NCBI GenBank assembly: GCA_904419525.1
Contig: CAJFRT010000005.1
Span: forward strand, 1 to 64,000
Source of the DNA: Candidatus Gallimonas merdae
GTDB taxonomy: Bacteria > Bacillota > Clostridia > Christensenellales > Borkfalkiaceae
Length of the DNA: 64,000 bases
Reading direction: 5' to 3'
In this document: positions 1 to 64,000 of the stretch, in pieces
Layout of the letters: each line of letters starts with the position of its first letter
How positions within the stretch are numbered: the stretch's first letter is position 1
Translations under genes and position numbers: made by a program
Notes under the pieces: model-generated
The model's database searches: none
What the model was told of the DNA's origin: nothing
The model's input: the letters and a program-made list of their open reading frames with translations, nothing else

Positions 1-1
1 C

Positions 2-466
2 AAGCTCTTTGTCGCGCACCACGAGGCGGTGCCGGAAGTCGTCGCAAAGACGGTGGAGGAAAAGGTCGCCGCATATCAGGCGGAGGGACAGAGCGTAGAG
101 CAGCACAACGGAAAATACTTCCTTGTCGTTGCGCAATACCCGAACGGCGGGAAAGACCTCGAAGAGATACTTCCGACGAATGCCGTTCCGGCCAAAGAGG
201 CGTATGACGAGTACGAGGACATCTACGTGTATATCCCGTATACGGAAGATGAGCTTGCCGCCATAGAATACAGGAGTGAGATCGCAAAGGCAAAAGCATA
301 TCTTCAGGAAACGGACTATATCGTCCTGAAAATCGCCGAAGCAACGGCAGAGGGCGACGCGGCGGGTGTCGCCGCATTGCAGGAAGAATACGCCGTACAG
401 CTGGAAAAAAGAAAGGAGGCAAGGGCGGCCGTCAACGCAAACGAGGCGTCGCTCATGAATTTGTAA
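2..466 (+). CDS. Phage tail-end protein, 5'-truncated by the window
   Basis: The reading frame is open to the left edge, so the listed GTG start is internal and the gene begins outside the window. The N-terminal half resembles the accessory segment of phage tail proteins. The C-terminal ~60 residues are an acidic, helical, coiled-coil-like stretch (RSEIAKAKAYLQETDYIVLK), a pattern common in small proteins encoded between the tail fibre and lysis genes of Bacillota prophages. The next gene follows 10 nt later. Function is not known; the phage assignment rests on this pattern and the att-like site downstream. Confidence 0.5.
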   Translation, partial: KLFVAHHEAVPEVVAKTVEEKVAAYQAEGQSVEQHNGKYFLVVAQYPNGGKDLEEILPTNAVPAKEAYDEYEDIYVYIPYTEDELAAIEYRSEIAKAKAYLQETDYIVLKIAEATAEGDAAGVAALQEEYAVQLEKRKEARAAVNANEASLMNL

Positions 467-476
467 GGAGTAAAAT

Positions 477-1127
477 ATGCGGAATATCGATCTGAAGCGG
501 GGGAGCGTCGCGAAGTATGACGACGGCTCTCCTTTTTTGGTGGAATCCGGGGCCCTGGAACTCGGGTTCCGGCTCCCTGACCCGAACGGGGACTATTTCG
601 TTGTGTCCCAGACGTCCATCGCGGAGGACGGGAGAAAGAGGCTCCCTATCGCAAGGGACGGAAGGGTCGCGCTGCATGTCTCTGTCGGGGAACTGCGCCT
701 GGCGGTGAAACGGTACATCGGCGGCCGGCTTGTGGAAAGTTACGGCGTCGAGCCGCTCGACGTCAGAAGCGTTGACGGAACGGTCACGGCGTACCCGGAG
801 CTCTCCGCTCTGCAGCGTCAGGCGGCAGGCCTTGAAAAGACAATGCAGGAAGAACGTGAGGCAAGAAAACAGGCATGTGCGGAAGCGCTGAAAGCCATGG
901 AGCAGAATACAGAAAAGGCGGTGTCAGGTGTCAGAAAAGATGCATTGAACGCGGTGCACAAGCTCGCCGTGGCGTTCCTGCGCTATGCCTATACGGACTA
1001 TCGTCGCAACATCTATGTGAATACGCAGAACGCTTCTTTTGAGCAGTTTCTGTCGGCATTCGGATTTTCGGAGAAAGATTTCACCGCAGAGGAACTCGCG
1101 GCGATCAAAGAGGAGGCAAAGATATGA
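477..1127 (+). CDS. Putative phage structural or baseplate-like protein
   Basis: 216 aa, preceded by an AAGGAG ribosome site. Residues 1-95 look beta-rich (IDLKRGSVAKYDDGSPFLVE...), loosely recalling N-terminal domains of phage baseplate or upper-fibre proteins. Residues ~110-160 are a long charged helix likely to form a coiled coil, and the C-terminal part is helical with an acidic end. No signal peptide or membrane segment is seen. It overlaps the next gene by 4 nt (ATGA), so the two are translationally coupled. I do not recognise a named family; the structural role is inferred from shape and position. Confidence 0.4.
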   Translation: MRNIDLKRGSVAKYDDGSPFLVESGALELGFRLPDPNGDYFVVSQTSIAEDGRKRLPIARDGRVALHVSVGELRLAVKRYIGGRLVESYGVEPLDVRSVDGTVTAYPELSALQRQAAGLEKTMQEEREARKQACAEALKAMEQNTEKAVSGVRKDALNAVHKLAVAFLRYAYTDYRRNIYVNTQNASFEQFLSAFGFSEKDFTAEELAAIKEEAKI

Positions 1128-1735
1128 CAAAGAAACTTTTCATTGTGTTCCTTGCGGCGGTCCTGCTGCTGTTCGGACTTTCCGCGACCTGTGTCTATGT
1201 GGCGGCATGCGCGGAGGAGACCGTTCAGGAAGCGCCTGTCGAGCCGCAGGAGCCATCGGACGGGCAGGACGGGGAAACAGACGACGGGGCGCAGAGCGGC
1301 CTGCAGACGCTCGTTGACGGCTTTATCACGCAGCTGAAAGACAAGTACGGCGATCAATGGCAGCAGTACTACGATGCGATCATCGCCGAATGGGGGACGG
1401 TGGAGCAGTATCTCCTTTCCCTTGTTCCGGAAGATTCTCCCGACGTCGTAAAAGACGGGTGGCAGGAATTTGTTTCGTGGCTCGGAGAGTATTCTCCCAT
1501 CTGGGGTTCTATCCTCGCGGCAGTACTCGTCATTATCGTGATCGTATTCGGCAAAAAGGCGCTGAATGCCCTGAAAAATTTCTTCCTTTCCCTGTTCCGG
1601 TCGAAGAACAAGGAATATCAGGCGCTCACCGCGCAGAACGAAGCGCTGCTCGCGCTTCTCGGCGAAAATCCGAAATTTGAAGAGAACCGCGCCGCTCTGA
1701 AGGCGTCCAACAAGGAGATGGCAAAAGATGACTAA
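1124..1735 (+). CDS. Secreted or membrane-anchored protein of the integrated element
   Basis: 203 aa. It starts with a positively charged, strongly hydrophobic signal-like segment (residues 1-30), followed by a Pro/Glu/Asp-rich linker (~31-65). A middle helical domain is followed by a transmembrane segment at ~125-145 (SILAAVLVIIVIVFG) and a charged C-terminal helix (NKEYQALTAQNEALLALLGE) that could form a coiled coil. The topology suggests an envelope protein exposed outside with a cytoplasmic tail. It overlaps both neighbours (4 nt and 8 nt). A holin-like or superinfection role is conceivable because of its location, but no motif supports it. Confidence 0.4.
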   Translation: MTKKLFIVFLAAVLLLFGLSATCVYVAACAEETVQEAPVEPQEPSDGQDGETDDGAQSGLQTLVDGFITQLKDKYGDQWQQYYDAIIAEWGTVEQYLLSLVPEDSPDVVKDGWQEFVSWLGEYSPIWGSILAAVLVIIVIVFGKKALNALKNFFLSLFRSKNKEYQALTAQNEALLALLGENPKFEENRAALKASNKEMAKDD

Positions 1736-2159
1736 ATCCATGACACCGAAACAGTACAAGCGCCGCAGATATGCGTATTTCTGGCTTGCGCTTGCCTGTT
1801 GTTTTATTCCGCATGTTGTCGCGACTGCATGTCTTTTGCCTTTTATGGTGGAAAGCACCGGCTTGAAATGGGGCATCGGACTTGCGCTTGTGTTCCTCAA
1901 CACGATCCCGTTCGTGTTCGGTTTTTTCAAGTCATTCTTCATGCACTTCCCGTTTTTTAACTGGCTTGCCCTTATCTTTCTTTGCTGTGCAGGCTTTTTT
2001 ACGCTGGACGTTTTTGCGGAGTATGTGTCCACCTTCAAAGTGATCGAGAGTGTTGCCTTTGTGGGCGGGATTCTCGCCTGCGTGTTCTGGGGGCTGCACC
2101 GCAAGTACAGGACAAAGGACGGACAGGCAAAGACCATGAAGGAACTCGGGGTGATCTGA
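1728..2159 (+). CDS. Multi-pass membrane protein of unknown function
   Basis: 143 aa with about four hydrophobic segments (roughly residues 17-38, 46-66, 74-94 and 103-124), a basic N-terminus (KQYKRRRY) and a short charged C-terminus. It begins 8 nt inside the preceding gene and ends 1 nt before the next start, so it belongs to the same transcript. No family recognised. Size and topology would allow a holin-type pore, but four segments and a location next to larger membrane proteins make this only a guess. Confidence 0.4.
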   Translation: MTKSMTPKQYKRRRYAYFWLALACCFIPHVVATACLLPFMVESTGLKWGIGLALVFLNTIPFVFGFFKSFFMHFPFFNWLALIFLCCAGFFTLDVFAEYVSTFKVIESVAFVGGILACVFWGLHRKYRTKDGQAKTMKELGVI

Positions 2160-2160
2160 T

Positions 2161-3174
2161 ATGTTCAATTTCGATGAAGAAAAGAAGCCCGCCGAAAAGA
2201 AAAAGGTCTCAACGGCGGACTTCCTCGACGCTTCCACGCTCGTCATCGTTGCCGCACTCGTCGTGGCGATCGTCTGCGCGTTCCTCGTGCAGTTCGTCTT
2301 TTCGCCCGAGATCAGCTGGCGGGACGTCGGCGTGGACGGCGCCATTATCTGCGTCTGCACGATGTCTATCTATATTCTCCTGCGGTCGTATACGCTCCGC
2401 AGAGGGCGCAGGACGGACGTGTGGCAGCGTGCCGCCCAACGGGTGCGGGACAACGCGAGGAAGATCACGGAACGCAATTACGCCCGCTATACGGCGGAAT
2501 ACTGCCGCGCATGGGAACAGGAACACCTCGACGCCGCCCAGGAGGCCGCGCTCTCCCGCGTCGGCATCCCGCTCGGAACATTCCGCGACGATTACTGCCG
2601 CTATACCCAAAAAGAGCTGCGCGGGAAATTCCCCGATCTCACGGACGGGGAAAGGGAAGCGATAAAAAAGGCGCGCAGGGTACGGCGCATGAAATATGAC
2701 GAGCGGTATCTCTACAACGATGAGGAGGACGGAAAACGGCAGAAGTCTCCCTCCGAGCAGACAAAGTGCAAGAAGAAAAACACGTTCATCAACGTCAGAA
2801 CGGTCGTCACTTCTGTCCTGACCTGCGGGCTTTCCGCTTCGTTCTTCCAGGAAGTGATCTTCAATTTTTCCGCAGAGGCCGTCATCCAATGCGTCATCAA
2901 GCTCGCTCTTGTGGCGTTCTTCGGCGCGCTCGGCATGATCGGCGGGTACAATTTCTCCACCCAGGAAGAAGTGCGCGAAATGGACGCCCGCGCCGACGAA
3001 CAGGAACGGTTTATCAAGTGGTGCGAGACGGAAAAGGACGTGGAGAAATTTAGAGGAAAAGACGGGGAAAAACTTGGGGGCAAGCTGGGGGCAGATTTTC
3101 AGTCCCTTGCAAAAAATGGCGTTTTTGAGGCAAAAAACACCGAAAACAGCGTAAAAACGGGGATTTTTGAATAG
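2161..3174 (+). CDS. Large membrane protein at the element boundary
   Basis: 337 aa. Two hydrophobic segments near residues 28-50 and 58-76 are followed by a basic soluble region (~80-185) rich in Arg, Lys and Tyr. A second hydrophobic pair lies at about 218-262 (SVLTCGLSASFFQEVIF and LALVAFFGALGMIGGY), then a charged tail. The final ~25 codons are unusually A-rich compared with the rest of the gene. It is the last gene before the tRNA fragment at 3185. Function unknown; the arrangement of two membrane hairpins with a basic cytoplasmic domain is the main visible feature. Confidence 0.4.
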   Translation: MFNFDEEKKPAEKKKVSTADFLDASTLVIVAALVVAIVCAFLVQFVFSPEISWRDVGVDGAIICVCTMSIYILLRSYTLRRGRRTDVWQRAAQRVRDNARKITERNYARYTAEYCRAWEQEHLDAAQEAALSRVGIPLGTFRDDYCRYTQKELRGKFPDLTDGEREAIKKARRVRRMKYDERYLYNDEEDGKRQKSPSEQTKCKKKNTFINVRTVVTSVLTCGLSASFFQEVIFNFSAEAVIQCVIKLALVAFFGALGMIGGYNFSTQEEVREMDARADEQERFIKWCETEKDVEKFRGKDGEKLGGKLGADFQSLAKNGVFEAKNTENSVKTGIFE

Positions 3175-3184
3175 ACCGTTTGGC

Positions 3185-3207
3185 TTCGACTCCCGTTTCC
3201 TGCTCCA
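3185..3207 (+). other. Attachment site (attR-like): 3' fragment of a tRNA, probably tRNA-Gly
   Basis: TTCGACTCCCG followed by TTTCCTGCTCCA reads as T-loop, T-stem 3' strand, acceptor 3' strand (TTCCTGC), discriminator T and CCA. A U discriminator and an acceptor complementary to GCAGGAA fit tRNA-Gly. The T-stem 5' strand does not pair, and no matching 5' acceptor strand exists about 70 nt upstream, so this is only the 3' end, as left at the far junction when an element integrates into a tRNA gene. A terminator follows directly. Confidence 0.65.
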
Positions 3208-3217
3208 AACCGAGGAT

Positions 3218-3242
3218 AAGGGCGCATCTTGCGCCCTTTCTT
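3218..3242 (+). terminator. Terminator downstream of the tRNA fragment
   Basis: AAGGGCGCA-TCT-TGCGCCCTT is a perfect 9 bp stem followed by TCTT. Its position 10 nt after the CCA end fits the original terminator of the disrupted tRNA gene. Confidence 0.75.
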
Positions 3243-3401
3243 CATATTGCGGGCTTCGGTCATTCCCGTCCCGGCAAACTCTCTCGCCTTCGCTTTTGAA
3301 AGAACGCAGTCTGCAACCTTTCTGCTCGTCTGGCGGCAGCATTTCCCACGAAACCCGGAATGCGCAGCCGGACGGATGCGCTTTTCTCTTGTGCAATCAG
3401 G

Positions 3402-3430
3402 TTGCCAATCGGTGAAATTTGTGGTATACT
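3402..3430 (+). promoter_or_regulatory. Sigma-A promoter for a leaderless gene
   Basis: TTGCCA, 17 nt, TATACT. The -10 box ends 7 nt before the ATG at 3438, so transcription should begin at or next to the start codon. No Shine-Dalgarno sequence is present. Confidence 0.75.
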
Positions 3431-3437
3431 TTTCCCC

Positions 3438-4133
3438 ATGAAAGTGTTTGCGATCAGCGATCTGCACCTGTCCGGGCTCAAAGAAAAGCCGATGAATATC
3501 TTCGGGGAGAACTGGGAGGGGCATTTTGAAAAAATTGCATCGGACTGGCGTGCAAAGGTCTCGGCAGAGGACGTCGTTCTGATCGGCGGCGACACCTCCT
3601 GGGGCATGAAGCTCGAAGAGGGCATGTTCGACGTCGCGCGCCTTGCGCCGCTCCCCGGGAAGAAGGTGTTCATTCGCGGCAATCACGACTATTGGTGGAA
3701 CGGCATCACGCGCGTGCGGGCTTCCGCGCCCGACGACACGTTCCTGTTTCTGCAGAATGACTGCGTGAAACTCGGCCCGTACATCGTCGCCGGATCGCGC
3801 GGGTGGACCTGCCCCGGCAGTCCCGACTTCACCGAACGCGACGAAAAACTCTATCTCCGGGAGGCCGAACGCTTCCGGCTTGCCTTTCAGGAAGTCCGGA
3901 AAGTACGCGCGGAGGAGGACAGACTGATCGCGCTCATTCATTATCCTCCCTTCAACATCCGGCGGGAAGAGACGCTCTTCACGCGGCTGTTTGAGGAAAA
4001 TAGCGTGGACAAGGTGGTGTTCGGACACCTGCACGGCAGCGGGTTCTTCCCCTTGAAGTGTGAAAGGGGCGGCATCGAGTACTTTCTCACCTCCTGCGAC
4101 AAGGTCAATTTCCGCCTCACGCAAATTTTCTGA
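3438..4133 (+). CDS. Calcineurin-like metallophosphoesterase
   Basis: 231 aa. It carries the di-metal phosphoesterase signature in order: SDLHL near the N-terminus, GGDTSWG (~50), RGNHDYWW (~86), a His in IHYPPF (~165) and GHLHG (~195). Such cytosolic enzymes hydrolyse phosphomono- or diesters; the substrate cannot be read from sequence. The start was taken at 3438 rather than the longer ORF start at 3360 because the promoter lies between them and the N-terminal metal motif begins at residue 6. It stands alone between the element boundary and the pyr operon. Confidence 0.85.
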   Translation: MKVFAISDLHLSGLKEKPMNIFGENWEGHFEKIASDWRAKVSAEDVVLIGGDTSWGMKLEEGMFDVARLAPLPGKKVFIRGNHDYWWNGITRVRASAPDDTFLFLQNDCVKLGPYIVAGSRGWTCPGSPDFTERDEKLYLREAERFRLAFQEVRKVRAEEDRLIALIHYPPFNIRREETLFTRLFEENSVDKVVFGHLHGSGFFPLKCERGGIEYFLTSCDKVNFRLTQIF

Positions 4134-4150
4134 GAAGTTGTTCCAAACCC

Positions 4151-4179
4151 TTTACATTTGCTCTTCCGTATGGTATAAT
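4151..4179 (+). promoter_or_regulatory. Promoter of the pyr operon
   Basis: TTTACA, 17 nt, TATAAT. The expected start point near 4186 leaves a leader of about 140 nt before pyrR, which contains the attenuator. Confidence 0.8.
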
Positions 4180-4202
4180 GAACAGCGTAAACGGTTCTTT
4201 AA

Positions 4203-4289
4203 GAGCGGCACCGCGATGCCGACAAGACGCTCGTTTCGCATTTTTTCTGGAGACAACGGTCTTGCGGCACGCCCGTAAGGCCTTTTTTT
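4203..4289 (+). promoter_or_regulatory. PyrR-responsive transcription attenuator
   Basis: Three competing structures can be drawn in the leader. The PyrR-binding (anti-antiterminator) hairpin is GAGC-GGCA-loop CCGCGA-TGCC-bulge-GCTC (4203-4232). Its hexaloop fits the CNGNGA consensus known for PyrR sites. The antiterminator pairs CCGACAAGAC (4219-4228) with GTCTTGCGG (4259-4267), 9 bp with one bulge. The terminator is at 4258-4289. Known Bacillus logic then applies: UMP- or UTP-bound PyrR stabilises the first hairpin, frees the terminator and lowers pyr expression. The structures were found by hand pairing, not by folding software. Confidence 0.75.
4258..4289 (+). terminator. Intrinsic terminator of the pyr attenuator
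   Basis: GGTCTTGCGG-CACGC-CCGTAAGGCC forms a 10 bp stem (two G-U pairs) followed by seven T residues. It lies between promoter and pyrR, as expected of an attenuator. Confidence 0.85.
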
Positions 4290-4327
4290 CGCGGAAAAAC
4301 TCCGAACGGCCATGCAAGGAGGACAAC

Positions 4328-4876
4328 ATGCAGCCTGTGATCATGAACGCAGAGGGCATGGCGCGCACGCTGCGCCGCCTCTCGCATGAGATCGAAGAGC
4401 GCAACGAAGGATTTTCCGGCGTCGTTCTGGTCGGCGTGAAGCGTGGCGGCGAGGTCGTTGCCCGCAGACTCTCCGCCATCATCTCCGAAACGGGGCGGGG
4501 CGATGTTCCGTGCGCGGGACTGGACATCACGATGTCGCGCGACGATCTCGTCTCGGCGTTTATCCTGCCGGAGGCGGAAAAAAACGACCTCGGTTTTCCG
4601 CTCGAAGGCAAGACGGTCGTCTTATGCGACGACGTTCTGCACACGGGCAGAAGCGCCGTTGCGGGGATCGAGGCGCTCTTCCGCCTCGGCCGGCCCGCGA
4701 AAATCCAGCTCCTCGTGCTTGTCGACCGCGGGGGAAGGGAACTGCCCGTGCGCGCCGACTATGTGGGAAAGAACGTTCCCACGTCCAAGGAAGAATATAT
4801 CGAAGTGCATTTCACCGAACTGGGCGCCGGCGAGGACGCCCTGACGATCACAAGGAGAACAAATGCTGAAGCATAA
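4328..4876 (+). CDS. pyrR: PyrR: pyr operon attenuation protein / uracil phosphoribosyltransferase
   Basis: 182 aa, matching the ~180 aa of the family. It has the type I phosphoribosyltransferase fold with the PRPP loop VVLCDDVLHTGRS (~residues 97-109), an N-terminal substrate segment VLVGVKRGGEVVARRL, and the PyrR-typical DRGGRELPVRADYVGKN. PyrR binds pyr mRNA when UMP/UTP is high and may also convert uracil plus PRPP to UMP. The start at 4328 has the SD AAGGAGG; upstream codons of the ORF overlap the attenuator and are not coding. The next gene overlaps by 14 nt. Confidence 0.95.
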   Translation: MQPVIMNAEGMARTLRRLSHEIEERNEGFSGVVLVGVKRGGEVVARRLSAIISETGRGDVPCAGLDITMSRDDLVSAFILPEAEKNDLGFPLEGKTVVLCDDVLHTGRSAVAGIEALFRLGRPAKIQLLVLVDRGGRELPVRADYVGKNVPTSKEEYIEVHFTELGAGEDALTITRRTNAEA

Positions 4877-5783
4877 GGACGTATTGGGACTTTACGATCT
4901 GTCCGCGGAGGAGATCGACGAGATCCTGACCGTGGGCATGAGCATGAAAAAACTGCTCCGGCAGAACATCAAAAAGCTGCCGCACCTGCAGGGCAAGTCT
5001 GTCACGACGCTCTTCTACGAGAACAGCACGCGTACGCGGTGCTCGTTTGAACTGGCCGCCAAGTACATGGGGGCGCACGTCGTCAACATTGCGGCGGCCT
5101 CCTCCTCGGTGCAGAAGGGCGAGACGCTTGTGGACACGGGAAAGACGCTGGACGCGATGAAAAACGACGTCATCGTGATCCGCCACCCCATGGGCGGCGC
5201 GCCGCGTCTGCTTGCAAAGACGGTCAGAGCGCACGTCGTCAACGCGGGCGACGGCATGAACGAGCACCCCTCGCAGGCGCTTCTGGACATGCTGACGATG
5301 CGCGAAAATTTCCCCTCGCTCGAGGGTCTGCGGGTCGCCATTCTCGGCGACATCAGCCATTCGCGCGTTGCAAAGAGCAATCTGTTCGGCCTGAGAAAGA
5401 TGGGGGCGGAGGTCAGAATGTACGCGCCGCGCACGCTTATGCCGACGGGGATCGACAAAATGGGCGCAAAGATCTGCTCCTCCCGCGAGGAGGCGGTCGA
5501 CGGCGCCGACGTCGTCATGGGGCTTCGGATCCAGCTGGAGCGCCAGCATGCGGGGAATTTCCCCTCGCTCGGCGAATATGCAAAGTTTTTCGGCGTGAAC
5601 GAAGCGGTCATGCAGTATGCAAAGCCGGGCGCGCTTGTCATGCACCCCGGCCCTGTCAACCGCGGCGTGGAACTCACCAGTGCGCTCATTGACGGAGACA
5701 CGAGCCGCATTGAAGAGCAGGTGCTTTCGGGCATTGCGGTGAGAATGGCAATTCTCTTTCTGCTCACCAAGGAGGAGGTATGA
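4863..5783 (+). CDS. pyrB: Aspartate carbamoyltransferase catalytic chain
   Basis: 306 aa. It catalyses the committed step of pyrimidine synthesis: carbamoyl phosphate plus aspartate to carbamoyl aspartate. The carbamoyl-phosphate motif STRTRCSFE is at ~residues 55-63, HPSQALLDM at ~138-146 and the C-terminal HPGPVNRGVEL is present. No pyrI regulatory chain is nearby, consistent with the unregulated Bacillus-type enzyme. The start overlaps pyrR by 14 nt and the stop overlaps pyrC (ATGA). Confidence 0.95.
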   Translation: MLKHKDVLGLYDLSAEEIDEILTVGMSMKKLLRQNIKKLPHLQGKSVTTLFYENSTRTRCSFELAAKYMGAHVVNIAAASSSVQKGETLVDTGKTLDAMKNDVIVIRHPMGGAPRLLAKTVRAHVVNAGDGMNEHPSQALLDMLTMRENFPSLEGLRVAILGDISHSRVAKSNLFGLRKMGAEVRMYAPRTLMPTGIDKMGAKICSSREEAVDGADVVMGLRIQLERQHAGNFPSLGEYAKFFGVNEAVMQYAKPGALVMHPGPVNRGVELTSALIDGDTSRIEEQVLSGIAVRMAILFLLTKEEV

Positions 5784-7030
5784 TCTTAAAAAACGCAGAC
5801 GTCGTCCTGAAAGACGGCGTCAGAAAGCTGGATATCCGCATTGAGGACGGCAGGATCGCCGGGCTCGGCAGGTTTGAGGGGGAGGGCATCGACTGCACGG
5901 GGCTGACGGTCTTTCCCGGATTCATCGACATGCACGTGCATCTCCGCGAACCGGGATTTGAAAAGAAGGAGGACATCGCTTCGGGCAGCGCGGCGGCGGT
6001 CAGAGGCGGATTCACGCAGATCTGCTGCATGCCCAACACCAGGCCCGTCACGGACAACAAGGTGGTCGTCTCCTACATCGTCAACCGCGCGAAGGAAGTG
6101 AATCTGTGCAAGGTGCGTCCCATCGGCGCGATCACGGAGGGGCAGGAAGGGAAAAACCTCGCCGCGATCGGCGCGATGAAGGCGGCGGGCGCCGTGGCCC
6201 TGTCCGAGGACGGCAAAAGCGTCCTGTCCGCCGGCCTCATGGCAAACGCCATGATGTATGCCGCCGATTTCGGGCTGAAATGCCTCTGCCACTGCGAGGA
6301 CGCTTCGCTGGTGGACGGGGGCGTCGTCAACGAGGGCTATTATTCCACGCTGACGGGGCTCAAGGGCAGCATCCGCGCCGCCGAGGACATCGTCATCGCG
6401 CGCGAGATCTGCCTTGCCGAAAGCCTTGCGCTCCCCGTTCACATCTGCCACGTCTCCACGTACAGCGGCGTTCAGCTCATCCGCGAGGCCAAGGCGCGCG
6501 GCGTTCAGGTGACTGCGGAGACCTGCCCGCACTATTTCACGCTCACCGACGAGGTGATCGCCTCCTTTGATACGAACACCAAGGTCAATCCGCCCATTCG
6601 CGAGGAAAAGGACAGGCTCGCGATCATCGAGGGGCTTCGGGACGGAACACTCGACTGCATCGTCACCGATCACGCGCCCCACCATGCCGACGACAAGAAC
6701 GTGGAGTATGCGCTGGCGGCGTTCGGCATCAGCGGGCTGGAGACGTCGTTCGCGCTCTCCTATACGCAGCTCGTCCGCGGCGGCACGCTCACATTGGAGC
6801 AGCTGGCCGACAAGATGAGCGCGGCTCCCGCGCGTATTCTGGGGCTGGAGGGCGGCGCCGTCGAGCCGGGAGCACCGGCCGATCTCACCGTCGTCGACCT
6901 GAACGAAGCGTGGACGATCGATCCCGCGCAGTTCGTCTCCAAGGGTAAAAACACGCCGTTTGCGGGGCGGGAAGTTTACGGAAAAGTCCGGTACACCATT
7001 GTGGACGGCGCAATCAGATATGAGGGGTAA
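5780..7030 (+). CDS. pyrC: Dihydroorotase, class I
   Basis: 416 aa. It cyclises carbamoyl aspartate to dihydroorotate. The metal-binding DMHVHLREPGFEKKED (~residues 51-66) is the class I signature; further amidohydrolase motifs are CMPNT, HICHVSTYSG, and the catalytic Asp in TDHAPHH (~305). The C-terminal strand GREVYGKVRYTIVDG closes the composite beta domain. Length is typical (~420 aa). It is coupled to pyrB by ATGA and followed 2 nt later by pyrF. Confidence 0.95.
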   Translation: MILKNADVVLKDGVRKLDIRIEDGRIAGLGRFEGEGIDCTGLTVFPGFIDMHVHLREPGFEKKEDIASGSAAAVRGGFTQICCMPNTRPVTDNKVVVSYIVNRAKEVNLCKVRPIGAITEGQEGKNLAAIGAMKAAGAVALSEDGKSVLSAGLMANAMMYAADFGLKCLCHCEDASLVDGGVVNEGYYSTLTGLKGSIRAAEDIVIAREICLAESLALPVHICHVSTYSGVQLIREAKARGVQVTAETCPHYFTLTDEVIASFDTNTKVNPPIREEKDRLAIIEGLRDGTLDCIVTDHAPHHADDKNVEYALAAFGISGLETSFALSYTQLVRGGTLTLEQLADKMSAAPARILGLEGGAVEPGAPADLTVVDLNEAWTIDPAQFVSKGKNTPFAGREVYGKVRYTIVDGAIRYEG

Positions 7031-7032
7031 TT

Positions 7033-7944
7033 ATGGTCATCGACAGACTCATTGAAAAAATCATCGCAATGCAGAATCCCACCTGCGTGGGACTGGATAC
7101 GCAGCTCGACTACCTGCCCGAGGACATGCGCGCAGGGGTCGGGACGTGTGAACAGGCGGCGGACGCGCTGCTTGCCTTCAACCGGAAGATCGTGGACAGC
7201 GTCTGCGACATCGTTCCGGCCGTCAAAGTTCAGGTCGCCTATTACGAACAGTACGGCGCGGCGGGCATGCGCGCGTTCCTGGATACGGTCGCCTATGCGA
7301 AGAAAAAGGGACTCTTCGTCATTGCCGATTGCAAGCGCAACGACATCGGCTCCACGGCAGGGCGCTATTCCGCGGCCTATCTGGGCGAAACGGCGTTGGA
7401 CGGGCAGACCGTTCAGGTCGCAGGCTGCGATTTCCTGACCATAAACGCATACCTCGGCACGGACGGCGTACAGCCCTTCCTGGACGACTGCAAAAAATTT
7501 GACCGCGGGCTGTTTATCCTGGTCAAGACGAGCAACCCTTCTTCGGGGGAATTGCAGGATCTCAGACTTGCCGACGGCCGCACCGTGTATGAGTGCATGG
7601 GCTACATGGTCGAGGGCTGGGGCGCAGAACTGACCGGCGCGTACGGCTATTCCGCCGTGGGGGCGGTGGTCGGCGCGACGCACCCCGCCGAGGCGAAGAT
7701 CCTGCGCGGACGGCTCCATCACACGTTCTTCCTCATTCCCGGCTACGGGGCGCAGGGGGGCAACGCGGAGATGCTCAAAAACTGCTTCGATGAAAACGGC
7801 CTCGGCGGCATCGTCAACAATTCGCGCGGGATTTTGTGCGCGTACCGGAAGAACGGCGGCACGTATTATGAAGCGGCGCGCGCGGCGTGCCTCGCCATGA
7901 AAGCGGATCTTGCGTCCGTGCTGGGGGAGATATGCGCGAAATAA
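7033..7944 (+). CDS. pyrF: Orotidine 5'-phosphate decarboxylase, long (group 2) type
   Basis: 303 aa. It converts OMP to UMP. CVGLDTQLDYLP lies near residue 17 and the catalytic Lys/Asp cluster DCKRNDIGSTA at ~96-106; IPGYGAQGGN is the phosphate-binding C-terminal motif. The ~300 aa length and the spacing of these motifs place it in the subfamily first known from mycobacteria, longer than the ~240 aa Bacillus form. Its last 13 nt overlap pyrK. Confidence 0.93.
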   Translation: MVIDRLIEKIIAMQNPTCVGLDTQLDYLPEDMRAGVGTCEQAADALLAFNRKIVDSVCDIVPAVKVQVAYYEQYGAAGMRAFLDTVAYAKKKGLFVIADCKRNDIGSTAGRYSAAYLGETALDGQTVQVAGCDFLTINAYLGTDGVQPFLDDCKKFDRGLFILVKTSNPSSGELQDLRLADGRTVYECMGYMVEGWGAELTGAYGYSAVGAVVGATHPAEAKILRGRLHHTFFLIPGYGAQGGNAEMLKNCFDENGLGGIVNNSRGILCAYRKNGGTYYEAARAACLAMKADLASVLGEICAK

Positions 7945-8684
7945 GGGCACTCGTGCTGGAAAACCGGCGCATCGCAGATGAAATTTATTCGCTGACGTTC
8001 GCGGCGGACGAAGAGCTCTCCGTCCGGCCCGGGCAGTTCTGCATGATCGGCGTGGGCGGATTTCCGCTCCGCCGTCCCATCGCCGTGTGCAAGGCGGAAG
8101 GGGAGCGCGTGACGGTCTGTTACCGCCTGAAGGGAAACGGTACGCGCGCGCTCGCACGCGAATACAAGACGGGGGAAAAGCTCTCCGTCCTGCTTCCGCT
8201 CGGCAACGGGTTTTACGTGGCGGATTCCGAAAAAAAGGTCGCCGTCGTGGGCGGCGGCGTGGGGATCTTCCCGCTCATTGCGGCGATCCGCGCATACAGC
8301 AAAAATAAACAGGTCTACGCGTACATGGGCTTCCGGAACCGTTCCGCCGTGTGCATGGAATACGAGATGGCGCGCGGGGAAAAACTCGTCATCGCCACCG
8401 ACGACGGGAGCGTGGGCTTTCACGGCACCAGCGTACAGGCATTCATGCAGGACGTGGACGAGATCAGACCCGACGTCGTGCTCGCCTGCGGACCGACGCC
8501 CATGCTGCGGGCGCTCAAAACGGCGGTAAAGGGCAGGGATATCCCCGTGTACGTTTCGCTGGAAGAGCGCATGGGCTGCGGCATCGGCGCCTGCCTTGTG
8601 TGCGTCTGCGACAAGACGGACGGCGCGCATGCCCGCGTGTGCAAGGACGGCCCCGTCTTTGAGATAGGCGACGTGGTCCTCTGA
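7932..8684 (+). CDS. pyrK: Dihydroorotate dehydrogenase electron-transfer subunit
   Basis: 250 aa. It passes electrons from PyrD (FMN) through FAD and a 2Fe-2S cluster to NAD+. The FAD-binding motif RRPIAV is at ~47-52, the NAD-binding GGGVGIFPL at ~110-118 and the cluster ligands sit in CGIGACLVCVC plus a later Cys (RVCKDGPVF). The start at 7932 was preferred to the ORF start at 7887 because the family N-terminus begins just before residue 10 of this version and GGGGGAG precedes it. It overlaps pyrF by 13 nt. Confidence 0.93.
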   Translation: MREIRALVLENRRIADEIYSLTFAADEELSVRPGQFCMIGVGGFPLRRPIAVCKAEGERVTVCYRLKGNGTRALAREYKTGEKLSVLLPLGNGFYVADSEKKVAVVGGGVGIFPLIAAIRAYSKNKQVYAYMGFRNRSAVCMEYEMARGEKLVIATDDGSVGFHGTSVQAFMQDVDEIRPDVVLACGPTPMLRALKTAVKGRDIPVYVSLEERMGCGIGACLVCVCDKTDGAHARVCKDGPVFEIGDVVL

Positions 8685-8721
8685 AATAACTCCGTCGGGC
8701 GGCGAAGCAAGGAGAGGGGTT

Positions 8722-9195
8722 GTGAAACGGGAGATCATCGCGATGCGGCCGAAGTGGATCCTGCCGGTGCATATTTTCGCGATTGCGACGATGGCGGGAT
8801 TTCTTTCCTGTGTCGCCTGGCTGAGTTTTCGCCCCGGCGGCTGGCTGTCGGAAAGCGCGTTTTTCTGGGGATTGGACGCCGTTCTGTTTGCCCTGGGCAT
8901 GGTGTTGGTGGTGTTCTCGGTACGGGAGATCGTGCGCTATTGCCGGGTGCCGAGGGTCATTGCCGTGCGCGACGGCGGCGAAATCGAGTTTCTCGGAGAA
9001 CGGTTCTCCCTTTCCGAAATTGAAGAAGTCAAATATCACATGCCCCAAGGGCGGCACGGCGCAATGCTGACGTGGTGGGGGAAACTTACCATTATTTTGA
9101 GAGACGGCAGAACGCTCTCGTGCAACTATTTCGCGCAAATCGGTTTTGTGCAGTATCGTCTCCTCGCACTCAAAGACGAATATGCCGCCAAGTAA
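8722..9195 (+). CDS. Membrane protein embedded in the pyr operon
   Basis: 157 aa with a GTG start and a GGAGAGG ribosome site. Two hydrophobic segments (~residues 11-32 and 44-66) form a hairpin. They are followed by a ~90-residue soluble domain with alternating hydrophobic strands (VIAVRDGGEIEFLGERFSL), resembling the small beta domains of PH- or YcxB-like membrane proteins. It lies between pyrK and pyrD, 37 nt and 28 nt from them, so it is very likely co-transcribed. No link to pyrimidine metabolism is known; it may be a passenger. Family not identified with confidence. Confidence 0.6.
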   Translation: MKREIIAMRPKWILPVHIFAIATMAGFLSCVAWLSFRPGGWLSESAFFWGLDAVLFALGMVLVVFSVREIVRYCRVPRVIAVRDGGEIEFLGERFSLSEIEEVKYHMPQGRHGAMLTWWGKLTIILRDGRTLSCNYFAQIGFVQYRLLALKDEYAAK

Positions 9196-9223
9196 GCGGC
9201 GGCCAATTTATAAGGAGAAAACA

Positions 9224-10135
9224 ATGGCTGATCTTTCGGTGACGCTCTGCGGAGTCAGGCTCAAAAATCCCGTGATCCCCGCGTCCGGAACATTTGGGTT
9301 CGGACGGGAATTCGATGAAATTTACGATATTTCCTGCCTCGGCGGCGTGGCGACCAAGGGGATCGCGCTCGTGCCGTGGGGCGGCAATCCCGTCCCGCGC
9401 ATTGCCGAAAGCCGCGGCGTCATTCTGAACGCCGTCGGGCTGCAGAATCCCGGCGTGGAAAAGTTCGTTGCCGAAGATCTGCCGTGGCTCAAAAGCAAGA
9501 CGCGCGTCATTGCCAATGTCGTGGGAAGGACGATGGAGGATTACGAGGGCGTGTGCGCCCGCCTCAACGGACTGGTCGATTTTCTGGAGCTGAACATCTC
9601 CTGCCCCAACGTCAGGTGCGGGGGCATGGCGTTCGGGATCCGTCCCGAAAACATCGAGGAGGTCACCGCGCGCGCCAAGGCGAAGTGCCCGGACACGCCG
9701 CTCATTGTCAAACTTTCGCCCAACGTTGAAAGTATTCCTGCCAACGCGCAGGCAGCGCAGCGGGGCGGGGCGGACGCGCTGTCCCTGGTCAACACGTTCA
9801 CGGGGCTTGCGATCGACATCGAGCGCCGCCGTCCCGTTCTTGCCAACAACACGGGCGGGGTTTCGGGCGCCGGCATCAGGCCCATTGCCGTGCGCATGGT
9901 CTATGAAGCGGCGCATGCCGTAAGCATTCCGGTCATCGGCATGGGGGGCATCACCTGTGCCGAGGACGCGCTGGAATTCATCATGGCGGGCGCGTCCGCC
10001 GTCCAGGTGGGCACGCAGAACTTTACGGATACGCGCGCCTGCCCGAAGATCATTGCGGGGCTCAACGAATGGTGCGACAGTCACAGAGTTGCCCGCATCG
10101 CCGATCTGACGGGCACGCTGCAGATGAACGGATAA
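9224..10135 (+). CDS. pyrD: Dihydroorotate dehydrogenase, catalytic subunit (class 1B)
   Basis: 303 aa. An FMN TIM barrel that oxidises dihydroorotate to orotate. IPASGTFGFG (~18-27) binds FMN and NISCPNV (~125-131) carries the catalytic Cys that marks class 1. The phosphate-binding IGMGGI and the Lys in LIVKLSPNV are also present. Class 1B is inferred from the linked pyrK gene. The start at 9224 has TAAGGAGAAAACA upstream; the longer ORF would run back into the previous gene. Confidence 0.95.
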   Translation: MADLSVTLCGVRLKNPVIPASGTFGFGREFDEIYDISCLGGVATKGIALVPWGGNPVPRIAESRGVILNAVGLQNPGVEKFVAEDLPWLKSKTRVIANVVGRTMEDYEGVCARLNGLVDFLELNISCPNVRCGGMAFGIRPENIEEVTARAKAKCPDTPLIVKLSPNVESIPANAQAAQRGGADALSLVNTFTGLAIDIERRRPVLANNTGGVSGAGIRPIAVRMVYEAAHAVSIPVIGMGGITCAEDALEFIMAGASAVQVGTQNFTDTRACPKIIAGLNEWCDSHRVARIADLTGTLQMNG

Positions 10136-10148
10136 AAGGAGGAATATC

Positions 10149-10802
10149 ATGCTTACTTACAAACAGCGGTTCATACGGTTCATGGTGGAAAACGAGGTGC
10201 TCCTGTTCGGCGACTTCACCCTGAAGAGCGGCAGAAAGGCGCCCTACTTCATCAATGCGGGCAAATACCGGACGGGTTCGCAGATCGCCGCGCTCGGCGA
10301 ATACTATGCGGAGTGCTTTCTGGAACACAAGGTGGAGGCAAAGACGCTTGTCGGCCCCGCCTACAAGGGGATCCCGCTCGCCGTCGCAACGAGCATCGCG
10401 CTCGCCAAAAATCACGGCGTGGACGTCGGATTCTGCTTTGACAGAAAGGAGGTCAAGGACCACGGCGAGGGCGGCATGTTCGTCGGCGCTCAGCTTGCGG
10501 CGGGGGATCGCGTGTGCCTGATCGAGGACGTCATGACTTCCGGCAAGGCGCTCAGGGAGATCCTGCCCAAAATCAAGGGGGAAGCGGACGTCCGCGTGGA
10601 AGCGATGATCATCTCCGTCGATCGTCAGGAAAAGGGGACGGGCGAAAAATCCGCCGTGCAGGAGGCGTTCGACGAGCACGGCGTCAGGGTCTATTCCATC
10701 GTCACGATGCAGGATATCATCGACGCCATCGAGCAGGGCGTCATCGACGGAAAGGAACACCTTGCGGCGATGAAGGCGTACCGTGCGCAGTACGGGGCAT
10801 AA
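10149..10802 (+). CDS. pyrE: Orotate phosphoribosyltransferase
   Basis: 217 aa. It makes OMP from orotate and PRPP. The PRPP-binding motif CLIEDVMTSGKALRE is at ~residues 124-138, and FTLKSGRKAPYFINAGK near residue 24 is the orotate-binding N-terminus. It is the last gene of the operon: a GC-rich hairpin follows 27 nt after the stop. Together with pyrBCFKD this gives all steps from carbamoyl aspartate to UMP; carbamoyl-phosphate synthase (pyrAA/AB) is not in the window. Confidence 0.95.
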   Translation: MLTYKQRFIRFMVENEVLLFGDFTLKSGRKAPYFINAGKYRTGSQIAALGEYYAECFLEHKVEAKTLVGPAYKGIPLAVATSIALAKNHGVDVGFCFDRKEVKDHGEGGMFVGAQLAAGDRVCLIEDVMTSGKALREILPKIKGEADVRVEAMIISVDRQEKGTGEKSAVQEAFDEHGVRVYSIVTMQDIIDAIEQGVIDGKEHLAAMKAYRAQYGA

Positions 10803-10828
10803 CGCAGGCAAAAAATGGTAAAACAGAC

Positions 10829-10858
10829 GCGGCGGCGACCGATTTCGGTCGCCGCCGC
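10829..10858 (+). terminator. GC-rich hairpin ending the pyr operon
   Basis: GCGGCGGCGACCG-ATTT-CGGTCGCCGCCGC gives 13 bp, but only a poor T tract (GCTATTCATT) follows. The AT-rich repeat starts 2 nt later and may have replaced the original tail. Confidence 0.6.
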
Positions 10859-10860
10859 GC

Positions 10861-11140
10861 TATTCATTGCCTTAAACTTTGCTTTTCGGGTTTGCTGAGG
10901 AATCTTTCCGTTTTGGTCGGTTGCATTGCTTCTTTCTGAACTCTTTGATGATTTTTCCGAACCCTATTGACAAATTTGATGTTGAGTGATAATATTCAGT
11001 TGTAAACCAAATGTTACGTATGGAGCAAGCTGGCAGAAAACAGATTTAGCAGAAAGAGAAAATAAAAAGACGGAGGTAATTCCAATGGGTATTTGATTTG
11101 GCGCAATGAAACGAATATGTTTTGTTGTGCTTTTTTGTTT
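10861..11140 (+). repeat. Direct repeat copy 1: promoter and leader cassette
   Basis: About 280 bp, nearly identical to 11808-12093. Both copies start at TATTcattgccttaaac and end at gcttttttgttt. Shared content is a sigma-A promoter, a leader with a GACGGAGG ribosome site directly before ATGGGTATTTGA (a 3-codon ORF) and an overlapping short ORF that looks like a cut-off signal peptide (MKRICFVVLF). This is the 377 nt gene-free stretch between pyrE and the first lipoprotein. No terminal inverted repeats were found. Confidence 0.85.
10967..10995 (+). promoter_or_regulatory. Promoter inside repeat copy 1
   Basis: TTGACA, 17 nt, TAATAT. It drives the leader and the lipoprotein gene at 11180. 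Confidence 0.75.
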
Positions 11141-11179
11141 ATAAGAGGGGTGAGAAGGTGTTTTGACAGGAGGAGGGCT

Positions 11180-11689
11180 ATGAAAAAGATCTTAAATATT
11201 TTATGTACTGCCATTGCGGCAGTATTGCTCTGCGGGGGAATAGCCGGATGTGCTCCGCAGACATACGGAACGTTTTATACATTGGAAGAAGCCTATGAAG
11301 CGGGGATCCTGACGCACGATGAACTGATGAGCATTGCATATTATCATAACGGCGGAACGCGTGGAAATGAAGCGATCATGGGGGAAGATTATGTTCCCAT
11401 ACCGAAAGATCCGCAGGAATTGAGCGAGGAAACGTCTTGGAAGATCTGTGAGACGGCGGCATATAATTACCGCCGAGAATATGAGAATGCGGAAGCGTCT
11501 GCGGACGATTTCAAAATTATCCGATACCATGGCACATACGGCGATTGCGTTGCAATTATGATGACGGATAAGTTTGGCGACTATGATACTGCTCTATGGA
11601 CAGTTGTTGTTGCAGATATTTCAATATTTTATAATAACGGAAATCGAATAACAATTTGGCATGAAAGCGAAGAAAACAACGGGGACTAA
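11180..11689 (+). CDS. Small lipoprotein with a YTLEEAY motif
   Basis: 169 aa, with a strong AGGAGGAGG site before ATG 11180; the longer ORF start at 11093 lies inside the repeat. Residues 1-23 are a lipoprotein signal peptide ending at the lipobox IAGC, so the mature protein should be lipid-anchored on the outer face of the membrane. The mature N-terminus carries FYTLEEAYEAGILTHDELMS, a short helical motif shared with the lipoprotein at 12884. The rest is acidic and not recognised. Codon usage is AT-rich compared with the flanking operons. Confidence 0.65.
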   Translation: MKKILNILCTAIAAVLLCGGIAGCAPQTYGTFYTLEEAYEAGILTHDELMSIAYYHNGGTRGNEAIMGEDYVPIPKDPQELSEETSWKICETAAYNYRREYENAEASADDFKIIRYHGTYGDCVAIMMTDKFGDYDTALWTVVVADISIFYNNGNRITIWHESEENNGD

Positions 11690-11722
11690 GTGTTGTGTCA
11701 ATTCAGTAAGGAGGAAAAACAG

Positions 11723-11824
11723 ATGAAAAAATTAAAAGTATTGACGGGAATGCTGCTCGCGGCAATCGTAGCGTCGGGCGCGGTGGGGGTCGGAACGGCA
11801 TCTGCGTTATTCTCATTGCCTTAA
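11723..11824 (+). pseudogene. Truncated secreted-protein gene (signal peptide only)
   Basis: An AAGGAGG site precedes a 33-codon ORF too short for the ORF track. It encodes a complete signal peptide (MKKLKVLTGMLLAAIVASGA, then a GTASA-type cleavage site) and stops five codons later, exactly where repeat copy 2 begins. The repeat appears to have replaced the rest of the gene. A genuine micropeptide is less likely because the signal peptide has nothing left to export. Confidence 0.6.
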
Positions 11825-12093
11825 ACTTTGCTTTTCGGGTTTGCTGAGGAATCTTTCCGTTTTGGCCGGTTGCATTGCTTCTTTCTGAACTCTTTGATGA
11901 TTTTTCCGAACCCTATTGACAAATTTGATGATAGGTGATAAGATTCAGTTGTAAACCAAATGTTAGGGATGGAGCAAGCTGGCAGAAAACAGGTGTCGCA
12001 AAAAGAGAAAATAAAATTAAAGACGGAGGGAATTCCAATGGGTATTTGATTTGGCGCAATGAAACGAATGTGTTTTGTTGTGCTTTTTTGTTT
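11808..12093 (+). repeat. Direct repeat copy 2: promoter and leader cassette
   Basis: Second copy of the unit at 10861-11140, about 286 bp and differing at few positions and small indels. Its left end lies inside the truncated ORF 11723-11824, and its right end is 29 nt before the lipoprotein gene at 12123. The leader ORF beginning ATGGAGCAAGCTGGC reads through to the MGI codons here, but stops early in copy 1, so it is probably not conserved coding sequence. Confidence 0.85.
11916..11944 (+). promoter_or_regulatory. Promoter inside repeat copy 2
   Basis: TTGACA, 17 nt, TAAGAT; same position in the repeat as the promoter of copy 1. Confidence 0.7.
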
Positions 12094-12122
12094 TTTTATT
12101 TTATAGACAGGGAGTGTAAGAA

Positions 12123-12797
12123 ATGGGGAAAATTGTAAAAATATTTGTCTGTCTTTTTTTGAGTACATTGCTGATGGCAGCAGGGGTGTTTACGGGCTGT
12201 ACTTCAAGCATGTATACAGAGGAGCAGCATATTCAAAGAATAAGAGAACGCGCCGAAGAGCGTTATTTGGGAGAGGAAAGCGCATACACAAGTTTAGAAG
12301 TTTATCCAATCTACAATGAGTATGATGAGCTGAAATACGCTCTCATTGAATTTGAACCGCAGGGGTTTCTGTATGTGGCGATCGGTGATCGATCGTATCC
12401 CTGGAAAGGGATGTACACGCTCAGTACCACAGAACCGGAAAGCTGGATGCCTTATCGGGTGAAGGAAGGGTTAAAAGAAGAAGTAACAGACGAAAATGGT
12501 CATGTAACGACGTTTTATGATCGCGAATTTTTTCGTGATGAAAGCGGACATGTGATCATCTATCAACAAAGTCATTTCAAGGTGGCGGGGATTGAAAATG
12601 AACGCCGCTATATATTGTCGATCGTATCGACAGTGCCCGGGCTTTATGGGGGAAGTCGGATTCCTGCTGTAAAGCGTGGAGAGCAGTATCTCAATCTTGT
12701 GGACGGAAATTTGATGGACTATGAACCCGGAATGGAGTCCGCAACATATGCGGTTGCCGATATCATTTTTATTGGCAAGTCTTATTTTGATTTATGA
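12123..12797 (+). CDS. Lipoprotein of unknown function
   Basis: 224 aa. The signal peptide (residues 1-26) ends with the lipobox FTGC, predicting lipid attachment outside the cell. The mature part contains beta-like segments (YPIYNEYDELKYALIEFEP; FLYVAIGDRSYPWKG) and an acidic middle, similar in feel to other Clostridia surface lipoproteins of unknown role. It is driven by repeat copy 2 and precedes another lipoprotein gene by 86 nt. No enzyme motif is visible. Confidence 0.65.
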   Translation: MGKIVKIFVCLFLSTLLMAAGVFTGCTSSMYTEEQHIQRIRERAEERYLGEESAYTSLEVYPIYNEYDELKYALIEFEPQGFLYVAIGDRSYPWKGMYTLSTTEPESWMPYRVKEGLKEEVTDENGHVTTFYDREFFRDESGHVIIYQQSHFKVAGIENERRYILSIVSTVPGLYGGSRIPAVKRGEQYLNLVDGNLMDYEPGMESATYAVADIIFIGKSYFDL

Positions 12798-12883
12798 GGA
12801 AGGGTTGCTGTATTTCACAACCGGAGATACAAGTTTTATTTATCTTTGGAATCAAAATTAAACAAGAAATAAAAGGAGGAAGC

Positions 12884-13366
12884 ATGGTAAAAAAATGTAT
12901 CTGCATCATATTGACAGGCATTGTGCTTACATCAACGTGTATCGGACTTGTCGGGTGCGGCGGGCAGAAACAGTTTTACACATTGCTTGAAGCCTATCAT
13001 CAAGAACTCATAACCTTTGAAGACTTAAAAACGATTCACAATGGCTTTGGGCAAGGCAGAAAGTTGAGCGAGGAGTCGCAGGCGAGCGTCAAGGCGGAAC
13101 TCATTGAACATTACGACGATCTGCGCGGGACGTTGATACGTTTTGAGGGAGATATCGATGCCAGCGAGACTCTGTGGGACGATCGGGAAGCAATAAAAGT
13201 AGAGTATTACTGTGGGAATTTCAGCGGGAAGGAGGCATTTTATGTAGAATTTTTGGAATCACAATTGCAATGGACTGTAACGATGGAAATTGCAGGATTA
13301 GAATTTAATATGGGGATCAATTGTTGGATCATCATTTGGACAAATCCGGATGGACTTAATGTTTGA
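12884..13366 (+). CDS. Small lipoprotein, paralogue-like to 11180
   Basis: 160 aa. The start at 12884 has an AAAGGAGG site; upstream codons of the ORF contain no signal peptide. The signal peptide ends at LVGC. Immediately after, FYTLLEAYHQELITFEDLKT matches the FYTLEEAYEAGILTHDELMS block of the first lipoprotein, although the remainder has diverged. The mature protein is acidic and has no recognised domain. The C-terminal part is rich in Trp, Ile and Asn. No separate promoter was identified, so it is probably transcribed with the gene at 12123. Confidence 0.65.
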   Translation: MVKKCICIILTGIVLTSTCIGLVGCGGQKQFYTLLEAYHQELITFEDLKTIHNGFGQGRKLSEESQASVKAELIEHYDDLRGTLIRFEGDIDASETLWDDREAIKVEYYCGNFSGKEAFYVEFLESQLQWTVTMEIAGLEFNMGINCWIIIWTNPDGLNV

Positions 13367-13393
13367 GTAACCCACCCGCTTTGGGTCGGTTAC
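13367..13393. terminator. Hairpin between convergent lipoprotein and XRE genes
   Basis: GTAACC...GGTTAC encloses ACCC-GCTTT-GGGT, about 10 bp in total with one unpaired C on each side. It lacks a T tract; it may act as a two-way terminator. Confidence 0.4.
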
Positions 13394-13465
13394 AAATTCA
13401 ATATAGAAAACCTTTGTAAAATTAAGGACGGAAGCTATGGACGACTCCGCGAACTTGATTTCAGA

Positions 13466-13906
13466 TCAGACTCTGCCGAGTAGGAAGTCCACGGAACAAC
13501 CGAAATATCCGGCAATTTTCACAAGGTTATCCACGGACGGAAATCTCTTTCCGGCCAGCCAGTTGTAAAAGACGCCCCACGAAACATCTGCTTCCTTGGT
13601 GAATCGATATTGCGTGGTGCCCGTCTCTTGCAGGATCTCGCGCAGACGTTCGCCGAACGGCCGCACGGGTTGATAGCGGATTTCTTCGCAGGGATATTCC
13701 CGGAGACCGAGCAGGAAATCGGCCGAACAGTGAAAATACTCAATCAAGGCGATGAATGTGGTATAGTTGGGCGCCCGTTTGGCAGTGATGTACGATGATA
13801 TTTTTGAACTGTTGGTATTCATTGCCTCAGCAAGCGTAGACTGATTCAAACCGTGCTCGTTCATGAGTTCTTGTAAGTTCTCGGAAAGATTCGACAAATT
13901 CACCAT
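13466..13906 (-). CDS. Double-HTH XRE-family regulator A
   Basis: 146 aa, start at 13906 (MVNLSNLSENLQELM), matching the start of the adjacent copy; the longer ORF runs into the upstream copy. It holds two Cro/C1-type helix-turn-helix domains, residues ~5-65 (LNQSTLAEAMNTNSSKISSY) and ~83-145 (TTQYRFTKEADVSWGVFYNW). Both end in a similar tail, CSADFLLG and CSVDFLLG, pointing to an internal duplication. It is likely a DNA-binding repressor. It is the downstream copy of a tandem pair and differs from copy B mainly in the first HTH. Confidence 0.8.
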   Translation of the reverse strand: MVNLSNLSENLQELMNEHGLNQSTLAEAMNTNSSKISSYITAKRAPNYTTFIALIEYFHCSADFLLGLREYPCEEIRYQPVRPFGERLREILQETGTTQYRFTKEADVSWGVFYNWLAGKRFPSVDNLVKIAGYFGCSVDFLLGRV

Positions 13907-13967
13907 AAAAACCTTTGTAAAAAACATGGATAGAAAGTATGGACGACTCCGCGAACTTGATTTCAGA

Positions 13968-14408
13968 TCAGACTCTGCCGAGCAGAAAGTCCACGGAACA
14001 ACCGAAATATCCGGCAATTTTCACAAGGTTATCCATGGACGGAAAGCTCTTTCCGGTCAGCCAGTTGTAAAAGACGCTCCATGAAATTTTTGTCTGTTTG
14101 ATGAAACGGTATTGTGTGGTGCCCGTCTCTTGCAGGATCTCGCGCAGACGTTCGCCGAACGGCCGCACGGGTTGATAGCGGATTTCCTCACAGGGATATT
14201 CCCGGAGACCGAGCAGGAAATCGGCCGAACAGTGAAAATATTCGATCAAAGCGATGAATGTTTTGTATCCGGGTGCATTTTTGGCATTCAGAATATCCGA
14301 TAATTTTGTACGCCCTGTCCCGAGCTGATCGGCGAGCGCTACCTGTGTAAGATCGCGTTCTGCCATCAGTTCTTTCAGGCTTTCAGACATTTTCGACAAA
14401 TTCACCAT
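13968..14408 (-). CDS. Double-HTH XRE-family regulator B
   Basis: 146 aa. Same architecture as regulator A: HTH1 at ~5-65 (LTQVALADQLGTGRTKLSDI) and HTH2 at ~83-145. Residues ~48-100 are identical in A and B, while the recognition region of HTH1 differs at most positions. It is transcribed away from the 58-codon gene at 14553 across a shared 144 nt intergenic region, the usual layout of a repressor and its target. Targets are unknown. Confidence 0.8.
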   Translation of the reverse strand: MVNLSKMSESLKELMAERDLTQVALADQLGTGRTKLSDILNAKNAPGYKTFIALIEYFHCSADFLLGLREYPCEEIRYQPVRPFGERLREILQETGTTQYRFIKQTKISWSVFYNWLTGKSFPSMDNLVKIAGYFGCSVDFLLGRV

Positions 14409-14459
14409 AAAATAGACCTTTTTCTACAATCTATTCTCTTCTGAATTGTGACATTTTGC

Positions 14460-14488
14460 TTGCAATGTCGGAAATAAGAAGTTATACT
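14460..14488 (+). promoter_or_regulatory. Promoter for the 58-codon gene
   Basis: TTGCAA, 17 nt, TATACT, in the divergent region between regulator B and the small gene. A regulator operator would be expected here, but I see no clear palindrome. Confidence 0.6.
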
Positions 14489-14552
14489 ATTTATGTGCTG
14501 AGGCAAGGCGCGCGGCCGAAGCAACAATCAACGAAAGGAGTACAGTAACATT

Positions 14553-14729
14553 ATGGAACCGAACAACTGCGAGAAAAATTACAAGATTGACGAAAAAAGT
14601 CTTTTGGAAGAGATAATCCTGACGATCAGAGAATATTTTTCCTGTACGATCGTTCAAAACGGCAGGAATGCGCTTCTGTCATTTGAAAACGGGCAGAGGT
14701 TCAGACTGTCGGCCGAAGAAATGCAATAA
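14553..14729 (+). CDS. 58-codon protein divergent from the XRE pair
   Basis: Below the size limit of the ORF track. It has a clean GAAAGGAG site and promoter, and a strong terminator follows. The product is MEPNNCEKNY..., a helical N-terminal half (LLEEIILTIREYF) followed by two predicted strands (CTIVQNGRNALLSFENGQRF). This helix plus hairpin layout recurs in small Clostridia proteins of unknown role. Possibly a target or partner of the adjacent regulators; no function can be given. Confidence 0.6.
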   Translation: MEPNNCEKNYKIDEKSLLEEIILTIREYFSCTIVQNGRNALLSFENGQRFRLSAEEMQ

Positions 14730-14768
14730 AAAAGACGATACGGTCGGGCGCCATATCGTCGTTTCCGG

Positions 14769-14796
14769 AAAATGCGTCGCTTTGCGGCGCATTTTT
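14769..14796 (+). terminator. Strong terminator after the 58-codon gene
   Basis: AAAATGCGTCGC-TTT-GCGGCGCATTTT forms 12 bp with one G-U pair, followed by T. Confidence 0.85.
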
Positions 14797-14823
14797 CATG
14801 CAGTCGGGACATACCATACCTGT

Positions 14824-17457
14824 ATGGAACAGTACGGCAGAAGCAAACAAGAGGTTCTGGAGCTTACAAAGAGCGGCGAAGGCGGGCTTACTTCCGCGGA
14901 GGCGGAAAAACGGCTTGCGCAAAACGGGCGGAATGTGCTGCAGGAGGGGAAGAAGCGGAGCAAACTCCTGCTCTTTTTGGCGCAGTTTGCTGACCTCATG
15001 ACCATCATTCTCATCCTTGCCGCGGCGCTCTCCGCCGTGCTTGCCTTCGTAACGGGCGACAGGACGGAACTTGCCGATACGGGCATTCTCCTATTTGTCA
15101 TTCTTCTGAATGCCGTTGTCGGCTTTTTGCAGCAATACCGCGCGGACGCGGCCATCGAAAAACTCAAAAAGCTCTCCGCGTGCGAGGCGAAAGCCGTACG
15201 CGACGGCAAGGTGGTAAAGCTGGACGCCGAAACGCTCGTGGTGGGCGACGTCATCGAGCTGGAAGAGGGCGACCGGATCCCCGCGGACTGCCGCATTCTG
15301 CATGCGGAAAATTTTCGCTGCGACGAATCGTCGCTGACGGGAGAGAGCAGACCCGCCAAAAAATACGACTGCGTCGTCACGCGTTCCGCACTCGCCGTGC
15401 GCGCGAATACGGCGCATTTCGGCACGTTCTGCGTCAAGGGCCGGGCGCGGTGCGTCGTCACCGCCTGCGGTATGGACACCGAAATGGGCAAGATCGCCCG
15501 CCTTCTGCACAAGAGCAAGCCTGCTCCCGCGCCCCTCGACAAGACGGTCGCAAAGCTCGGAAAGGTGATCACCGTCACGGTGCTCTGCGTGGCGCTCGTG
15601 CTGTTTGCGGGTTCGCTGATCGCCGGAAGGGTGAGCTTTCTGGAGAGCGTGATGAGCGCGGTCGCCGTGGCCGTCGCCGCCATTCCGGAGGGCATGGGCG
15701 CGGTCGTCACCGTGATCCTGGCGCTCGGCGTGCAGCGCATGGCCTCCTCGCGCGCCGTCATGCGCCGTCTCGGCGCGGTGGAAAGTCTGGGCGGGTGCAG
15801 CGTGATCTGTTCGGACAAGACGGGCACCCTCACCGAAAACAGAATGACGGTGGAGGCGATCTGCACCGATTTTGCCGAACCCATGTCCGCGGAAGAGCGC
15901 TATACGGGCACCATGTCCGAAAGGGAGCTGCTGCGGTGTATGCGCATCTGCCACACGGTCAAGGGCGGCGCGGGCGCATACGTGGGGGATCCGACGGAGG
16001 TCGCGCTCGTGGAGTATGCCGACCGCATCGGCTTTTCCTGTGACTTTGAACAGCTGGGCGGCGTTCCCTTTTCTTCCGAGCGGAAGATGATGAGCGTCTT
16101 TGCACGCACGCAGGAGGGGCGCCGGCTGTACGTCAAGGGCGGCGCCGACGTGCTGCTTGCAAAATGTACGCGGATCCTGACCGACGCGGGGGAGCGCACC
16201 ATCACGGAGGCCGACCGCGCAAAGGTCCGCGCGCGCGTGTCGGCCTATGCCGGGCGCGCCATGCGCGTGCTCGGATTTGCCTGCGGGGACTCCGAGCGGG
16301 AAGAAGGGCTTGTGTTCGTGGGGCTTGCGGCCATGCTCGACCCGCCCAAGCAGGGCGTGAAAGAGGCGGTCGCCGCCTGCCGCCGCGCGGGCGTCAGAAC
16401 GGTGATGATCACGGGGGACGCACCCGAAACGGCGCTCGCCATCGCTGCGCGGCTCGGCATCGCCAAACATCTTTCGCAGGTCGTGACGGGCGAGGAACTC
16501 GACGCCATGGGGGAAGAGGAGCTCTCCCGCCGCGCCGCAAAGTATGCCGTGTATGCGCGGGTCTCCCCCGGCCATAAACAGCAGATCGTGCGCGCCCTGC
16601 AGCGCGCGGGCGAGGTCGTCGCCATGACGGGGGACGGTGTCAACGATGCGCCGGCGCTCAAATCCGCCGACGTGGGCGTGGCGATGGGCTCGGGGACGGA
16701 CGTCACCAAAAACGCCGCCGACGTAGTGCTCACCGACGACGATTTTTCCACCATGGTGCGCGCGGTGGAGGAGGGGCGCAACGTCTTTTTCAACATCAAA
16801 AAGACGATCTCCTTTTTCCTGTCCACCAACTTTGCCGAGGTGCTCTCGGTGTTCATCGTCACGCTCTTTCTTTGGCGGTATGACTTCCTCACGTCCACGC
16901 AGCTGCTCTGGGTCAATCTGATCACCGATTCCCTGCCCGTTCTCGCGCTCGGCATGGAACGCACGGAGGGCGCCATGGACCGTCCGCCCGTCTCCGACAA
17001 GGAGATCTTCTCCCCGCGTGCGATCTGCTCCATGCTGTTTTTCGGGGTGATGCTCGCTTCGGTCGTCATTGCGCTCTTCTGCGCCTTCCTGCATTTTTAC
17101 GGGAACGGCGTTGCGACGACGGCGGCGTTTCTGACGCTCTCCCTGTCCGAGCTCCTGCACGTGTTCAACGTGCGCGCCGAGGGAACGCGAAAAAAACTGC
17201 GCGACTGGTTCTCCAATCGCGCGCTGCTCGTCACCGTGGCGGTGGGCGTCGTCCTCAACGTCATGCTCGTTCTGTCGCCCGCCCTGTGCACCGCGTTCCG
17301 CCTGACGCCCCTCACGGGCGTGCAGTGGCTGTGGGTCGCGCTGTGTTCGCTCTTTGTCTTTCCGCTCGGAGCGGGCTACCGCGTGCTCATGCGCCGCCTC
17401 TCGCGTATGCGGCTCAATAGGCGCAGAACGTATATTCCCGTGCGCGGAAACGGCTGA
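14824..17457 (+). CDS. P-type Ca2+-transporting ATPase (type II)
   Basis: 877 aa from ATG 14824. Domain order is typical: cation-ATPase N-terminus (~1-60), first membrane pair, actuator loop with SLTGES, M4 (AVAAIPEGMGAVVTVI), phosphorylation motif CSDKTGTLTENRM, nucleotide domain with KGGAD, hinge MTGDGVNDAPALKSADVGVA, and C-terminal membrane helices. It would export Ca2+ (or a similar cation) using ATP. The upstream part of the ORF overlaps the terminator and is not coding. No Shine-Dalgarno is visible before 14824; the gene may be leaderless. The last 44 nt overlap the convergent deacetylase gene. Confidence 0.9.
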   Translation: MEQYGRSKQEVLELTKSGEGGLTSAEAEKRLAQNGRNVLQEGKKRSKLLLFLAQFADLMTIILILAAALSAVLAFVTGDRTELADTGILLFVILLNAVVGFLQQYRADAAIEKLKKLSACEAKAVRDGKVVKLDAETLVVGDVIELEEGDRIPADCRILHAENFRCDESSLTGESRPAKKYDCVVTRSALAVRANTAHFGTFCVKGRARCVVTACGMDTEMGKIARLLHKSKPAPAPLDKTVAKLGKVITVTVLCVALVLFAGSLIAGRVSFLESVMSAVAVAVAAIPEGMGAVVTVILALGVQRMASSRAVMRRLGAVESLGGCSVICSDKTGTLTENRMTVEAICTDFAEPMSAEERYTGTMSERELLRCMRICHTVKGGAGAYVGDPTEVALVEYADRIGFSCDFEQLGGVPFSSERKMMSVFARTQEGRRLYVKGGADVLLAKCTRILTDAGERTITEADRAKVRARVSAYAGRAMRVLGFACGDSEREEGLVFVGLAAMLDPPKQGVKEAVAACRRAGVRTVMITGDAPETALAIAARLGIAKHLSQVVTGEELDAMGEEELSRRAAKYAVYARVSPGHKQQIVRALQRAGEVVAMTGDGVNDAPALKSADVGVAMGSGTDVTKNAADVVLTDDDFSTMVRAVEEGRNVFFNIKKTISFFLSTNFAEVLSVFIVTLFLWRYDFLTSTQLLWVNLITDSLPVLALGMERTEGAMDRPPVSDKEIFSPRAICSMLFFGVMLASVVIALFCAFLHFYGNGVATTAAFLTLSLSELLHVFNVRAEGTRKKLRDWFSNRALLVTVAVGVVLNVMLVLSPALCTAFRLTPLTGVQWLWVALCSLFVFPLGAGYRVLMRRLSRMRLNRRRTYIPVRGNG

Positions 17458-18100
17458 TGATGTCGGGCAGCGCCTCGGCGGTCGCCCTGTGCGGGGCGCT
17501 GTCGTGCAGCAGCAGAACGACGGTGTTCTTGTTGCCCGCCGTGCGCATGCTCTCCTCGGTCAGCGTCGCGGCAGAAGCGTTCCTGATCTCCTCGTCGCCG
17601 CACACCGCGTTCCAGCGCACGACCCTGTAACCGAGGCGTTCCAGCATCTTTGTCTGCCGTTCGCGGGCGGACGTCCCTCCGCCCGGAAAGCGGTAGACGT
17701 GCGGCACGACGCCCGTCACGCGGCGGATCAGCGTGGCGCATTCGTTCACGTCGGCAAGGAGCGCTTCGTCCGAGGCGTAGATATCCGAATAATTATGGGT
17801 GGCGGAATGCACGCCCACGGTGTGCCCCTCGCGCACGATGCGCCGGAGCGTCTCTTCCCGCCCGTGCGCGCGGTTGCTCACGATAAAGAACGTCGCTTTG
17901 ATCCCTTCTTCTTTCAGCGTGTCCAGGATCGCGTTTGTGACGACGGTGCTCGGGCCGTCGTCGAATGTGAGATAGACGCGTTTTTCTTCCTCCGCAAATG
18001 TGAACGCCGTCTCCGCAAGAACGGCGCGCGCGCCCAGGTGGGCTGCGAGCACCAGCAGGGCGGCGAGAAATACGACGAGCGGAACGTATTTTTTCTGCAT
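17414..18100 (-). CDS. Polysaccharide deacetylase (CE4), membrane-anchored
   Basis: 228 aa. An uncleaved signal or anchor segment (residues ~5-30) is followed by a NodB-type domain: TFDDGPS with the catalytic base and metal Asp, metal His pair in HSATHNY, RFPGGG, and a late LLLHDS. The family removes acetyl groups from cell-wall or capsular sugars; the PdaA-like peptidoglycan group is a reasonable guess. It is convergent with the ATPase gene, with 44 nt of 3' overlap, and divergent from galM with ~100 nt between starts. Confidence 0.88.
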   Translation of the reverse strand: MQKKYVPLVVFLAALLVLAAHLGARAVLAETAFTFAEEEKRVYLTFDDGPSTVVTNAILDTLKEEGIKATFFIVSNRAHGREETLRRIVREGHTVGVHSATHNYSDIYASDEALLADVNECATLIRRVTGVVPHVYRFPGGGTSARERQTKMLERLGYRVVRWNAVCGDEEIRNASAATLTEESMRTAGNKNTVVLLLHDSAPHRATAEALPDIISRFRAREYTFCAY

Positions 18101-18131
18101 ATTTTGAGCTTGGGTAATTTTTACAAAAATA

Positions 18132-18160
18132 TTTACTTTTTCCCTCGCACGTGTTATAAT
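18132..18160 (+). promoter_or_regulatory. Promoter of galM
   Basis: TTTACT, 17 nt, TATAAT; a normal leader with GCAGGAGG precedes the ATG. Confidence 0.8.
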
Positions 18161-18201
18161 AGTCGGGAATAAGGGCGTTTGCGCGCCGCAGGAGGGATTT
18201 T

Positions 18202-19242
18202 ATGATCAGTACCAGGATCTTCGGAAAAACAAAGGACGGGAAAGAGGTGCTTGCCTTTGACTTTACGGACAAGAATTGCAGGGCGACCGTCCTGAATTAC
18301 GGCGGGATCATTCAGAGCATCGTCGTTCCCGACAAAAACGGGACGCCGACGGACGTCATTCTCGGCTACAACGACATGGCGGGATATGAGAACAACGGCG
18401 GATATCTCGGCGCGCTCATCGGACGGTTTGGCAACCGCATCGGCGAGGGACATCTCACGATCGACGGCACGACCTATCAGCTTTACTGCAACGACCGCGG
18501 CAACCACCTGCACGGCGGAAAGAACGGCTTCAACAAAAAGATCTGGAAGCACGAAGTGGTGGGGGACGAGCTCCGCCTCTCCATTCTTTCGCCCGACGGT
18601 GAGGAAAATTATCCCGGAAATCTCTCCGTGCGCGTCACCTATATCTTTGAAAACGGCGAAATGCGCATTCACTATTCCGCAACGACCGATCGGAAGACGG
18701 CGGTCAATCTGACCAATCACGCCTACTTCAATCTCAACGGCGAAGGGGACGGCAGCATTCTCGACAATGTGCTCTGGATCGACTGCGATGAGATCACGCC
18801 CACCAATCCGACCATGATCCCCGTCGGCGGCTACAAAAAGGTCGCGGGCACGCCGTTCGATTTCAACACGCCCAAGCCCATCGGCCGCGACATCGGCGCG
18901 GACGACGTCGATCTGAAACAGGGCGGCGGATATGACCATTGCCACGTTCTCAAAAACAAGTGCGGCGTATATGCCAGATATGCCGTTGTGGAAAGCCCCA
19001 AGACGGGCATTCGCATGACCTGCCGCACCGATATGCCTGCCGTGCAGTTCTATGCGGGCAACGGGCTGAACCAGCAGGGCAAGACGATCTTTTACGGCAA
19101 CCGCGCGGGCTTCTGCCTGGAAACGCAGGCGATCCCCAACAACGTGAACGTCCCCGAATACGCCGCCCGCGGCAGTTCCATTCTCGCCCCCGGCGAAGAT
19201 TACGAGTTCACCGCTTCCTACCAGTTCGACATCGCAGAATAA
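18202..19242 (+). CDS. galM: Aldose 1-epimerase (mutarotase)
   Basis: 346 aa, the usual length. It interconverts alpha and beta forms of hexoses such as galactose and glucose. NRIGEGHL (~77) and NHLHGGKNGFNKKIW (~99-113) form the sugar-binding N-terminal part; the catalytic His is in NLTNHAYFNL (~172-181), and the catalytic Glu is probably in the CLETQAIPN block (~310). It is a single-gene unit with its own promoter and two terminators downstream. No other Leloir-pathway gene is in the window. Confidence 0.93.
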   Translation: MISTRIFGKTKDGKEVLAFDFTDKNCRATVLNYGGIIQSIVVPDKNGTPTDVILGYNDMAGYENNGGYLGALIGRFGNRIGEGHLTIDGTTYQLYCNDRGNHLHGGKNGFNKKIWKHEVVGDELRLSILSPDGEENYPGNLSVRVTYIFENGEMRIHYSATTDRKTAVNLTNHAYFNLNGEGDGSILDNVLWIDCDEITPTNPTMIPVGGYKKVAGTPFDFNTPKPIGRDIGADDVDLKQGGGYDHCHVLKNKCGVYARYAVVESPKTGIRMTCRTDMPAVQFYAGNGLNQQGKTIFYGNRAGFCLETQAIPNNVNVPEYAARGSSILAPGEDYEFTASYQFDIAE

Positions 19243-19259
19243 ACGATATACACAAACAG

Positions 19260-19286
19260 TTTCCCGCGCAAAGCGGGAAATTCTTT
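19260..19286 (+). terminator. First terminator after galM
   Basis: TTTCCCGC-GCAAA-GCGGGAAA then TTCTTT; 8 bp stem. Confidence 0.7.
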
Positions 19287-19343
19287 GCAAAGATCTATCC
19301 GTTCCTGCGCTGACAAGAGACCTCAAAAAAGTTTCCGGACGAG

Positions 19344-19379
19344 AGAGCCGCTCCTGACGGGGCGGCTCTTGCTGTTTTT
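19344..19379 (+). terminator. Second terminator between galM and grpE
   Basis: AGAGCCGCTCC-TGAC-GGGGCGGCTCT gives 11 bp (one T-G), followed by TGCTGTTTTT. Confidence 0.75.
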
Positions 19380-19474
19380 CAAAAAATTTTTTCGGAAGAA
19401 AATTCGGAAATGGTGTTTAATTTCTGCCGAATTGTTTTATATGAAAGGTGACCAAAAAAAGCGAAGGTAACGAC

Positions 19475-20050
19475 GTGAACGAGAAAAAGACAAAGAAGAA
19501 AGAGGAAGCCGAAGTGCAGGAGCCCGCGGCGGAGGCGGTTCCCGAAGAACAGCCCGCAGCGCCCGCTTCCGGAGAGAACGTTCCCGCGGAGCCGACGGCA
19601 GAACAGCTGCAGGCCGATCTTACAAGGGCGCTCGCCGATGCGGAGGATTTCAAGCGCAAGTGGTATTCCGTCAGCGCGGAGTATGAGAACTACCGCAAGC
19701 GCACGGCGGCGACCCGCTCGCAGGCGTACACGGAGGGGCGGAGCGATGTGATCGTCAAACTCTTCCCCATTGCCGACAGCCTGGAGCGCGCCCTGTCTGC
19801 CTGTGCGGACGAGGGGACAAAGAAGGGCATCGGAATGGTGCTCAAGAACTTTGAAAAGCTCCTCGAAGGCGAGCACGTCACGCCGATCGCGCCTGTGGGG
19901 GAACCTTTTGACGCAAACCGCTGCGAAGCGATCCTTGCGGTCGACGCCAAGGAGGGCGAAGAGAGCGGGATCATCAAAGAGGTGTACGCCAAGGGGTACG
20001 AACAGAACGGCAAAGTCCTGCGGTTCGCACAGGTGCTGGTCACAAAATAA
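19475..20050 (+). CDS. grpE: GrpE, nucleotide exchange factor for DnaK
   Basis: 191 aa from GTG 19475 (alternative GTG at 19448, nine codons earlier). The later start was chosen because GAAGG sits 6 nt upstream of it. The acidic, disordered N-terminal ~50 residues are followed by the long dimerising helix (DLTRALADAEDFKRKWYSVS) and the C-terminal beta domain ending in GKVLRFAQVLV. It releases ADP from DnaK. A short ORF (MKGDQKKRR) lies just upstream. No hrcA precedes it and no CIRCE repeat is visible, so control of this heat-shock cluster is unclear. Confidence 0.92.
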   Translation: MNEKKTKKKEEAEVQEPAAEAVPEEQPAAPASGENVPAEPTAEQLQADLTRALADAEDFKRKWYSVSAEYENYRKRTAATRSQAYTEGRSDVIVKLFPIADSLERALSACADEGTKKGIGMVLKNFEKLLEGEHVTPIAPVGEPFDANRCEAILAVDAKEGEESGIIKEVYAKGYEQNGKVLRFAQVLVTK

Positions 20051-20109
20051 TCGCCCGGAAGACCGGGAAAAACAGAAATCATCAGGGAATATAGAAGGAG
20101 AAATAGATT

Positions 20110-21909
20110 ATGGCAAAGGTAATCGGTATCGATCTCGGTACGACAAACAGCTGCGTGGCGGTCATGGAGGGCGGCGAGCCCGTTGTCATCCCCAACGCAG
20201 AGGGTTCGCGCACGACGCCTTCCGTCGTCGCGTTCCAGAAGGACGGCACACGTGTCGTCGGACAGGTCGCAAAGAACCAGGCGGTCGCCAACCCCGACAA
20301 GACGGTCATTTCCATCAAGCGGAAGATGGGTTCGGACTATAAAGTGAAGATCGACGACAAGGCGTATTCGCCGCAGGAAATTTCCGCAATGATCCTCTCC
20401 AAGCTCAAGGCGGACGCGGAGGCGTACCTCGGCAGCAAGGTGACGGACGCCGTCATCACCTGCCCCGCATACTTCACCGACGCACAGCGTCAGGCGACCA
20501 AGGACGCGGGCAAGATCGCGGGCCTCAACGTGCTGCGTATCATCAACGAGCCCACGGCGGCGGCGCTCTCCTACGGCCTTGACAAGGAAAAGGAAAACAG
20601 CAAGGTCATGATCTATGACCTCGGCGGCGGCACGTTCGATGTCTCCATTCTGGAGATCTCGGACGGCGTGTTCGAGGTGCTCGCCACCAACGGCAACAAT
20701 ATGCTCGGCGGCGATGACTTCGATAAAAAGCTCATGGACTACATGGCGGAAGAGTTCAAAAAGGCGCACGGCGTCGACCTGACCAAGGACAAGATGGCCA
20801 TGCAGCGTCTGAAAGAGGCGGCGGAAAAAGCCAAGATCGAACTTTCCGGCACGATGTCCACCACCGTTTCGCTTCCGTTCATTTCCATGACGGACGCGGG
20901 CCCTGTGCACCTTGACATGGAGATCACCCGCCAGAAGTTTGAGGCGCTCATCTCCGATCTCGTCGAAAAGACTGCGGAACCCATGCGCCTTGCGATGAAG
21001 GACGCGGGCCTTTCCTACAACGACATCGACAAGGTCATTCTTGTCGGCGGGTCGACACGTGTCCCCTGCGTCGTTCAGAAGGTCAAACAGCTCACGGGCA
21101 AGGAGCCCTTCAAGGGCATCAACCCCGACGAATGCGTCGCGATCGGCGCGGCCATTCAGGGCGGCGTTCTGACGGGCGAAGTCAAGGACGTGCTTCTTCT
21201 GGACGTCATGCCGCTTTCGCTGGGCATCGAGACGCTGGGCGGCGTGTTCACGCGGCTCATCGACAGAAATACGACGATCCCCGTCAAAAAGAGCCAGGTG
21301 TTCTCCACGGCGGCGGACAATCAGACGAGCGTCGAGATCCATATCCTGCAGGGCGAGCGTGAGTTCTGCCGCGACAACAAGACGATGGGCAGATTCATGC
21401 TGACGGGCATCGCGCCCGCTCCCCGCGGCGTGCCGCAGATCGAGGTCACGTTCGATGTGGACGCCAACGGCATCGTGCACGTTGAGGCAAAGGACCTTGG
21501 CACGGGCAAGTCGACGGATATCACCATCACCTCTTCGACCAACCTCTCCGAGGACGAGATCAACAAGGCGGTCAAGGAAGCGGAGCAGTATGCCGAGGAG
21601 GACAAAAAGCGCAAGTCCAAGGTGGAGGCGCGCAACAAGCTGGACGGCCTCATTTTCTCCGTCGAACAGACGATGAAAGAGGGCGGCGACAAGTTCACCG
21701 AAGAGGAGAAGAACGAGCTCAATGCCGCCGTCGAAGAGGCAAAGAAAGAGCTTGACGCGGACGATGAAGAGAAGTTCAACGCGGCGTTCGAGACGCTCTC
21801 TTCCAAGGTGCAGCCCATCTTCCAGAAGATGTATCAGCAGGCGGCCGGCGATGCGCAGAACGCGCAGGGCGGCGCAGACAGCGGCGACACCGAATTCCAC
21901 CAGCAGTAA
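20110..21909 (+). CDS. dnaK: DnaK, Hsp70 chaperone
   Basis: 599 aa. The ATPase domain begins [18 protein letters not shown] and continues through [26 protein letters not shown] and [10 protein letters not shown]. The linker [16 protein letters not shown] leads into the substrate-binding domain, then a helical lid and a Gln/Gly-rich tail. It binds exposed hydrophobic peptides in the cytosol, working with GrpE and DnaJ, which flank it. A terminator between dnaK and dnaJ suggests dnaJ is made at a lower level. Confidence 0.97.
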
Positions 21910-21953
21910 AAGGTTCACACGCCGCTTTGGACGGGAAGGCGGAATACGGACGG

Positions 21954-21993
21954 AAAAAGCGCAAGCGGCGGGTTTCCCGCCCCGCGCTTTTTT
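21954..21993 (+). terminator. Terminator between dnaK and dnaJ
   Basis: AAAAAGCGC and GCGCTTTTTT arms enclose GGCGGG-TTT-CCCGCC. Some read-through would be needed for dnaJ unless it has its own promoter. Confidence 0.7.
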
Positions 21994-22046
21994 CGGCGTA
22001 TTGAAGGGGCGCGCCGCACCGGCGTTCCCGCAATCAAGGTAACGTT

Positions 22047-23180
<1,134 letters not shown>

Positions 23181-23190
23181 CAAGGCAATG

Positions 23191-23219
23191 AAAAACTCCG
23201 GGCATGGCCCGGAGTTTTT
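23191..23219. terminator. Bidirectional terminator for dnaJ and the lipoprotein gene
   Basis: AAAAACTCCGGGC-ATG-GCCCGGAGTTTTT, 13 bp perfect stem with A and T runs on both sides. Confidence 0.9.
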
Positions 23220-23223
23220 GTTT

Positions 23224-24189
23224 TCAGAAGACGGCGCTTACAAGGGTATAGCGCAGCGTGCCCAGGGAGTACAGAACGGGGACTTCCATTCTGAGGAGCA
23301 CGCTCCGGTAGAGGTTGTCGTTGGCGCTCGTCACGCCCGCGTAGGTATACGTCTGCGGCTGGCCGGGATTGGACCCGCTGTACCCGAGGGAGAACGTGTA
23401 TGTCGTGATCTCGCGCTCCGCCGATTCGCCGTTGAGGGTAAACGTCAGGCGTTCCGAAGCGGAAGCGGGCGCTTCAGACATGGTCACGGTCTCTACGGCG
23501 CGCTTGACGGGGTTGATCGAGCGGAAAGCGGACGTCGACGACATATTTACGCCGCGCATGGCAAAGATGATCTCTTCGTTGTCGAGATAGGTGCCGCTGC
23601 CCGTCAGTTCCACGGAGTCCGTAATGGTTTCGATGTTCTCCGGCTGGGTATATTCGACCGTGATGTCCGCGTTGGCACACGATGCGTCGTAAACGGTCGT
23701 ATAGGTGTACTCATAGGCGCCGTATGCGCTTTCCAGCGAAGAGGGGGACGCGGAGACGGGCGAATGCGTCAGCACGTATTTTTCGCTGCGCACGGGCTGC
23801 AGCGAGCGGTCGACGCTGCGGAAGTACACGTCGGAGATGACGGAGTCGGTGAAACTTTCCGTCTCTTCGTTCACCGTGAAAGTCACGGGAATGGAGAGCT
23901 CGGCGTGCAGATGGTAGCACAGTTCCGAACTTCCGTCGGCAAGTCCGGTGGTCTCCGTCGTCAGATGCATGGTATAGGTCCCGTCGCCATAGGAGAGGAA
24001 GGTGTTTTCTGCCGCCGCTTCAAAGGAGACGGCATAGGAAAGCGTCTCGTTTGTATCCGGCTGGATCGTGCTGTCCACCTGCGCATACCAGTTGGCCGAG
24101 AGAGCAAGGCTGCTCATTCCGCCCGAGCACGCCGTCAGCGCGAGAAAGGGCGCCGCAAGTGCAAGGCAGGCAAGATTTCTTTTTTTCAT
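23224..24189 (-). CDS. Lipoprotein of unknown function
   Basis: 321 aa from 24189; the longer ORF start is rejected because the signal peptide (MKKRNLACLALAAPFLALTA) and a GGAGC site define this one. The lipobox is LTAC. The mature part is Ser/Thr/Glu-rich and dominated by predicted beta strands with alternating polar and hydrophobic residues, suggesting a surface-exposed beta sandwich. No enzymatic motif is visible. It is convergent with dnaJ and divergent from addB. Confidence 0.65.
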   Translation of the reverse strand: MKKRNLACLALAAPFLALTACSGGMSSLALSANWYAQVDSTIQPDTNETLSYAVSFEAAAENTFLSYGDGTYTMHLTTETTGLADGSSELCYHLHAELSIPVTFTVNEETESFTDSVISDVYFRSVDRSLQPVRSEKYVLTHSPVSASPSSLESAYGAYEYTYTTVYDASCANADITVEYTQPENIETITDSVELTGSGTYLDNEEIIFAMRGVNMSSTSAFRSINPVKRAVETVTMSEAPASASERLTFTLNGESAEREITTYTFSLGYSGSNPGQPQTYTYAGVTSANDNLYRSVLLRMEVPVLYSLGTLRYTLVSAVF

Positions 24190-24230
24190 GATAAGCTCCG
24201 TAGAGAATAAGAGAATACTTTGTCCCTTAC

Positions 24231-24259
24231 AGTATAGCATATTTTTTTTCGTTTGTAAA
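24231..24259 (-). promoter_or_regulatory. Promoter of the lipoprotein gene
   Basis: On the minus strand TTTACA, 17 nt, TATACT. A plus-strand TATAAT at 24303-24308 probably serves addB, but its -35 is weak. Confidence 0.7.
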
Positions 24260-24337
24260 AAATAATCGCCGAAATTAGGGGAAATTTTCATGAAAAGTAT
24301 GCTATAATAGAAAAAATTCTTTCGGGGAGGTTTTGCC

Positions 24338-27300
24338 ATGACGCAGCTGATCGGCGCACCCACGCTGGACGACGCACTCAAGGCGCTTGTCCGCCGCGTC
24401 TCCGTGTTTGAGGAGCGCGGAGAGCGGACGCTCGTCTTTTGCGAGGATTCGCTCACCCTTCTCGCCGAGCGCGCGATCCTCTCCGAGCGGCGGGCGACGT
24501 TCCTCACCGAGGTCACCACGTTTGCGCGCTATCTTTCGGGCGGGCGCGTCCTGTCCAAGCAAGGCTCCGTCGCGGCGGTCTCCGCAATTCTTTCGGAGAG
24601 TGCGGGGGAACTTTCCTGCTTTTCTGCCAATGCCGCCCAGACGGTGTACGAGACGATCGCACAGCTCTCCGCTTCCCGCGTCGATGCCCGAAAACTGCGC
24701 GAAGGGGCGGAAAAATCGGAGGGCATGCTGCGCGCAAAGCTCCTCGATCTGGCCTTCCTTCTTGAAAAATACGAGGCGTTCCTGCAGGAAAAGGGGCTGC
24801 TGGACGAGAGCGGCTATCTCGCCCTTCTGCCCGGGAAACTTGCGGCGGGCGGACTGAAAGACGTCAACGTCATCTTCTTCGGATTCACGTCCTTCACGCG
24901 GCAGGCGGCGGAGGGGATCCGCGCGGCGGCGCTGCATGCGGCAAGCCTGACGGGGATCTTTCCCGCGGGGAAGGAGCCGCTCTACACCAACGAGAGCGCG
25001 CGCACGTTCCGCGCAGTCTGCGAGGAGTCGGGCGCCGTGCAGGCGGTCATGGCGCCGAGTTCCCTTTCGGGGGACGCCGAGCGTCTGCGGCGGGGGATCT
25101 TTTCGCCGGAGGCATTTTTGTCTGTCCCCGAAAAAGCGGAACATGTGCATCTTTTCCGCGCTCAGGACGAGGCGGGGGAAGCGCGCGCCGTCGCTGCGCT
25201 GATCCGCAGATATGCGGACGAGGGCCTGCGCTACCGCGATATCGTGGTGCTTGTGCCGGCGTCGTCCGATCTCTCCGCGTTTGAAAAGGCGTTCGCTGCC
25301 TTCTGCATTCCCTACTTTGCGGACGTGAAACGGCCCTTTTCCCGTCACCCGTTCTGCGCGTTCGTCGCCGCCGCTCTGCGCGCGGTCGCGGACGGCGGGC
25401 TTCCCGCCTCGGTGGACGCGGTGGCCGCAAACGTCTGCTTCGGGGAGGGCGATACATACCGCAACTATCTTGCGAAATACGGCGGCTGGCGGGGGGCGTT
25501 CCGCAGGGAGATCCGCGCGGACGCGCGCGGCTTTGAGGACGATCTCTCCGGGCTCAGGGCATGCCGCGAGCGCATGATCGCCGTGGCCGACTGTTTCCCG
25601 CGCAGCGGGAAGGGCCGCGCGTTTACGTCGGGCGTGCGGAAACTGCGCGATCTCGTCGGCGCAGACGCCGTGTCCGAGGCGCTTGCCGCGCATTTTACGG
25701 GCGCGGAGCGCGACTTTCTGTCTCTCGACGCGCTTGAAAATCTGCTTGCGGAGACGGAGGCGGTCGCGGGGGACCGCACGTTCTCCGCGCGGGAATTTGC
25801 CTCGCTGTTTTTCAGCTCGGCCGACGCGCTCAAACGCGCGATGATCCCCGTTCTGTCCGATGCCGTATTCCTGGGCGATGCGACTTCCAGCCGTTTTGCG
25901 CGCGCAAAGGTGCTGTTCGTCACGGGGGCGACGGACGCGCTGCCCGCCTCGGGCGAGGACACCGCCCTCATCACCGATTCGGAGATCGGGAAACTTGCCG
26001 CGCGCGGCGTGGACATCGAGCCCGCCATCGCCGTCGTCAACGCGCGCTCGCGCGAGAGCCTTGCGCTCAACGTGTGCGCTTTTTCGGGCGAACTCTTCCT
26101 CAGCCGGCCTCTGCGCCTGAACGGGGAGGAGCGGCAGGCGGGCGAACTGTTTACCTCCTGCGCCAATCTCTTCGTCCCGGCGCCCGTGCCCGATCTCTTT
26201 CCCTATGACTGCTGTGAACGCGTGCCCGCGCTCATGCGCCTGCTTGCGGAAAAGTCGGATTTTGAAGAGGGGAAAACGCATGACGAGCGGGTGTTTTCCT
26301 CCGTCTGGGCGGCGCTCTCTGCCCGCGGGGAGGAGGGTACGCTCCGCGCGCTCACGGAGGGCGGGGAAAAGGAGCCCGTTCCCGAAGCGTCGCAGATCCT
26401 GCTTTCGGGCGACATCTCCCCGACGCTTCTTGAAAGCTATTTTGCCTGTCCCTATGCGGGATTCATGAAGAACGTGCTTCGCCTGCAGGAGCGGGAGGAG
26501 CGCGCCGTGCTCGCGCGGGATGCGGGCGATTTCGTGCATAAAGTGCTGGATCTGCTCGCTCCGCGGTTCAACGAGATCGCAACGGAAGAGGAATGCCGTG
26601 CGCAGGCCGAGCGCATCGGCAGGGAACTGCTTGCGGACGCGCGCTATGCGGCGCTCGGCGACACCGATGCGGGGTCGTATGCGGGCGGGAGGCTGCTCGC
26701 CGAGAGTACCGCCGTTTCGCTTGCAGCCTTCCGCGCGCTCAGGCGCTCGTCCTTCCGCGTCCGCAGGGGGGAAGAGAACGTGCGGCTCCCCGAACTCGGC
26801 CTGCGCGGCAAGGCGGACAGAGTGGACGCGGCAGGGGAGTACGTGCGCGTCATTGACTATAAAACGGGAAAATTCGACGCGTCGCCCGCGGCGTATTACA
26901 CGGGCAGGAGCCTGCAGCTGGAGCTGTACCTGCTCGCCGCGTCGGGGGACGGCAGGCCCGCCGGAGCGTTCTACTTTCCCGCGGAGGATAAATTCACTTC
27001 GCCCGACGATGCCAAGTTCCGCATGCAGGGGTTCTTTGACAGCGGCGACGAGGTCGTCTCCCTGCTGGACAACGCGGACGGCGCAAAGAGCGCGCTCTTT
27101 GACGGCGCCGCTTCGCGCGGAATGCCCGGCGGTCAGTTCGCGGACTTCCTCGGATATGCGCGCATGATCGCAATGCGCGCCCGGGAGGAGCTGCGCGCGG
27201 GGAATCTTACCCCCTCGCCCTATGAGGGAAGTTGCGACTACTGCGCGTTCAGGGGAGCGTGCGGCTTTGTGGGCGCTCCGAGAAAGGAGCGCGGCATAAA

Positions 27301-27346
27301 ATGTGCCGAAATTGCGGCGATCGCCCGCCGGGAGGAGAAAGCATGA
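24338..27346 (+). CDS. addB: AddB: subunit of the AddAB helicase-nuclease
   Basis: 1002 aa, somewhat shorter than Bacillus AddB (~1160). The N-terminal region is a degenerate UvrD-like helicase fold. The C-terminal third is a PD-(D/E)XK nuclease of RecB type with VRVIDYKTGKFD carrying catalytic residues (~845). The iron-sulfur cluster ligands are visible as CPYAGF (~705) and CDYCAFRGAC (~965-975), the arrangement known for AddB. The complex resects double-strand breaks for recombination. Its stop overlaps addA (ATGA). Confidence 0.9.
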   Translation: MTQLIGAPTLDDALKALVRRVSVFEERGERTLVFCEDSLTLLAERAILSERRATFLTEVTTFARYLSGGRVLSKQGSVAAVSAILSESAGELSCFSANAAQTVYETIAQLSASRVDARKLREGAEKSEGMLRAKLLDLAFLLEKYEAFLQEKGLLDESGYLALLPGKLAAGGLKDVNVIFFGFTSFTRQAAEGIRAAALHAASLTGIFPAGKEPLYTNESARTFRAVCEESGAVQAVMAPSSLSGDAERLRRGIFSPEAFLSVPEKAEHVHLFRAQDEAGEARAVAALIRRYADEGLRYRDIVVLVPASSDLSAFEKAFAAFCIPYFADVKRPFSRHPFCAFVAAALRAVADGGLPASVDAVAANVCFGEGDTYRNYLAKYGGWRGAFRREIRADARGFEDDLSGLRACRERMIAVADCFPRSGKGRAFTSGVRKLRDLVGADAVSEALAAHFTGAERDFLSLDALENLLAETEAVAGDRTFSAREFASLFFSSADALKRAMIPVLSDAVFLGDATSSRFARAKVLFVTGATDALPASGEDTALITDSEIGKLAARGVDIEPAIAVVNARSRESLALNVCAFSGELFLSRPLRLNGEERQAGELFTSCANLFVPAPVPDLFPYDCCERVPALMRLLAEKSDFEEGKTHDERVFSSVWAALSARGEEGTLRALTEGGEKEPVPEASQILLSGDISPTLLESYFACPYAGFMKNVLRLQEREERAVLARDAGDFVHKVLDLLAPRFNEIATEEECRAQAERIGRELLADARYAALGDTDAGSYAGGRLLAESTAVSLAAFRALRRSSFRVRRGEENVRLPELGLRGKADRVDAAGEYVRVIDYKTGKFDASPAAYYTGRSLQLELYLLAASGDGRPAGAFYFPAEDKFTSPDDAKFRMQGFFDSGDEVVSLLDNADGAKSALFDGAASRGMPGGQFADFLGYARMIAMRAREELRAGNLTPSPYEGSCDYCAFRGACGFVGAPRKERGIKCAEIAAIARREEKA

Positions 27347-30300
27347 GCGCAGTGATGACGCCCGAACAGCAAAAGGCCGTTGCGGCGCGCGGAAAGATCA
27401 TCGTCTCCGCCTCTGCGGGAAGCGGCAAGACGTTCGTCATGATCGAGCGCCTTGTCTCCCTCATTCTCGGGGGCGAGGACGTGCGCCGCATTCTTGCCGT
27501 CACGTTCACCAACAAGGCGGCATCCCAGATGCGCGAACGGCTGCGGCTCGCCCTGCTCAAAGGGATCGCCGAGCGGGAGGGCGCGGAGCGCGAACGGCTC
27601 AAAGATCAGCTTGCCGCGCTTCCGTTGGCCGAGATCAGCACCATTCACGCATTCTGCGGCAGGCTCGTGCGCACCTATTTCTATGCGGCGGGCGTCGACC
27701 CCGCGTTCCGCATCACGGGCGCGGAGGACGCCGAGGGCATGGAACTCTCTGCCCGGGCGATGGACGCGGCGTTTGAGGAGGCGTACCGCGAAAAGAGCGG
27801 CGGATTTTCCGCGCTTCTTTCCGTCTATTTCCGCCGCCGCAAAGATGCCGCGCTCAGAAAGCTCGTGCTCGGACTGCATAAAAAGGCGCGCGGCCTTCCG
27901 GACTATGAACGGCTTCTTACGGACATGGGTACGTCCGATCGCTTTGACGAGGCGTGCGAAGGGATCATGTCCGACATGATCATGCGCGCGGACATGGTCA
28001 TAGGCGGGCTTGCCCGTTACGGACATGTCTATGCCGCGCTGGGGGAAAAGTTCGTTTCCCTGGCGCAGGAGCTGACCTCGGCATGCGCTCTCCTGAAGGG
28101 GCAGGGCGACCTGTTCGCCATGCGCGACGCAGCGCTCTCCCTTCCGCCGTTTGCGCGCATGCCGGTGAAGAGGAACGCCTCGGAAGAGGAGCGCGCCGCG
28201 ATCGCCTGCCTTTCGGGGGCGAAAAAGGCGGTGGGTGCGATCGCGGAGGAGCTCGGCGCGCTTTCCTCGCGTGAGGAAGAGGCGCAGCGCTGCCGGAACG
28301 CCTCGCAGACCGCCGCGGCGCTCGGGAAGCTCGTGCTCGCCTATGACAGGTATTATGCGCGGGAAAAGGCGGAGGCGGGCGTGCTCGACTACGATGACCT
28401 GGAGCACGAAGCGCTCCGGCTTCTGGACAACGGGGCGGTGCGCGCCGAACTTGCGGAAAAGTACCGCGCCGTGTTTGTGGACGAGTATCAGGACGTCAAC
28501 CCCGTGCAGGAGGACATTCTGTCCAGGCTGTCCGGCGAGGAAGTCTTTCTGGTCGGAGACGCCAAGCAGGCGATCTACGGGTTCCGCGGCAGCCGTTCGC
28601 GCTATTTCACGGAAAAGACGCATCAGCTGCCCGTTTCGCTCGATCTTTCAGTCAACTTCCGTTCGGCGCCCGCCGTGCTGGACGCGGTCAATCTGGTGTT
28701 TGCGCCCCTGGTCGAAGGATATGTGCCCATGCGGGGCGGCGAACGCTACGGAACGCACGCCGGCGAGGTGAAATTCTGGCTCCTGCCCAGGGAAAAGGCG
28801 GAGCGCACGCCGCCGGACAGGGTATACTCCGTGATGGAGCATACCGGCGAGGAGGAGAGCGATCCGCTCGGCGAAAGGGTGGCCGGGCTTGTGGAAGAGG
28901 AGCTCGGAAAGACGTGGTACGACGCGGACGCGGGCTGTGAAAAGAAGGTGACGCTGGGCGACATCGCGGTCCTGACCCGCCGCAGAGGGGGCGAGGCGCA
29001 GCTCGTCGCGCGGGCGCTTCTCTCGCGCGGGATCCCGGTGACCACGGCGGCGGAAGTCAACGTGTGCGACTTTTTCGAGGCGCGTCTGCTCATCGACTGG
29101 CTCTCCTTTCTCGACAACGGACAGCAGGATATTCCCTTTGCCACGGCGCTCCTGTCCGCCGTCGGGGGGCTGACGGAGGCCGACCTCACCAGGGTGCGCC
29201 TTGCCCCCGAGGGAAAGACGGGGTCCTTCCGCGAGGCATGCGCGGCGTTTTGTTCCGCGCACCCCGCCGACCCGACGGCAAAAAAACTGCAGGCGTTTTT
29301 CCGGATGGCGGAGGAGCTGCGCGCCCATTCCCGCGTGCGGACGGCGGCGGAAGTCATGAACGAGCTGCTCGCGCTCGGCCTGGAGGCGCAGATCGCTGCC
29401 CGGCCGGGGGGCGGGAGCCGTCTTGCGCGCGTGCGCCGTCTCGTGGCAGAGGGCGCGGACGTGAGCGTGAACGCATTTTTGTCCCGCCTGAAAGCGACCG
29501 GCTATTTCCTCGGCTTTGCGGAGAGCGGGGGCGAGGATTCGGTGAAGATCGTCACGATGCACGCCTCCAAGGGGCTTGAATATCCCGTCGTCATTCTTGC
29601 GGGCACGGACGTCCGGTTCCGCAGCGGCGGCGAACAGGACGAAGTGCTCTGGACGGATAAATTTTTCGCCGCGCCCAAGGCGTACGACGTGGAAAACAAA
29701 CTGTCGTATACCACCGTCGTGCGCAGGGCAAGCGCCCTGTATGCGCTGGCCGAGGAGCGCAAGGAGGAGTGCAACCTCCTGTATGTCGGCATGACGCGCG
29801 CAAAGTACCGCCTGCATATCGTGTTCCGCGAGCGCGAGGGCGGCGCGCTTTCGCCCCTGCTTGCCACGCGCGGCGCGGAGTTCTTTGACTTTCAGGCCTG
29901 CGCGCATCTGTTTGCGGCGGAGGAGGAGACGGCGCGCCGTGCGCCCGCCCGCCGTGCGCTCGTCTACCGCCCCGACGAGGCGCTCCGCGACGCCGTTCTT
30001 GCCGTCTACGGGCGGCCCTATGCGTTTGAAGCCAGTACGCGGCTGCGCGTCAAGAGCTCGGCGACCGACCTTCTGCGCGCACGCAGGGGGGAGCTGCTTC
30101 CGGGGCGGGAGGAGGATACATTTCTCGACGAAGAGGAACCGTTCGGGGGCAGGACGAGTGTGGAGGCAGGCATCGCATATCATGCCTTTTTGCAGCATGT
30201 ACGCTTCGGCGCGCAGCCGGAAGAGGAGCTTGCCCGTATGCTGCGCGAAGGGCTTCTGACGGCGGAACAGGGGGCGTTGCTCGATCCGGGCGAGCTGCAG

Positions 30301-30636
30301 AAGATCCTGTCCGTTCCATGCCTTGCCGCCCTTCCGGGAAAGAGGATCCTGCGCGAACAGACCTTCCTCATGCGCCTTCCCGCCGGCGAGATGACGGAGG
30401 GCGCGCCCGACGACGAGATCGTGTTCCAGGGCGCGATCGACCTGCTCGTCTGCGGCGAGACATACGAGGTCATCGACTATAAGTATTCCGTCCTGCCCGA
30501 CGGGGCGCTTGCGGAAAAGTACGGCGTGCAGATCGCACTGTACAAAAAGGCGGTCGCGCACGTCATGGGCGTCCGGGAGGACGCCGTACGCGCCCGGATC
30601 GTCAACATTGCCCGCTGCCGCGAGATCCCGATGTGA
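27343..30636 (+). CDS. addA: AddA: ATP-dependent helicase-nuclease subunit
   Basis: 1097 aa from ATG 27343, placed at the ATGA overlap with addB and preceded by GGAGGAG. UvrD/RecB helicase motifs occur in order: SASAGSGKTF (Walker A), TFTNKAA, VDEYQDVNPVQ, GDAKQAIYGFRG, and TMHASKGLEYPVV. A C-terminal nuclease domain ends with the VIDYKYSVLPD motif (~1043). It unwinds and degrades DNA ends together with AddB. The two genes form a clear operon. Confidence 0.93.
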   Translation: MSAVMTPEQQKAVAARGKIIVSASAGSGKTFVMIERLVSLILGGEDVRRILAVTFTNKAASQMRERLRLALLKGIAEREGAERERLKDQLAALPLAEISTIHAFCGRLVRTYFYAAGVDPAFRITGAEDAEGMELSARAMDAAFEEAYREKSGGFSALLSVYFRRRKDAALRKLVLGLHKKARGLPDYERLLTDMGTSDRFDEACEGIMSDMIMRADMVIGGLARYGHVYAALGEKFVSLAQELTSACALLKGQGDLFAMRDAALSLPPFARMPVKRNASEEERAAIACLSGAKKAVGAIAEELGALSSREEEAQRCRNASQTAAALGKLVLAYDRYYAREKAEAGVLDYDDLEHEALRLLDNGAVRAELAEKYRAVFVDEYQDVNPVQEDILSRLSGEEVFLVGDAKQAIYGFRGSRSRYFTEKTHQLPVSLDLSVNFRSAPAVLDAVNLVFAPLVEGYVPMRGGERYGTHAGEVKFWLLPREKAERTPPDRVYSVMEHTGEEESDPLGERVAGLVEEELGKTWYDADAGCEKKVTLGDIAVLTRRRGGEAQLVARALLSRGIPVTTAAEVNVCDFFEARLLIDWLSFLDNGQQDIPFATALLSAVGGLTEADLTRVRLAPEGKTGSFREACAAFCSAHPADPTAKKLQAFFRMAEELRAHSRVRTAAEVMNELLALGLEAQIAARPGGGSRLARVRRLVAEGADVSVNAFLSRLKATGYFLGFAESGGEDSVKIVTMHASKGLEYPVVILAGTDVRFRSGGEQDEVLWTDKFFAAPKAYDVENKLSYTTVVRRASALYALAEERKEECNLLYVGMTRAKYRLHIVFREREGGALSPLLATRGAEFFDFQACAHLFAAEEETARRAPARRALVYRPDEALRDAVLAVYGRPYAFEASTRLRVKSSATDLLRARRGELLPGREEDTFLDEEEPFGGRTSVEAGIAYHAFLQHVRFGAQPEEELARMLREGLLTAEQGALLDPGELQKILSVPCLAALPGKRILREQTFLMRLPAGEMTEGAPDDEIVFQGAIDLLVCGETYEVIDYKYSVLPDGALAEKYGVQIALYKKAVAHVMGVREDAVRARIVNIARCREIPM

Positions 30637-30714
30637 GGAAATCTGCGCAAACCCGACGCAATGCGAGGTATTTTTTTCGCGGAACAGGTCTATTCTTGAA
30701 CGGAGGTCATTGAT

Positions 30715-31329
30715 ATGGAAATTTTCAGACAGCTTGTCAGCGCCCTTGGGAACACGCCCGCCTGGGCGCCGCTCATTCTGATCCCCGCGCTTGCGGTGGC
30801 TGCGGCGGTCATATTTACGCTGCTCGGAGGCAGGCGGGCCTATGCCTTTCTCGCGGCCGCGCTCGGCGCGGCGGGGTTCGCGCTGATGTGCTGCATCGGC
30901 GAACTGTACGAGGCCTTTGTCTGGGCAGGGCTGTTCGCGGCGCTCGCCTCGCTCCTGCGGCTGCTGTTCCTGATCCCCCGCCCGCGCAGAAGGGGCAGGC
31001 GCACCGCCCGCGAGGAGCGCATCTACGAACGCTTCCGCGGGGAGCCGCTCGTGCCGTCCGTACACGGCGCGTCCGATCCCGCGCCCGCCAAGGTGTGCTG
31101 TTTTGAAGAGGAGGCGCCCACGCAGGAGCCGCCCGAACTCTCGCACGCGGTCGCTCTCCTGGACAAGCTCCGCAGGGAAAAACTGTCCGCCGCCGACAGG
31201 CTGGAAGCGGACGTCCTGTCCCGCAGCGTCTCCGCGCTCAGGGGGCGCGCGCTCACCGAGACGGAGCGCGGAACGCTCAACGACTGCCTCGCTTCCGTGC
31301 TGAAACTGACGGCGAAATACAAACTCTGA
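30715..31329 (+). CDS. Membrane protein of unknown function
   Basis: 204 aa. Three hydrophobic segments occupy residues ~20-38, ~42-60 and ~66-83, followed by a basic stretch (RPRRRGRRTAREERIYERF) and a soluble helical C-terminal part (ALLDKLRREKLSAADRLEAD). The topology suggests a cytoplasmic coiled tail. Its stop lies in a 13 bp tandem duplication (ATACAAACTCTGA twice). It sits 78 nt after addA, possibly in the same transcript. No family recognised. Confidence 0.55.
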   Translation: MEIFRQLVSALGNTPAWAPLILIPALAVAAAVIFTLLGGRRAYAFLAAALGAAGFALMCCIGELYEAFVWAGLFAALASLLRLLFLIPRPRRRGRRTAREERIYERFRGEPLVPSVHGASDPAPAKVCCFEEEAPTQEPPELSHAVALLDKLRREKLSAADRLEADVLSRSVSALRGRALTETERGTLNDCLASVLKLTAKYKL

Positions 31330-31350
31330 ATACAAACTCTGACGAACGGT

Positions 31351-31388
31351 CCGCGCGCCCCGCTTTCCTGCAGGGCGCGCGGCTCTTT
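31351..31388 (+). terminator. Terminator after 30715 gene
   Basis: CCGCGCGCCC and GGGCGCGCGG arms (10 bp, 12 nt loop) followed by CTCTTT. Confidence 0.65.
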
Positions 31389-31411
31389 CCGTGCAATTTC
31401 CGCGGAACCGC

Positions 31412-31440
31412 TTGCATATGCCTCCAAGGTATGGTAAAAT
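31412..31440 (+). promoter_or_regulatory. Promoter of the LysR gene
   Basis: TTGCAT, 17 nt, TAAAAT. Confidence 0.65.
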
Positions 31441-31473
31441 GAATACGATACAAATCAGGAGGGGATCGGGACC

Positions 31474-32364
31474 GTGGAACTTCGGGTACTTCGCTATTTT
31501 CTGACGCTCGCCCGCGAGGAGAGCATCTCCCGCGCGGCCGAGGCGCTCTATATCACGCAGCCAACCCTCTCCCGCCAGCTGGCGGAGCTGGAGGAAGAGC
31601 TCGGCGTCAGGCTGTTCGAGCGCGGCAAGCGCAAGATCACACTCACCGAGGACGGGCTTCTTCTGCGCCGCCGTGCCGAGGAAATGACCGAGCTTGCCGA
31701 CAAGACGGAGCGCGAACTGCGCGAGCGCACAGAGCGGCTTGCTGGCGTGGTGAGCGTCGGGGCGGCGGAGACGGTGGCCTCCGAGCTGCTCGTCCGCGCC
31801 GTGGACAGCTTCCGCCGCAAATATCCCGATGTCACGTTTGAACTGGACGCGGGGATCGCCGACCGCGTCAAGGAACGCATCGATGCGGGTCTGCTCGATC
31901 TGGGGCTGCTCATCGAACCGGGCGACATCGCAAAGTACGATTTCGTGCGGCTGGGCATCGACGACAGGTGCGGCATTCTCATGAACGCCTCCGCGCCGCT
32001 CGCGCAAAAGCAGTCCGTCACGGCAGAAGATCTTCTGGGCCTTCCCGTCGTCGGCCCTGCGCGCGAGGGAGTGCGGCAGTTCTACCGCAACGCCCTGGGG
32101 GAGACGTTCGATCAGCTCAACTTCATCGCAACGTTCAATCTCGTCAACAATGCGGCGTGGTTCGCGCGGCTGAACGTGGGGTATGTGTTCACCATCGAAG
32201 GGACGCTCCGCCACTTCGGCACGCCCGATCTTTGTTTCAGGCCGTTTTCCCCCGAATTGCGGCAGTCCACCTTCCTTGTCTGGAAAAAGTATCAGCCCGT
32301 CTCGCGCGCCGTGCGGGCATTCATCGAGGAAGTCGCCATGCTTGCGCGGCATGACAACGCATGA
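31474..32364 (+). CDS. LysR-family transcriptional regulator
   Basis: 296 aa with a GTG start. The N-terminal winged HTH (residues 1-60) reads SISRAAEALYITQPTLSRQL and GVRLFERGKRKITLTEDG, the family signature. The rest is the periplasmic-binding-protein-like effector domain, beginning GVVSVGAAETVASELL. Such proteins usually control neighbouring or divergent genes in response to a small molecule. The downstream genes (small HTH protein, two aldo/keto reductases, cupin, CMD protein) are plausible targets, but no divergent partner exists. Confidence 0.9.
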   Translation: MELRVLRYFLTLAREESISRAAEALYITQPTLSRQLAELEEELGVRLFERGKRKITLTEDGLLLRRRAEEMTELADKTERELRERTERLAGVVSVGAAETVASELLVRAVDSFRRKYPDVTFELDAGIADRVKERIDAGLLDLGLLIEPGDIAKYDFVRLGIDDRCGILMNASAPLAQKQSVTAEDLLGLPVVGPAREGVRQFYRNALGETFDQLNFIATFNLVNNAAWFARLNVGYVFTIEGTLRHFGTPDLCFRPFSPELRQSTFLVWKKYQPVSRAVRAFIEEVAMLARHDNA

Positions 32365-32375
32365 AAAACAGGTAT

Positions 32376-32404
32376 TTGACAGGGTGCGGGCCGTATAGTA
32401 TGAT
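32376..32404 (+). promoter_or_regulatory. Promoter of the reductase cluster
   Basis: TTGACA, 17 nt, TATGAT. The predicted start (~32411) falls inside the terminator hairpin of the LysR gene. Confidence 0.75.
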
Positions 32405-32406
32405 AG

Positions 32407-32438
32407 AGACGCAGCAGGACGCTGCGTCTTTGATTTTT
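32407..32438 (+). terminator. Terminator of the LysR gene overlapping the next promoter
   Basis: AGACGCAGC-AGGAC-GCTGCGTCT then TTGATTTTT. It would stop read-through from LysR. RNA started at the overlapping promoter lacks part of the 5' arm and so escapes it. Confidence 0.7.
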
Positions 32439-32455
32439 CAGGCGGAAGGAACGCG

Positions 32456-32782
32456 ATGTCATTGCAAAAGGTCTGCGAACAATACCGGCTCGACGGCGAA
32501 TTGATCGCCGCGCTCGCAAAGAAGGGCGTTTTTTGTGCCGACGGCTTCTGCGACGGCGATGTCTGCCGCGCGGCAGTCGCATGTTTTTTGCACGAGTGCG
32601 GGCTCGGCACGGAGGACGTCGCGGCCTATTTCCTCACGCGGGACGGGGGAAGAACGCAGCGCGCGCTTCTGCGGCGCCTGCGCGCCGATGCGCTTGAACG
32701 CTCGCATGCGGAACAGCGCCGCGTCGATAAACTTGACTGCCTTCTGCGGGAGATCGATTCGGGCCGCTGTCCGTTGAGATAA
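32456..32782 (+). CDS. Small protein with a MerR-like tail, possible regulator
   Basis: 108 aa. The C-terminal half ([18 protein letters not shown], then a helix [20 protein letters not shown]) resembles the second half and dimerisation helix of MerR-family regulators. The N-terminal half lacks a clear MerR recognition helix. It is Cys-rich in the middle ([19 protein letters not shown]), which might bind metal or sense redox. It starts the transcript with the aldo/keto reductase 14 nt downstream. Assignment is tentative. Confidence 0.45.
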
Positions 32783-32796
32783 AGGAGGAATTTCAC

Positions 32797-33642
32797 TTGG
32801 ATTACGTCACATTGAACAACGGGGTCAGAATGCCGAAGCTCGGGTACGGCGTCTATCAGGTCACGCCCGAAGAGTGCGAGCGGTGCGTTTCGGACGCGCT
32901 GTCCGTCGGGTACCGCTCGATCGACACGGCGCAGGCATACTTTAACGAAGAGGGCGTCGGAAGGGCCGTGAAAAAGAGCGGCATCGCGCGCGGGGAACTG
33001 TTTCTGACGACCAAGGTCTGGATTAGCAACGCGGGCGAACGCAGGGCGGAAGCGTCCATCGATGCTTCGCTGAAAAAACTCGGAACGGACTATATCGATC
33101 TGCTGCTCATTCACCAGCCGTTCGGCGATTATTACGGCACCTACCGCGCCATGGAAAAGGCGTACCGCGCCGGGAAAGTCCGTGCGATCGGCGTGTCCAA
33201 CTTCTATCCCGACCGCCTCATCGATCTGTGCAATTTCGTCGAGGTCAAACCGGCCGTCAACCAGGTGGAGACGCATGTGTTCTGTCAGCAGAAGGCCGCG
33301 CGCGAAGTCATGAAGCGCCACGGCGTGCAGATCGAATCGTGGGGACCCTTTGCGGAGGGAAAGAACGGCCTGTTCACCAACCCCGTCCTGACAGAGATCG
33401 CCGCGGCGCATGAAAGATCCGTCGCGCAGACCGCGCTCAGATTTTTGCTGCAGAGCGACGTCGTCGTCATTCCGAAGTCGGTGAAAAAGGAACGCATGGC
33501 GCAAAATTTCGATGTGTTTTCGTTTGAGCTGACGCAGGACGAAATGGTGCGTATTTCCGCGCTGGACAGCGGAAGCAGCCTGTTCTTTTCGCACTATGAC
33601 CCCGATACGGTCGAGTGGTTCATGACATTTTCAAAGGAGTAA
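32797..33642 (+). CDS. Aldo/keto reductase (AKR family)
   Basis: 281 aa with a TTG start placed 9 nt after AGGAGG; no ATG is closer. The TIM barrel carries the catalytic tetrad: Asp in [10 protein letters not shown], Tyr of the same block, Lys in TTKVW, and His in [12 protein letters not shown]-terminal [10 protein letters not shown] binds the NADPH phosphate. It reduces aldehydes or ketones with NADPH; the substrate is not predictable. It belongs to the AKR5-like group of 2,5-diketo-gluconate reductase relatives. Confidence 0.88.
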
Positions 33643-33646
33643 ACTT

Positions 33647-34069
33647 ATGACAGATAGACCGGAGGGAATTTTTCCTTTGGGCGAAGAAAACGTCGCCTAT
33701 GCAAAGTATTTTACGGGCACAAGCTATCTTTGCCCGCTCTCGAAAGAGCAGGTCTTCATCGCCAACGTGACGTTTGAACCGGGGTGCCGCAATTTCTGGC
33801 ATATCCATCACGCGCAGGAGGGCGGCGGGCAGATTTTGCTCGTCACGCAGGGGCGCGGCTGGTACCAGGAGTGGGGCAAGCCCGCCCGCGCTCTGAAAGC
33901 GGGGGACGTTGTCAACATTCCGGCGGGCGTCAGACACTGGCACGGCGCCGCAAGCGACTCGTGGTTTGCGCACCTTGCCGTGGAGGTCCCTGCCGTGGGC
34001 GGACACACGGAGTGGTGCGAGCCCGTCACTCCGGAACAGTATGCGGAGGCGGAACATGAAGATCGATGA
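33647..34069 (+). CDS. Cupin-domain protein
   Basis: 140 aa, a single small beta barrel. The two cupin motifs are visible: GCRNFWHIHHAQEGGGQILL (His pair for metal) and PAGVRHWHGAA. The family includes carboxymuconolactone decarboxylase-associated cupins, and here the CMD-family gene overlaps it by 14 nt, a common pairing. Exact reaction unknown. It follows the aldo/keto reductase by 4 nt. Confidence 0.85.
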   Translation: MTDRPEGIFPLGEENVAYAKYFTGTSYLCPLSKEQVFIANVTFEPGCRNFWHIHHAQEGGGQILLVTQGRGWYQEWGKPARALKAGDVVNIPAGVRHWHGAASDSWFAHLAVEVPAVGGHTEWCEPVTPEQYAEAEHEDR

Positions 34070-34754
34070 GCTTCTCGCCGCATCGGACGGCGCGCTTGCA
34101 GACATCTTTTCCCGCCTCGTTTCGGACGTTTCGTCCCGGGGAGAGCTCAGCGAAAAGTACCGCCGCCTTGCGGTGCTCTCCGCGCTCATGGGCTGCGGCG
34201 GACAGGACGCCTTCCGTGCAGAACTCGCCGACGCGCTCGATGCCGGATTCGACCCGGCCGCGGCGCGCGAGGCTGTCATGCAGTCTGCGGCGTACCTCGG
34301 AATGGGGCGGGCGCTTCCCTTTGTGCAGGCCGCGGCGGAGGTCTTTGCGGCGCACGGGATCTGCCTTTCGCCCGAAACGGAGGATTTGCGGGACAGGTCG
34401 GAGCGGGGCGAAGCGGCGCAGGTCGAAATTTTCGGCGATGTCATGCGCGGGTTCCACGCATCGGGCGATGCGCTCGCGCGGCCCGTCAACGCGCTCCTTT
34501 CCGAGAACTGTTTCGGTGACTACTATGTGCGCGAAGGGCTCTCGTTCCGCGAGCGCGAGCTCGTCACGTTCTGCCTGCTTGCCGCACAGGGCGGTTGCGA
34601 GGCGCAGCTTGCCGGTCACGTTGCGGGCAATTTCCGCGTCGGAAACGATGCGCACATTCTGGGTGAAACGGTGCTTGCGATGCTTCCGTGGATTGGCTAT
34701 CCGCGCTCGCTCAACGCCCTGACCTGCGTGCGGAACGCGGTCGCAAAATCCTGA
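34056..34754 (+). CDS. Carboxymuconolactone decarboxylase-family protein, two CMD repeats
   Basis: 232 aa from ATG 34056; the longer ORF only shadows the cupin gene. Two all-helical CMD-like halves can be recognised, residues ~20-100 (RLAVLSALMGCGGQ...) and ~140-225 (RELVTFCLLAAQGGCEAQLAGHV). Neither half has the CxxC pair of the AhpD peroxidase type, so a redox role by that mechanism is unlikely. The role in this cluster is unknown, but cupin plus CMD plus aldo/keto reductase suggests metabolism of a small carbonyl or quinone compound. Confidence 0.75.
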   Translation: MKIDELLAASDGALADIFSRLVSDVSSRGELSEKYRRLAVLSALMGCGGQDAFRAELADALDAGFDPAAAREAVMQSAAYLGMGRALPFVQAAAEVFAAHGICLSPETEDLRDRSERGEAAQVEIFGDVMRGFHASGDALARPVNALLSENCFGDYYVREGLSFRERELVTFCLLAAQGGCEAQLAGHVAGNFRVGNDAHILGETVLAMLPWIGYPRSLNALTCVRNAVAKS

Positions 34755-34769
34755 AAACGAGGGGACGTT

Positions 34770-35735
34770 ATGGAATATACGCAGCTTGGAAACAGCGGGA
34801 TCAGGGTGTCCCGTCTCTGCCTCGGATGCATGAGCTTCGGCGATCCCGCAAGCAACATGCACGCCTGGACGCTCGATCCCGACAGGAGCGCGGAGATCAT
34901 CGGGCACGCCCTCGATCTCGGGATCAACTTTTTTGATACGGCCAACACCTATTCCGCCGGCACGAGCGAGGAATACCTCGGAAGGGCGATCAGGAACAGC
35001 GTCGCAAGGGACAAGGTCGTGCTTGCGTCCAAGGTCTATTTCAACGAAGGGCATCTTTCAAAAGAGGCGATCGCCCGCGAGATCGATGGCACGCTCCGTC
35101 GGCTGGGGACGGACTATCTCGATCTGTACATCATACACCGCTTTGATGCCACGACGCCCATCGGGGAGACGATGGAGGCGCTCGACAGGCTGGTAAAGGC
35201 CGGAAAGGTGCGCGCGCTGGGCGCTTCGGCGATGTACGGGTACCAGTTCTACAACATGCAGCTCTGCGCGCGGGACAACGGATTTACGCCGTTTGTCTCC
35301 ATGCAGAACCACTACAATCCGCTCTACCGCGAGGACGAGCGCGAGCTCATTCCCATCTGCAGACAGATGCATGTGGCGCTGACGCCCTACAGCCCGCTCG
35401 CGGCGGGCAGGTGCGCCCGCCCCGACTGGTCTGCGGACACCCTGCGCAGCCGCACGGACAAGGTCGCGCACGGCAAGTACGATTCCACGGAGGATCGGGA
35501 CAGGCGCATCGCACAGGCGATCGCCGCGGTCGCGCAAAGACACGGCGCAACGATGACGCAGGTCACGCTTGCATGGCACTTCGCAAGGGGCATCGCGTCG
35601 CCCGTCGTTGGAGCGACCAAAGAAAAGTATCTTGACGACGCCGCGGGCGCCTTTGACGTCCGGCTGACGGCGGAGGACATTGCGGCCATCGACGAATTCT
35701 ATGTCCCGCACGCAGTCGTTGGCGCTCTTTCTTAA
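34770..35735 (+). CDS. Aldo/keto reductase, second copy type
   Basis: 321 aa, of the YajO/YhdN-like long type. It begins MEYTQLGNSGIRVSRLCLGC. Catalytic residues appear in FFDTANTYSAG (Asp, Tyr), LASKVYF (Lys) and DLYIIHRFD (His). The NADP-binding C-terminal segment contains SPVVGATK. It is 15 nt after the CMD gene, completing a five-gene cluster. It is only distantly related to the reductase at 32797. Confidence 0.88.
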   Translation: MEYTQLGNSGIRVSRLCLGCMSFGDPASNMHAWTLDPDRSAEIIGHALDLGINFFDTANTYSAGTSEEYLGRAIRNSVARDKVVLASKVYFNEGHLSKEAIAREIDGTLRRLGTDYLDLYIIHRFDATTPIGETMEALDRLVKAGKVRALGASAMYGYQFYNMQLCARDNGFTPFVSMQNHYNPLYREDERELIPICRQMHVALTPYSPLAAGRCARPDWSADTLRSRTDKVAHGKYDSTEDRDRRIAQAIAAVAQRHGATMTQVTLAWHFARGIASPVVGATKEKYLDDAAGAFDVRLTAEDIAAIDEFYVPHAVVGALS

Positions 35736-35755
35736 CGTTCATATCCATCCTGCCG

Positions 35756-35793
35756 GACGGGCGGGCGGCGCACGGCGCTGCCCGCCCGTCTTA
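35756..35793 (+). terminator. Terminator of the reductase cluster
   Basis: GACGGGCGGGC and GCCCGCCCGTC arms, 11 bp with a 13 nt loop, then TTAT. Confidence 0.7.
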
Positions 35794-35824
35794 TAAAATT
35801 CTGTGAAAATGCCGAAAAAACAGA

Positions 35825-35853
35825 TTGACGAAGGGGGAACAACCATGTAAAAT
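35825..35853 (+). promoter_or_regulatory. Promoter of the GH2 gene
   Basis: TTGACG, 17 nt, TAAAAT. Confidence 0.7.
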
Positions 35854-35900
35854 AGAGGTGCGCCGTTTGCCAAGACGCGGCGCATCAAGGAGAAAAAAAG

Positions 35901-37649
35901 ATGCTGCCTGAAAGAAGAGAGTACCCCCGCCCGCAGTTTGCGCGGGAGCAGTGGCTGAGCCTGAACGGGGAATGGGAGTTCTGCTTTGACGACGCCGACG
36001 ACGGCGTCCGGCGCGGACTCGCGTCCGGAAAAACGCCGCTCGCAATGTCCATCAACGTGCCGTTCACGTATGAATATCCGGCGAGCGGGATCGGAGATCC
36101 CACGCCGCACGCGGTCGTCTGGTACCGTCGCACGTTTGAGCTTGCGCGGCTTGCGGGCAGGCGCGCGCTTCTGTGCTTCAACGGCTGCGATTACGATACG
36201 GACGTGTGGGTGAACGGGCAGCACGCCGCCTCGCACAGGGGCGCGTTTGCACCCTTTTCCGCGGACGTCACCGACTATCTGAAGGCGGGCAAGAATGTCG
36301 TCGTGGTGCGCTGCCGCGACGCGCTCGATCCGACCGTCCCGCGCGGCAAGCAGAGCTGGACGGGGGAGCGCTTCGGCTGCTGGTATCTGCCCAATACGGG
36401 CATCTGGCAGAGCGTCTGGCTGGAATTCTTCGGCGCGGACTGCATCGTGCGCCGCTCGCTGACGCCCGATCCCAAGACGTGCTCTTTTTCGGGGGAGATC
36501 GTCACCATGTACGGCGGGGCGGACGAGGCGGAGATCGCAGTCACCTATCGCGACAGGGAGGTCAAGCGCGTCCGTTTCTCGCTGGACGGGAAATTCACGC
36601 CCTATACGGTGCGTATGCTGGAAGGGGATTTTGTGGACGAGTCGCACTACTGGACGCCCGAACATCCCAACCTCTTCTATGTGGAATACACCCTCTATGC
36701 GGACGGGAAGGTGGCGGACCGCGTGCGCACGCGCTTCGGCATGCGCAAAGTCTCGTTGCAGGACGGGCACATTTTGCTCAACGACCGTCCCTGTTATCAG
36801 CGGCTCATTCTCGACCAGGGGTACTGGAAGGAGAGCGGCCTGACGCCGCCCTCCGCCGAGGCCCTGAAAAAGGACATTGAACTTGCAAAGGCCATGGGTT
36901 TCAACGGCGCGCGCAAACACCAGAAGTTCGAGGATCCCTATTTTTACTACTATGCGGAGGAACTCGGCTTCCTGACGTGGTGCGAAATGCCCTCGGCGTA
37001 CTGTTTCTGTGCGGAGGAGGTCGCCGCCGTCACGGCGCAGTGGCAGGAGATCGTGGCACAGGCGCAGAACTTCACGAGCGTCGTCTGCTACGTCCCGCTC
37101 AACGAGAGCTGGGGCGTGCGCAAGATCCTCAACGACGCGCGGCAGCAGGATTTCGCGCGTTCGCTCTACCGTCTGACCAAGGCGCTCGATCCCTCCCGCC
37201 CCGTGTCGACCAACGACGGCTGGGAAAATTCCGACGAGACGGACATCATCTCCATTCACGACTACGCCAAATTCGGCGATGACTTTGCGCAAAGGTACCG
37301 TCCCGAATACTATGACACGATGTTTCCAAACGGGGGCAGACGGCTCATGCAGGAGGGGTGCGTCCGCCGCGGGCAGAGCGTGATGTTCACCGAGTTCGGC
37401 GGCATCGCCATGAAAAAAGACGCGGGCGGCGGCAACTGGGGCTATAACGACGCCGCGCGGGACGAGGACGAATTCCTTGCGCGCTATGCGAGCCTGATGC
37501 GCGGCATCGCACAGTGTGATTTCGACGGGTTCTGCTATACGCAGCTCACCGACGTGCAGCAGGAGGTCAACGGACTTCTGGACGAGGATCACGTGCCGAA
37601 ATTCGATATCGAGGCCGTTCGCGAGCTGACCGCGGGCAAAAAGAACTGA
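35901..37649 (+). CDS. Glycoside hydrolase family 2
   Basis: 582 aa, a short GH2 with three domains: jelly-roll sugar-binding domain (~1-175, SLNGEWEFCFDD, YDTDVWVNG), immunoglobulin-like domain (~180-270), and TIM barrel (~275-575). The acid/base Glu is in VPLNESWGVR (~397) and the nucleophile Glu in FTEFGG (~494). No signal peptide, so it acts inside the cell on imported oligosaccharides. Family members are beta-galactosidases, beta-glucuronidases and mannosidases; specificity cannot be read from this sequence. It has its own promoter and terminator. Confidence 0.88.
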   Translation: MLPERREYPRPQFAREQWLSLNGEWEFCFDDADDGVRRGLASGKTPLAMSINVPFTYEYPASGIGDPTPHAVVWYRRTFELARLAGRRALLCFNGCDYDTDVWVNGQHAASHRGAFAPFSADVTDYLKAGKNVVVVRCRDALDPTVPRGKQSWTGERFGCWYLPNTGIWQSVWLEFFGADCIVRRSLTPDPKTCSFSGEIVTMYGGADEAEIAVTYRDREVKRVRFSLDGKFTPYTVRMLEGDFVDESHYWTPEHPNLFYVEYTLYADGKVADRVRTRFGMRKVSLQDGHILLNDRPCYQRLILDQGYWKESGLTPPSAEALKKDIELAKAMGFNGARKHQKFEDPYFYYYAEELGFLTWCEMPSAYCFCAEEVAAVTAQWQEIVAQAQNFTSVVCYVPLNESWGVRKILNDARQQDFARSLYRLTKALDPSRPVSTNDGWENSDETDIISIHDYAKFGDDFAQRYRPEYYDTMFPNGGRRLMQEGCVRRGQSVMFTEFGGIAMKKDAGGGNWGYNDAARDEDEFLARYASLMRGIAQCDFDGFCYTQLTDVQQEVNGLLDEDHVPKFDIEAVRELTAGKKN

Positions 37650-37655
37650 GGATCG

Positions 37656-37692
37656 GCGCGCTCCGCCGCGGGCGGAGCGCGCTTTTACATTT
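37656..37692 (+). terminator. Terminator of the GH2 gene
   Basis: GCGCGCTCCGCC-GCG-GGCGGAGCGCGC, 12 bp perfect stem, then TTTTACATTTTTTT. Confidence 0.85.
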
Positions 37693-37767
37693 TTTTAACA
37701 AATTTTCAACATTTCGCAAACATGACGGGTGTAAAATACCGATCGCGGAATATGGGAGGAGAGGCGG

Positions 37768-38439
37768 ATGATCACGATTCTTGTGGCGGAGGACGACAGG
37801 GCGCTGAATAAGCTCGTCTGCACGGCGCTGGAGGGGAGCGGCTACCGGGCGGTCTCCTGTCCGGACGGCCTGCAGGCGCTTGCCGCGTTTGAAGAAAACG
37901 GTGCGGATATGCTCGTCACCGACATCATGATGCCCGGCCTCGACGGATTCGGGCTGGCGGAGCGTGTGCGCGAGAGCGACAAAAAGATCCCCATTCTGTT
38001 CATGACCGCGCTCGACGACAAGCCCGCCAAACTGCGCGGGTATGCGCTCGGCGCGGACGACTATGTCGTCAAGCCGTTTGATCCCGATATCCTGCTCCTG
38101 CGCGTCGGGGCGCTTCTGCGGCGGGCCAACATCGAGCGCAGCCGCACGCTTACGGCGGGGGATCTCGTCATGAATCAGGACGAGCACACGGCCTACGTCG
38201 GCGGCGAGGAGCTTCCGCTCACCGTGCGCGAGTTCGATCTGCTGTTCAAGCTCCTCTCTTTCCCGCGGCGCACCTTCACGCGCGCCCAGCTCATGGATGA
38301 ATTCTGGGATTACGATTCCTCCGCGACGTCGCGCACGGTGGACGTGTACATGTCCAAACTGCGCGAAAAGACGGCACACTGCACGGGGTTTGAGATCGTC
38401 ACCGTGCACGGCCTCGGATACAAGGCGGTGCTCAGATGA
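37768..38439 (+). CDS. Response regulator, OmpR/PhoB type
   Basis: 223 aa. Receiver domain (~1-120) with the acidic pair AEDD, the phosphoacceptor Asp in LVTDIMMPG (~52) and Lys in VVKPFDPD. The C-terminal winged helix (~125-222) ends TVDVYMSKLREK and VTVHGLGYKAVL. It binds DNA when phosphorylated by the kinase encoded next, with which it overlaps by 4 nt. The downstream membrane genes are candidate targets or partners. Confidence 0.94.
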   Translation: MITILVAEDDRALNKLVCTALEGSGYRAVSCPDGLQALAAFEENGADMLVTDIMMPGLDGFGLAERVRESDKKIPILFMTALDDKPAKLRGYALGADDYVVKPFDPDILLLRVGALLRRANIERSRTLTAGDLVMNQDEHTAYVGGEELPLTVREFDLLFKLLSFPRRTFTRAQLMDEFWDYDSSATSRTVDVYMSKLREKTAHCTGFEIVTVHGLGYKAVLR

Positions 38440-39515
38440 GCGGCGCGGCTGCGGGATCAAGGGGGGGCGCCCGCACCAAAAAAAGGCATGCGCTGCTGCT
38501 CCTTTTCACCTATACGCTGCGCTTTCTCACGGTCGCGCTCATTGTGACGGCGGCAGTGCTGCTGTATCATACGGCGGCCGAAGCGTTCGGAGAGGGCTCT
38601 GCGTGGACGAGCGCGGTCATGCTGGTGGCGATCGTCTTTTTGTCGCTCGCCGTTACCGTGCTCGATCTCATTCTGCACCGCGTCACAACCGAACGGCCCG
38701 TCGGCCGGATCGCCGAAAGCGCGCGCCGCATCGCCGCAGGCGATTTCACCGTGCGGCAGGAGCCGGCGCACCCGTACGGGCAGTACGATGCATATGACTG
38801 TATCCTGCTCGATCTCAACCGTGCGGCGGCCGAACTTGCGGAGTCCGAAAAGACGCGCCTTTCCTTTATTTCCAACGTCTCGCACGAACTAAAAACGCCG
38901 CTCGCCGTCATTCAGAGCTATGCGCAAACGCTTGCGCGCGGCGGGCTTGACGAAGCGACGCAGAGGGAATATCTCGGCGTGCTCAGCGACACGGCGGAGC
39001 GGCTCGCGTCGCTGGTGCACAATGTCCTGCGGCTGAACAGGCTGGAACACCGCAGGCTGCTTGCCGAGCTCTCCGATGTGCGCCTTGACGAGCAGCTCGC
39101 ACAGTGCATTCTGCAGTTCGACGACGTCATCACGCAGAAGGGGCTGGAACTTGTCTGCGATCTGGACGAGGTGATGATCCGTTCCGACGAGGGCTGCCTG
39201 GAACTGGTCTGGAACAATCTTTTGTCCAACGCCGTCAAATTTACGGACGCAGGTCAGATCGGCGTCACGCTGAAGCGGGAACAGGGCCGCGCGGTCGTCA
39301 CGGTGTCGGATACGGGCTGCGGCATGTCCGCCGAGACGGGCAAACACATCTTCGAGCAGTTCTATCAGGGCGATACGTCGCACGCGAAGGAGGGCAACGG
39401 CCTGGGTCTTGCGCTCGTCAGAAAGGTCATCGATGTGCTCGGCGGCGAGATCGCGGTGGAGAGCGAGGAGGGGAAGGGCAGCACGTTCCGCGTGACGCTT
39501 CCCGAGCGCATATGA
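38436..39515 (+). CDS. Sensor histidine kinase
   Basis: 359 aa. Two transmembrane segments (~27-47 and ~60-82) flank a very short extracellular loop. They are followed by a HAMP domain (RPVGRIAESARRIAAGDF), the HisKA box SHELKTPLAVIQSY, and the ATPase domain with N box WNNLLSNAVKF, DTGCGM and GNGLGLALVRK. The tiny external loop suggests an intramembrane-sensing kinase that detects cell-envelope stress or works with a membrane partner, such as the protein encoded next. Confidence 0.94.
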   Translation: MSGAAAGSRGGARTKKRHALLLLFTYTLRFLTVALIVTAAVLLYHTAAEAFGEGSAWTSAVMLVAIVFLSLAVTVLDLILHRVTTERPVGRIAESARRIAAGDFTVRQEPAHPYGQYDAYDCILLDLNRAAAELAESEKTRLSFISNVSHELKTPLAVIQSYAQTLARGGLDEATQREYLGVLSDTAERLASLVHNVLRLNRLEHRRLLAELSDVRLDEQLAQCILQFDDVITQKGLELVCDLDEVMIRSDEGCLELVWNNLLSNAVKFTDAGQIGVTLKREQGRAVVTVSDTGCGMSAETGKHIFEQFYQGDTSHAKEGNGLGLALVRKVIDVLGGEIAVESEEGKGSTFRVTLPERI

Positions 39516-40432
39516 AGAAGCTCCCGGAATTTCTGAAAGCGCCGCCCCTCTGGTTTGCGGCCGTCGTCTGGGCGGGTGCGTTGGGCGCGGTCGCGGGGAG
39601 TCTTGTCATCGTGGTGCATGAAATCACGCAGGCGTGGGCGTATGCGGTATATGTGCTCGCCGCGGCGCTGCTCGGGTACGGCGTGTATCTCGCCGTAAAA
39701 CTTGCACCGCGCATGAAGGCGGGCATCGTCGAACGGGCGGGCCGGCATGTCTTCACAAACAACATGCTCTCCGATTACGGCTTCCGCACCATCACGTTTT
39801 CCGTGCTCTCCTTTGCGATCAATGCCGGATATGCGATCGTACATCTGGTGCTTGCGATCGTCTGGCGGTCGGTGTGGTACGGCGCGCTCGCGGGCTATTA
39901 TTTTCTGCTGAGCCTGCTGCGCGGCGGGGTGCTGCTGTGCGGCCGCAGCGCCAAAAAGCGCGCCGGAGACGACGGAGAAAAACTCCTTGCCTGTAAATGG
40001 CGCATTTTCCGCCTCTGCGGAGCGGCGCTCCTCGTGCTGGAATTCGCGCTCGCCGTATTCGTCACGCAGACCGTCCTCTTCGGCCGTCCGCTCGTCCCTT
40101 CGCTCGTCATGTCGATCGCCTCGGCCGCCTACACGTTCTACCGCGTCATTATTTCCGTCGTACAGGTGTTCCGGGTGCGCAGAATGGGGGATCCGCTCCT
40201 GCAGTCGCTGCGGAACATCAACCTGTCCAACGCGCTCGTTTCGCTGTTCGCTCTGCAGATCTCGCTCGTCGCCGCAAACGGCGGGGCGGACGAGAGCATG
40301 CGCGTGATGAATATCGTCACGGGGTTTGCGGTCTGTGCGCTGACGATCGCGCTCGGGGCCTATATGATCATCAGGGCGAGCACAAAACTCGCCGGCATGA
40401 AAAAGGAGAGGGAGGCGTTTCCCGATGAGTGA
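39512..40432 (+). CDS. Multi-pass membrane protein coupled to the two-component system
   Basis: 306 aa from ATG 39512 (ATGA overlap with the kinase); the longer ORF is a shadow. About eight hydrophobic segments are spread over the length, with short basic loops (RVRRMGDP; KKRAGDDGEK). No transporter motif is recognised. Translational coupling suggests it works with the kinase, for example as a sensor partner. It overlaps the next gene by 8 nt. Confidence 0.6.
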   Translation: MKKLPEFLKAPPLWFAAVVWAGALGAVAGSLVIVVHEITQAWAYAVYVLAAALLGYGVYLAVKLAPRMKAGIVERAGRHVFTNNMLSDYGFRTITFSVLSFAINAGYAIVHLVLAIVWRSVWYGALAGYYFLLSLLRGGVLLCGRSAKKRAGDDGEKLLACKWRIFRLCGAALLVLEFALAVFVTQTVLFGRPLVPSLVMSIASAAYTFYRVIISVVQVFRVRRMGDPLLQSLRNINLSNALVSLFALQISLVAANGGADESMRVMNIVTGFAVCALTIALGAYMIIRASTKLAGMKKEREAFPDE

Positions 40433-40808
40433 GAAAAAATTCAGTTATACGTACAGTGCGCCGACGGAGGAAGAGCGGCGGGAGATCGAGAGCATCCGCT
40501 CGGAATACAGCCGCGACGAACGGTCGGAAAAACTCGAACGTCTGCGCCGTCTGAATGCCCGCGTGAAGAACGTCTCCATGTGCGTCGCGCTGACGCTCGG
40601 CATTGCCGGGCTGCTCGTGTTCGGCCTCGGCATGGCGATGATCCTCGAATGGGGGATCCTTGTCGGAGGGGTTGCGGTCGCGGCGGTCGGGGCTTTGCCC
40701 ATGGCGGGGGCCGCGCCCGCATATAATCTTGTCCTGCGGCACGAAAAGCAAAAATACGGGTCGGAGATCGTGCGCCTTTCAGAGGAACTTCTCGGCGAAG
40801 AGGCGTGA
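40425..40808 (+). CDS. Small two-segment membrane protein, paralogue of 41835
   Basis: 127 aa. A charged cytoplasmic helix (~residues 12-45, REIESIRSEYSRDERSEKL) is followed by two hydrophobic segments (~50-72, ~77-100) and a C-terminal helix KQKYGSEIVRLSEELLGEE. The same layout and near-identical end (KKYAKEIVSLSDELLKNE) occur in the protein at 41835. The family is common in gut Clostridia and has no established function. It is part of the two-component transcript. Confidence 0.6.
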   Translation: MSEKKFSYTYSAPTEEERREIESIRSEYSRDERSEKLERLRRLNARVKNVSMCVALTLGIAGLLVFGLGMAMILEWGILVGGVAVAAVGALPMAGAAPAYNLVLRHEKQKYGSEIVRLSEELLGEEA

Positions 40809-40916
40809 CGCTTCTCCCTTTTTCACGCAATTTTTACCCATTTCACGATTATCCGTCCGTCCGGGCGGGTATTTTCATAGTGAGACCGGAACGAACCGGG
40901 CACAAAGGGGAAAACG

Positions 40917-41681
40917 ATGAAAGAAGACGACGAAGAATTTTTGCAGGGCGCCGCGCTGCCGCTCGGCGCGCTCTCGGCTGCCGATCTGTACGACAGAACG
41001 AAAAAGATGATGTGGTCTGCCGTGCGCTACAAGGAGATGCGCATGGAATACGCCTGCGCGCTCAAAGAGATCCGGACAAAGTTCGATGTTCTGAACACCG
41101 AATTCAACGTCAGGGAGAGCCGCAATCCCATCGCATCGATCACGACGCGGCTGAAGAGCACGGAGAGCATTGCCAAAAAGCTCATCGGAAGAAATCTTCC
41201 GCTGACGCTTGACAGCATGGAAAAGAACATCTTCGATATTGCCGGCGTCCGCGTCGTCTGCTCCTATATTGACGATATCTATCAGATCGCCGATGCCTTT
41301 TTAAGGCAGGACGACATCAGGCTGATCGCCAGAAAGGACTATATCGAGGAGCCCAAGCCGAACGGGTACAGAAGCCTGCACCTGATCGTCAGCGTCCCCG
41401 TATTCTTTGCGGAAAAACGCAAGGAGGTAAACGCCGAGGTGCAGATCCGCACGATCGCCATGGACTTCTGGGCCAGCCTTGAACATCAGATGAAATACAA
41501 GCGCAGCATTCCCGATCAGCAAGAGATCTCGGAAGGGCTCCGCGGCTGTGCCGATGTGATCGCGCGCACCGACCGGGAGATGCTCGCCCTGCGCCGGAGG
41601 ATCGAGGCCGCGGAAGATCTCCCTTCCGAGGACGATGAGCTGTTCGACCGGCTCAGAAAACTGGATATGCAGATCGGATAG
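40917..41681 (+). CDS. Small alarmone synthetase, (p)ppGpp synthesis domain
   Basis: 254 aa. It contains a RelA/SpoT synthetase domain (~50-190): KKLIGRNLPLTLDSMEKNIFDIAGVRVVC, the substrate block YIEEPKPNGYRSLHLIV, and VQIRTIAMDFWASLEHQMKYK. There is no hydrolase (HD), TGS or ACT domain, so it is a stand-alone small synthetase of YjbM/YwaC type, making pppGpp or ppGpp in the cytosol. These enzymes are usually controlled transcriptionally by envelope or other stress. It lies between two paralogous membrane-protein genes downstream of a two-component system. Confidence 0.92.
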   Translation: MKEDDEEFLQGAALPLGALSAADLYDRTKKMMWSAVRYKEMRMEYACALKEIRTKFDVLNTEFNVRESRNPIASITTRLKSTESIAKKLIGRNLPLTLDSMEKNIFDIAGVRVVCSYIDDIYQIADAFLRQDDIRLIARKDYIEEPKPNGYRSLHLIVSVPVFFAEKRKEVNAEVQIRTIAMDFWASLEHQMKYKRSIPDQQEISEGLRGCADVIARTDREMLALRRRIEAAEDLPSEDDELFDRLRKLDMQIG

Positions 41682-41700
41682 GCACACGGCCTGTCCCGGA

Positions 41701-41741
41701 AACGCCCGCATGTTGCTGCATGCGGGCGTTTACATTTCTTT
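41701..41741 (+). terminator. Terminator after the alarmone synthetase gene
   Basis: AACGCCCGCATG-TTGCTG-CATGCGGGCGTT, 12 bp, then TACATTTCTTTT. Confidence 0.75.
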
Positions 41742-41834
41742 TACAAACAAGTAACGTTTTCTTTACAAATCATCAAACTTTCAGAAACATCGCCGCTGTA
41801 TGATAGGGGCACAAAACAAAGAGGAGGCAAAAAC

Positions 41835-42191
41835 ATGAACATGGAACAGGAAAAGCAGTTTGCACGGCAGGTGCGCGCGGAGTACGCGCCCGGGAGCGAG
41901 GAGGAGGGAAAGCTCGAACAGCTCAAAAAGCTCGACCGGGCCGCGCGCCGGCCCGCGGAGATCTTTGCCTATACGTTCGGCATCGTCGGGGCGCTCGTGC
42001 TCGGGGTCGGCATGTGCCTTGCGATGGAGGTGATCGGCAGCATGATGCCGCTCGGCATCGTCATCGGCGTTGTGGGCATTGCGATGGTCACGGCCAATTA
42101 TTTTCTCTATCGGGCGATCCTGCGTTCGCGCAAGAAGAAATATGCAAAAGAGATCGTGTCGCTCAGCGACGAACTTCTGAAAAACGAATAA
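41835..42191 (+). CDS. Small two-segment membrane protein, paralogue of 40425
   Basis: 118 aa. A charged N-terminal helix (EEEGKLEQLKKLDRAARRPA) leads into two hydrophobic segments (~42-64 and ~68-90), then a basic loop and the tail YAKEIVSLSDELLKNE. It resembles the product of 40425 in order, length and C-terminus. It has a strong AGAGGAGG ribosome site and its own terminator. Function unknown. Confidence 0.6.
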   Translation: MNMEQEKQFARQVRAEYAPGSEEEGKLEQLKKLDRAARRPAEIFAYTFGIVGALVLGVGMCLAMEVIGSMMPLGIVIGVVGIAMVTANYFLYRAILRSRKKKYAKEIVSLSDELLKNE

Positions 42192-42244
42192 AAGGCGGGA
42201 GGGCCGGATATTTCGGGAAGCCTTTTCCGACGACGCGTGACGAA

Positions 42245-42283
42245 AAAGGGCGCCCGCCGCAGTTTCTGCGGCGGGCGCCCTTT
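42245..42283. terminator. Bidirectional terminator between convergent genes
   Basis: AAAGGGCGCCCGCCGCAG-TTT-CTGCGGCGGGCGCCCTTT, 18 bp perfect stem. Confidence 0.85.
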
Positions 42284-42295
42284 GAATTTATGGGG

Positions 42296-43327
42296 TTATG
42301 GGATTACGGCGACCTTCATGACACCCTCCCGTCCGGAGGAGAACAGATCGTATGCCGTTCCGATCTGCTCCAAGGGGAACCGGTGCGTGATGAGGGGCGT
42401 CGCGTCCAGTTTTCCCGCGGCAATGAGCGCCATGATCTTTTCGCAGTCGCAGCCGTCCACGCCGCCCGTCTTGAACACAAGGTTTTTGCCGTACATCTCG
42501 GGCAGCGGAAGTGTCTGCGCCTCCTCGTACATGGCGACGATGACGACCGTCGCATTGGGGCGCGCGCATTCCCAGGCGAGGCGGAAACTCTCCTTCGTTC
42601 CCGCCGCTTCGATCACGGCGTCCGCTCCGCCGTGCTCTGCGCGCCTGAGAAGGGGGAGCGCCTCTTCCGGGGAGACCGTCTCCGCCTGCGGGAGGTGTTT
42701 TCGGAAGAACTCCCGCCGGACCGCGTTCTTTTCGCATACGATGACGCGCGCCGGGGCGTGCAGGAGGACGCAGAGCGCGGTGCAGTATCCCGTCGGACCG
42801 CCGCCGATGATGAGCACGATGTCGCCCCTTCGGATATTCGCGATGCCTGCCGCCCAATACCCCGTGGACAGCAGGTCGCCCGTAAAGAGCGCCTGTTCGT
42901 CGCTCACGCCGTCCGGGATCCTGACAAGGTTGGTGTCCGCAAGGGGGATGCGTGCGAACTGTGCCTGCCCGCCGTCGATGCGGCAGCCGATCGACCAGCC
43001 GCCCTCCGGATGGGTGCAGTTGTTCACCCAGCCGTTTTTACAGAAGAAGCATTCCCCGCAGAACGTTTCCACGTTGACTGCGACACGGTCGCCCGGCCGC
43101 ACGTGTTTCACCTGCCCGCCGGCCTTTTCAACGATCCCCACGAATTCATGTCCGACGGTGACGCCCGGAACCGCGCGCGGGACCGCGCCGCTGCGGATGT
43201 GCAGGTCGCTCGTGCAGATGCTCGAAAGCGTCACGCGCACAACGGCGTCGCGCGGGCCGTGCAGAACGGGCTCCGGCTTTTGCGTCAGAGCAAATTTTCC
43301 CTTTTCCGCATAGGTACAGGCAAGCAT
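42296..43327 (-). CDS. Zinc-dependent alcohol dehydrogenase (MDR family)
   Basis: 343 aa from 43327. The catalytic zinc site is visible as ICTSDLH (~36-42) and GHEFVG (~60-65), the structural-zinc lobe as CGECFFCKNGWVNNC (~88-102) and the Rossmann fold as IIGGGPTGYCTALC (~173). It oxidises an alcohol or polyol with NAD(P)+. The start was set by AAGGAGAA upstream and the family N-terminus; earlier ORF codons are not homologous-looking. The NUDIX gene lies 10 nt upstream, so the three minus-strand genes form an operon. Confidence 0.9.
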   Translation of the reverse strand: MLACTYAEKGKFALTQKPEPVLHGPRDAVVRVTLSSICTSDLHIRSGAVPRAVPGVTVGHEFVGIVEKAGGQVKHVRPGDRVAVNVETFCGECFFCKNGWVNNCTHPEGGWSIGCRIDGGQAQFARIPLADTNLVRIPDGVSDEQALFTGDLLSTGYWAAGIANIRRGDIVLIIGGGPTGYCTALCVLLHAPARVIVCEKNAVRREFFRKHLPQAETVSPEEALPLLRRAEHGGADAVIEAAGTKESFRLAWECARPNATVVIVAMYEEAQTLPLPEMYGKNLVFKTGGVDGCDCEKIMALIAAGKLDATPLITHRFPLEQIGTAYDLFSSGREGVMKVAVIP

Positions 43328-43337
43328 GAAATTCTCC

Positions 43338-43727
43338 TTATCCGCGGGCCTCGGCCGCGATCTTTGCAATGATGTCCCTGTCTGCCGGGCAGAAGTCAAA
43401 CGAGCCGATCTCTTCGGGCGCGATCCAGCGGATCTCGCTGTGTTCGAGGGGCTGGGCTTCGCCTCCGGCGATCTCGGCGTTGAAGAGCGTCAGTTCGATC
43501 GCGATGTCCGGGTAGACGTGCGTGACCCGGTCGTACACCTCTCCCACGCGGACCGTGATGCCCAGCTCCTCGCGGCATTCGCGCACGAGGGCCTGCTGTC
43601 CGCTCTCTCCCGGCTCCACTTTTCCGCCTGCGAATTCCCACAAAAGGGCGCGCGCCTTGTCGGCGGGGCGACGGCAGATGAGGATCTTTCCGCCGCGCCT
43701 GATGAGCGCCGCAACGACCTGTGTCAT
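43338..43727 (-). CDS. NUDIX hydrolase, MutT-like
   Basis: 129 aa. The NUDIX box is GGKVEPGESGQQALVRECREELGI (shown here only for its pattern G-x5-E-x7-REUXEEXGU), at ~residues 34-57. It starts MTQVVAALIRRGGKILICRRP, typical of the MutT group that hydrolyses oxidised nucleotides such as 8-oxo-dGTP. The start at 43727 has GGAGGAAATTC upstream and overlaps the dGTPase stop by 4 nt. Together with dGTPase and MutY in this window, it points to nucleotide-pool and oxidative-damage control. Confidence 0.88.
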   Translation of the reverse strand: MTQVVAALIRRGGKILICRRPADKARALLWEFAGGKVEPGESGQQALVRECREELGITVRVGEVYDRVTHVYPDIAIELTLFNAEIAGGEAQPLEHSEIRWIAPEEIGSFDFCPADRDIIAKIAAEARG

Positions 43728-44938
43728 GAATTTCCTCCGTCGAAATAACCGATGTAGCTGAGCCGCAGAGAACTGTCCGGGAACAGAAAGCCGTACAGGT
43801 CGATAAAGTAGTCGTCCGTCATGCTCGCAATGTAATCGGTGACGATCAGATTGCGTTCGGTCTCGCGGTAGGGCATGCGGCGGTGCTTTGCATAATAGGG
43901 CGCTTCCAGGTAGGCGATATGGTGGCGGAATACGGGGGAGGACTGCCTGCCCGCATGCAGGTCGGAGAGCAGTTTTTCGTAGAGTTCCGACATCATGCGG
44001 CGGATCGTATCGTCCGCATTCTGGACTCTTTCGCTGCGGTAGATGAGGTTGTAGTTGTCCTGTTTGGCCGCTTTCAGGGCGGCAAAGTGCCGCTCGTCCA
44101 GCCTGATATAGGGGTGCAAGTAGCTGTTTTCGATGAGATTGACCATCAGATTGTTGACGATCTCGGCGTTGATGGTGCCGATGCCCGTGTCCTCGAACGT
44201 CATGCCGGCAAGCGCCTTGCTCTTTTCCGCGTCGTGGCGGTCTTTGCCCAGGTAGGCAATGATGTCGCTGATCCGGACCACGCAGCCCTCCAGGGTGGAG
44301 GGAACGAGCTTTGAAATGTTGCCCGTATCCTGCCTGCATGCACGCATTCTTTCGTCAAAGGCGTCAAAGTCCGGAAGGGGCGCGGGGCGGTATTCGCCCA
44401 GTTCCAGCTCCCCGTTGTGGGCCGCGATGCCGTCCAGCGTCTGCAAACACAGATTGAGCGGAAAGATCTCGTCGAGCACGCGCACCGAATGAATGTTGTG
44501 CGCGAAATGCAGACCCGTGTGCGAGCAGTACAGCTCGTCGAGAAAGCGCTCTCCCGTGTGGCCGAACGGGGTGTGGCCGATGTCGTGGCCGAGGGCGATC
44601 GCTTCGATAAGCTCCTGATTGAGTCCGAGCGCCCGCCCGATCGTCCGCGCGATGCGCGAGACGAGCTGAACGTGCAGGCTGCGCCGCGTGATGTCGTCGT
44701 TTTTGTAGAGCGAAAAGACCTGTGTCTTGTCCGAATAGCGGTTGTAATAGGGGCAGTTTAGGATCTTGTCCGCATCGCGGATAAAGGCGGGGCGCCATAC
44801 CGTTGCCGCATCGTGCGGATTGGGGCCCCTTCTCAACGCGTTTTTTTCGTCGAACGCATATGGGGAGGGGGTGCGCTCCGCAAGATCGCGCTCCATGCGG
44901 CGGGAGAGTTCTGCCGGAAGTTCTTCGTAGTGCGTCAT
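43724..44938 (-). CDS. Deoxyguanosinetriphosphate triphosphohydrolase-like protein
   Basis: 404 aa. An HD-domain enzyme cleaving dNTPs to nucleoside and triphosphate. RRSLHVQLVSRIARTIG (~83) carries the first metal His, ALGHDIGHTPFGHTGERFL (~112-130) the HD pair and later RISDIIAYLGKDRHD the distal Asp. Length fits the bacterial type 2 family. The promoter's -10 box ends 6 nt before the ATG and there is no SD, so its mRNA should be leaderless. Confidence 0.9.
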   Translation of the reverse strand: MTHYEELPAELSRRMERDLAERTPSPYAFDEKNALRRGPNPHDAATVWRPAFIRDADKILNCPYYNRYSDKTQVFSLYKNDDITRRSLHVQLVSRIARTIGRALGLNQELIEAIALGHDIGHTPFGHTGERFLDELYCSHTGLHFAHNIHSVRVLDEIFPLNLCLQTLDGIAAHNGELELGEYRPAPLPDFDAFDERMRACRQDTGNISKLVPSTLEGCVVRISDIIAYLGKDRHDAEKSKALAGMTFEDTGIGTINAEIVNNLMVNLIENSYLHPYIRLDERHFAALKAAKQDNYNLIYRSERVQNADDTIRRMMSELYEKLLSDLHAGRQSSPVFRHHIAYLEAPYYAKHRRMPYRETERNLIVTDYIASMTDDYFIDLYGFLFPDSSLRLSYIGYFDGGNS

Positions 44939-44944
44939 GTCCGT

Positions 44945-44973
44945 ATTATATCAGAAATGCCCGGAAAAGGCAA
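44945..44973 (-). promoter_or_regulatory. Promoter for a leaderless dGTPase mRNA
   Basis: Minus strand: TTGCCT, 17 nt, TATAAT, then 6 nt (ACGGAC) and the ATG at 44938. Confidence 0.75.
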
Positions 44974-44982
44974 TCATAACAA

Positions 44983-45011
44983 AAAGGGCGCGCCGTGCGG
45001 CGCAGCCCTTT
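44983..45011 (-). terminator. Terminator of the 45051 membrane-protein gene
   Basis: On the minus strand the arms AAAGGGC and GCCCTTT enclose GCGCC-GTGC-GGCGC with one bulged base, followed by a T run (CCCTTTTTGTT). Confidence 0.75.
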
Positions 45012-45050
45012 GTATCTTTTGGCGGTGGACCGGCGTTCGTACCGGCTTTT

Positions 45051-45512
45051 TTACAGCGCCAGCCCCAGGATCGCCCACAGGACGACGGCCCAGAGGATGA
45101 GCCCCCAGATGCCGCATTTTCCGCAGGTGCGCGCAAGGGCGGGTTTTCCCTTGTACATGGCAAAGTAGCATGCGATGCCCGCGGGGAAGACGATCAGTGA
45201 AAGCGCCTTCCAGCCGAGCAGGGCGGCGTCCGAAAAAGTCGCCTTGAACCACGGGCCGATCGATTTGTAAAATTCCGTCGCTTCGTGCCTGTCCACGGCG
45301 AAGCCGAGCCCGAGGAAGAGCACCGCGACGACGAGATACAGCCAGGAAAGCCCGAACGTGCCGCTTGCGTTCGTACACAGATTCATGACGATGAGAATGA
45401 GTCCGACGCTCAGGAAAAAGGAGACGTCGTGTTCTGAATAGTTGGCAAGGTATGCATAAAAGATGAGCATGAATACCAACAGGACCAGCGTGATAACGCT
45501 CAGTGCAGCCAT
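45051..45512 (-). CDS. Membrane protein of unknown function
   Basis: 153 aa with about four or five hydrophobic segments: ~4-22, ~30-48, ~56-74, ~95-115 and ~134-152. The last loop holds CGKCGIWG, a Cys pair that might bind metal. SD GGGGGG precedes the ATG. It is the promoter-proximal gene upstream of dGTPase but is separated from it by a terminator, so it is probably an independent unit. No family recognised. Confidence 0.6.
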   Translation of the reverse strand: MAALSVITLVLLVFMLIFYAYLANYSEHDVSFFLSVGLILIVMNLCTNASGTFGLSWLYLVVAVLFLGLGFAVDRHEATEFYKSIGPWFKATFSDAALLGWKALSLIVFPAGIACYFAMYKGKPALARTCGKCGIWGLILWAVVLWAILGLAL

Positions 45513-45687
45513 TTTGATTCCCCCCGAAAGATTGACTTTTCTCCATTATAATACACCTTTTTTCACTTGTCAAGACAAGCGGTGAAATTTCCGTGAAAAA
45601 ACCGGACGCGTATGCGGGCACGGTTTTGCGCATGCTGCGCATATGATGGGGCGACTGCCCTTTCCGGGCAGAGGGGGGATCGTACGA

Positions 45688-46470
45688 ATGCAATGGTTTC
45701 TGGCTCTGGACGCATGGCTGCAGGCGCTCATCGCCTCCCTTGTCATGTACGCGATGACTGCGCTGGGTGCGGCCTGCGTGTTTCTTTCAAAGCGTCCCAA
45801 AGAGGGCGTTTTAACGGTTCTGCTCGGCGCGTCCGCGGGGATCATGATTGCCGCCAGCTTTTTTTCTCTGCTCCTGCCCGCGATCGAGGCGGACGGGACG
45901 CTCCCCGCATACGTCACGGTGACGGTCGGCTTTCTGCTGGGCGGGGCGTTTATCGTCGGAAGCGATCTGCTGCTGTCGCGCACGCAGCGCTCCTTCCGCA
46001 CCATCGGCGACAAGCGGACGGCGCTTCTGTATTTCGCCGTCACGCTGCACAACGTGCCGGAGGGCATGGCGGTCGGGGTGGCCTTTGCCGCGGGAGCGGG
46101 GCTGGCGGCTTCGGACGGCGCGGCGCTCGCCGGTCTTCTGCTCGCGCTGGGCATCGCCGTACAGAATTTCCCGGAGGGCATGTGCGTCGCTTTCCCCATG
46201 CGCGCAAGGGGCATGTCTCCCGTGCGCAGCTTTCTGTTTGCGCAGGGGTCCGGCGCCGTCGAGGTCCCCGCCTGCGTGCTCGGTGCGCTTGCGGCAAGCG
46301 CGGTCGGGAGTCTTTTGCCGTGGGCGCTCGCGTTTTCTGCGGGCGCAATGGTGGCGGTCGTCTGCTCGGAACTCATTCCCGAGTGCTTCTCCGGGAACAA
46401 GACGCTCGCCACGGCGGGGGTCGTGGTGGGGTTCTGCCTCATGATGGTGCTGGACGTTGCGCTCGGATAG
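45688..46470 (+). CDS. ZIP-family metal transporter
   Basis: 260 aa from ATG 45688 after GAGGGGGG. Eight hydrophobic helices are arranged as in ZIP proteins. The metal-binding motifs on helices 4 and 5 are plain: HNVPEGMAVGVAF (~residues 125-137) and QNFPEGMCVAFPM (~170-182). The short cytoplasmic loop lacks a long His-rich stretch. ZIPs import Zn2+, Fe2+ or Mn2+. In the GufA/ZupT-like group, helix 5 often starts with His; here it starts with Gln. Confidence 0.9.
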   Translation: MQWFLALDAWLQALIASLVMYAMTALGAACVFLSKRPKEGVLTVLLGASAGIMIAASFFSLLLPAIEADGTLPAYVTVTVGFLLGGAFIVGSDLLLSRTQRSFRTIGDKRTALLYFAVTLHNVPEGMAVGVAFAAGAGLAASDGAALAGLLLALGIAVQNFPEGMCVAFPMRARGMSPVRSFLFAQGSGAVEVPACVLGALAASAVGSLLPWALAFSAGAMVAVVCSELIPECFSGNKTLATAGVVVGFCLMMVLDVALG

Positions 46471-46505
46471 CGTATAATCTTGCGCGTTTGCGCCATATTG
46501 GAGGT

Positions 46506-47345
46506 ATGAAAGCGCGGAAAAATACGGAAAAAACGGAAACAAAAGGGAAAAAGAACACGCGGACGGCAATCATCGTGGGGGCGTCATCGGGCATCGGCAG
46601 GGAGACGGCGCTCCGCCTTGCCGCGCGCGGGGATACGGTGTTCAATCTGTCGCGCACCGCAGCAAAGCCGCCCGTGCGCACCGTCACGGCGGACGCCTCG
46701 GAGGAGGGCGCGCTCACGCGGGCCGTGGAAAACATTTGCAAGGAGACGGGCGGGCTCGATCTGCTCGTCTACTGCGCGGGGTATTCCTGCCTGGCTCCCG
46801 TCGCATGCGCCAGGAGCGAAGATTACCGGTATCTGTTCGAGGTCAACTATTTCGGCGCGGTAGAGGCGCTGCGCGCCGCGGCGCCCTTTCTGGAAAAGCG
46901 GGGCGGGCGCGCGGTGCTCGTGGGCTCGATGGGCGGGGAGCTGCCCATTCCGTACGACGGGTTTTACTGCGCGTCCAAGGCGGCTCTTTGTATGCTCGCG
47001 CGGGAGACGGACATGGAGTGGCGCAGCCGCGGCGTGCGCGTGAGCGCGCTGCTCCCCGGCGGGACGGCGACGGGCTTTACGGACAAGCGCACCGTCTACA
47101 GCGAAGAGGAGAGCGAGACCTATTTCCTGGCGCTGCGCAGGAGCGGCGCGGCGCTTGCCAACATCGAGCAGGGCGGCATGAATCCTTCCCTGGTCGCGGA
47201 CGCCGTGATCAGGCTCGCCGGGCGCCGCAATCCGCCCGCGGTCGCGGCGGCCGGCGGAAAGAATATCTTTGTGCGGGCGGTCGCGCGCATGATGCCCGAA
47301 CGCGTCACGGACTGGGCGGTGCGGCGCAAGTTCAACCAGCGCTGA
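46506..47345 (+). CDS. Short-chain dehydrogenase/reductase
   Basis: 279 aa from ATG 46506 (TGGAGGT upstream; a TATAAT at ~46481 may be its -10). After a basic N-terminus (MKARKNTEKTETKGKKN), the nucleotide-binding GASSGIGRETA is at ~25-35, VYCAGYS at ~86 and the catalytic Ser/Tyr/Lys in VGSMGG and YCASKAAL (~150-160). NAD(P)-dependent oxidoreductase of unknown substrate, similar to the classical DltE/YqjQ-type subgroup. The hydrophilic N-terminal extension of ~17 residues is unusual for the family. Confidence 0.88.
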   Translation: MKARKNTEKTETKGKKNTRTAIIVGASSGIGRETALRLAARGDTVFNLSRTAAKPPVRTVTADASEEGALTRAVENICKETGGLDLLVYCAGYSCLAPVACARSEDYRYLFEVNYFGAVEALRAAAPFLEKRGGRAVLVGSMGGELPIPYDGFYCASKAALCMLARETDMEWRSRGVRVSALLPGGTATGFTDKRTVYSEEESETYFLALRRSGAALANIEQGGMNPSLVADAVIRLAGRRNPPAVAAAGGKNIFVRAVARMMPERVTDWAVRRKFNQR

Positions 47346-47408
47346 AAGGTTCCGTCCGCGCGCGGGGGCGCCGAATGCGAAATTCGTACAAAAAAGCCCC
47401 CGTAACGC

Positions 47409-47438
47409 TTGACGGGGAGGCAGGACGTTTGCTATAAT
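47409..47438 (+). promoter_or_regulatory. Promoter of the purine operon
   Basis: TTGACG, 18 nt, TATAAT. The -10 is followed after 6 nt by the ATG of a 15-codon ORF; purE starts 160 nt downstream. Confidence 0.65.
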
Positions 47439-47444
47439 ATTGTC

Positions 47445-47520
47445 ATGAAAAAGGCAGCTCTGTCCTGCCGTATACGGCAGATGAATGATTGATCGCAAAG
47501 ACTCTGGAGTCGGTTTTTTT
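47445..47520 (+). promoter_or_regulatory. Purine operon leader with 15-codon ORF and possible attenuator
   Basis: ORF 47445-47492 reads MKKAALSCRIRQMND and would be leaderless. Inside it two mutually exclusive hairpins are possible: GGCAG(47453)-CTGCC(47465) and the perfect palindrome CTGCCG-TATA-CGGCAG (47465-47480). A weak stem GACT-CTGG-AGTC then precedes GG and seven T residues (47514-47520). Together this resembles a translation-coupled attenuator. It does not match the purine riboswitch consensus. The rest of the 252 nt gap to purE holds only a GC-rich hairpin near the SD. Confidence 0.4.
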
Positions 47521-47597
47521 CGCATAGAAAGAAACTGCTCTTTTTCATTTTTTCGGAAAAAGCGGCGGGCGGCGCCCGCGTTACGGAGGTTTACGCT

Positions 47598-48092
47598 ATG
47601 AAGAAAGTTGCAGTGATCATGGGGAGCGACAGCGATCTCCCCGTCGTGGAAAAGGCGTTTTCCGTGTTCGAGGAATACGGCGTGCCCTATGAAGTCCACG
47701 TCTATTCGGCCCACCGCACGCCCGTGGAGGCGCGCATGTTCGCCCAGAACGCGGCGGACGAGGGGTTCGGGGCGATCATCGCGGCGGCGGGAAAGGCCGC
47801 GCACCTGGCGGGATCGCTCGCGGCGAACACAGTGCTGCCCGTCATCGGGATCCCCGTCAAGAGCTCCACGCTCGACGGCCTGGACGCGCTCTTGTCCACC
47901 GTTCAGATGCCCTCCGGCATTCCCGTGGCGACGGTGGCGATCGACGGCGCGCAGAACGCCGCGCTGCTCGCAGTGCAGATCCTTGCCGTCTCGGACGAAA
48001 AACTGCATGAAAAACTCATGAATTCCCGCCGTGCGGCGACGGAAAAGGTGCTCAAAAAGGACGCCGAGATCGCCGCAAAATACAACAGGTAA
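47598..48092 (+). CDS. purE: N5-carboxyaminoimidazole ribonucleotide mutase (class I PurE)
   Basis: 164 aa. It moves the carboxyl group in CAIR formation. GSDSDLPVV at residues 9-17, SAHRTPVEA (~40-48) and AAAGKAAHLAGSLAANTVLPVIGIPV are the nucleotide-binding motifs of class I PurE, with a small clostridial variation (GKAAHL instead of the usual GGAAHL). No purK is found in the window although class I enzymes usually need it; purK may lie elsewhere, or the enzyme may use AIR and CO2 directly. Confidence 0.93.
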   Translation: MKKVAVIMGSDSDLPVVEKAFSVFEEYGVPYEVHVYSAHRTPVEARMFAQNAADEGFGAIIAAAGKAAHLAGSLAANTVLPVIGIPVKSSTLDGLDALLSTVQMPSGIPVATVAIDGAQNAALLAVQILAVSDEKLHEKLMNSRRAATEKVLKKDAEIAAKYNR

Positions 48093-48125
48093 ATCTTTTA
48101 CAGGAAGAAAAAAGGAGATAAAGCT

Positions 48126-48845
48126 ATGGAAACCGAAAAGACCGTTCAGCTCTACGAGGGCAAGGCGAAAAAAGTGTACGCGACGACGGACGAGAATCTG
48201 TGCATCGTCTCGTATAAGGACGACGCGACCGCGTTCAACGGGCTCAAAAAGGGTACGATCGCAGGCAAGGGCGTCGTGAACAACCGCATGACCAACCTCT
48301 TGATGCAGCTTCTCGAAAAGGCAGGCGTTCCCACCCATTTCGTCAAAGAACTCTCCGACCGCGACACGCTTGTCAGAAAAGTGAAGATCGTTCCGCTGGA
48401 AGTCATTATCCGCAATGTCTCCGCGGGTTCGTTCGCCAAGCGCTACGGCGTGGAGGAAGGGATCGTGTTCGACGAGCCCACCATCGAGTTCTCCTATAAG
48501 AACGACGATCTGGGCGACCCGCTCATCAACTCCTATCATGCGCTTGCGCTGAAGCTCGCGACCAAGGAGGAGATCGAAACGATCAAAAAGTATGCGTTCA
48601 AGGTGAACGAGGTCCTGAAAGCATATTTCCTGCATCTCGGGGTCAAGCTCATCGACTTCAAGCTCGAGTTCGGACGGCTTGCGGACGGCACCATCGTGCT
48701 TGCGGACGAGATCTCGCCCGATACCTGCCGTTTCTGGGACGCAAAGACCAACGAAAAGTTGGACAAGGACAGATTCCGCCGCGATATGGGCGGCGTCGAG
48801 GACGCGTACGCCGAAATTTTCAAGCGCGTCACGAAAGGGGAGTAA
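48126..48845 (+). CDS. purC: SAICAR synthetase
   Basis: 239 aa. It joins aspartate to CAIR with ATP. The N-terminus [16 protein letters not shown] holds the ATP-binding Lys residues; [15 protein letters not shown] and the late [12 protein letters not shown] are standard PurC motifs. Length is typical. It follows purE by 33 nt. Confidence 0.95.
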
Positions 48846-48851
48846 CGGTCT

Positions 48852-50318
48852 ATGGAGCATGAGATCCACGAGGAGTGCGGCGTATTCGGCATCTTTGCGC
48901 CCGAGGCGCAGAACGTCGCGTCCACCGCGTATTATGCCCTGTTCGCCCTGCAGCACAGGGGGCAGGAATCGGCCGGGATCGTCGTCAACAACGACGGCGT
49001 GTTCTCTTCGTACAAGGACGTGGGCCTTGTCAACGACGTGTTCACGCCCGAAGTGCTTGCAAAGCTGGGCCTTGGGAACATGGCGATCGGCCATGTGCGC
49101 TACGGCACCACGGGCACGAGCGGCCGGGAAAACGCGCAGCCCATCGTCGTCAATCACCTGAAGGGGAACATGGCGCTTGCCCACAACGGCAACCTCATCA
49201 ACGCCACGGAGCTCCGGGAGGAGCTGGAGAACGACGGCTGCATCTTCCACACGACGTCGGATACCGAAGTGATCGCCTACGTCATCACGCGCGAGCGCGT
49301 CAAGGTGCGTTCCATTGAAGAAGCCGTCCTTGCGGCCATGGACAAACTCAAGGGCGCCTATTCGCTCGTCGTCATGTCGCCCTCCAAGCTGATCGCGGCG
49401 CGCGATCCGTTCGGATTCCGCCCGCTGTGCCTGGGCAAGCGCGACGACGGCAGCTGGCTGGTCGCCTCCGAGTCGTGCGCCCACAATGCGGTGGGCGGAC
49501 ACAAGGTGCGCGAGATCGAGCCGGGGGAGATGGTCGTCATCACAAAGGACGGCGTCCGCAGCGACACCTCGCACTGCGGCGGGAAAAAGGCCTTCTGCGT
49601 GTTCGAGTATTTCTACACCGCCCGGCCCGATTCGGAGATCGACGGCTGCTATGTGCACGATGCGCGCAAGCGTGCGGGCGCGTTCCTGGCGGAAAAGTAC
49701 AAGATCGATGCAGACATCGTCATCGGCGTTCCCGATTCGGGGCTGGACGCGGCGCTCGGCTATGCGCAGGCGTCCGGGATCCCTTACGGCATCGGATTCA
49801 TCAAGAACAAGTATATCGGCAGAACGTTCATCGCGCCCGATCAGAAGGTGCGCGAGGACCGCGTCAAGATCAAACTCAACGTCATTGCCTCGGCGATCCG
49901 CGGCAAGCGCGTCATTCTGGTGGACGACTCCATCGTCCGCGGCACGACGAGCGCGCGCATCGTCCGGCTTCTGCGCGAGGCCGGCGCAACGCAGGTGCAT
50001 TTCCTGTCCTCCGCGCCCAAGTTCCTCAATCCCTGCTATTACGGCACGGACATCGATTCGCGAGACAATCTGATCGCCTGCCACCATACGACGGAGGAGA
50101 TCGCCCGGATCATCGGCGCGGATTCCGTCGGGTATCTCGACATCGAGCACGCAAGGCATCTTGCGGGCGGGGACGGTTCGGGATTCTGCTGCGCCTGCTT
50201 TGACGGCGTATACCCGACCGAGATCCCCAAAGAGCCCGGCAAGGACCGCTTTGAGCGCCCGATTTCGGGCCGGCCGATCAGTGAAAACCCCAAATTCCGG
50301 AAAAATCAGGAGAGCTGA
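48852..50318 (+). CDS. purF: Amidophosphoribosyltransferase
   Basis: 488 aa. First committed step of purine synthesis: PRPP plus glutamine to phosphoribosylamine. The glutaminase nucleophile Cys follows a short propeptide (MEHEIHEE-CGVFGIF), with LQHRGQESAGI next. The PRPP site is ILVDDSIVRGTTSAR (~357-371). Fe-S cluster Cys residues occur late (GFCCACFDGVYP), as in Bacillus. 6 nt after purC. Confidence 0.96.
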   Translation: MEHEIHEECGVFGIFAPEAQNVASTAYYALFALQHRGQESAGIVVNNDGVFSSYKDVGLVNDVFTPEVLAKLGLGNMAIGHVRYGTTGTSGRENAQPIVVNHLKGNMALAHNGNLINATELREELENDGCIFHTTSDTEVIAYVITRERVKVRSIEEAVLAAMDKLKGAYSLVVMSPSKLIAARDPFGFRPLCLGKRDDGSWLVASESCAHNAVGGHKVREIEPGEMVVITKDGVRSDTSHCGGKKAFCVFEYFYTARPDSEIDGCYVHDARKRAGAFLAEKYKIDADIVIGVPDSGLDAALGYAQASGIPYGIGFIKNKYIGRTFIAPDQKVREDRVKIKLNVIASAIRGKRVILVDDSIVRGTTSARIVRLLREAGATQVHFLSSAPKFLNPCYYGTDIDSRDNLIACHHTTEEIARIIGADSVGYLDIEHARHLAGGDGSGFCCACFDGVYPTEIPKEPGKDRFERPISGRPISENPKFRKNQES

Positions 50319-50321
50319 CGC

Positions 50322-51356
50322 ATGGATAAGAGTTATTCGGACAGCTACAAGGCCGCCGGCGTGGACATCACCGCCGGATACAAGGCGGTGGAGCTCATGA
50401 AAAAGCACGTTGCCCGCACCATGCCCGAAGGCAGGGCGGACATCGGCGGCTTCGGCGGCCTGTTCCCCCTGGACATGGCCGGCATGAAGGAGCCCGTGCT
50501 CGTCTCCGGTACGGACGGCGTGGGCACCAAGATCAAGCTCGCTTTCCTCATGGACAAGCACGACACGGTGGGTATCGACTGCGTCGCCATGTGCGTCAAC
50601 GACATCGTCTGCTGCGGCGCAAAGCCGCTCTTCTTCCTCGACTATATCGCCTGCGGCAGGAATTTCCCCGAAAAGATCGCCTCGATCGTAGGCGGCGTTG
50701 CCGAGGGCTGCGTGCGCGCCGGCTGCGCGCTCATCGGGGGCGAAACGGCGGAACATCCCGGCCTCATGCCCGAGGAGGAGTACGACCTGGCGGGCTTTGC
50801 CGTGGGCGTTGTGGACAAGTCCGAAGTCATTGACAATACGGCCATGAAAGAGGGGGACCTGATGCTTGCGCTCCCCTCGTCCGGCGTTCATTCCAACGGT
50901 TTTTCGCTCGTCAGAAAGGTGCTTGACGTCGAAAACTGCGATCTTACGGCGCCCGTTGCGGAACTGGGCGGCAAGGGGCTGGGCGAAACGCTGCTGACGC
51001 CCACGGAGATCTATGTGAAACCCGTCCTCGCGCTGCTGAAAGAGGTGACCGTCAGGGGCATCTCGCACATCACGGGCGGCGGATTCTATGAAAACATGCC
51101 GCGCTCGATCCCCAAGGGGCTGGGTGTCCTGATCGACAGAGGCGCCGTGCGCGTGCCGCCCATCTTCGGGCTCATTCAGAAGCGGGGCAATATCTCCGAA
51201 CACGACATGTTCAACACATTCAACATGGGCGTCGGAATGAGCGTCGTCGTCGCGCGGGAGGACGCAGTGCGGGCGATCGACGTCCTCAAAGCCAACGGTG
51301 TGGACGCATACATCATCGGCAAGATCGTGCGCGGAGACGGGGTGACGCTCGTATGA
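50322..51356 (+). CDS. purM: Phosphoribosylformylglycinamidine cyclo-ligase (AIR synthetase)
   Basis: 344 aa. It closes the imidazole ring with [17 protein letters not shown] (~60-73), [12 protein letters not shown] (~86-97) and [10 protein letters not shown] are family motifs, and [13 protein letters not shown] marks the second half. It starts 3 nt after purF and overlaps purN (ATGA). Confidence 0.96.
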
Positions 51357-51967
51357 ACAAGATCCGCGTCGCCGTCCTGTGTTCGGGCGGCGGCACCAAT
51401 TTACAGGCGATCCTGGACGCGCAGGCTGCCGGAACGATCGCTTCGGGAGAGGTCTCCCTCGTCGTATCGGACAACGCTTCGGCCTATGCGCTCGAACGCG
51501 CGAAAGCGGCGAAAGTTGCAACGTTCGTCGCCGACAAAAAGCAGTTTCCGGACAGGCGCGTGCGGGAGGAGTTGATCTCCGCCGCGCTCGAAGAGCGGGG
51601 GATCGGGCTTGTCGTCCTTGCGGGCTTCATGACCATTCTCAGCGAGGCGTTCACAAAAAAGTACGACATGCGCATGATCAACGTGCATCCGTCGCTCATT
51701 CCCAGTTTCTGCGGCCCCGGATTTTACGGGCTGAAAGTGCATGAGGCCGCGCTGGCGCGCGGCGTCAAGGTGACGGGCGCGACGGTGCACTATGTCAACG
51801 AGGTCTGCGACGGCGGACCCATCATCGCGCAGAAAGCCGTGTGTGTGGAGGAGGGCGACACGCCCGAAACGCTGCAAAAGCGCGTCATGCGCGAAGCCGA
51901 ATGGGTGATCCTGCCCCGGGCGGTGGAACTGGTATGCGGACGGCTTCTGTCCCGGGAGAAATCCTGA
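51353..51967 (+). CDS. purN: Glycinamide ribonucleotide formyltransferase
   Basis: 204 aa. It transfers formyl from 10-formyl-THF to GAR. N-terminal [14 protein letters not shown] binds the phosphoribosyl group; the catalytic triad is in [12 protein letters not shown] (~105-116) and [19 protein letters not shown] (His, Asp). Length is typical. Its cofactor is supplied by fhs at the end of the operon. Confidence 0.95.
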
Positions 51968-52012
51968 GGGCGGATCTCTGAAAATCAAGCAAATGAGTAA
52001 GGAGCAATCGGT

Positions 52013-52732
52013 ATGAGTTACGTAAGAAAGAGTATGAAGCGCGCGCTCGCGGGCAATTCCTATCCCGGCCGCGGCATTGTCATCGGCAAGAGCTCGGACG
52101 GAAGAAAGGCGATGTTTGCCTACTTCATCATGGGCAGAAGCGAGAACAGCCGCAACCGCGTGTTTGTGGAGGAAGGGGAGAACGTCACCATCTATCCGTT
52201 TGATGAAAGCAAGGTGGAGGACCCTTCCCTCATCATCTATTCGCCCGTCAAGAGGGTCGGCGACGACATCATCGTCACCAACGGCGACCAGACGGACACC
52301 ATCGAAGAATACCTGAACATGGGCAAGTGCTTCCGCTGCGCGCTGAATACGCGCAAGTTCGAGCCGGACGCTCCCAACTACACGCCGCGCATCAGCGGGA
52401 TCCTGCATCTCAAGCGCGGGTCCTTCACGTACGAGATGTCCATTCTCAAGAGCGCGGACGGCAAGGGCGAAAAGTGCAACCGCTTTACATTCGACTATGA
52501 GCCCGTCAACGGGACGGGACATTTCCTGCACACGTACGAAAAGGACGGCTCGCCGCTGCCCACGTTTACGGGGGAACCCGAACGCGTGTGCATTCCCAAC
52601 GACGTCCATGCGTTCGCCCGCGAGATCTGGGAAAATCTCAACGCGGACAACAGGATCTCCCTCTACTGCCGCGCCGTTACGCTCAGGACGTGGCAGGAAG
52701 AGAGCGTCCTGATCAACAAATACACGAAATAA
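52013..52732 (+). CDS. purO: Stand-alone IMP cyclohydrolase
   Basis: 239 aa. It matches the archaeal PurO-like IMP cyclohydrolase family in size and in blocks such as NSYPGRGIVIGKSSDG and AYFIMGRSENSRNRVF, with ANN-type late residues replaced by its own pattern. It would close FAICAR to IMP, the final step. The bifunctional bacterial PurH normally has its cyclohydrolase as an N-terminal MGS-type domain; that domain is missing from the next gene, so this protein fills the role. No membrane segment is seen. Symbol follows the archaeal name. Confidence 0.8.
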   Translation: MSYVRKSMKRALAGNSYPGRGIVIGKSSDGRKAMFAYFIMGRSENSRNRVFVEEGENVTIYPFDESKVEDPSLIIYSPVKRVGDDIIVTNGDQTDTIEEYLNMGKCFRCALNTRKFEPDAPNYTPRISGILHLKRGSFTYEMSILKSADGKGEKCNRFTFDYEPVNGTGHFLHTYEKDGSPLPTFTGEPERVCIPNDVHAFAREIWENLNADNRISLYCRAVTLRTWQEESVLINKYTK

Positions 52733-52820
52733 TCCGAAGCATTGACCCGGCCCGCGCCGCCATGCCGGCGGGAACAGGGCCGGAAAATTTTCCCCGAGGG
52801 GGACCATCAGGAGCATAGCG

Positions 52821-54005
52821 ATGAATGAATTTCAGTTAAAATACGGCTGCAACCCCAACCAGAAGCCCGCGCGCATCTTCATGGCCGACGGAAGCGATCT
52901 TCCCGTCGAGATCCTGAACGGCAGGCCGGGCTACATCAACTTTCTCGACGCGTTCAATTCCTGGCAGCTCGTCAGAGAGCTGAAGGAGGCGACGGGCATG
53001 TGCGCCGCCACCAGCTTCAAGCATGTCTCGCCCACGTCGGCGGCGGTCGGGAAAAAACTTTCCCCCGCGCTCAAAAAAGCCTGCTTTGTGGACGACATCG
53101 GGGGGCTGGACGACTCTCCGCTCGCCTGCGCCTATGCACGGGCGCGCGGAACGGACAGAATGTCCTCTTTCGGCGACTGGATCGCGCTCTCCGACGAGTG
53201 CGACGAGGTGACCGCGCGCATCATCGCGCGCGAGGTGTCCGACGGCATCATCGCGCCCTCCTATTCCCCCAAGGCGCTTGAGATCCTGAAGGGGAAAAAG
53301 AAGGGGACGTACAACATTGTCAGGATCGACCCTTCCTATGTTCCCGCCGAGATCGAGCGCAAGCAGGTGTTCGGCATCACGTTTGAACAGGGGCGCAACA
53401 ACTACAAGATCGACCGCGCCACGCTTTGCAATATCGTGACAAAGAACAAGCAGCTTCCCGAGGACAAGGCGGTCGACCTCATCATCTCGCTCATCACGCT
53501 GAAGTATACGCAGTCCAACTCCGTCTGTTTTGCGGCGGACGGACAGGCGATCGGCGTGGGCGCGGGACAGCAGTCGCGCATTCACTGCACCCGCCTTGCG
53601 GCGCAGAAGGCGGATCTCTGGCACCTCCGCCAGCACGAAAAAGTGCTCTCGCTGCAGTTTGCCGAAGGGGTGGGCAGGCCGGAAAAGAACAACATCATCG
53701 ACCTGTATCTCTCCGACGATGCCGATGAAGTGCTTGCCGAGGGCGCATGGCAGAAGAACTTCGCCGTCCGTCCCGAGCCCTTCACGCGCGAGGAGAAAGC
53801 GGCATACCTTGCCACGATCAGCGGCGTTTCGCTGGGAAGCGACGCATTCTTCCCCTTCTCGGACAACATCGAACGGGCCTTCAGAAGCGGCGTGACGTAC
53901 GTCGCGGAGCCGGGCGGTTCGGTGCGCGACGATCTGGTCATCGAGGCGGCGGACAATCACAATATGGTGATGGCGTTCACGGGCATGCGCCTGTTCCATC
54001 ACTGA
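52821..54005 (+). CDS. purH: AICAR formyltransferase (PurH C-terminal type, stand-alone)
   Basis: 394 aa. It begins MNEFQLKYGCNPNQKPARIF, which is where the formyltransferase half of PurH starts. The catalytic Lys-His pair lies in SFKHVSPTSAAVG (~67-79). IGVGAGQQSRIHCTRLAAQKA (~244-264) is the nucleotide-binding block, and the end reads NHNMVMAFTGMRLFHH. The IMP cyclohydrolase half is absent, so this is a split PurH partnered with the upstream gene. Between the two lies an 88 nt gap with a GC-rich hairpin (CCGGCCC...GGGCCGG). Confidence 0.9.
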   Translation: MNEFQLKYGCNPNQKPARIFMADGSDLPVEILNGRPGYINFLDAFNSWQLVRELKEATGMCAATSFKHVSPTSAAVGKKLSPALKKACFVDDIGGLDDSPLACAYARARGTDRMSSFGDWIALSDECDEVTARIIAREVSDGIIAPSYSPKALEILKGKKKGTYNIVRIDPSYVPAEIERKQVFGITFEQGRNNYKIDRATLCNIVTKNKQLPEDKAVDLIISLITLKYTQSNSVCFAADGQAIGVGAGQQSRIHCTRLAAQKADLWHLRQHEKVLSLQFAEGVGRPEKNNIIDLYLSDDADEVLAEGAWQKNFAVRPEPFTREEKAAYLATISGVSLGSDAFFPFSDNIERAFRSGVTYVAEPGGSVRDDLVIEAADNHNMVMAFTGMRLFHH

Positions 54006-54020
54006 GGACAAGAGGATACC

Positions 54021-54060
54021 GCGCAAACCCGCATTCGTATGCGGGTTTGCGCGACAGCTT
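54021..54060 (+). terminator. Terminator within the purine cluster
   Basis: GCGCAAACCCGCAT-TCGT-ATGCGGGTTTGCGC, 14 bp perfect stem, then GACAGCTTTTTTT. It separates purH from purD, which may thus be reduced or have its own promoter. Confidence 0.85.
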
Positions 54061-54093
54061 TTTTTCAAACCCGTACACAGGAGACTTACAGGA

Positions 54094-55368
54094 ATGGATA
54101 TACTCGTCATAGGCGGCGGCGGAAGAGAGCATGCCGTCATCAAGGCGCTTAAAAAGAGCAGACGTGCAGGAAAAATCTATGCGCTTCCCGGTAACGGCGG
54201 CATCGCGCGGGACGCGGAATGCGTTCCGGTCAAGGCAACGGACATTGCGGGCATCACGGAGTTTGCGCGCACGCACAGGGTGGATTTTGCGGTCGTCACG
54301 CCCGACGATCCGCTGGTCCTCGGGTGTGTGGACGCGCTCGAAGCGGCCGGCGTTCCCTGTTTCGGCCCGACCGCAGACGCCGCGATCATCGAGGGAAGCA
54401 AAGTCTTTTCCAAGAACCTGATGAAAAAGTATGGCATTCCCACGGCGGCAAGCGAGACGTTCACCGACCCTGCCGCCGCGCTCGCCTACCTGAAAGGGGC
54501 AAACTATCCCACCGTCATCAAGGCGGACGGCCTTGCGCTCGGCAAGGGCGCGGTCATCGTAAACAGCTTTGAAGAAGCGGAAAAGACCGTCAATGAAATG
54601 ATGGTGGAGCGCGTATTCGGCGCGAGCGGCGACAGGATCCTTGTGGAGGAGTTCCTGACCGGCCCCGAAGTTTCGGTGCTCTCCTTTACGGACGGAAAGA
54701 CCGTCGTTCCCATGGTCTCCTCCATGGACCACAAGCGGGCAAAGGACAACGACGAGGGCCTGAACACGGGCGGCATGGGGACGGTCGCGCCCAATCCGTA
54801 CTATACGGAAGAGATCGCCGGGACTTGCATGGAAACCATCTTCCTGCCCACGATCCGCGCGATGAACGCCGAGGGCCGCACGTTCAGGGGGTGCCTTTAT
54901 TTCGGGCTGATGCTCACGAAGGACGGCCCCAAGGTCATCGAATACAACTGCAGGTTCGGCGATCCCGAAACGCAGGTCGTCCTGCCTCTCCTTAGAAGCG
55001 ACCTTCTGGAGATCATGCTCGCCGTGCGCGGCGGGTGCCTCAGGGAGGACATGGTCCGCTTCCGGAAGGGCGCCGCCTGCTGCGTCGTGCTGGCTTCGGA
55101 GGGCTATCCCAAAAAGTACGACACGGGGTTTGCCGTTTCGCTCCCCGAGACGGGCCCGGACGAGGACATCTATATCGCGGGCGCAAAGCTGGAGAACGGG
55201 AAACTGGTCACGTCCGGCGGCAGGGTGCTCGGCGCCGTCGCAACGGCGGACAGCCTGAAAGAGGCCGTCGGCCGCGCCTACGCCCTTGCGGATAAAATTC
55301 ACTTTGAAAACGCCTATATGCGCAGAGATATCGGAAAGCGTGCGCTGGCGGCCTTGGAGGACAGATAA
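54094..55368 (+). CDS. purD: Glycinamide ribonucleotide synthetase
   Basis: 424 aa. An ATP-grasp enzyme joining glycine to phosphoribosylamine. It begins MDILVIGGGGREHAVIKAL; further motifs are FGPTADAAIIEGSK, YPTVIKADGLALGKGAVI, and VLVEEFLTGPEVSVL-like ILVEEFLTG; NTGGMGTVAPNP is characteristic. Its stop codon is followed directly by the purL start. Confidence 0.95.
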   Translation: MDILVIGGGGREHAVIKALKKSRRAGKIYALPGNGGIARDAECVPVKATDIAGITEFARTHRVDFAVVTPDDPLVLGCVDALEAAGVPCFGPTADAAIIEGSKVFSKNLMKKYGIPTAASETFTDPAAALAYLKGANYPTVIKADGLALGKGAVIVNSFEEAEKTVNEMMVERVFGASGDRILVEEFLTGPEVSVLSFTDGKTVVPMVSSMDHKRAKDNDEGLNTGGMGTVAPNPYYTEEIAGTCMETIFLPTIRAMNAEGRTFRGCLYFGLMLTKDGPKVIEYNCRFGDPETQVVLPLLRSDLLEIMLAVRGGCLREDMVRFRKGAACCVVLASEGYPKKYDTGFAVSLPETGPDEDIYIAGAKLENGKLVTSGGRVLGAVATADSLKEAVGRAYALADKIHFENAYMRRDIGKRALAALEDR

Positions 55369-58300
55369 ATGGTCTACAGAGTCTATGTGGAGAAGAAGGA
55401 GGGCTTCGACAACGAAGCGCGCGCGCTCCTTTCGGACGTGCGGGAGCTGCTCGGCATTTCCGGCGTCACGCGGATCCGTCTTCTCAACCGCTACGACGCG
55501 GAAGAGATCGAGGAATCGCTCTTCCTGCAGTGCGTGCACACCGTATTTTCCGAACCGCAGATGGACACGGCGTCAGAAGGCGTCGACCTTTCGGGTGCGC
55601 GCGTATTTGCCGTGGAGTACCTTCCCGGGCAGTTCGATCAGCGCGCGGACTCTGCGGCGCAGTGCATTCAGCTCATCTCCATGAAGCCGCGCCCCCTGAT
55701 CCGCACGGCAAAGGTGTATGCGGTCTACGGCGCCGTCACGGAGGACGAGCTGGAAGCCGTCAAAAAATACGTCATTAACCCCGTGGAGAGCCGCGAGGCC
55801 TCCCTTGCCATTCCCGAAACGCTCAGGATCGCACATCCCGTGCCCTCCGAGGTACCCACGCTCACCGGGTTTTTGCAGCTCGACGAAGGGGGACTCGCCG
55901 AGTTCGTCAGACAGTATGACCTCGCCATGGACGCGGACGACGTTGCGTTCTGTCAGTCCTATTTCCGCAAGGAGGGGCGCGATCCCACGCTCACCGAGAT
56001 CCGCATGATCGACACCTACTGGTCCGATCACTGCCGTCACACGACCTTTCTGACGACGATCGATTCGGTGACCTTTGAGGACGAGCTGCTGCAAAAGGCC
56101 TACGAAGATTATCTTGCCGCCCGCGAAGAGATCGGGCGCACCAAGCCCGTCAATCTGATGGACGTCGGCACCATTGCCGCAAAACTTCTGAAAAAGCGCG
56201 GCATGCTGGAAAAGCTCGACGAATCGGAGGAGATCAACGCCTGCACCGTCAAGATCAAGGTGAATGTGGACGGCGAGGCGCAGGACTGGCTGCTCCTGTT
56301 CAAGAACGAAACGCACAATCACCCCACGGAGATCGAGCCGTTCGGCGGCGCCGCGACCTGCATCGGCGGCGCGATCCGCGACCCGCTTTCGGGCAGAAGC
56401 TATGTCTATGCCGCGATGCGCGTGACGGGCGCGGGCGATCCGCTCGTTCCCGTCAGGGACACCATGAAGGGGAAGCTCCCGCAGCGCAAGATCGTCACGA
56501 CTGCCGCGGCGGGATATTCCTCCTACGGCAACCAGATCGGGCTCGCAACGGGTCAGGTCGACGAACTGTATCACCCCGGATATGTCGCGAAGCGGCTGGA
56601 GATCGGCGCGGTCATCGCCGCGACGCCCGCTGAAAACGTCAGAAGGGAAGTTCCCGCTCCCGGCGATAAGGTCATTCTTCTCGGCGGCAGAACGGGGCGG
56701 GACGGCTGCGGCGGCGCGACGGGTTCTTCCAAGTCGCATACGCTCGAATCGCTCACCCACTGCGGCGCGGAAGTCCAGAAGGGCAACGCGCCCGAAGAGC
56801 GCAAGCTGCAGAGGCTGTTCCGCAACAAGGAGGCTATGCTGCTCATCAAGCGCTGCAACGACTTCGGCGCGGGCGGCGTGTCCGTTGCGATCGGCGAACT
56901 TGCGGACGGGCTGGATATCGACCTGAACGCCGTTCCCAAAAAATACGACGGCCTTGACGGCACCGAACTTGCCATCTCCGAATCGCAGGAGCGCATGGCG
57001 GTCGTCGTCGAAGCGGACAAGACGGAAGAATTCATTGCGCTTGCCGAAAAGGAAAATCTGGAGGCGACCGTCGTCGCAACGGTCACGCAGCAGCCCCGCC
57101 TCGTCATGCGCTGGAACGGCAGGACGATCGTGGACGTCTCGCGCGAGTTCCTCAACTCCAACGGCGCGGAAAAGCATATCAGCGTTGCGCCTGCAAAGTG
57201 CGGCGAATGGCAGCGCGCGGTCGGCGGCACGTTCGCGGAAAATTACAGCCGTCTTGCCGGAGACCTCAACGTCTGCTCCAAGCGCGGCCTTTCCGAGCGG
57301 TTCGATTCGACGATCGGCGCAGGGACGGTGCTCATGCCGTTCGGCGGGCGGTATCAGCTCACGCCGCCGCAGGCGATGGCGCACCTTGTTTCGGTGGAAA
57401 AGGGGCACACGGACACCGTGTCCTATATGGCGTGGGGCGGAAATCCCTACGTCACCGAAAAGAGTCCCTATCACGGCGCATATCTCGCCGTGATCGAGAG
57501 CGTGGCAAAGCTCGTCGCGTCCGGCGCGTCGACGGAGGATACCTATCTCTCCTTCCAGGAATACTTCCTCAAACCCGGCCGCGATCCTGTCCGCTGGGGA
57601 CAGCCTCTCGCGGCGCTCCTGGGCGCGTTTGAGGCACAGAAAAATCTCGGGATCGCGGCGATCGGCGGCAAGGATTCCATGAGCGGTACGTTCGAGCACA
57701 TCGACGTCCCGCCCACGCTCGTCTCCTTTGCCGTGACGACGGGACGGACGTCGGAAGTCGTGTCGCCCGAGTTCAAGGCGGCGGGGCATAAGGTCGTGCT
57801 GCTTGCGCCCGAGTACGACGCGGCGGGGCTTCCCGTCACGGCGTCCCTGCAGAGCGTGTTCGCCAAAGTGACGTCGCTTCTTCGTTCGGGCAGGGCGGTT
57901 TCCGCATGGACGCCCGGCTACGGCGGCGTGGCGGAAGGCATCATGAAGATGTGCTTCGGCAACATGATCGGATTCAAGTATGCGGAGAACGTTGCGCCCG
58001 CCGACATCTTCGGCTATCGTTACGGCGCGTTCATTCTGGAACTTTCCGAGGACATCCCCGTCGGCACGCCGCTCGGCGAGACGTCGGCCGTCGGCGCGAT
58101 CTCCATGGGCAGCGAGCGCCTCTTCCTCTCCGATCTGCTCAAGATCTACGAGGATAAGCTCGAACCCGTATATTCGTGCAACATTCCCGCGCCTGCGGAC
58201 AGCGTGCGCAACTTCACCTTCCGTACGCGCAGCGGCCTGGCGAGCGAGGTGAAATTTGCCCGTCCGAAAGTGCTCATTCCCGTGTTCCCGGGGACCAACT

Positions 58301-59058
58301 GCGAGTACGACACGGCCAAGGCGTTCGCCGATGCGGGCGCGGATCCGGAGATCTACGTCATCCGCAACCGGACGGCAGAGGAAGTCGCCCGCTCGGCGGA
58401 GGAGTTCGCCGGCAAGATGGCGGGCGCGCAGATCGTCTTCATTCCGGGCGGATTTTCGGGCGGCGACGAGCCGGACGGCTCCGGAAAGTTCATCACGGCG
58501 TTCTTCCGCGGCGAGCGCGTCAGGGAGCAGGTCGCGCGGCTTCTGGACGAAAGACAGGGGCTGATGGGCGGCATCTGCAACGGATTCCAGGCGCTCATCA
58601 AGCTCGGGCTTGTGCCCTACGGCAGGATCATCGACACCGACGAGACCTGCCCGACGCTCACCTATAACAACATCGCGCGCCACCAGTCGCGCATCGTGCG
58701 CGTGCGCGTGGCAAGCGTGCAGTCGCCCTGGCTGTCCCTTGTGGAGGCGGGAGACGTGTTCTCCGTGCCCGTTTCGCACGGCGAGGGCAAGTTCGTGGCA
58801 AGCCCCGCGCTCATTGAAATGCTCGCGGAAAACGGCCAGATCATGACGCAGTACGTCGACCTGTCCGGCAATGCGACCATGGACGTGCACTTCAATCCCA
58901 ACGGCAGCGCAGCCGCGATCGAGGGGATCCTCTCGCCCGACGGCAGAGTGTTCGGCAAGATGGGGCATTCCGAGCGTAAGGGCGCGGGCCTGTATCAAAA
59001 CGTCCCCGGCGAATACGACATGAAGCTGTTTGAAAGCGCCGTAAAATACTATCGCTGA
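55369..59058 (+). CDS. purL: FGAM synthetase, single-chain with glutaminase domain
   Basis: 1229 aa. It converts FGAR to FGAM. A PurS-like N-terminal part (~1-150) is followed by the linker and two AIRS-type halves (YWSDHCRHTTF at ~214; FKNETHNHPTEIEPFGGAAT at ~310). The C-terminal ~260 residues are a type I glutaminase with nucleophile Cys in GGICNGFQAL and His in SHGEGKF. Bacillus splits this enzyme into PurS, PurL and PurQ; here it is one polypeptide, as in many Clostridia and in Gammaproteobacteria. Confidence 0.95.
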   Translation: MVYRVYVEKKEGFDNEARALLSDVRELLGISGVTRIRLLNRYDAEEIEESLFLQCVHTVFSEPQMDTASEGVDLSGARVFAVEYLPGQFDQRADSAAQCIQLISMKPRPLIRTAKVYAVYGAVTEDELEAVKKYVINPVESREASLAIPETLRIAHPVPSEVPTLTGFLQLDEGGLAEFVRQYDLAMDADDVAFCQSYFRKEGRDPTLTEIRMIDTYWSDHCRHTTFLTTIDSVTFEDELLQKAYEDYLAAREEIGRTKPVNLMDVGTIAAKLLKKRGMLEKLDESEEINACTVKIKVNVDGEAQDWLLLFKNETHNHPTEIEPFGGAATCIGGAIRDPLSGRSYVYAAMRVTGAGDPLVPVRDTMKGKLPQRKIVTTAAAGYSSYGNQIGLATGQVDELYHPGYVAKRLEIGAVIAATPAENVRREVPAPGDKVILLGGRTGRDGCGGATGSSKSHTLESLTHCGAEVQKGNAPEERKLQRLFRNKEAMLLIKRCNDFGAGGVSVAIGELADGLDIDLNAVPKKYDGLDGTELAISESQERMAVVVEADKTEEFIALAEKENLEATVVATVTQQPRLVMRWNGRTIVDVSREFLNSNGAEKHISVAPAKCGEWQRAVGGTFAENYSRLAGDLNVCSKRGLSERFDSTIGAGTVLMPFGGRYQLTPPQAMAHLVSVEKGHTDTVSYMAWGGNPYVTEKSPYHGAYLAVIESVAKLVASGASTEDTYLSFQEYFLKPGRDPVRWGQPLAALLGAFEAQKNLGIAAIGGKDSMSGTFEHIDVPPTLVSFAVTTGRTSEVVSPEFKAAGHKVVLLAPEYDAAGLPVTASLQSVFAKVTSLLRSGRAVSAWTPGYGGVAEGIMKMCFGNMIGFKYAENVAPADIFGYRYGAFILELSEDIPVGTPLGETSAVGAISMGSERLFLSDLLKIYEDKLEPVYSCNIPAPADSVRNFTFRTRSGLASEVKFARPKVLIPVFPGTNCEYDTAKAFADAGADPEIYVIRNRTAEEVARSAEEFAGKMAGAQIVFIPGGFSGGDEPDGSGKFITAFFRGERVREQVARLLDERQGLMGGICNGFQALIKLGLVPYGRIIDTDETCPTLTYNNIARHQSRIVRVRVASVQSPWLSLVEAGDVFSVPVSHGEGKFVASPALIEMLAENGQIMTQYVDLSGNATMDVHFNPNGSAAAIEGILSPDGRVFGKMGHSERKGAGLYQNVPGEYDMKLFESAVKYYR

Positions 59059-59225
59059 CTTTCAGCGGAAAGCGTCGGGAAAAGCCGCGGGCGTGCCCGC
59101 GGCCGACCGCATGTCACGGTTTGTGCGGGCGCACGGCAGCATGGAAGCGTCCGCGCATACGCCCTGCATCACAGGCTGCCCGGAAAGGATAACAAAGTCG
59201 GAATTCAGAAGATACGGAGATAAAA

Positions 59226-60890
59226 ATGTTGACGGATATTGAGATAGCACAGAGCACAAAGTTGAAACCGATCCTTGACGTGGCAAAGAGCGTCGGCCTG
59301 AGCGGGGACGACGTCGAATGTTACGGAAAATACAAGGCGAAGATCGATCTCTCCGTCATGTCGCGGGGCGGGAAAGAGGGGAAGCTCATTCTTGTCACGG
59401 CGATCACGCCTACGCCCGCAGGCGAGGGAAAGACGACCACGACGATCGGGCTTGCCGACGGTATGCGCCGCATCGGCAAAAACGTCGTCGTTGCGCTCCG
59501 CGAGCCCTCCCTCGGCCCCGTTTTCGGCGTCAAAGGGGGCGCGGCGGGCGGCGGCTATGCGCAGGTCGTTCCGATGGAGGATATCAACCTGCATTTCACG
59601 GGCGACGCGCACGCCGTCGGCGCGGCGAACAACCTTCTTGCCGCCATGCTGGACAATCATATCTTTCAGGGGAATGCGCTCGGCATCGACAAGGAGCGCA
59701 TCACCTGGAAACGGTGCGTCGATATGAACGACAGACAGCTGCGCTATCTCGAAGACGGCCTCGGCGGCGGGAAGAACGGCGTCCCGAGGAAGGACGGATT
59801 CGAGATCACCGTCGCAAGCGAAGTAATGGCGATCCTGTGCCTTGCCACCTCGCTGTCCGATCTCAAGGAACGGCTCGGGCGGATCGTGGTAGGCTATACG
59901 TATGAAGGAAAGCCCGTCACTGCGGGCGACCTGAAGGCCGCGGGCGCGATGTGCGCGCTGCTCAAAGACGCGCTCAAACCCAATCTCGTGCAGACGCTCG
60001 AGGGAACGCCTGCCATCGTGCACGGCGGCCCGTTCGCCAACATCGCCCACGGGTGCAATTCCATTGTGGCGACGCGCACGGCGCTCGCGCTCGGCGATTA
60101 CGTCGTCACGGAGGCGGGTTTCGGCGCCGATCTCGGTGCGGAAAAATTCCTCGATATCAAGTGCCGCTTTGCAGGGCTGAACCCGTCCGCATGCGTGGTG
60201 GTCGCCACCGTGCGCGCGCTCAAGATGCACGGCGGCGTCGCAAAGGCAGATCTCGCCCGGGAGAACCTTTCCGCATTGGAAGCGGGCCTGCCCAATCTTC
60301 TGCGCCACGTGCGCAACATGCGCGAAGTGTATGGCCTGCCGACGGTGGTCGCACTCAACCGTTTCCCGACGGACACCGATGCGGAAATTGCGCTCGTCAT
60401 GAAGGAGTGTGAAAAGCTCGGCGTGCAGACGGTGCTCTCCACGGTCTGGGCGGACGGCGGCAGAGGGGGCGAAGAGCTTGCGCGCGCGGTCGTCGGCCTC
60501 TGCGATCAGAAGAGCGAATTCCGCTTCTGCTACGATGAAAAACTCCCCATCAAGAGCAAGATCGCCGCGATCGTCAAAAAGGTATACGGAGGGGACGGCG
60601 TGGAATATACCCCGGAGGCCGAGGCGGAGATCTCTCGTCTGGAAGGTCTCGGATTCGGCAGGACGCCCGTCTGCATGGCCAAGACGCAGTATTCCTTCTC
60701 GGACGACGCCAAAAAACTGGGCGCCCCCGAACATTTCACCGTCACGGTGCGCGGCGTCAAGATCTCTGCCGGCGCGGGATTTGTCGTTGCGTTCACGGGC
60801 AACATTCTCACCATGCCGGGCCTTCCGCCCGTTCCGGCCGCGGAAAAGATCGATGTGGACGAAAACGGCGTCATTACGGGCCTGTTCTGA
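59226..60890 (+). CDS. fhs: Formate--tetrahydrofolate ligase
   Basis: 554 aa. It makes 10-formyl-THF from formate, THF and ATP. The ATP-binding [17 protein letters not shown] (~59-75) is the family signature; [24 protein letters not shown] follows. It supplies the formyl donor for PurN and the AICAR formyltransferase upstream. In the preceding 167 nt there is a GC hairpin (GCCGCGGGC-GT-GCCCGCGGC at 59084-59103) and an SD (ACGGAGA). The stop overlaps mutY by 1 nt. Confidence 0.96.
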
Positions 60891-61882
60891 TGGATATTTC
60901 CCTGCTTCGCGATGCGGTGCCGCCCCTTCTGGAGTGGTTCCGCGTCAGCAAACGTGACCTCCCGTGGCGCAGGAACCGCATACCGTATACCGCGCTCGTT
61001 GCTGAGCTGATGCTCCAGCAGACGCGCGTGGAGGCGGTGAAAGACCGCTTCGTGCAGTTCCTTGCGGCGTTTCCCACGCCCGAAGCGCTCGCTTCGGCAG
61101 ACGAAGAGGAAGTGCTGAAACTGTGGGAGGGCCTTGGATACTATTCGCGCGCCCGCAATCTGCACAGGGCGGCAAAGGTGATCGCGGAAAAGGGATTCCC
61201 GGCGACGTTTGAGGAAATGCGCGCCCTTCCGGGCGTGGGGGACTACACTGCCGGGGCCGTGTGTTCCATCGCCTTAGGGCTTCCCGTGCCCGCAGTGGAC
61301 GGGAACGTGCTGCGCATTCTGAGCCGCCTGTATGCCGACGGCTCCAACATCGACGACCCGTCCACCAAAGCCGGGTACGCCGCGCTTTTAAGGGAAGTGT
61401 ATCCGCCTGAGACGGCGGACTTCTGCGAGGCGCTCATGGAGCTGGGCGCCATCGTCTGCGTCCCCAACGGAGCGCCGATGTGCGGGGCATGTCCGTGGTC
61501 GGGGCTCTGCCGCGCGCATCTCGCGGGCAGGGAGGAGGCCTTCCCCGTCCGTGCCGAAAAGCGGGCAAGGCGCACGGTCGATGCAACGGTGTGCGTGCTC
61601 CGCTGCGGCGGACGGTACGCCCTGGAAAAGCGGCCTGCCAAAGGGCTCCTTGCGGGGCTGTGGCAGTTCCCTTTCTTTGAGGGCGACGTCCCCGACTTCG
61701 GGCCCGTTCTCAAAGAAAAGCGCGCCAAGCACATTTTCACGCACGTGGAGTGGCGCATGACGGGCCGGCTCATTGAGACGGAGCGGGAACTTGCTCCCTA
61801 TATCTGGGTCGGGGCAGAGGAGCTGCGGGAAAAGTACGCCGTTCCCTCCGCTTTCCGTGCATTTATGGAATGGGTGAAATAA
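60890..61882 (+). CDS. mutY: Adenine DNA glycosylase MutY
   Basis: 330 aa. It removes A mispaired with 8-oxo-G. The HhH-GPD domain shows LMLQQTRVEAV (catalytic Glu near by), LPGVGDYTAGAVCSIA and VDGNVLRILSR; the 4Fe-4S ligands are in CVPNGAPMCGACPWSGLC. The C-terminal NUDIX-like domain ends with HVEWRMTGRLIE. The first Cys spacing is seven residues instead of six, as in other Clostridia. The start codon shares one base with the fhs stop codon. Confidence 0.93.
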   Translation: MDISLLRDAVPPLLEWFRVSKRDLPWRRNRIPYTALVAELMLQQTRVEAVKDRFVQFLAAFPTPEALASADEEEVLKLWEGLGYYSRARNLHRAAKVIAEKGFPATFEEMRALPGVGDYTAGAVCSIALGLPVPAVDGNVLRILSRLYADGSNIDDPSTKAGYAALLREVYPPETADFCEALMELGAIVCVPNGAPMCGACPWSGLCRAHLAGREEAFPVRAEKRARRTVDATVCVLRCGGRYALEKRPAKGLLAGLWQFPFFEGDVPDFGPVLKEKRAKHIFTHVEWRMTGRLIETERELAPYIWVGAEELREKYAVPSAFRAFMEWVK

Positions 61883-61912
61883 AAGATCTGCCTTGCGGGG
61901 CGGATCTTTTGT
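61881..61912 (+). terminator. Terminator of the purine-mutY transcript
   Basis: AAAAGATCTGCC-TTGCGG-GGCGGATCTTTT, 12 bp with one T-G pair; it begins inside the mutY stop codon. Confidence 0.8.
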
Positions 61913-61996
61913 ATTGCGGGGAGGGACGATGACATCGCAGCCTTCGGGGAATCGTCGGGATCCGTAAGGAATCGCATAAAAAAAACGGGCAGAGGG

Positions 61997-62025
61997 TTTA
62001 CTTTGCGGGCGGAATGTGCTATAAT
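61997..62025 (+). promoter_or_regulatory. Promoter for a leaderless ruvX mRNA
   Basis: TTTACT, 17 nt, TATAAT; the ATG at 62032 follows after 6 nt (CGGGAT). No SD. Confidence 0.8.
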
Positions 62026-62031
62026 CGGGAT

Positions 62032-62469
62032 ATGACAGAACAGATCGTCGCATTTGATGTGGGGGACAGGCGCGTGGGCGTTGCCTTCAGCGATCCGTTC
62101 GGCGATTACGCCGTCCCCTCCGATACCTATTTCCGCACGGGGGATTTTGCCTCCGATATACAGGCGCTTGCCGGCATCGCGCGGGCGCGCGGCGTCACGA
62201 CGGTGGTGGTCGGACTTCCGCTCAATGAGGACGGCACCGAAAGCGTCCAGAGCGAAAAGACCCGCCGCTTTGCCGCTGCCCTCGGTCAGGAGGGCCTGCA
62301 TGTGATCCTGGAGGACGAGCGGTATACCACGCGCGCGGCACGCGCGGATCTTCTGGAGATGGGCGTCTCGCAGAAGAGGGACAAACGGAAAAAACAGGTG
62401 GACTCCATCGCCGCGGCGTATATTCTGGAGAGCTATCTTGCAAAAATCAGAAAAGGAGAAAGGACATGA
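62032..62469 (+). CDS. ruvX: YqgF/RuvX-type Holliday junction resolvase-like protein
   Basis: 145 aa from ATG 62032; the ORF start at 62014 lies in the promoter. RNase H-like fold: AFDVGDRRVGVAFSD (first acidic residue), VVVGLPLNEDG, and LEDERYTTRAA (second acidic cluster), with the late Asp in KKQVDSIAAAYILE. The conserved protein acts in 16S rRNA 5' end maturation and perhaps recombination. It is coupled to the DUF1292 gene by a 4 nt overlap. Confidence 0.93.
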   Translation: MTEQIVAFDVGDRRVGVAFSDPFGDYAVPSDTYFRTGDFASDIQALAGIARARGVTTVVVGLPLNEDGTESVQSEKTRRFAAALGQEGLHVILEDERYTTRAARADLLEMGVSQKRDKRKKQVDSIAAAYILESYLAKIRKGERT

Positions 62470-62807
62470 AAGAGGTAGGCAACGATTACAGCGAAGACAA
62501 TATCGTCGAGATCGTGGACGAGGAGGGGAATTCCTTCCGCTTCGAGCACCTGATGACCTTTGAGTACAAGGGGGAGTGGTACTGCGCTCTCACCGAGATC
62601 AAGGAGGCCGTCGAGGAGACGGACGACGAGGACGAGACGGAGGAAGTTGCCATCTACCGCATCGAGGGCGACGAGGAAAACGAGACGCTCGTCCAGCTTG
62701 AGGACGACGAACTGGACGAAGTATTCGCCGAGTTCTGTGCGCAGTATGAGGATTTCGAGGACGCGGACGAAGCCGCGGAGCTCGACGGCGCCGGAGAGGA
62801 AGCGTAA
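62466..62807 (+). CDS. DUF1292 acidic protein (YrzB-like)
   Basis: 113 aa, very acidic. The N-terminus NIVEIVDEEGNSFRFEHLMTFEYKGEWY is the DUF1292 pattern. The C-terminal third is mostly Asp, Glu and Ala (DEDETEEVAIYRIEGDEEN). It sits directly after ruvX, as yrzB does after yrrK in Bacillus. Function unknown; this partnership is conserved in Bacillota. Confidence 0.85.
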   Translation: MKEVGNDYSEDNIVEIVDEEGNSFRFEHLMTFEYKGEWYCALTEIKEAVEETDDEDETEEVAIYRIEGDEENETLVQLEDDELDEVFAEFCAQYEDFEDADEAAELDGAGEEA

Positions 62808-62869
62808 ACGTAAAAAGTTCGTGCGCTGCCGCGGCAAATGCCGCGGCGGCGCATTTGTTTTCCTTCGAC

Positions 62870-62909
62870 GCCGTGATCCCGGATATTTGCGGGATCACGG
62901 CGCTTTTTT
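62870..62909 (+). terminator. Terminator after DUF1292
   Basis: GCCGTGATCCCG-GATATTTG-CGGGATCACGGC, 12 bp, then GCTTTTTT. Another hairpin, GCCGCGGCA-AA-TGCCGCGGC, precedes it at about 62828-62848. Confidence 0.85.
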
Positions 62910-62961
62910 CGGAATTATCCGGCGGCGCGATCGGAAATTTTCGGAATTTTTTTGAAACCTC

Positions 62962-62990
62962 TTGACAGAAAACGCAATATGTGTTATACT
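62962..62990 (+). promoter_or_regulatory. Promoter of the Fur/PerR-rubrerythrin unit
   Basis: TTGACA, 17 nt, TATACT; consensus-like and overlapped downstream by a palindrome. Confidence 0.85.
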
Positions 62991-63015
62991 CTTATCGAGA
63001 TTAAATCTTGATAAG
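62991..63015. promoter_or_regulatory. Fur/PerR-type operator palindrome
   Basis: CTTATCGAGATT-A-AATCTTGATAAG: 25 nt inverted repeat with one mismatched pair, starting directly after the -10 box. Binding here would block the start site, giving autorepression. Confidence 0.8.
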
Positions 63016-63025
63016 GAGATCTCAG

Positions 63026-63436
63026 ATGGCGGGAGCGCCGCGCAATACAAGACAAAAACAGGCGGTTTACGATGCGCTTACCTGCCTCGACCATCCGACC
63101 GCAACGCAGGTATATGACTATGTACACGCGGAGTATCCCACGCTTTCCCGCGGGACGGTGTTCCGCGTGCTCGGCGGATTTGCGGCGGGCGGCCAGGTGC
63201 GCAAGGTGACGCTGGCGGACAGCGACGCCCGCTACGACCCCACGCTCGCGCCCCACGGACACGGCAGGTGCCGCGTCTGCGGAAAGGTCTTTGACGTCTT
63301 TTTGCCGGATTTCGATTCGATCGCAAGGGATGCCGTGTGCGGCGGGTTCCGCATCGACGGCTGCGAGGTGGAATTCACGGGCGTGTGCGATATGTGCAGT
63401 CAGAAAACGATGCGTGAAAACGCAAATGAAGAATAA
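63026..63436 (+). CDS. Fur-family regulator, PerR-like
   Basis: 136 aa from ATG 63026 (AAGGAG upstream); the ORF start at 63008 falls in the operator. The winged helix is residues ~5-75 ([25 protein letters not shown]). The metal site is visible as [14 protein letters not shown] and CDMC, giving the structural zinc CxxC pairs. PerR senses peroxide by metal-catalysed His oxidation; Fur senses iron. The downstream rubrerythrin gene favours PerR. It is probably autoregulated through the palindrome next to its promoter. Confidence 0.85.
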
Positions 63437-63446
63437 AAGGAGAAAC

Positions 63447-63989
63447 ATGATGAAGGAACTCAAGGGAACCAAGACACTGGAAAATCTGATGGCGGCATTC
63501 GCGGGCGAGAGCATGGCGACCAACAAGTACGCTTACTTTGCGTCCAAGGCAAAGAAGGACGGTTTCAATCAGATCGCAGCGATCTTTGAAGAGACGTCCG
63601 GGAACGAGCGCGAGCACGCAAAGATGTGGTATAAGCTCATCGCCGGCGGCATCGGCACGACGGCGGAAAATCTCGCCGCCGCGGCGCAGGGCGAAAACGA
63701 CGAATGGACGGATATGTATCCCACGTTCGCCAAAGTCGCGCGCGAAGAGGGGTTCGACGCGATCGCCAACATGTTTGAAAAGGTCGCCTCCGTGGAAAAA
63801 GAGCACGAGGCGCGCTATCGCAAGCTGCTGGCCAATGTGGAAGAGGGCAGGGTGTTCGTGAAGGACGGCGAAGTGTACTGGCAGTGCCTCAACTGCGGTG
63901 CGATCGTCAAGGCGAGCGAAGCGCCCGAAGTCTGCCCCGTCTGTGCGCATCCCCAGGCGTATTTCCAGGTCAAGCCGGAAAATTATTGA
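63447..63989 (+). CDS. Rubrerythrin
   Basis: 180 aa. A peroxide-reducing di-iron protein of anaerobes. The N-terminal four-helix ferritin-like domain has Glu/His ligands ([32 protein letters not shown]). The C-terminal rubredoxin-like domain holds CLNCG and CPVC. It takes electrons from NAD(P)H via rubredoxin and removes H2O2. Ten nt after the Fur/PerR gene, with AAAAGGAG upstream, so it is co-transcribed. Start at the first of two ATG codons in tandem. Confidence 0.95.
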
Positions 63990-64000
63990 TGAAAAAACGC
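63989..64000 (+). CDS. Possible start of the next gene (ATG AAA AAA CGC)
   Basis: The last base of the rubrerythrin TGA is shared with an ATG that begins MKKR at the window edge. Too short to judge; SD is not obvious (GCCGGAAA 11 nt upstream). Confidence 0.2.

Follow-up and report, generated by a model that had tools for sequence, protein, structure and literature searches.

The window, by which we mean the whole stretch of 64,000 nucleotides of Candidatus Gallimonas merdae that was analysed (contig CAJFRT010000005.1), contains a low-GC lipoprotein island at 10861-13390, between the pyrE terminator and XRE genes. The locus is flanked by pyrE, by genes for XRE regulators and by a P-type ATPase gene, and no recombinase was noticed among the ORFs around the island. 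In one relative (G001) and several others, pyrE and the P-type ATPase gene are direct neighbours; a single XRE gene lies between them in G028, and two XRE genes follow pyrE in G031, whose contig ends before the ATPase gene. In the window, a block of approximately 2.5 kb, in the order leader, lipoprotein A, mini-protein, leader, lipoprotein B and lipoprotein C, has been inserted directly 3' of the shared pyrE terminator. A second local duplication, of 300 nt with 88% identity (13392-13691 and 13894-14193), was found within a pair of minus-strand genes for double-HTH XRE regulators. The features of the island are as follows:

10828-10859, plus strand: pyrE terminator, common to G028 and G031; left edge of the inserted lipoprotein island
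10864-11140, plus strand: leader cassette copy 1, direct repeat, 94% identical to copy 2
10967-10995, plus strand: promoter of copy 1 by its sequence, TTGACA-17-TAATAT with TG before the -10
11072-11076, plus strand: Shine-Dalgarno (SD) sequence GGAGG of mini-ORF 1, conserved in relatives
11085-11096, plus strand: mini-ORF 1, ATG GGT ATT TGA (MGI*), identical in G027, G102 and G118
11100-11137, plus strand: predicted intrinsic terminator 1, a 14-bp stem followed by TTTTTTG, with covariation
11180-11689, plus strand: lipoprotein A, 169 aa, L-E-E-A-Y family, no Pfam family; putative first controlled gene
11723-11824, plus strand: ORF of a 33-aa secreted mini-protein, MKKLKVLTGMLLAAIVASGAVGVGTASALFSLP, recurring in G025 and G027
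11813-12093, plus strand: leader cassette copy 2, direct repeat with copy 1
11916-11944, plus strand: promoter of copy 2 by its sequence, TTGACA-17-TAAGAT
12038-12049, plus strand: mini-ORF 2 (MGI*), with its SD at 12025-12029
12053-12090, plus strand: predicted intrinsic terminator 2
12123-12797, plus strand: lipoprotein B, 224 aa, not homologous to A; putative second controlled gene
12884-13366, plus strand: lipoprotein C, 160 aa, distant relative of A, adjoining gene 3' of B

None of the lipoproteins received a Pfam or NCBIfam name above the cut-off. Lipoprotein B had no phage match, lipoprotein A had no plasmid match and the leader motif described below had none in viral contigs, and a reading of the island as phage or plasmid cargo was dropped for these reasons.

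The two copies of the cassette lie 949 bp apart in direct orientation and are 94% identical over 281 columns, in agreement with the first-pass annotation, which had recognised two near-identical direct copies, each preceding a different lipoprotein gene. The similarity begins 4-5 bp 3' of the pyrE terminator in copy 1 and near the 3' end of the 33-codon ORF in copy 2, and the copies part right after the T-tract of the predicted terminator, upstream of each lipoprotein gene's own SD and ATG. No arms of terminal or flanking inverted repeats were found at the cassette ends, and a mobile element or MITE was therefore dropped as an explanation. The genome contains only two near-identical copies, tandem duplication is common, and the neighbouring XRE genes are duplicated too, all of which would fit an ordinary promoter with its 5' UTR that was duplicated once, the mini-ORF and the hairpin being incidental; the evidence against this explanation comes from the relatives considered below.

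Each copy contains the promoter and the ribosome binding site that had been noted previously: both promoters are good to strong sigma-70 type promoters with a TG ahead of the -10, and a leader of approximately 75 nt separates the promoter from the GGAGG. However, the conserved start region reported along with them is not the start of a lipoprotein, but a three-codon upstream ORF (uORF), ATGGGTATTTGA, encoding Met-Gly-Ile-stop, and an intrinsic terminator that had been overlooked. The hairpin of this terminator, with 14 pairs, starts 3 nt 3' of the uORF stop. Between the terminator and the lipoprotein ATG there is a gap of approximately 40-50 nt with no promoter inside, and because this gap leaves no room for one, transcripts of the lipoprotein gene must either cross the terminator or come from further upstream. 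Lipoprotein C is probably read from copy 2 as well.

When 398 genomes of the family, which include metagenome assemblies and are represented by one genome per species, were searched with the pattern SD + ATGGGNATTTGA, matches were found only in this genome (G000), in G025 (three copies), G027 and G102, and in G118, which belongs to another genus; the reversed pattern had no match in these genomes. A GTDB-wide collection yielded the same relatives only. Five leaders from four genomes have TCCAATGGGTATTTGAT without any change while their flanks diverge, and MGI* preceded by GGAGG is present in both copies in the window and in G027, G102, G118 and G025. Among these relatives the hairpin is kept with compensating changes, and the three G025 leaders keep the MGI* uORF in the absence of a clear terminator. 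These comparisons bear on the idea that the cassette is a free-standing small RNA gene of approximately 135 nt which came to lie beside lipoprotein genes by chance. Its own promoter and terminator could indeed yield a discrete short transcript, but no other promoter is able to serve the lipoprotein genes, within the genus no part is conserved better than the translatable SD-uORF, and G025 retains the uORF without the terminator, all of which makes such a gene unlikely.

The first-pass annotation had proposed a search of the genome for further copies, and this search recovered a diverged third leader (G000:C26), located before a paralogue of the lipoprotein A gene and carrying the uORF MGNLIRRSRA*, in addition to the relatives in other genomes. 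A first covariance model, built from six leaders, identified a further leader before a B lipoprotein in G013, and a second model, run on the whole family, extended the leaders to further genera, with the uORFs MEI*, MVILV*, MFYLI*, MVSLL*, MHNTF* and MNILF*. With a third model, built from 18 leaders, 50 genomes had a match at E<=0.01, a figure that overstates the true count, since matches above approximately 1e-3 are mostly ordinary terminators. Loci L155, L156, L189 and L195, G334a and most matches above 1e-3 were discarded as chance terminators or as gene-internal. A lipoprotein gene was located downstream in 11 of 15 held-out matches (E<=1e-4, not used for model building, 398 family genomes), which are not all independent, as those of G236 and G178a hardly differ in sequence and G113a and G113c are recent copies. 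As a background, the same lipobox pattern fitted 5 of 106 genes in the surroundings of pyrE in relatives, and 10 of the 54 genes of the window, the latter including obvious false positives. A few matches precede genes without a lipobox, namely an ABC transporter ATPase gene in G141 and genes for secreted proteins in G175 and G187. Four uORF-terminator leaders before lipoprotein genes were also observed in G113 (contigs C1, C9, C13 and C25), which makes this genome a good candidate for work on the regulon. The uORFs of the family are mostly 3-6 codons long, with the stop at or inside the hairpin, and longer uORFs extend into the hairpin in C26, G013 and others; their last sense codon usually encodes Phe, Leu, Ile or Val, and they contain no series of a single regulatory codon, although a few of the automatic start choices behind this tabulation (G027, G207, G175 and G107b) were clearly wrong.

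In the 18 aligned leaders, 94.4% of the hairpin cells were paired, compared with 38-56% when the alignment was slid, changes on both sides occurred in 7 of the 12 hairpin pairs, and the covariation score was reached by 0 of 500 shuffles; the alignment had been fitted to the model, which favours the hairpin structure. With 5-7 sequences only, the covariation of the hairpin did not stand out from that of shuffles. Lipoprotein genes of several genera are thus preceded by the same leader, in which the hairpin covaries and the spacing is fixed, and other genomes have their own dispersed copies, so that the family-wide search largely refutes a one-off duplication of an incidental mini-ORF and hairpin, which we now regard as very unlikely.

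The Rfam covariance models gave no match to the window region at E<=1 and, among 20 leader loci, only a tRNA at the gathering cut-off, and a known riboswitch or RNA family was dropped as an explanation. No conserved competing anti-terminator fold was found, and single-sequence folds vary between leaders. It is conceivable that the terminator is governed by a ligand or protein binding the leader upstream of the SD, the 60-100 nt of which could house a sensor, with the uORF merely marking the start of the stem. However, the upstream leader is conserved between genomes neither in sequence nor in fold, and Rfam holds no match for it, and there is little chance that the terminator is governed in this way. 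An upstream -35 box, TTTTTCCGAANCC, was also considered as an operator of a regulon and rejected, as its 10 matches in the genome (<=3 mismatches), against 1 for the control, were too few.

In seven genus-level leaders the SD-ATG arrangement is kept and the base of the hairpin lies at +15 to +19 from the uORF ATG. If a ribosome covers 15-16 nt from the P-site codon, then with codon 3 in the P site the modelled cover would extend to +22, and the hairpin in the window would weaken from -14.6 to -2.8 kcal/mol. In most other members of the family the uORF either has a stop codon that overlaps the stem or extends into the stem itself. According to this model, the geometry of uORF and hairpin is what a ribosome-dependent anti-terminator needs.

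We therefore consider it likely that each copy is a translation-coupled transcription attenuator, present here as a duplicated 5' unit and belonging to a family in which such leaders have repeatedly been copied before lipoprotein genes. Transcription would start at the cassette promoter and produce a leader RNA with a strong SD and a very short uORF, the stop of which touches the intrinsic terminator. When no ribosome is on the uORF, the hairpin would form and transcription would stop ahead of the lipoprotein gene. A ribosome that pauses on the final uORF codons would cover approximately 7 nt of the stem, thereby preventing the hairpin, and the lipoprotein gene would be transcribed. The function of the terminator and the direction of control are deduced from this arrangement, and the signal could be anything that slows translation of the uORF codons. 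Several observations weigh against this reading: the G025 leaders have MGI* but no clear terminator, the uORFs of C26, G013 and others are longer and enter the hairpin, no anti-terminator fold proved to be conserved, and a few matches lie before genes that have no lipobox. Alternatively, the uORF might be a constitutive enhancer of expression, through ribosome loading, mRNA protection or reinitiation, with a weak terminator. The SD is very strong, and leader ORFs have reportedly been proposed to increase translation by reinitiation (PMC4833913). On the other hand, the main ATG is located approximately 70-85 nt from the uORF stop, which is far for reinitiation, and covariation conserves a terminator for which a pure enhancer would have no need, making a constitutive role improbable.

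The copies in the window are likely products of a duplication of the 5' unit, or of gene conversion, and similar pairs of leaders before different genes were found in other genomes. The leaders G107a and G107b are 94.7% identical over 243 nt, G285a and G285b are 90% identical over 234 nt, and those of G145 are 84% identical over 126 nt. In G025, leaders b and c share 93% identity over the stretch from the -35 box through the lipobox Cys codon, after which they lead into unrelated mature proteins, while copy c has an a-like promoter. Furthermore, the B orthologue in G025 has no uORF leader, whereas the B gene in G013 has one, suggesting that the 5' units and the lipoprotein bodies have partly separate histories. 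Unequal crossing-over, like duplication or gene conversion, may have produced such arrangements. Upstream of the G025 B orthologue (L031 3190-3300), a 46-nt box that extends up to and includes the -35 is the same as in two adjacent uORF leaders; it is joined there to a short ordinary 5' UTR. The earlier suggestion of a movable 5' expression module is thus partly upheld by near-identical leaders before different genes within genomes (G107, G285 and G025b/c), except that the module is probably an attenuator rather than a promoter-RBS-start cassette. The recombination that had been proposed as the route between lipoproteins fared worse, since no sign of a recombination system was seen. Programmed recombination that varies the cell surface by switching promoters or 5' modules could account for identical 5' modules on different mature lipoproteins in G025. 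However, each gene has its own copy of the promoter, no silent partial genes were seen at the locus, no flanking inverted repeats were found and no recombinase was noticed among the ORFs nearby; hence we give this explanation hardly any credence.

Variable lipoproteins are expressed from expression-site systems in Borrelia (vls) and Mycoplasma (vsa/vpma), which likewise join 5' expression signals to different lipoproteins. The leaders described here differ from these systems in that no silent repertoire was seen at the locus, no recombinase was noticed and each gene has its own leader copy. In classical leader-peptide attenuators, the position of the ribosome on the leader ORF decides whether the terminator forms. 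The principle proposed here is the same, but the uORFs are mostly 3-6 codons long and contain no run of a single regulatory codon.

Another close parallel is the control of ARE-ABCF genes by attenuation with three-residue uORFs, for instance MR[I/M] for cplR and MIN for vmlR (PMC10201436). Like the attenuators of C. difficile cplR, B. subtilis vmlR and vmlR2 (MK[L/Q]) and Listeria lmo0919/rli53, the leaders in the window are short and carry a three-residue uORF, with an intrinsic terminator between it and the main gene. In contrast, the downstream genes here encode lipoproteins A and B, which belong to no Pfam family, and not ABC-F resistance factors; moreover, the uORF lies immediately next to the terminator, and a search for a conserved anti-terminator fold found none. 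The working principle is thus known from the three-residue uORFs that precede terminators of ARE-ABCF genes (PMC10201436), whereas the downstream genes and the leader family were not known before.

If the attenuator reading is correct, these leaders would represent an undescribed class of leader RNA tying the expression of surface lipoproteins to translation in uncultured gut bacteria, and a regulon would grow by the copying of a complete 5' module, with promoter, attenuator and sometimes signal peptide, before new genes. The third covariance model (R3) provides a searchable signature for this regulon. More tentatively, a lipoprotein regulon may extend over this family of gut Clostridia, with uORF-terminator leaders that sense translation, or the supply of hydrophobic aminoacyl-tRNAs, acting as the common switch of many unrelated surface lipoproteins. 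The whole 5' unit, in some cases with the signal peptide as far as the lipobox, would be copied from gene to gene and so bring new lipoproteins into the regulon; we hold this wider proposal to be possible rather than probable.

The 33-codon ORF between lipoprotein A and copy 2 had been regarded as a secreted-protein gene truncated by copy 2. This is doubtful, as the ORF recurs with unchanged length in G025 (where one copy is intact) and in G027, in each case immediately 3' of an A-type lipoprotein gene, and 103 genomes of the genus yielded no full-length relative. Because its stop lies inside copy 2, its final codons may stem from the junction. The signal peptide is conserved between this genome, G025 and G027, and the five C-terminal residues vary (LFSLP, FAPLL and QSVGM). 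The mini-protein could be a secreted peptide whose tail varies, or else a remnant that recurs. In G025 (L031 4517-4620), the mini-protein ORF ahead of leader a is frameshifted near its start, and the one ahead of leader b is intact. In addition, a different conserved long leader was observed in L020-L023 (approximately 1400-1800) and near 28700 of G000:C18, before small genes with SD-CCAATGTAC. It has only an extended -35 box, TTTTTCCGAAACCTATTGACAAA, in common with the uORF leaders, and looks like an unrelated conserved leader RNA.
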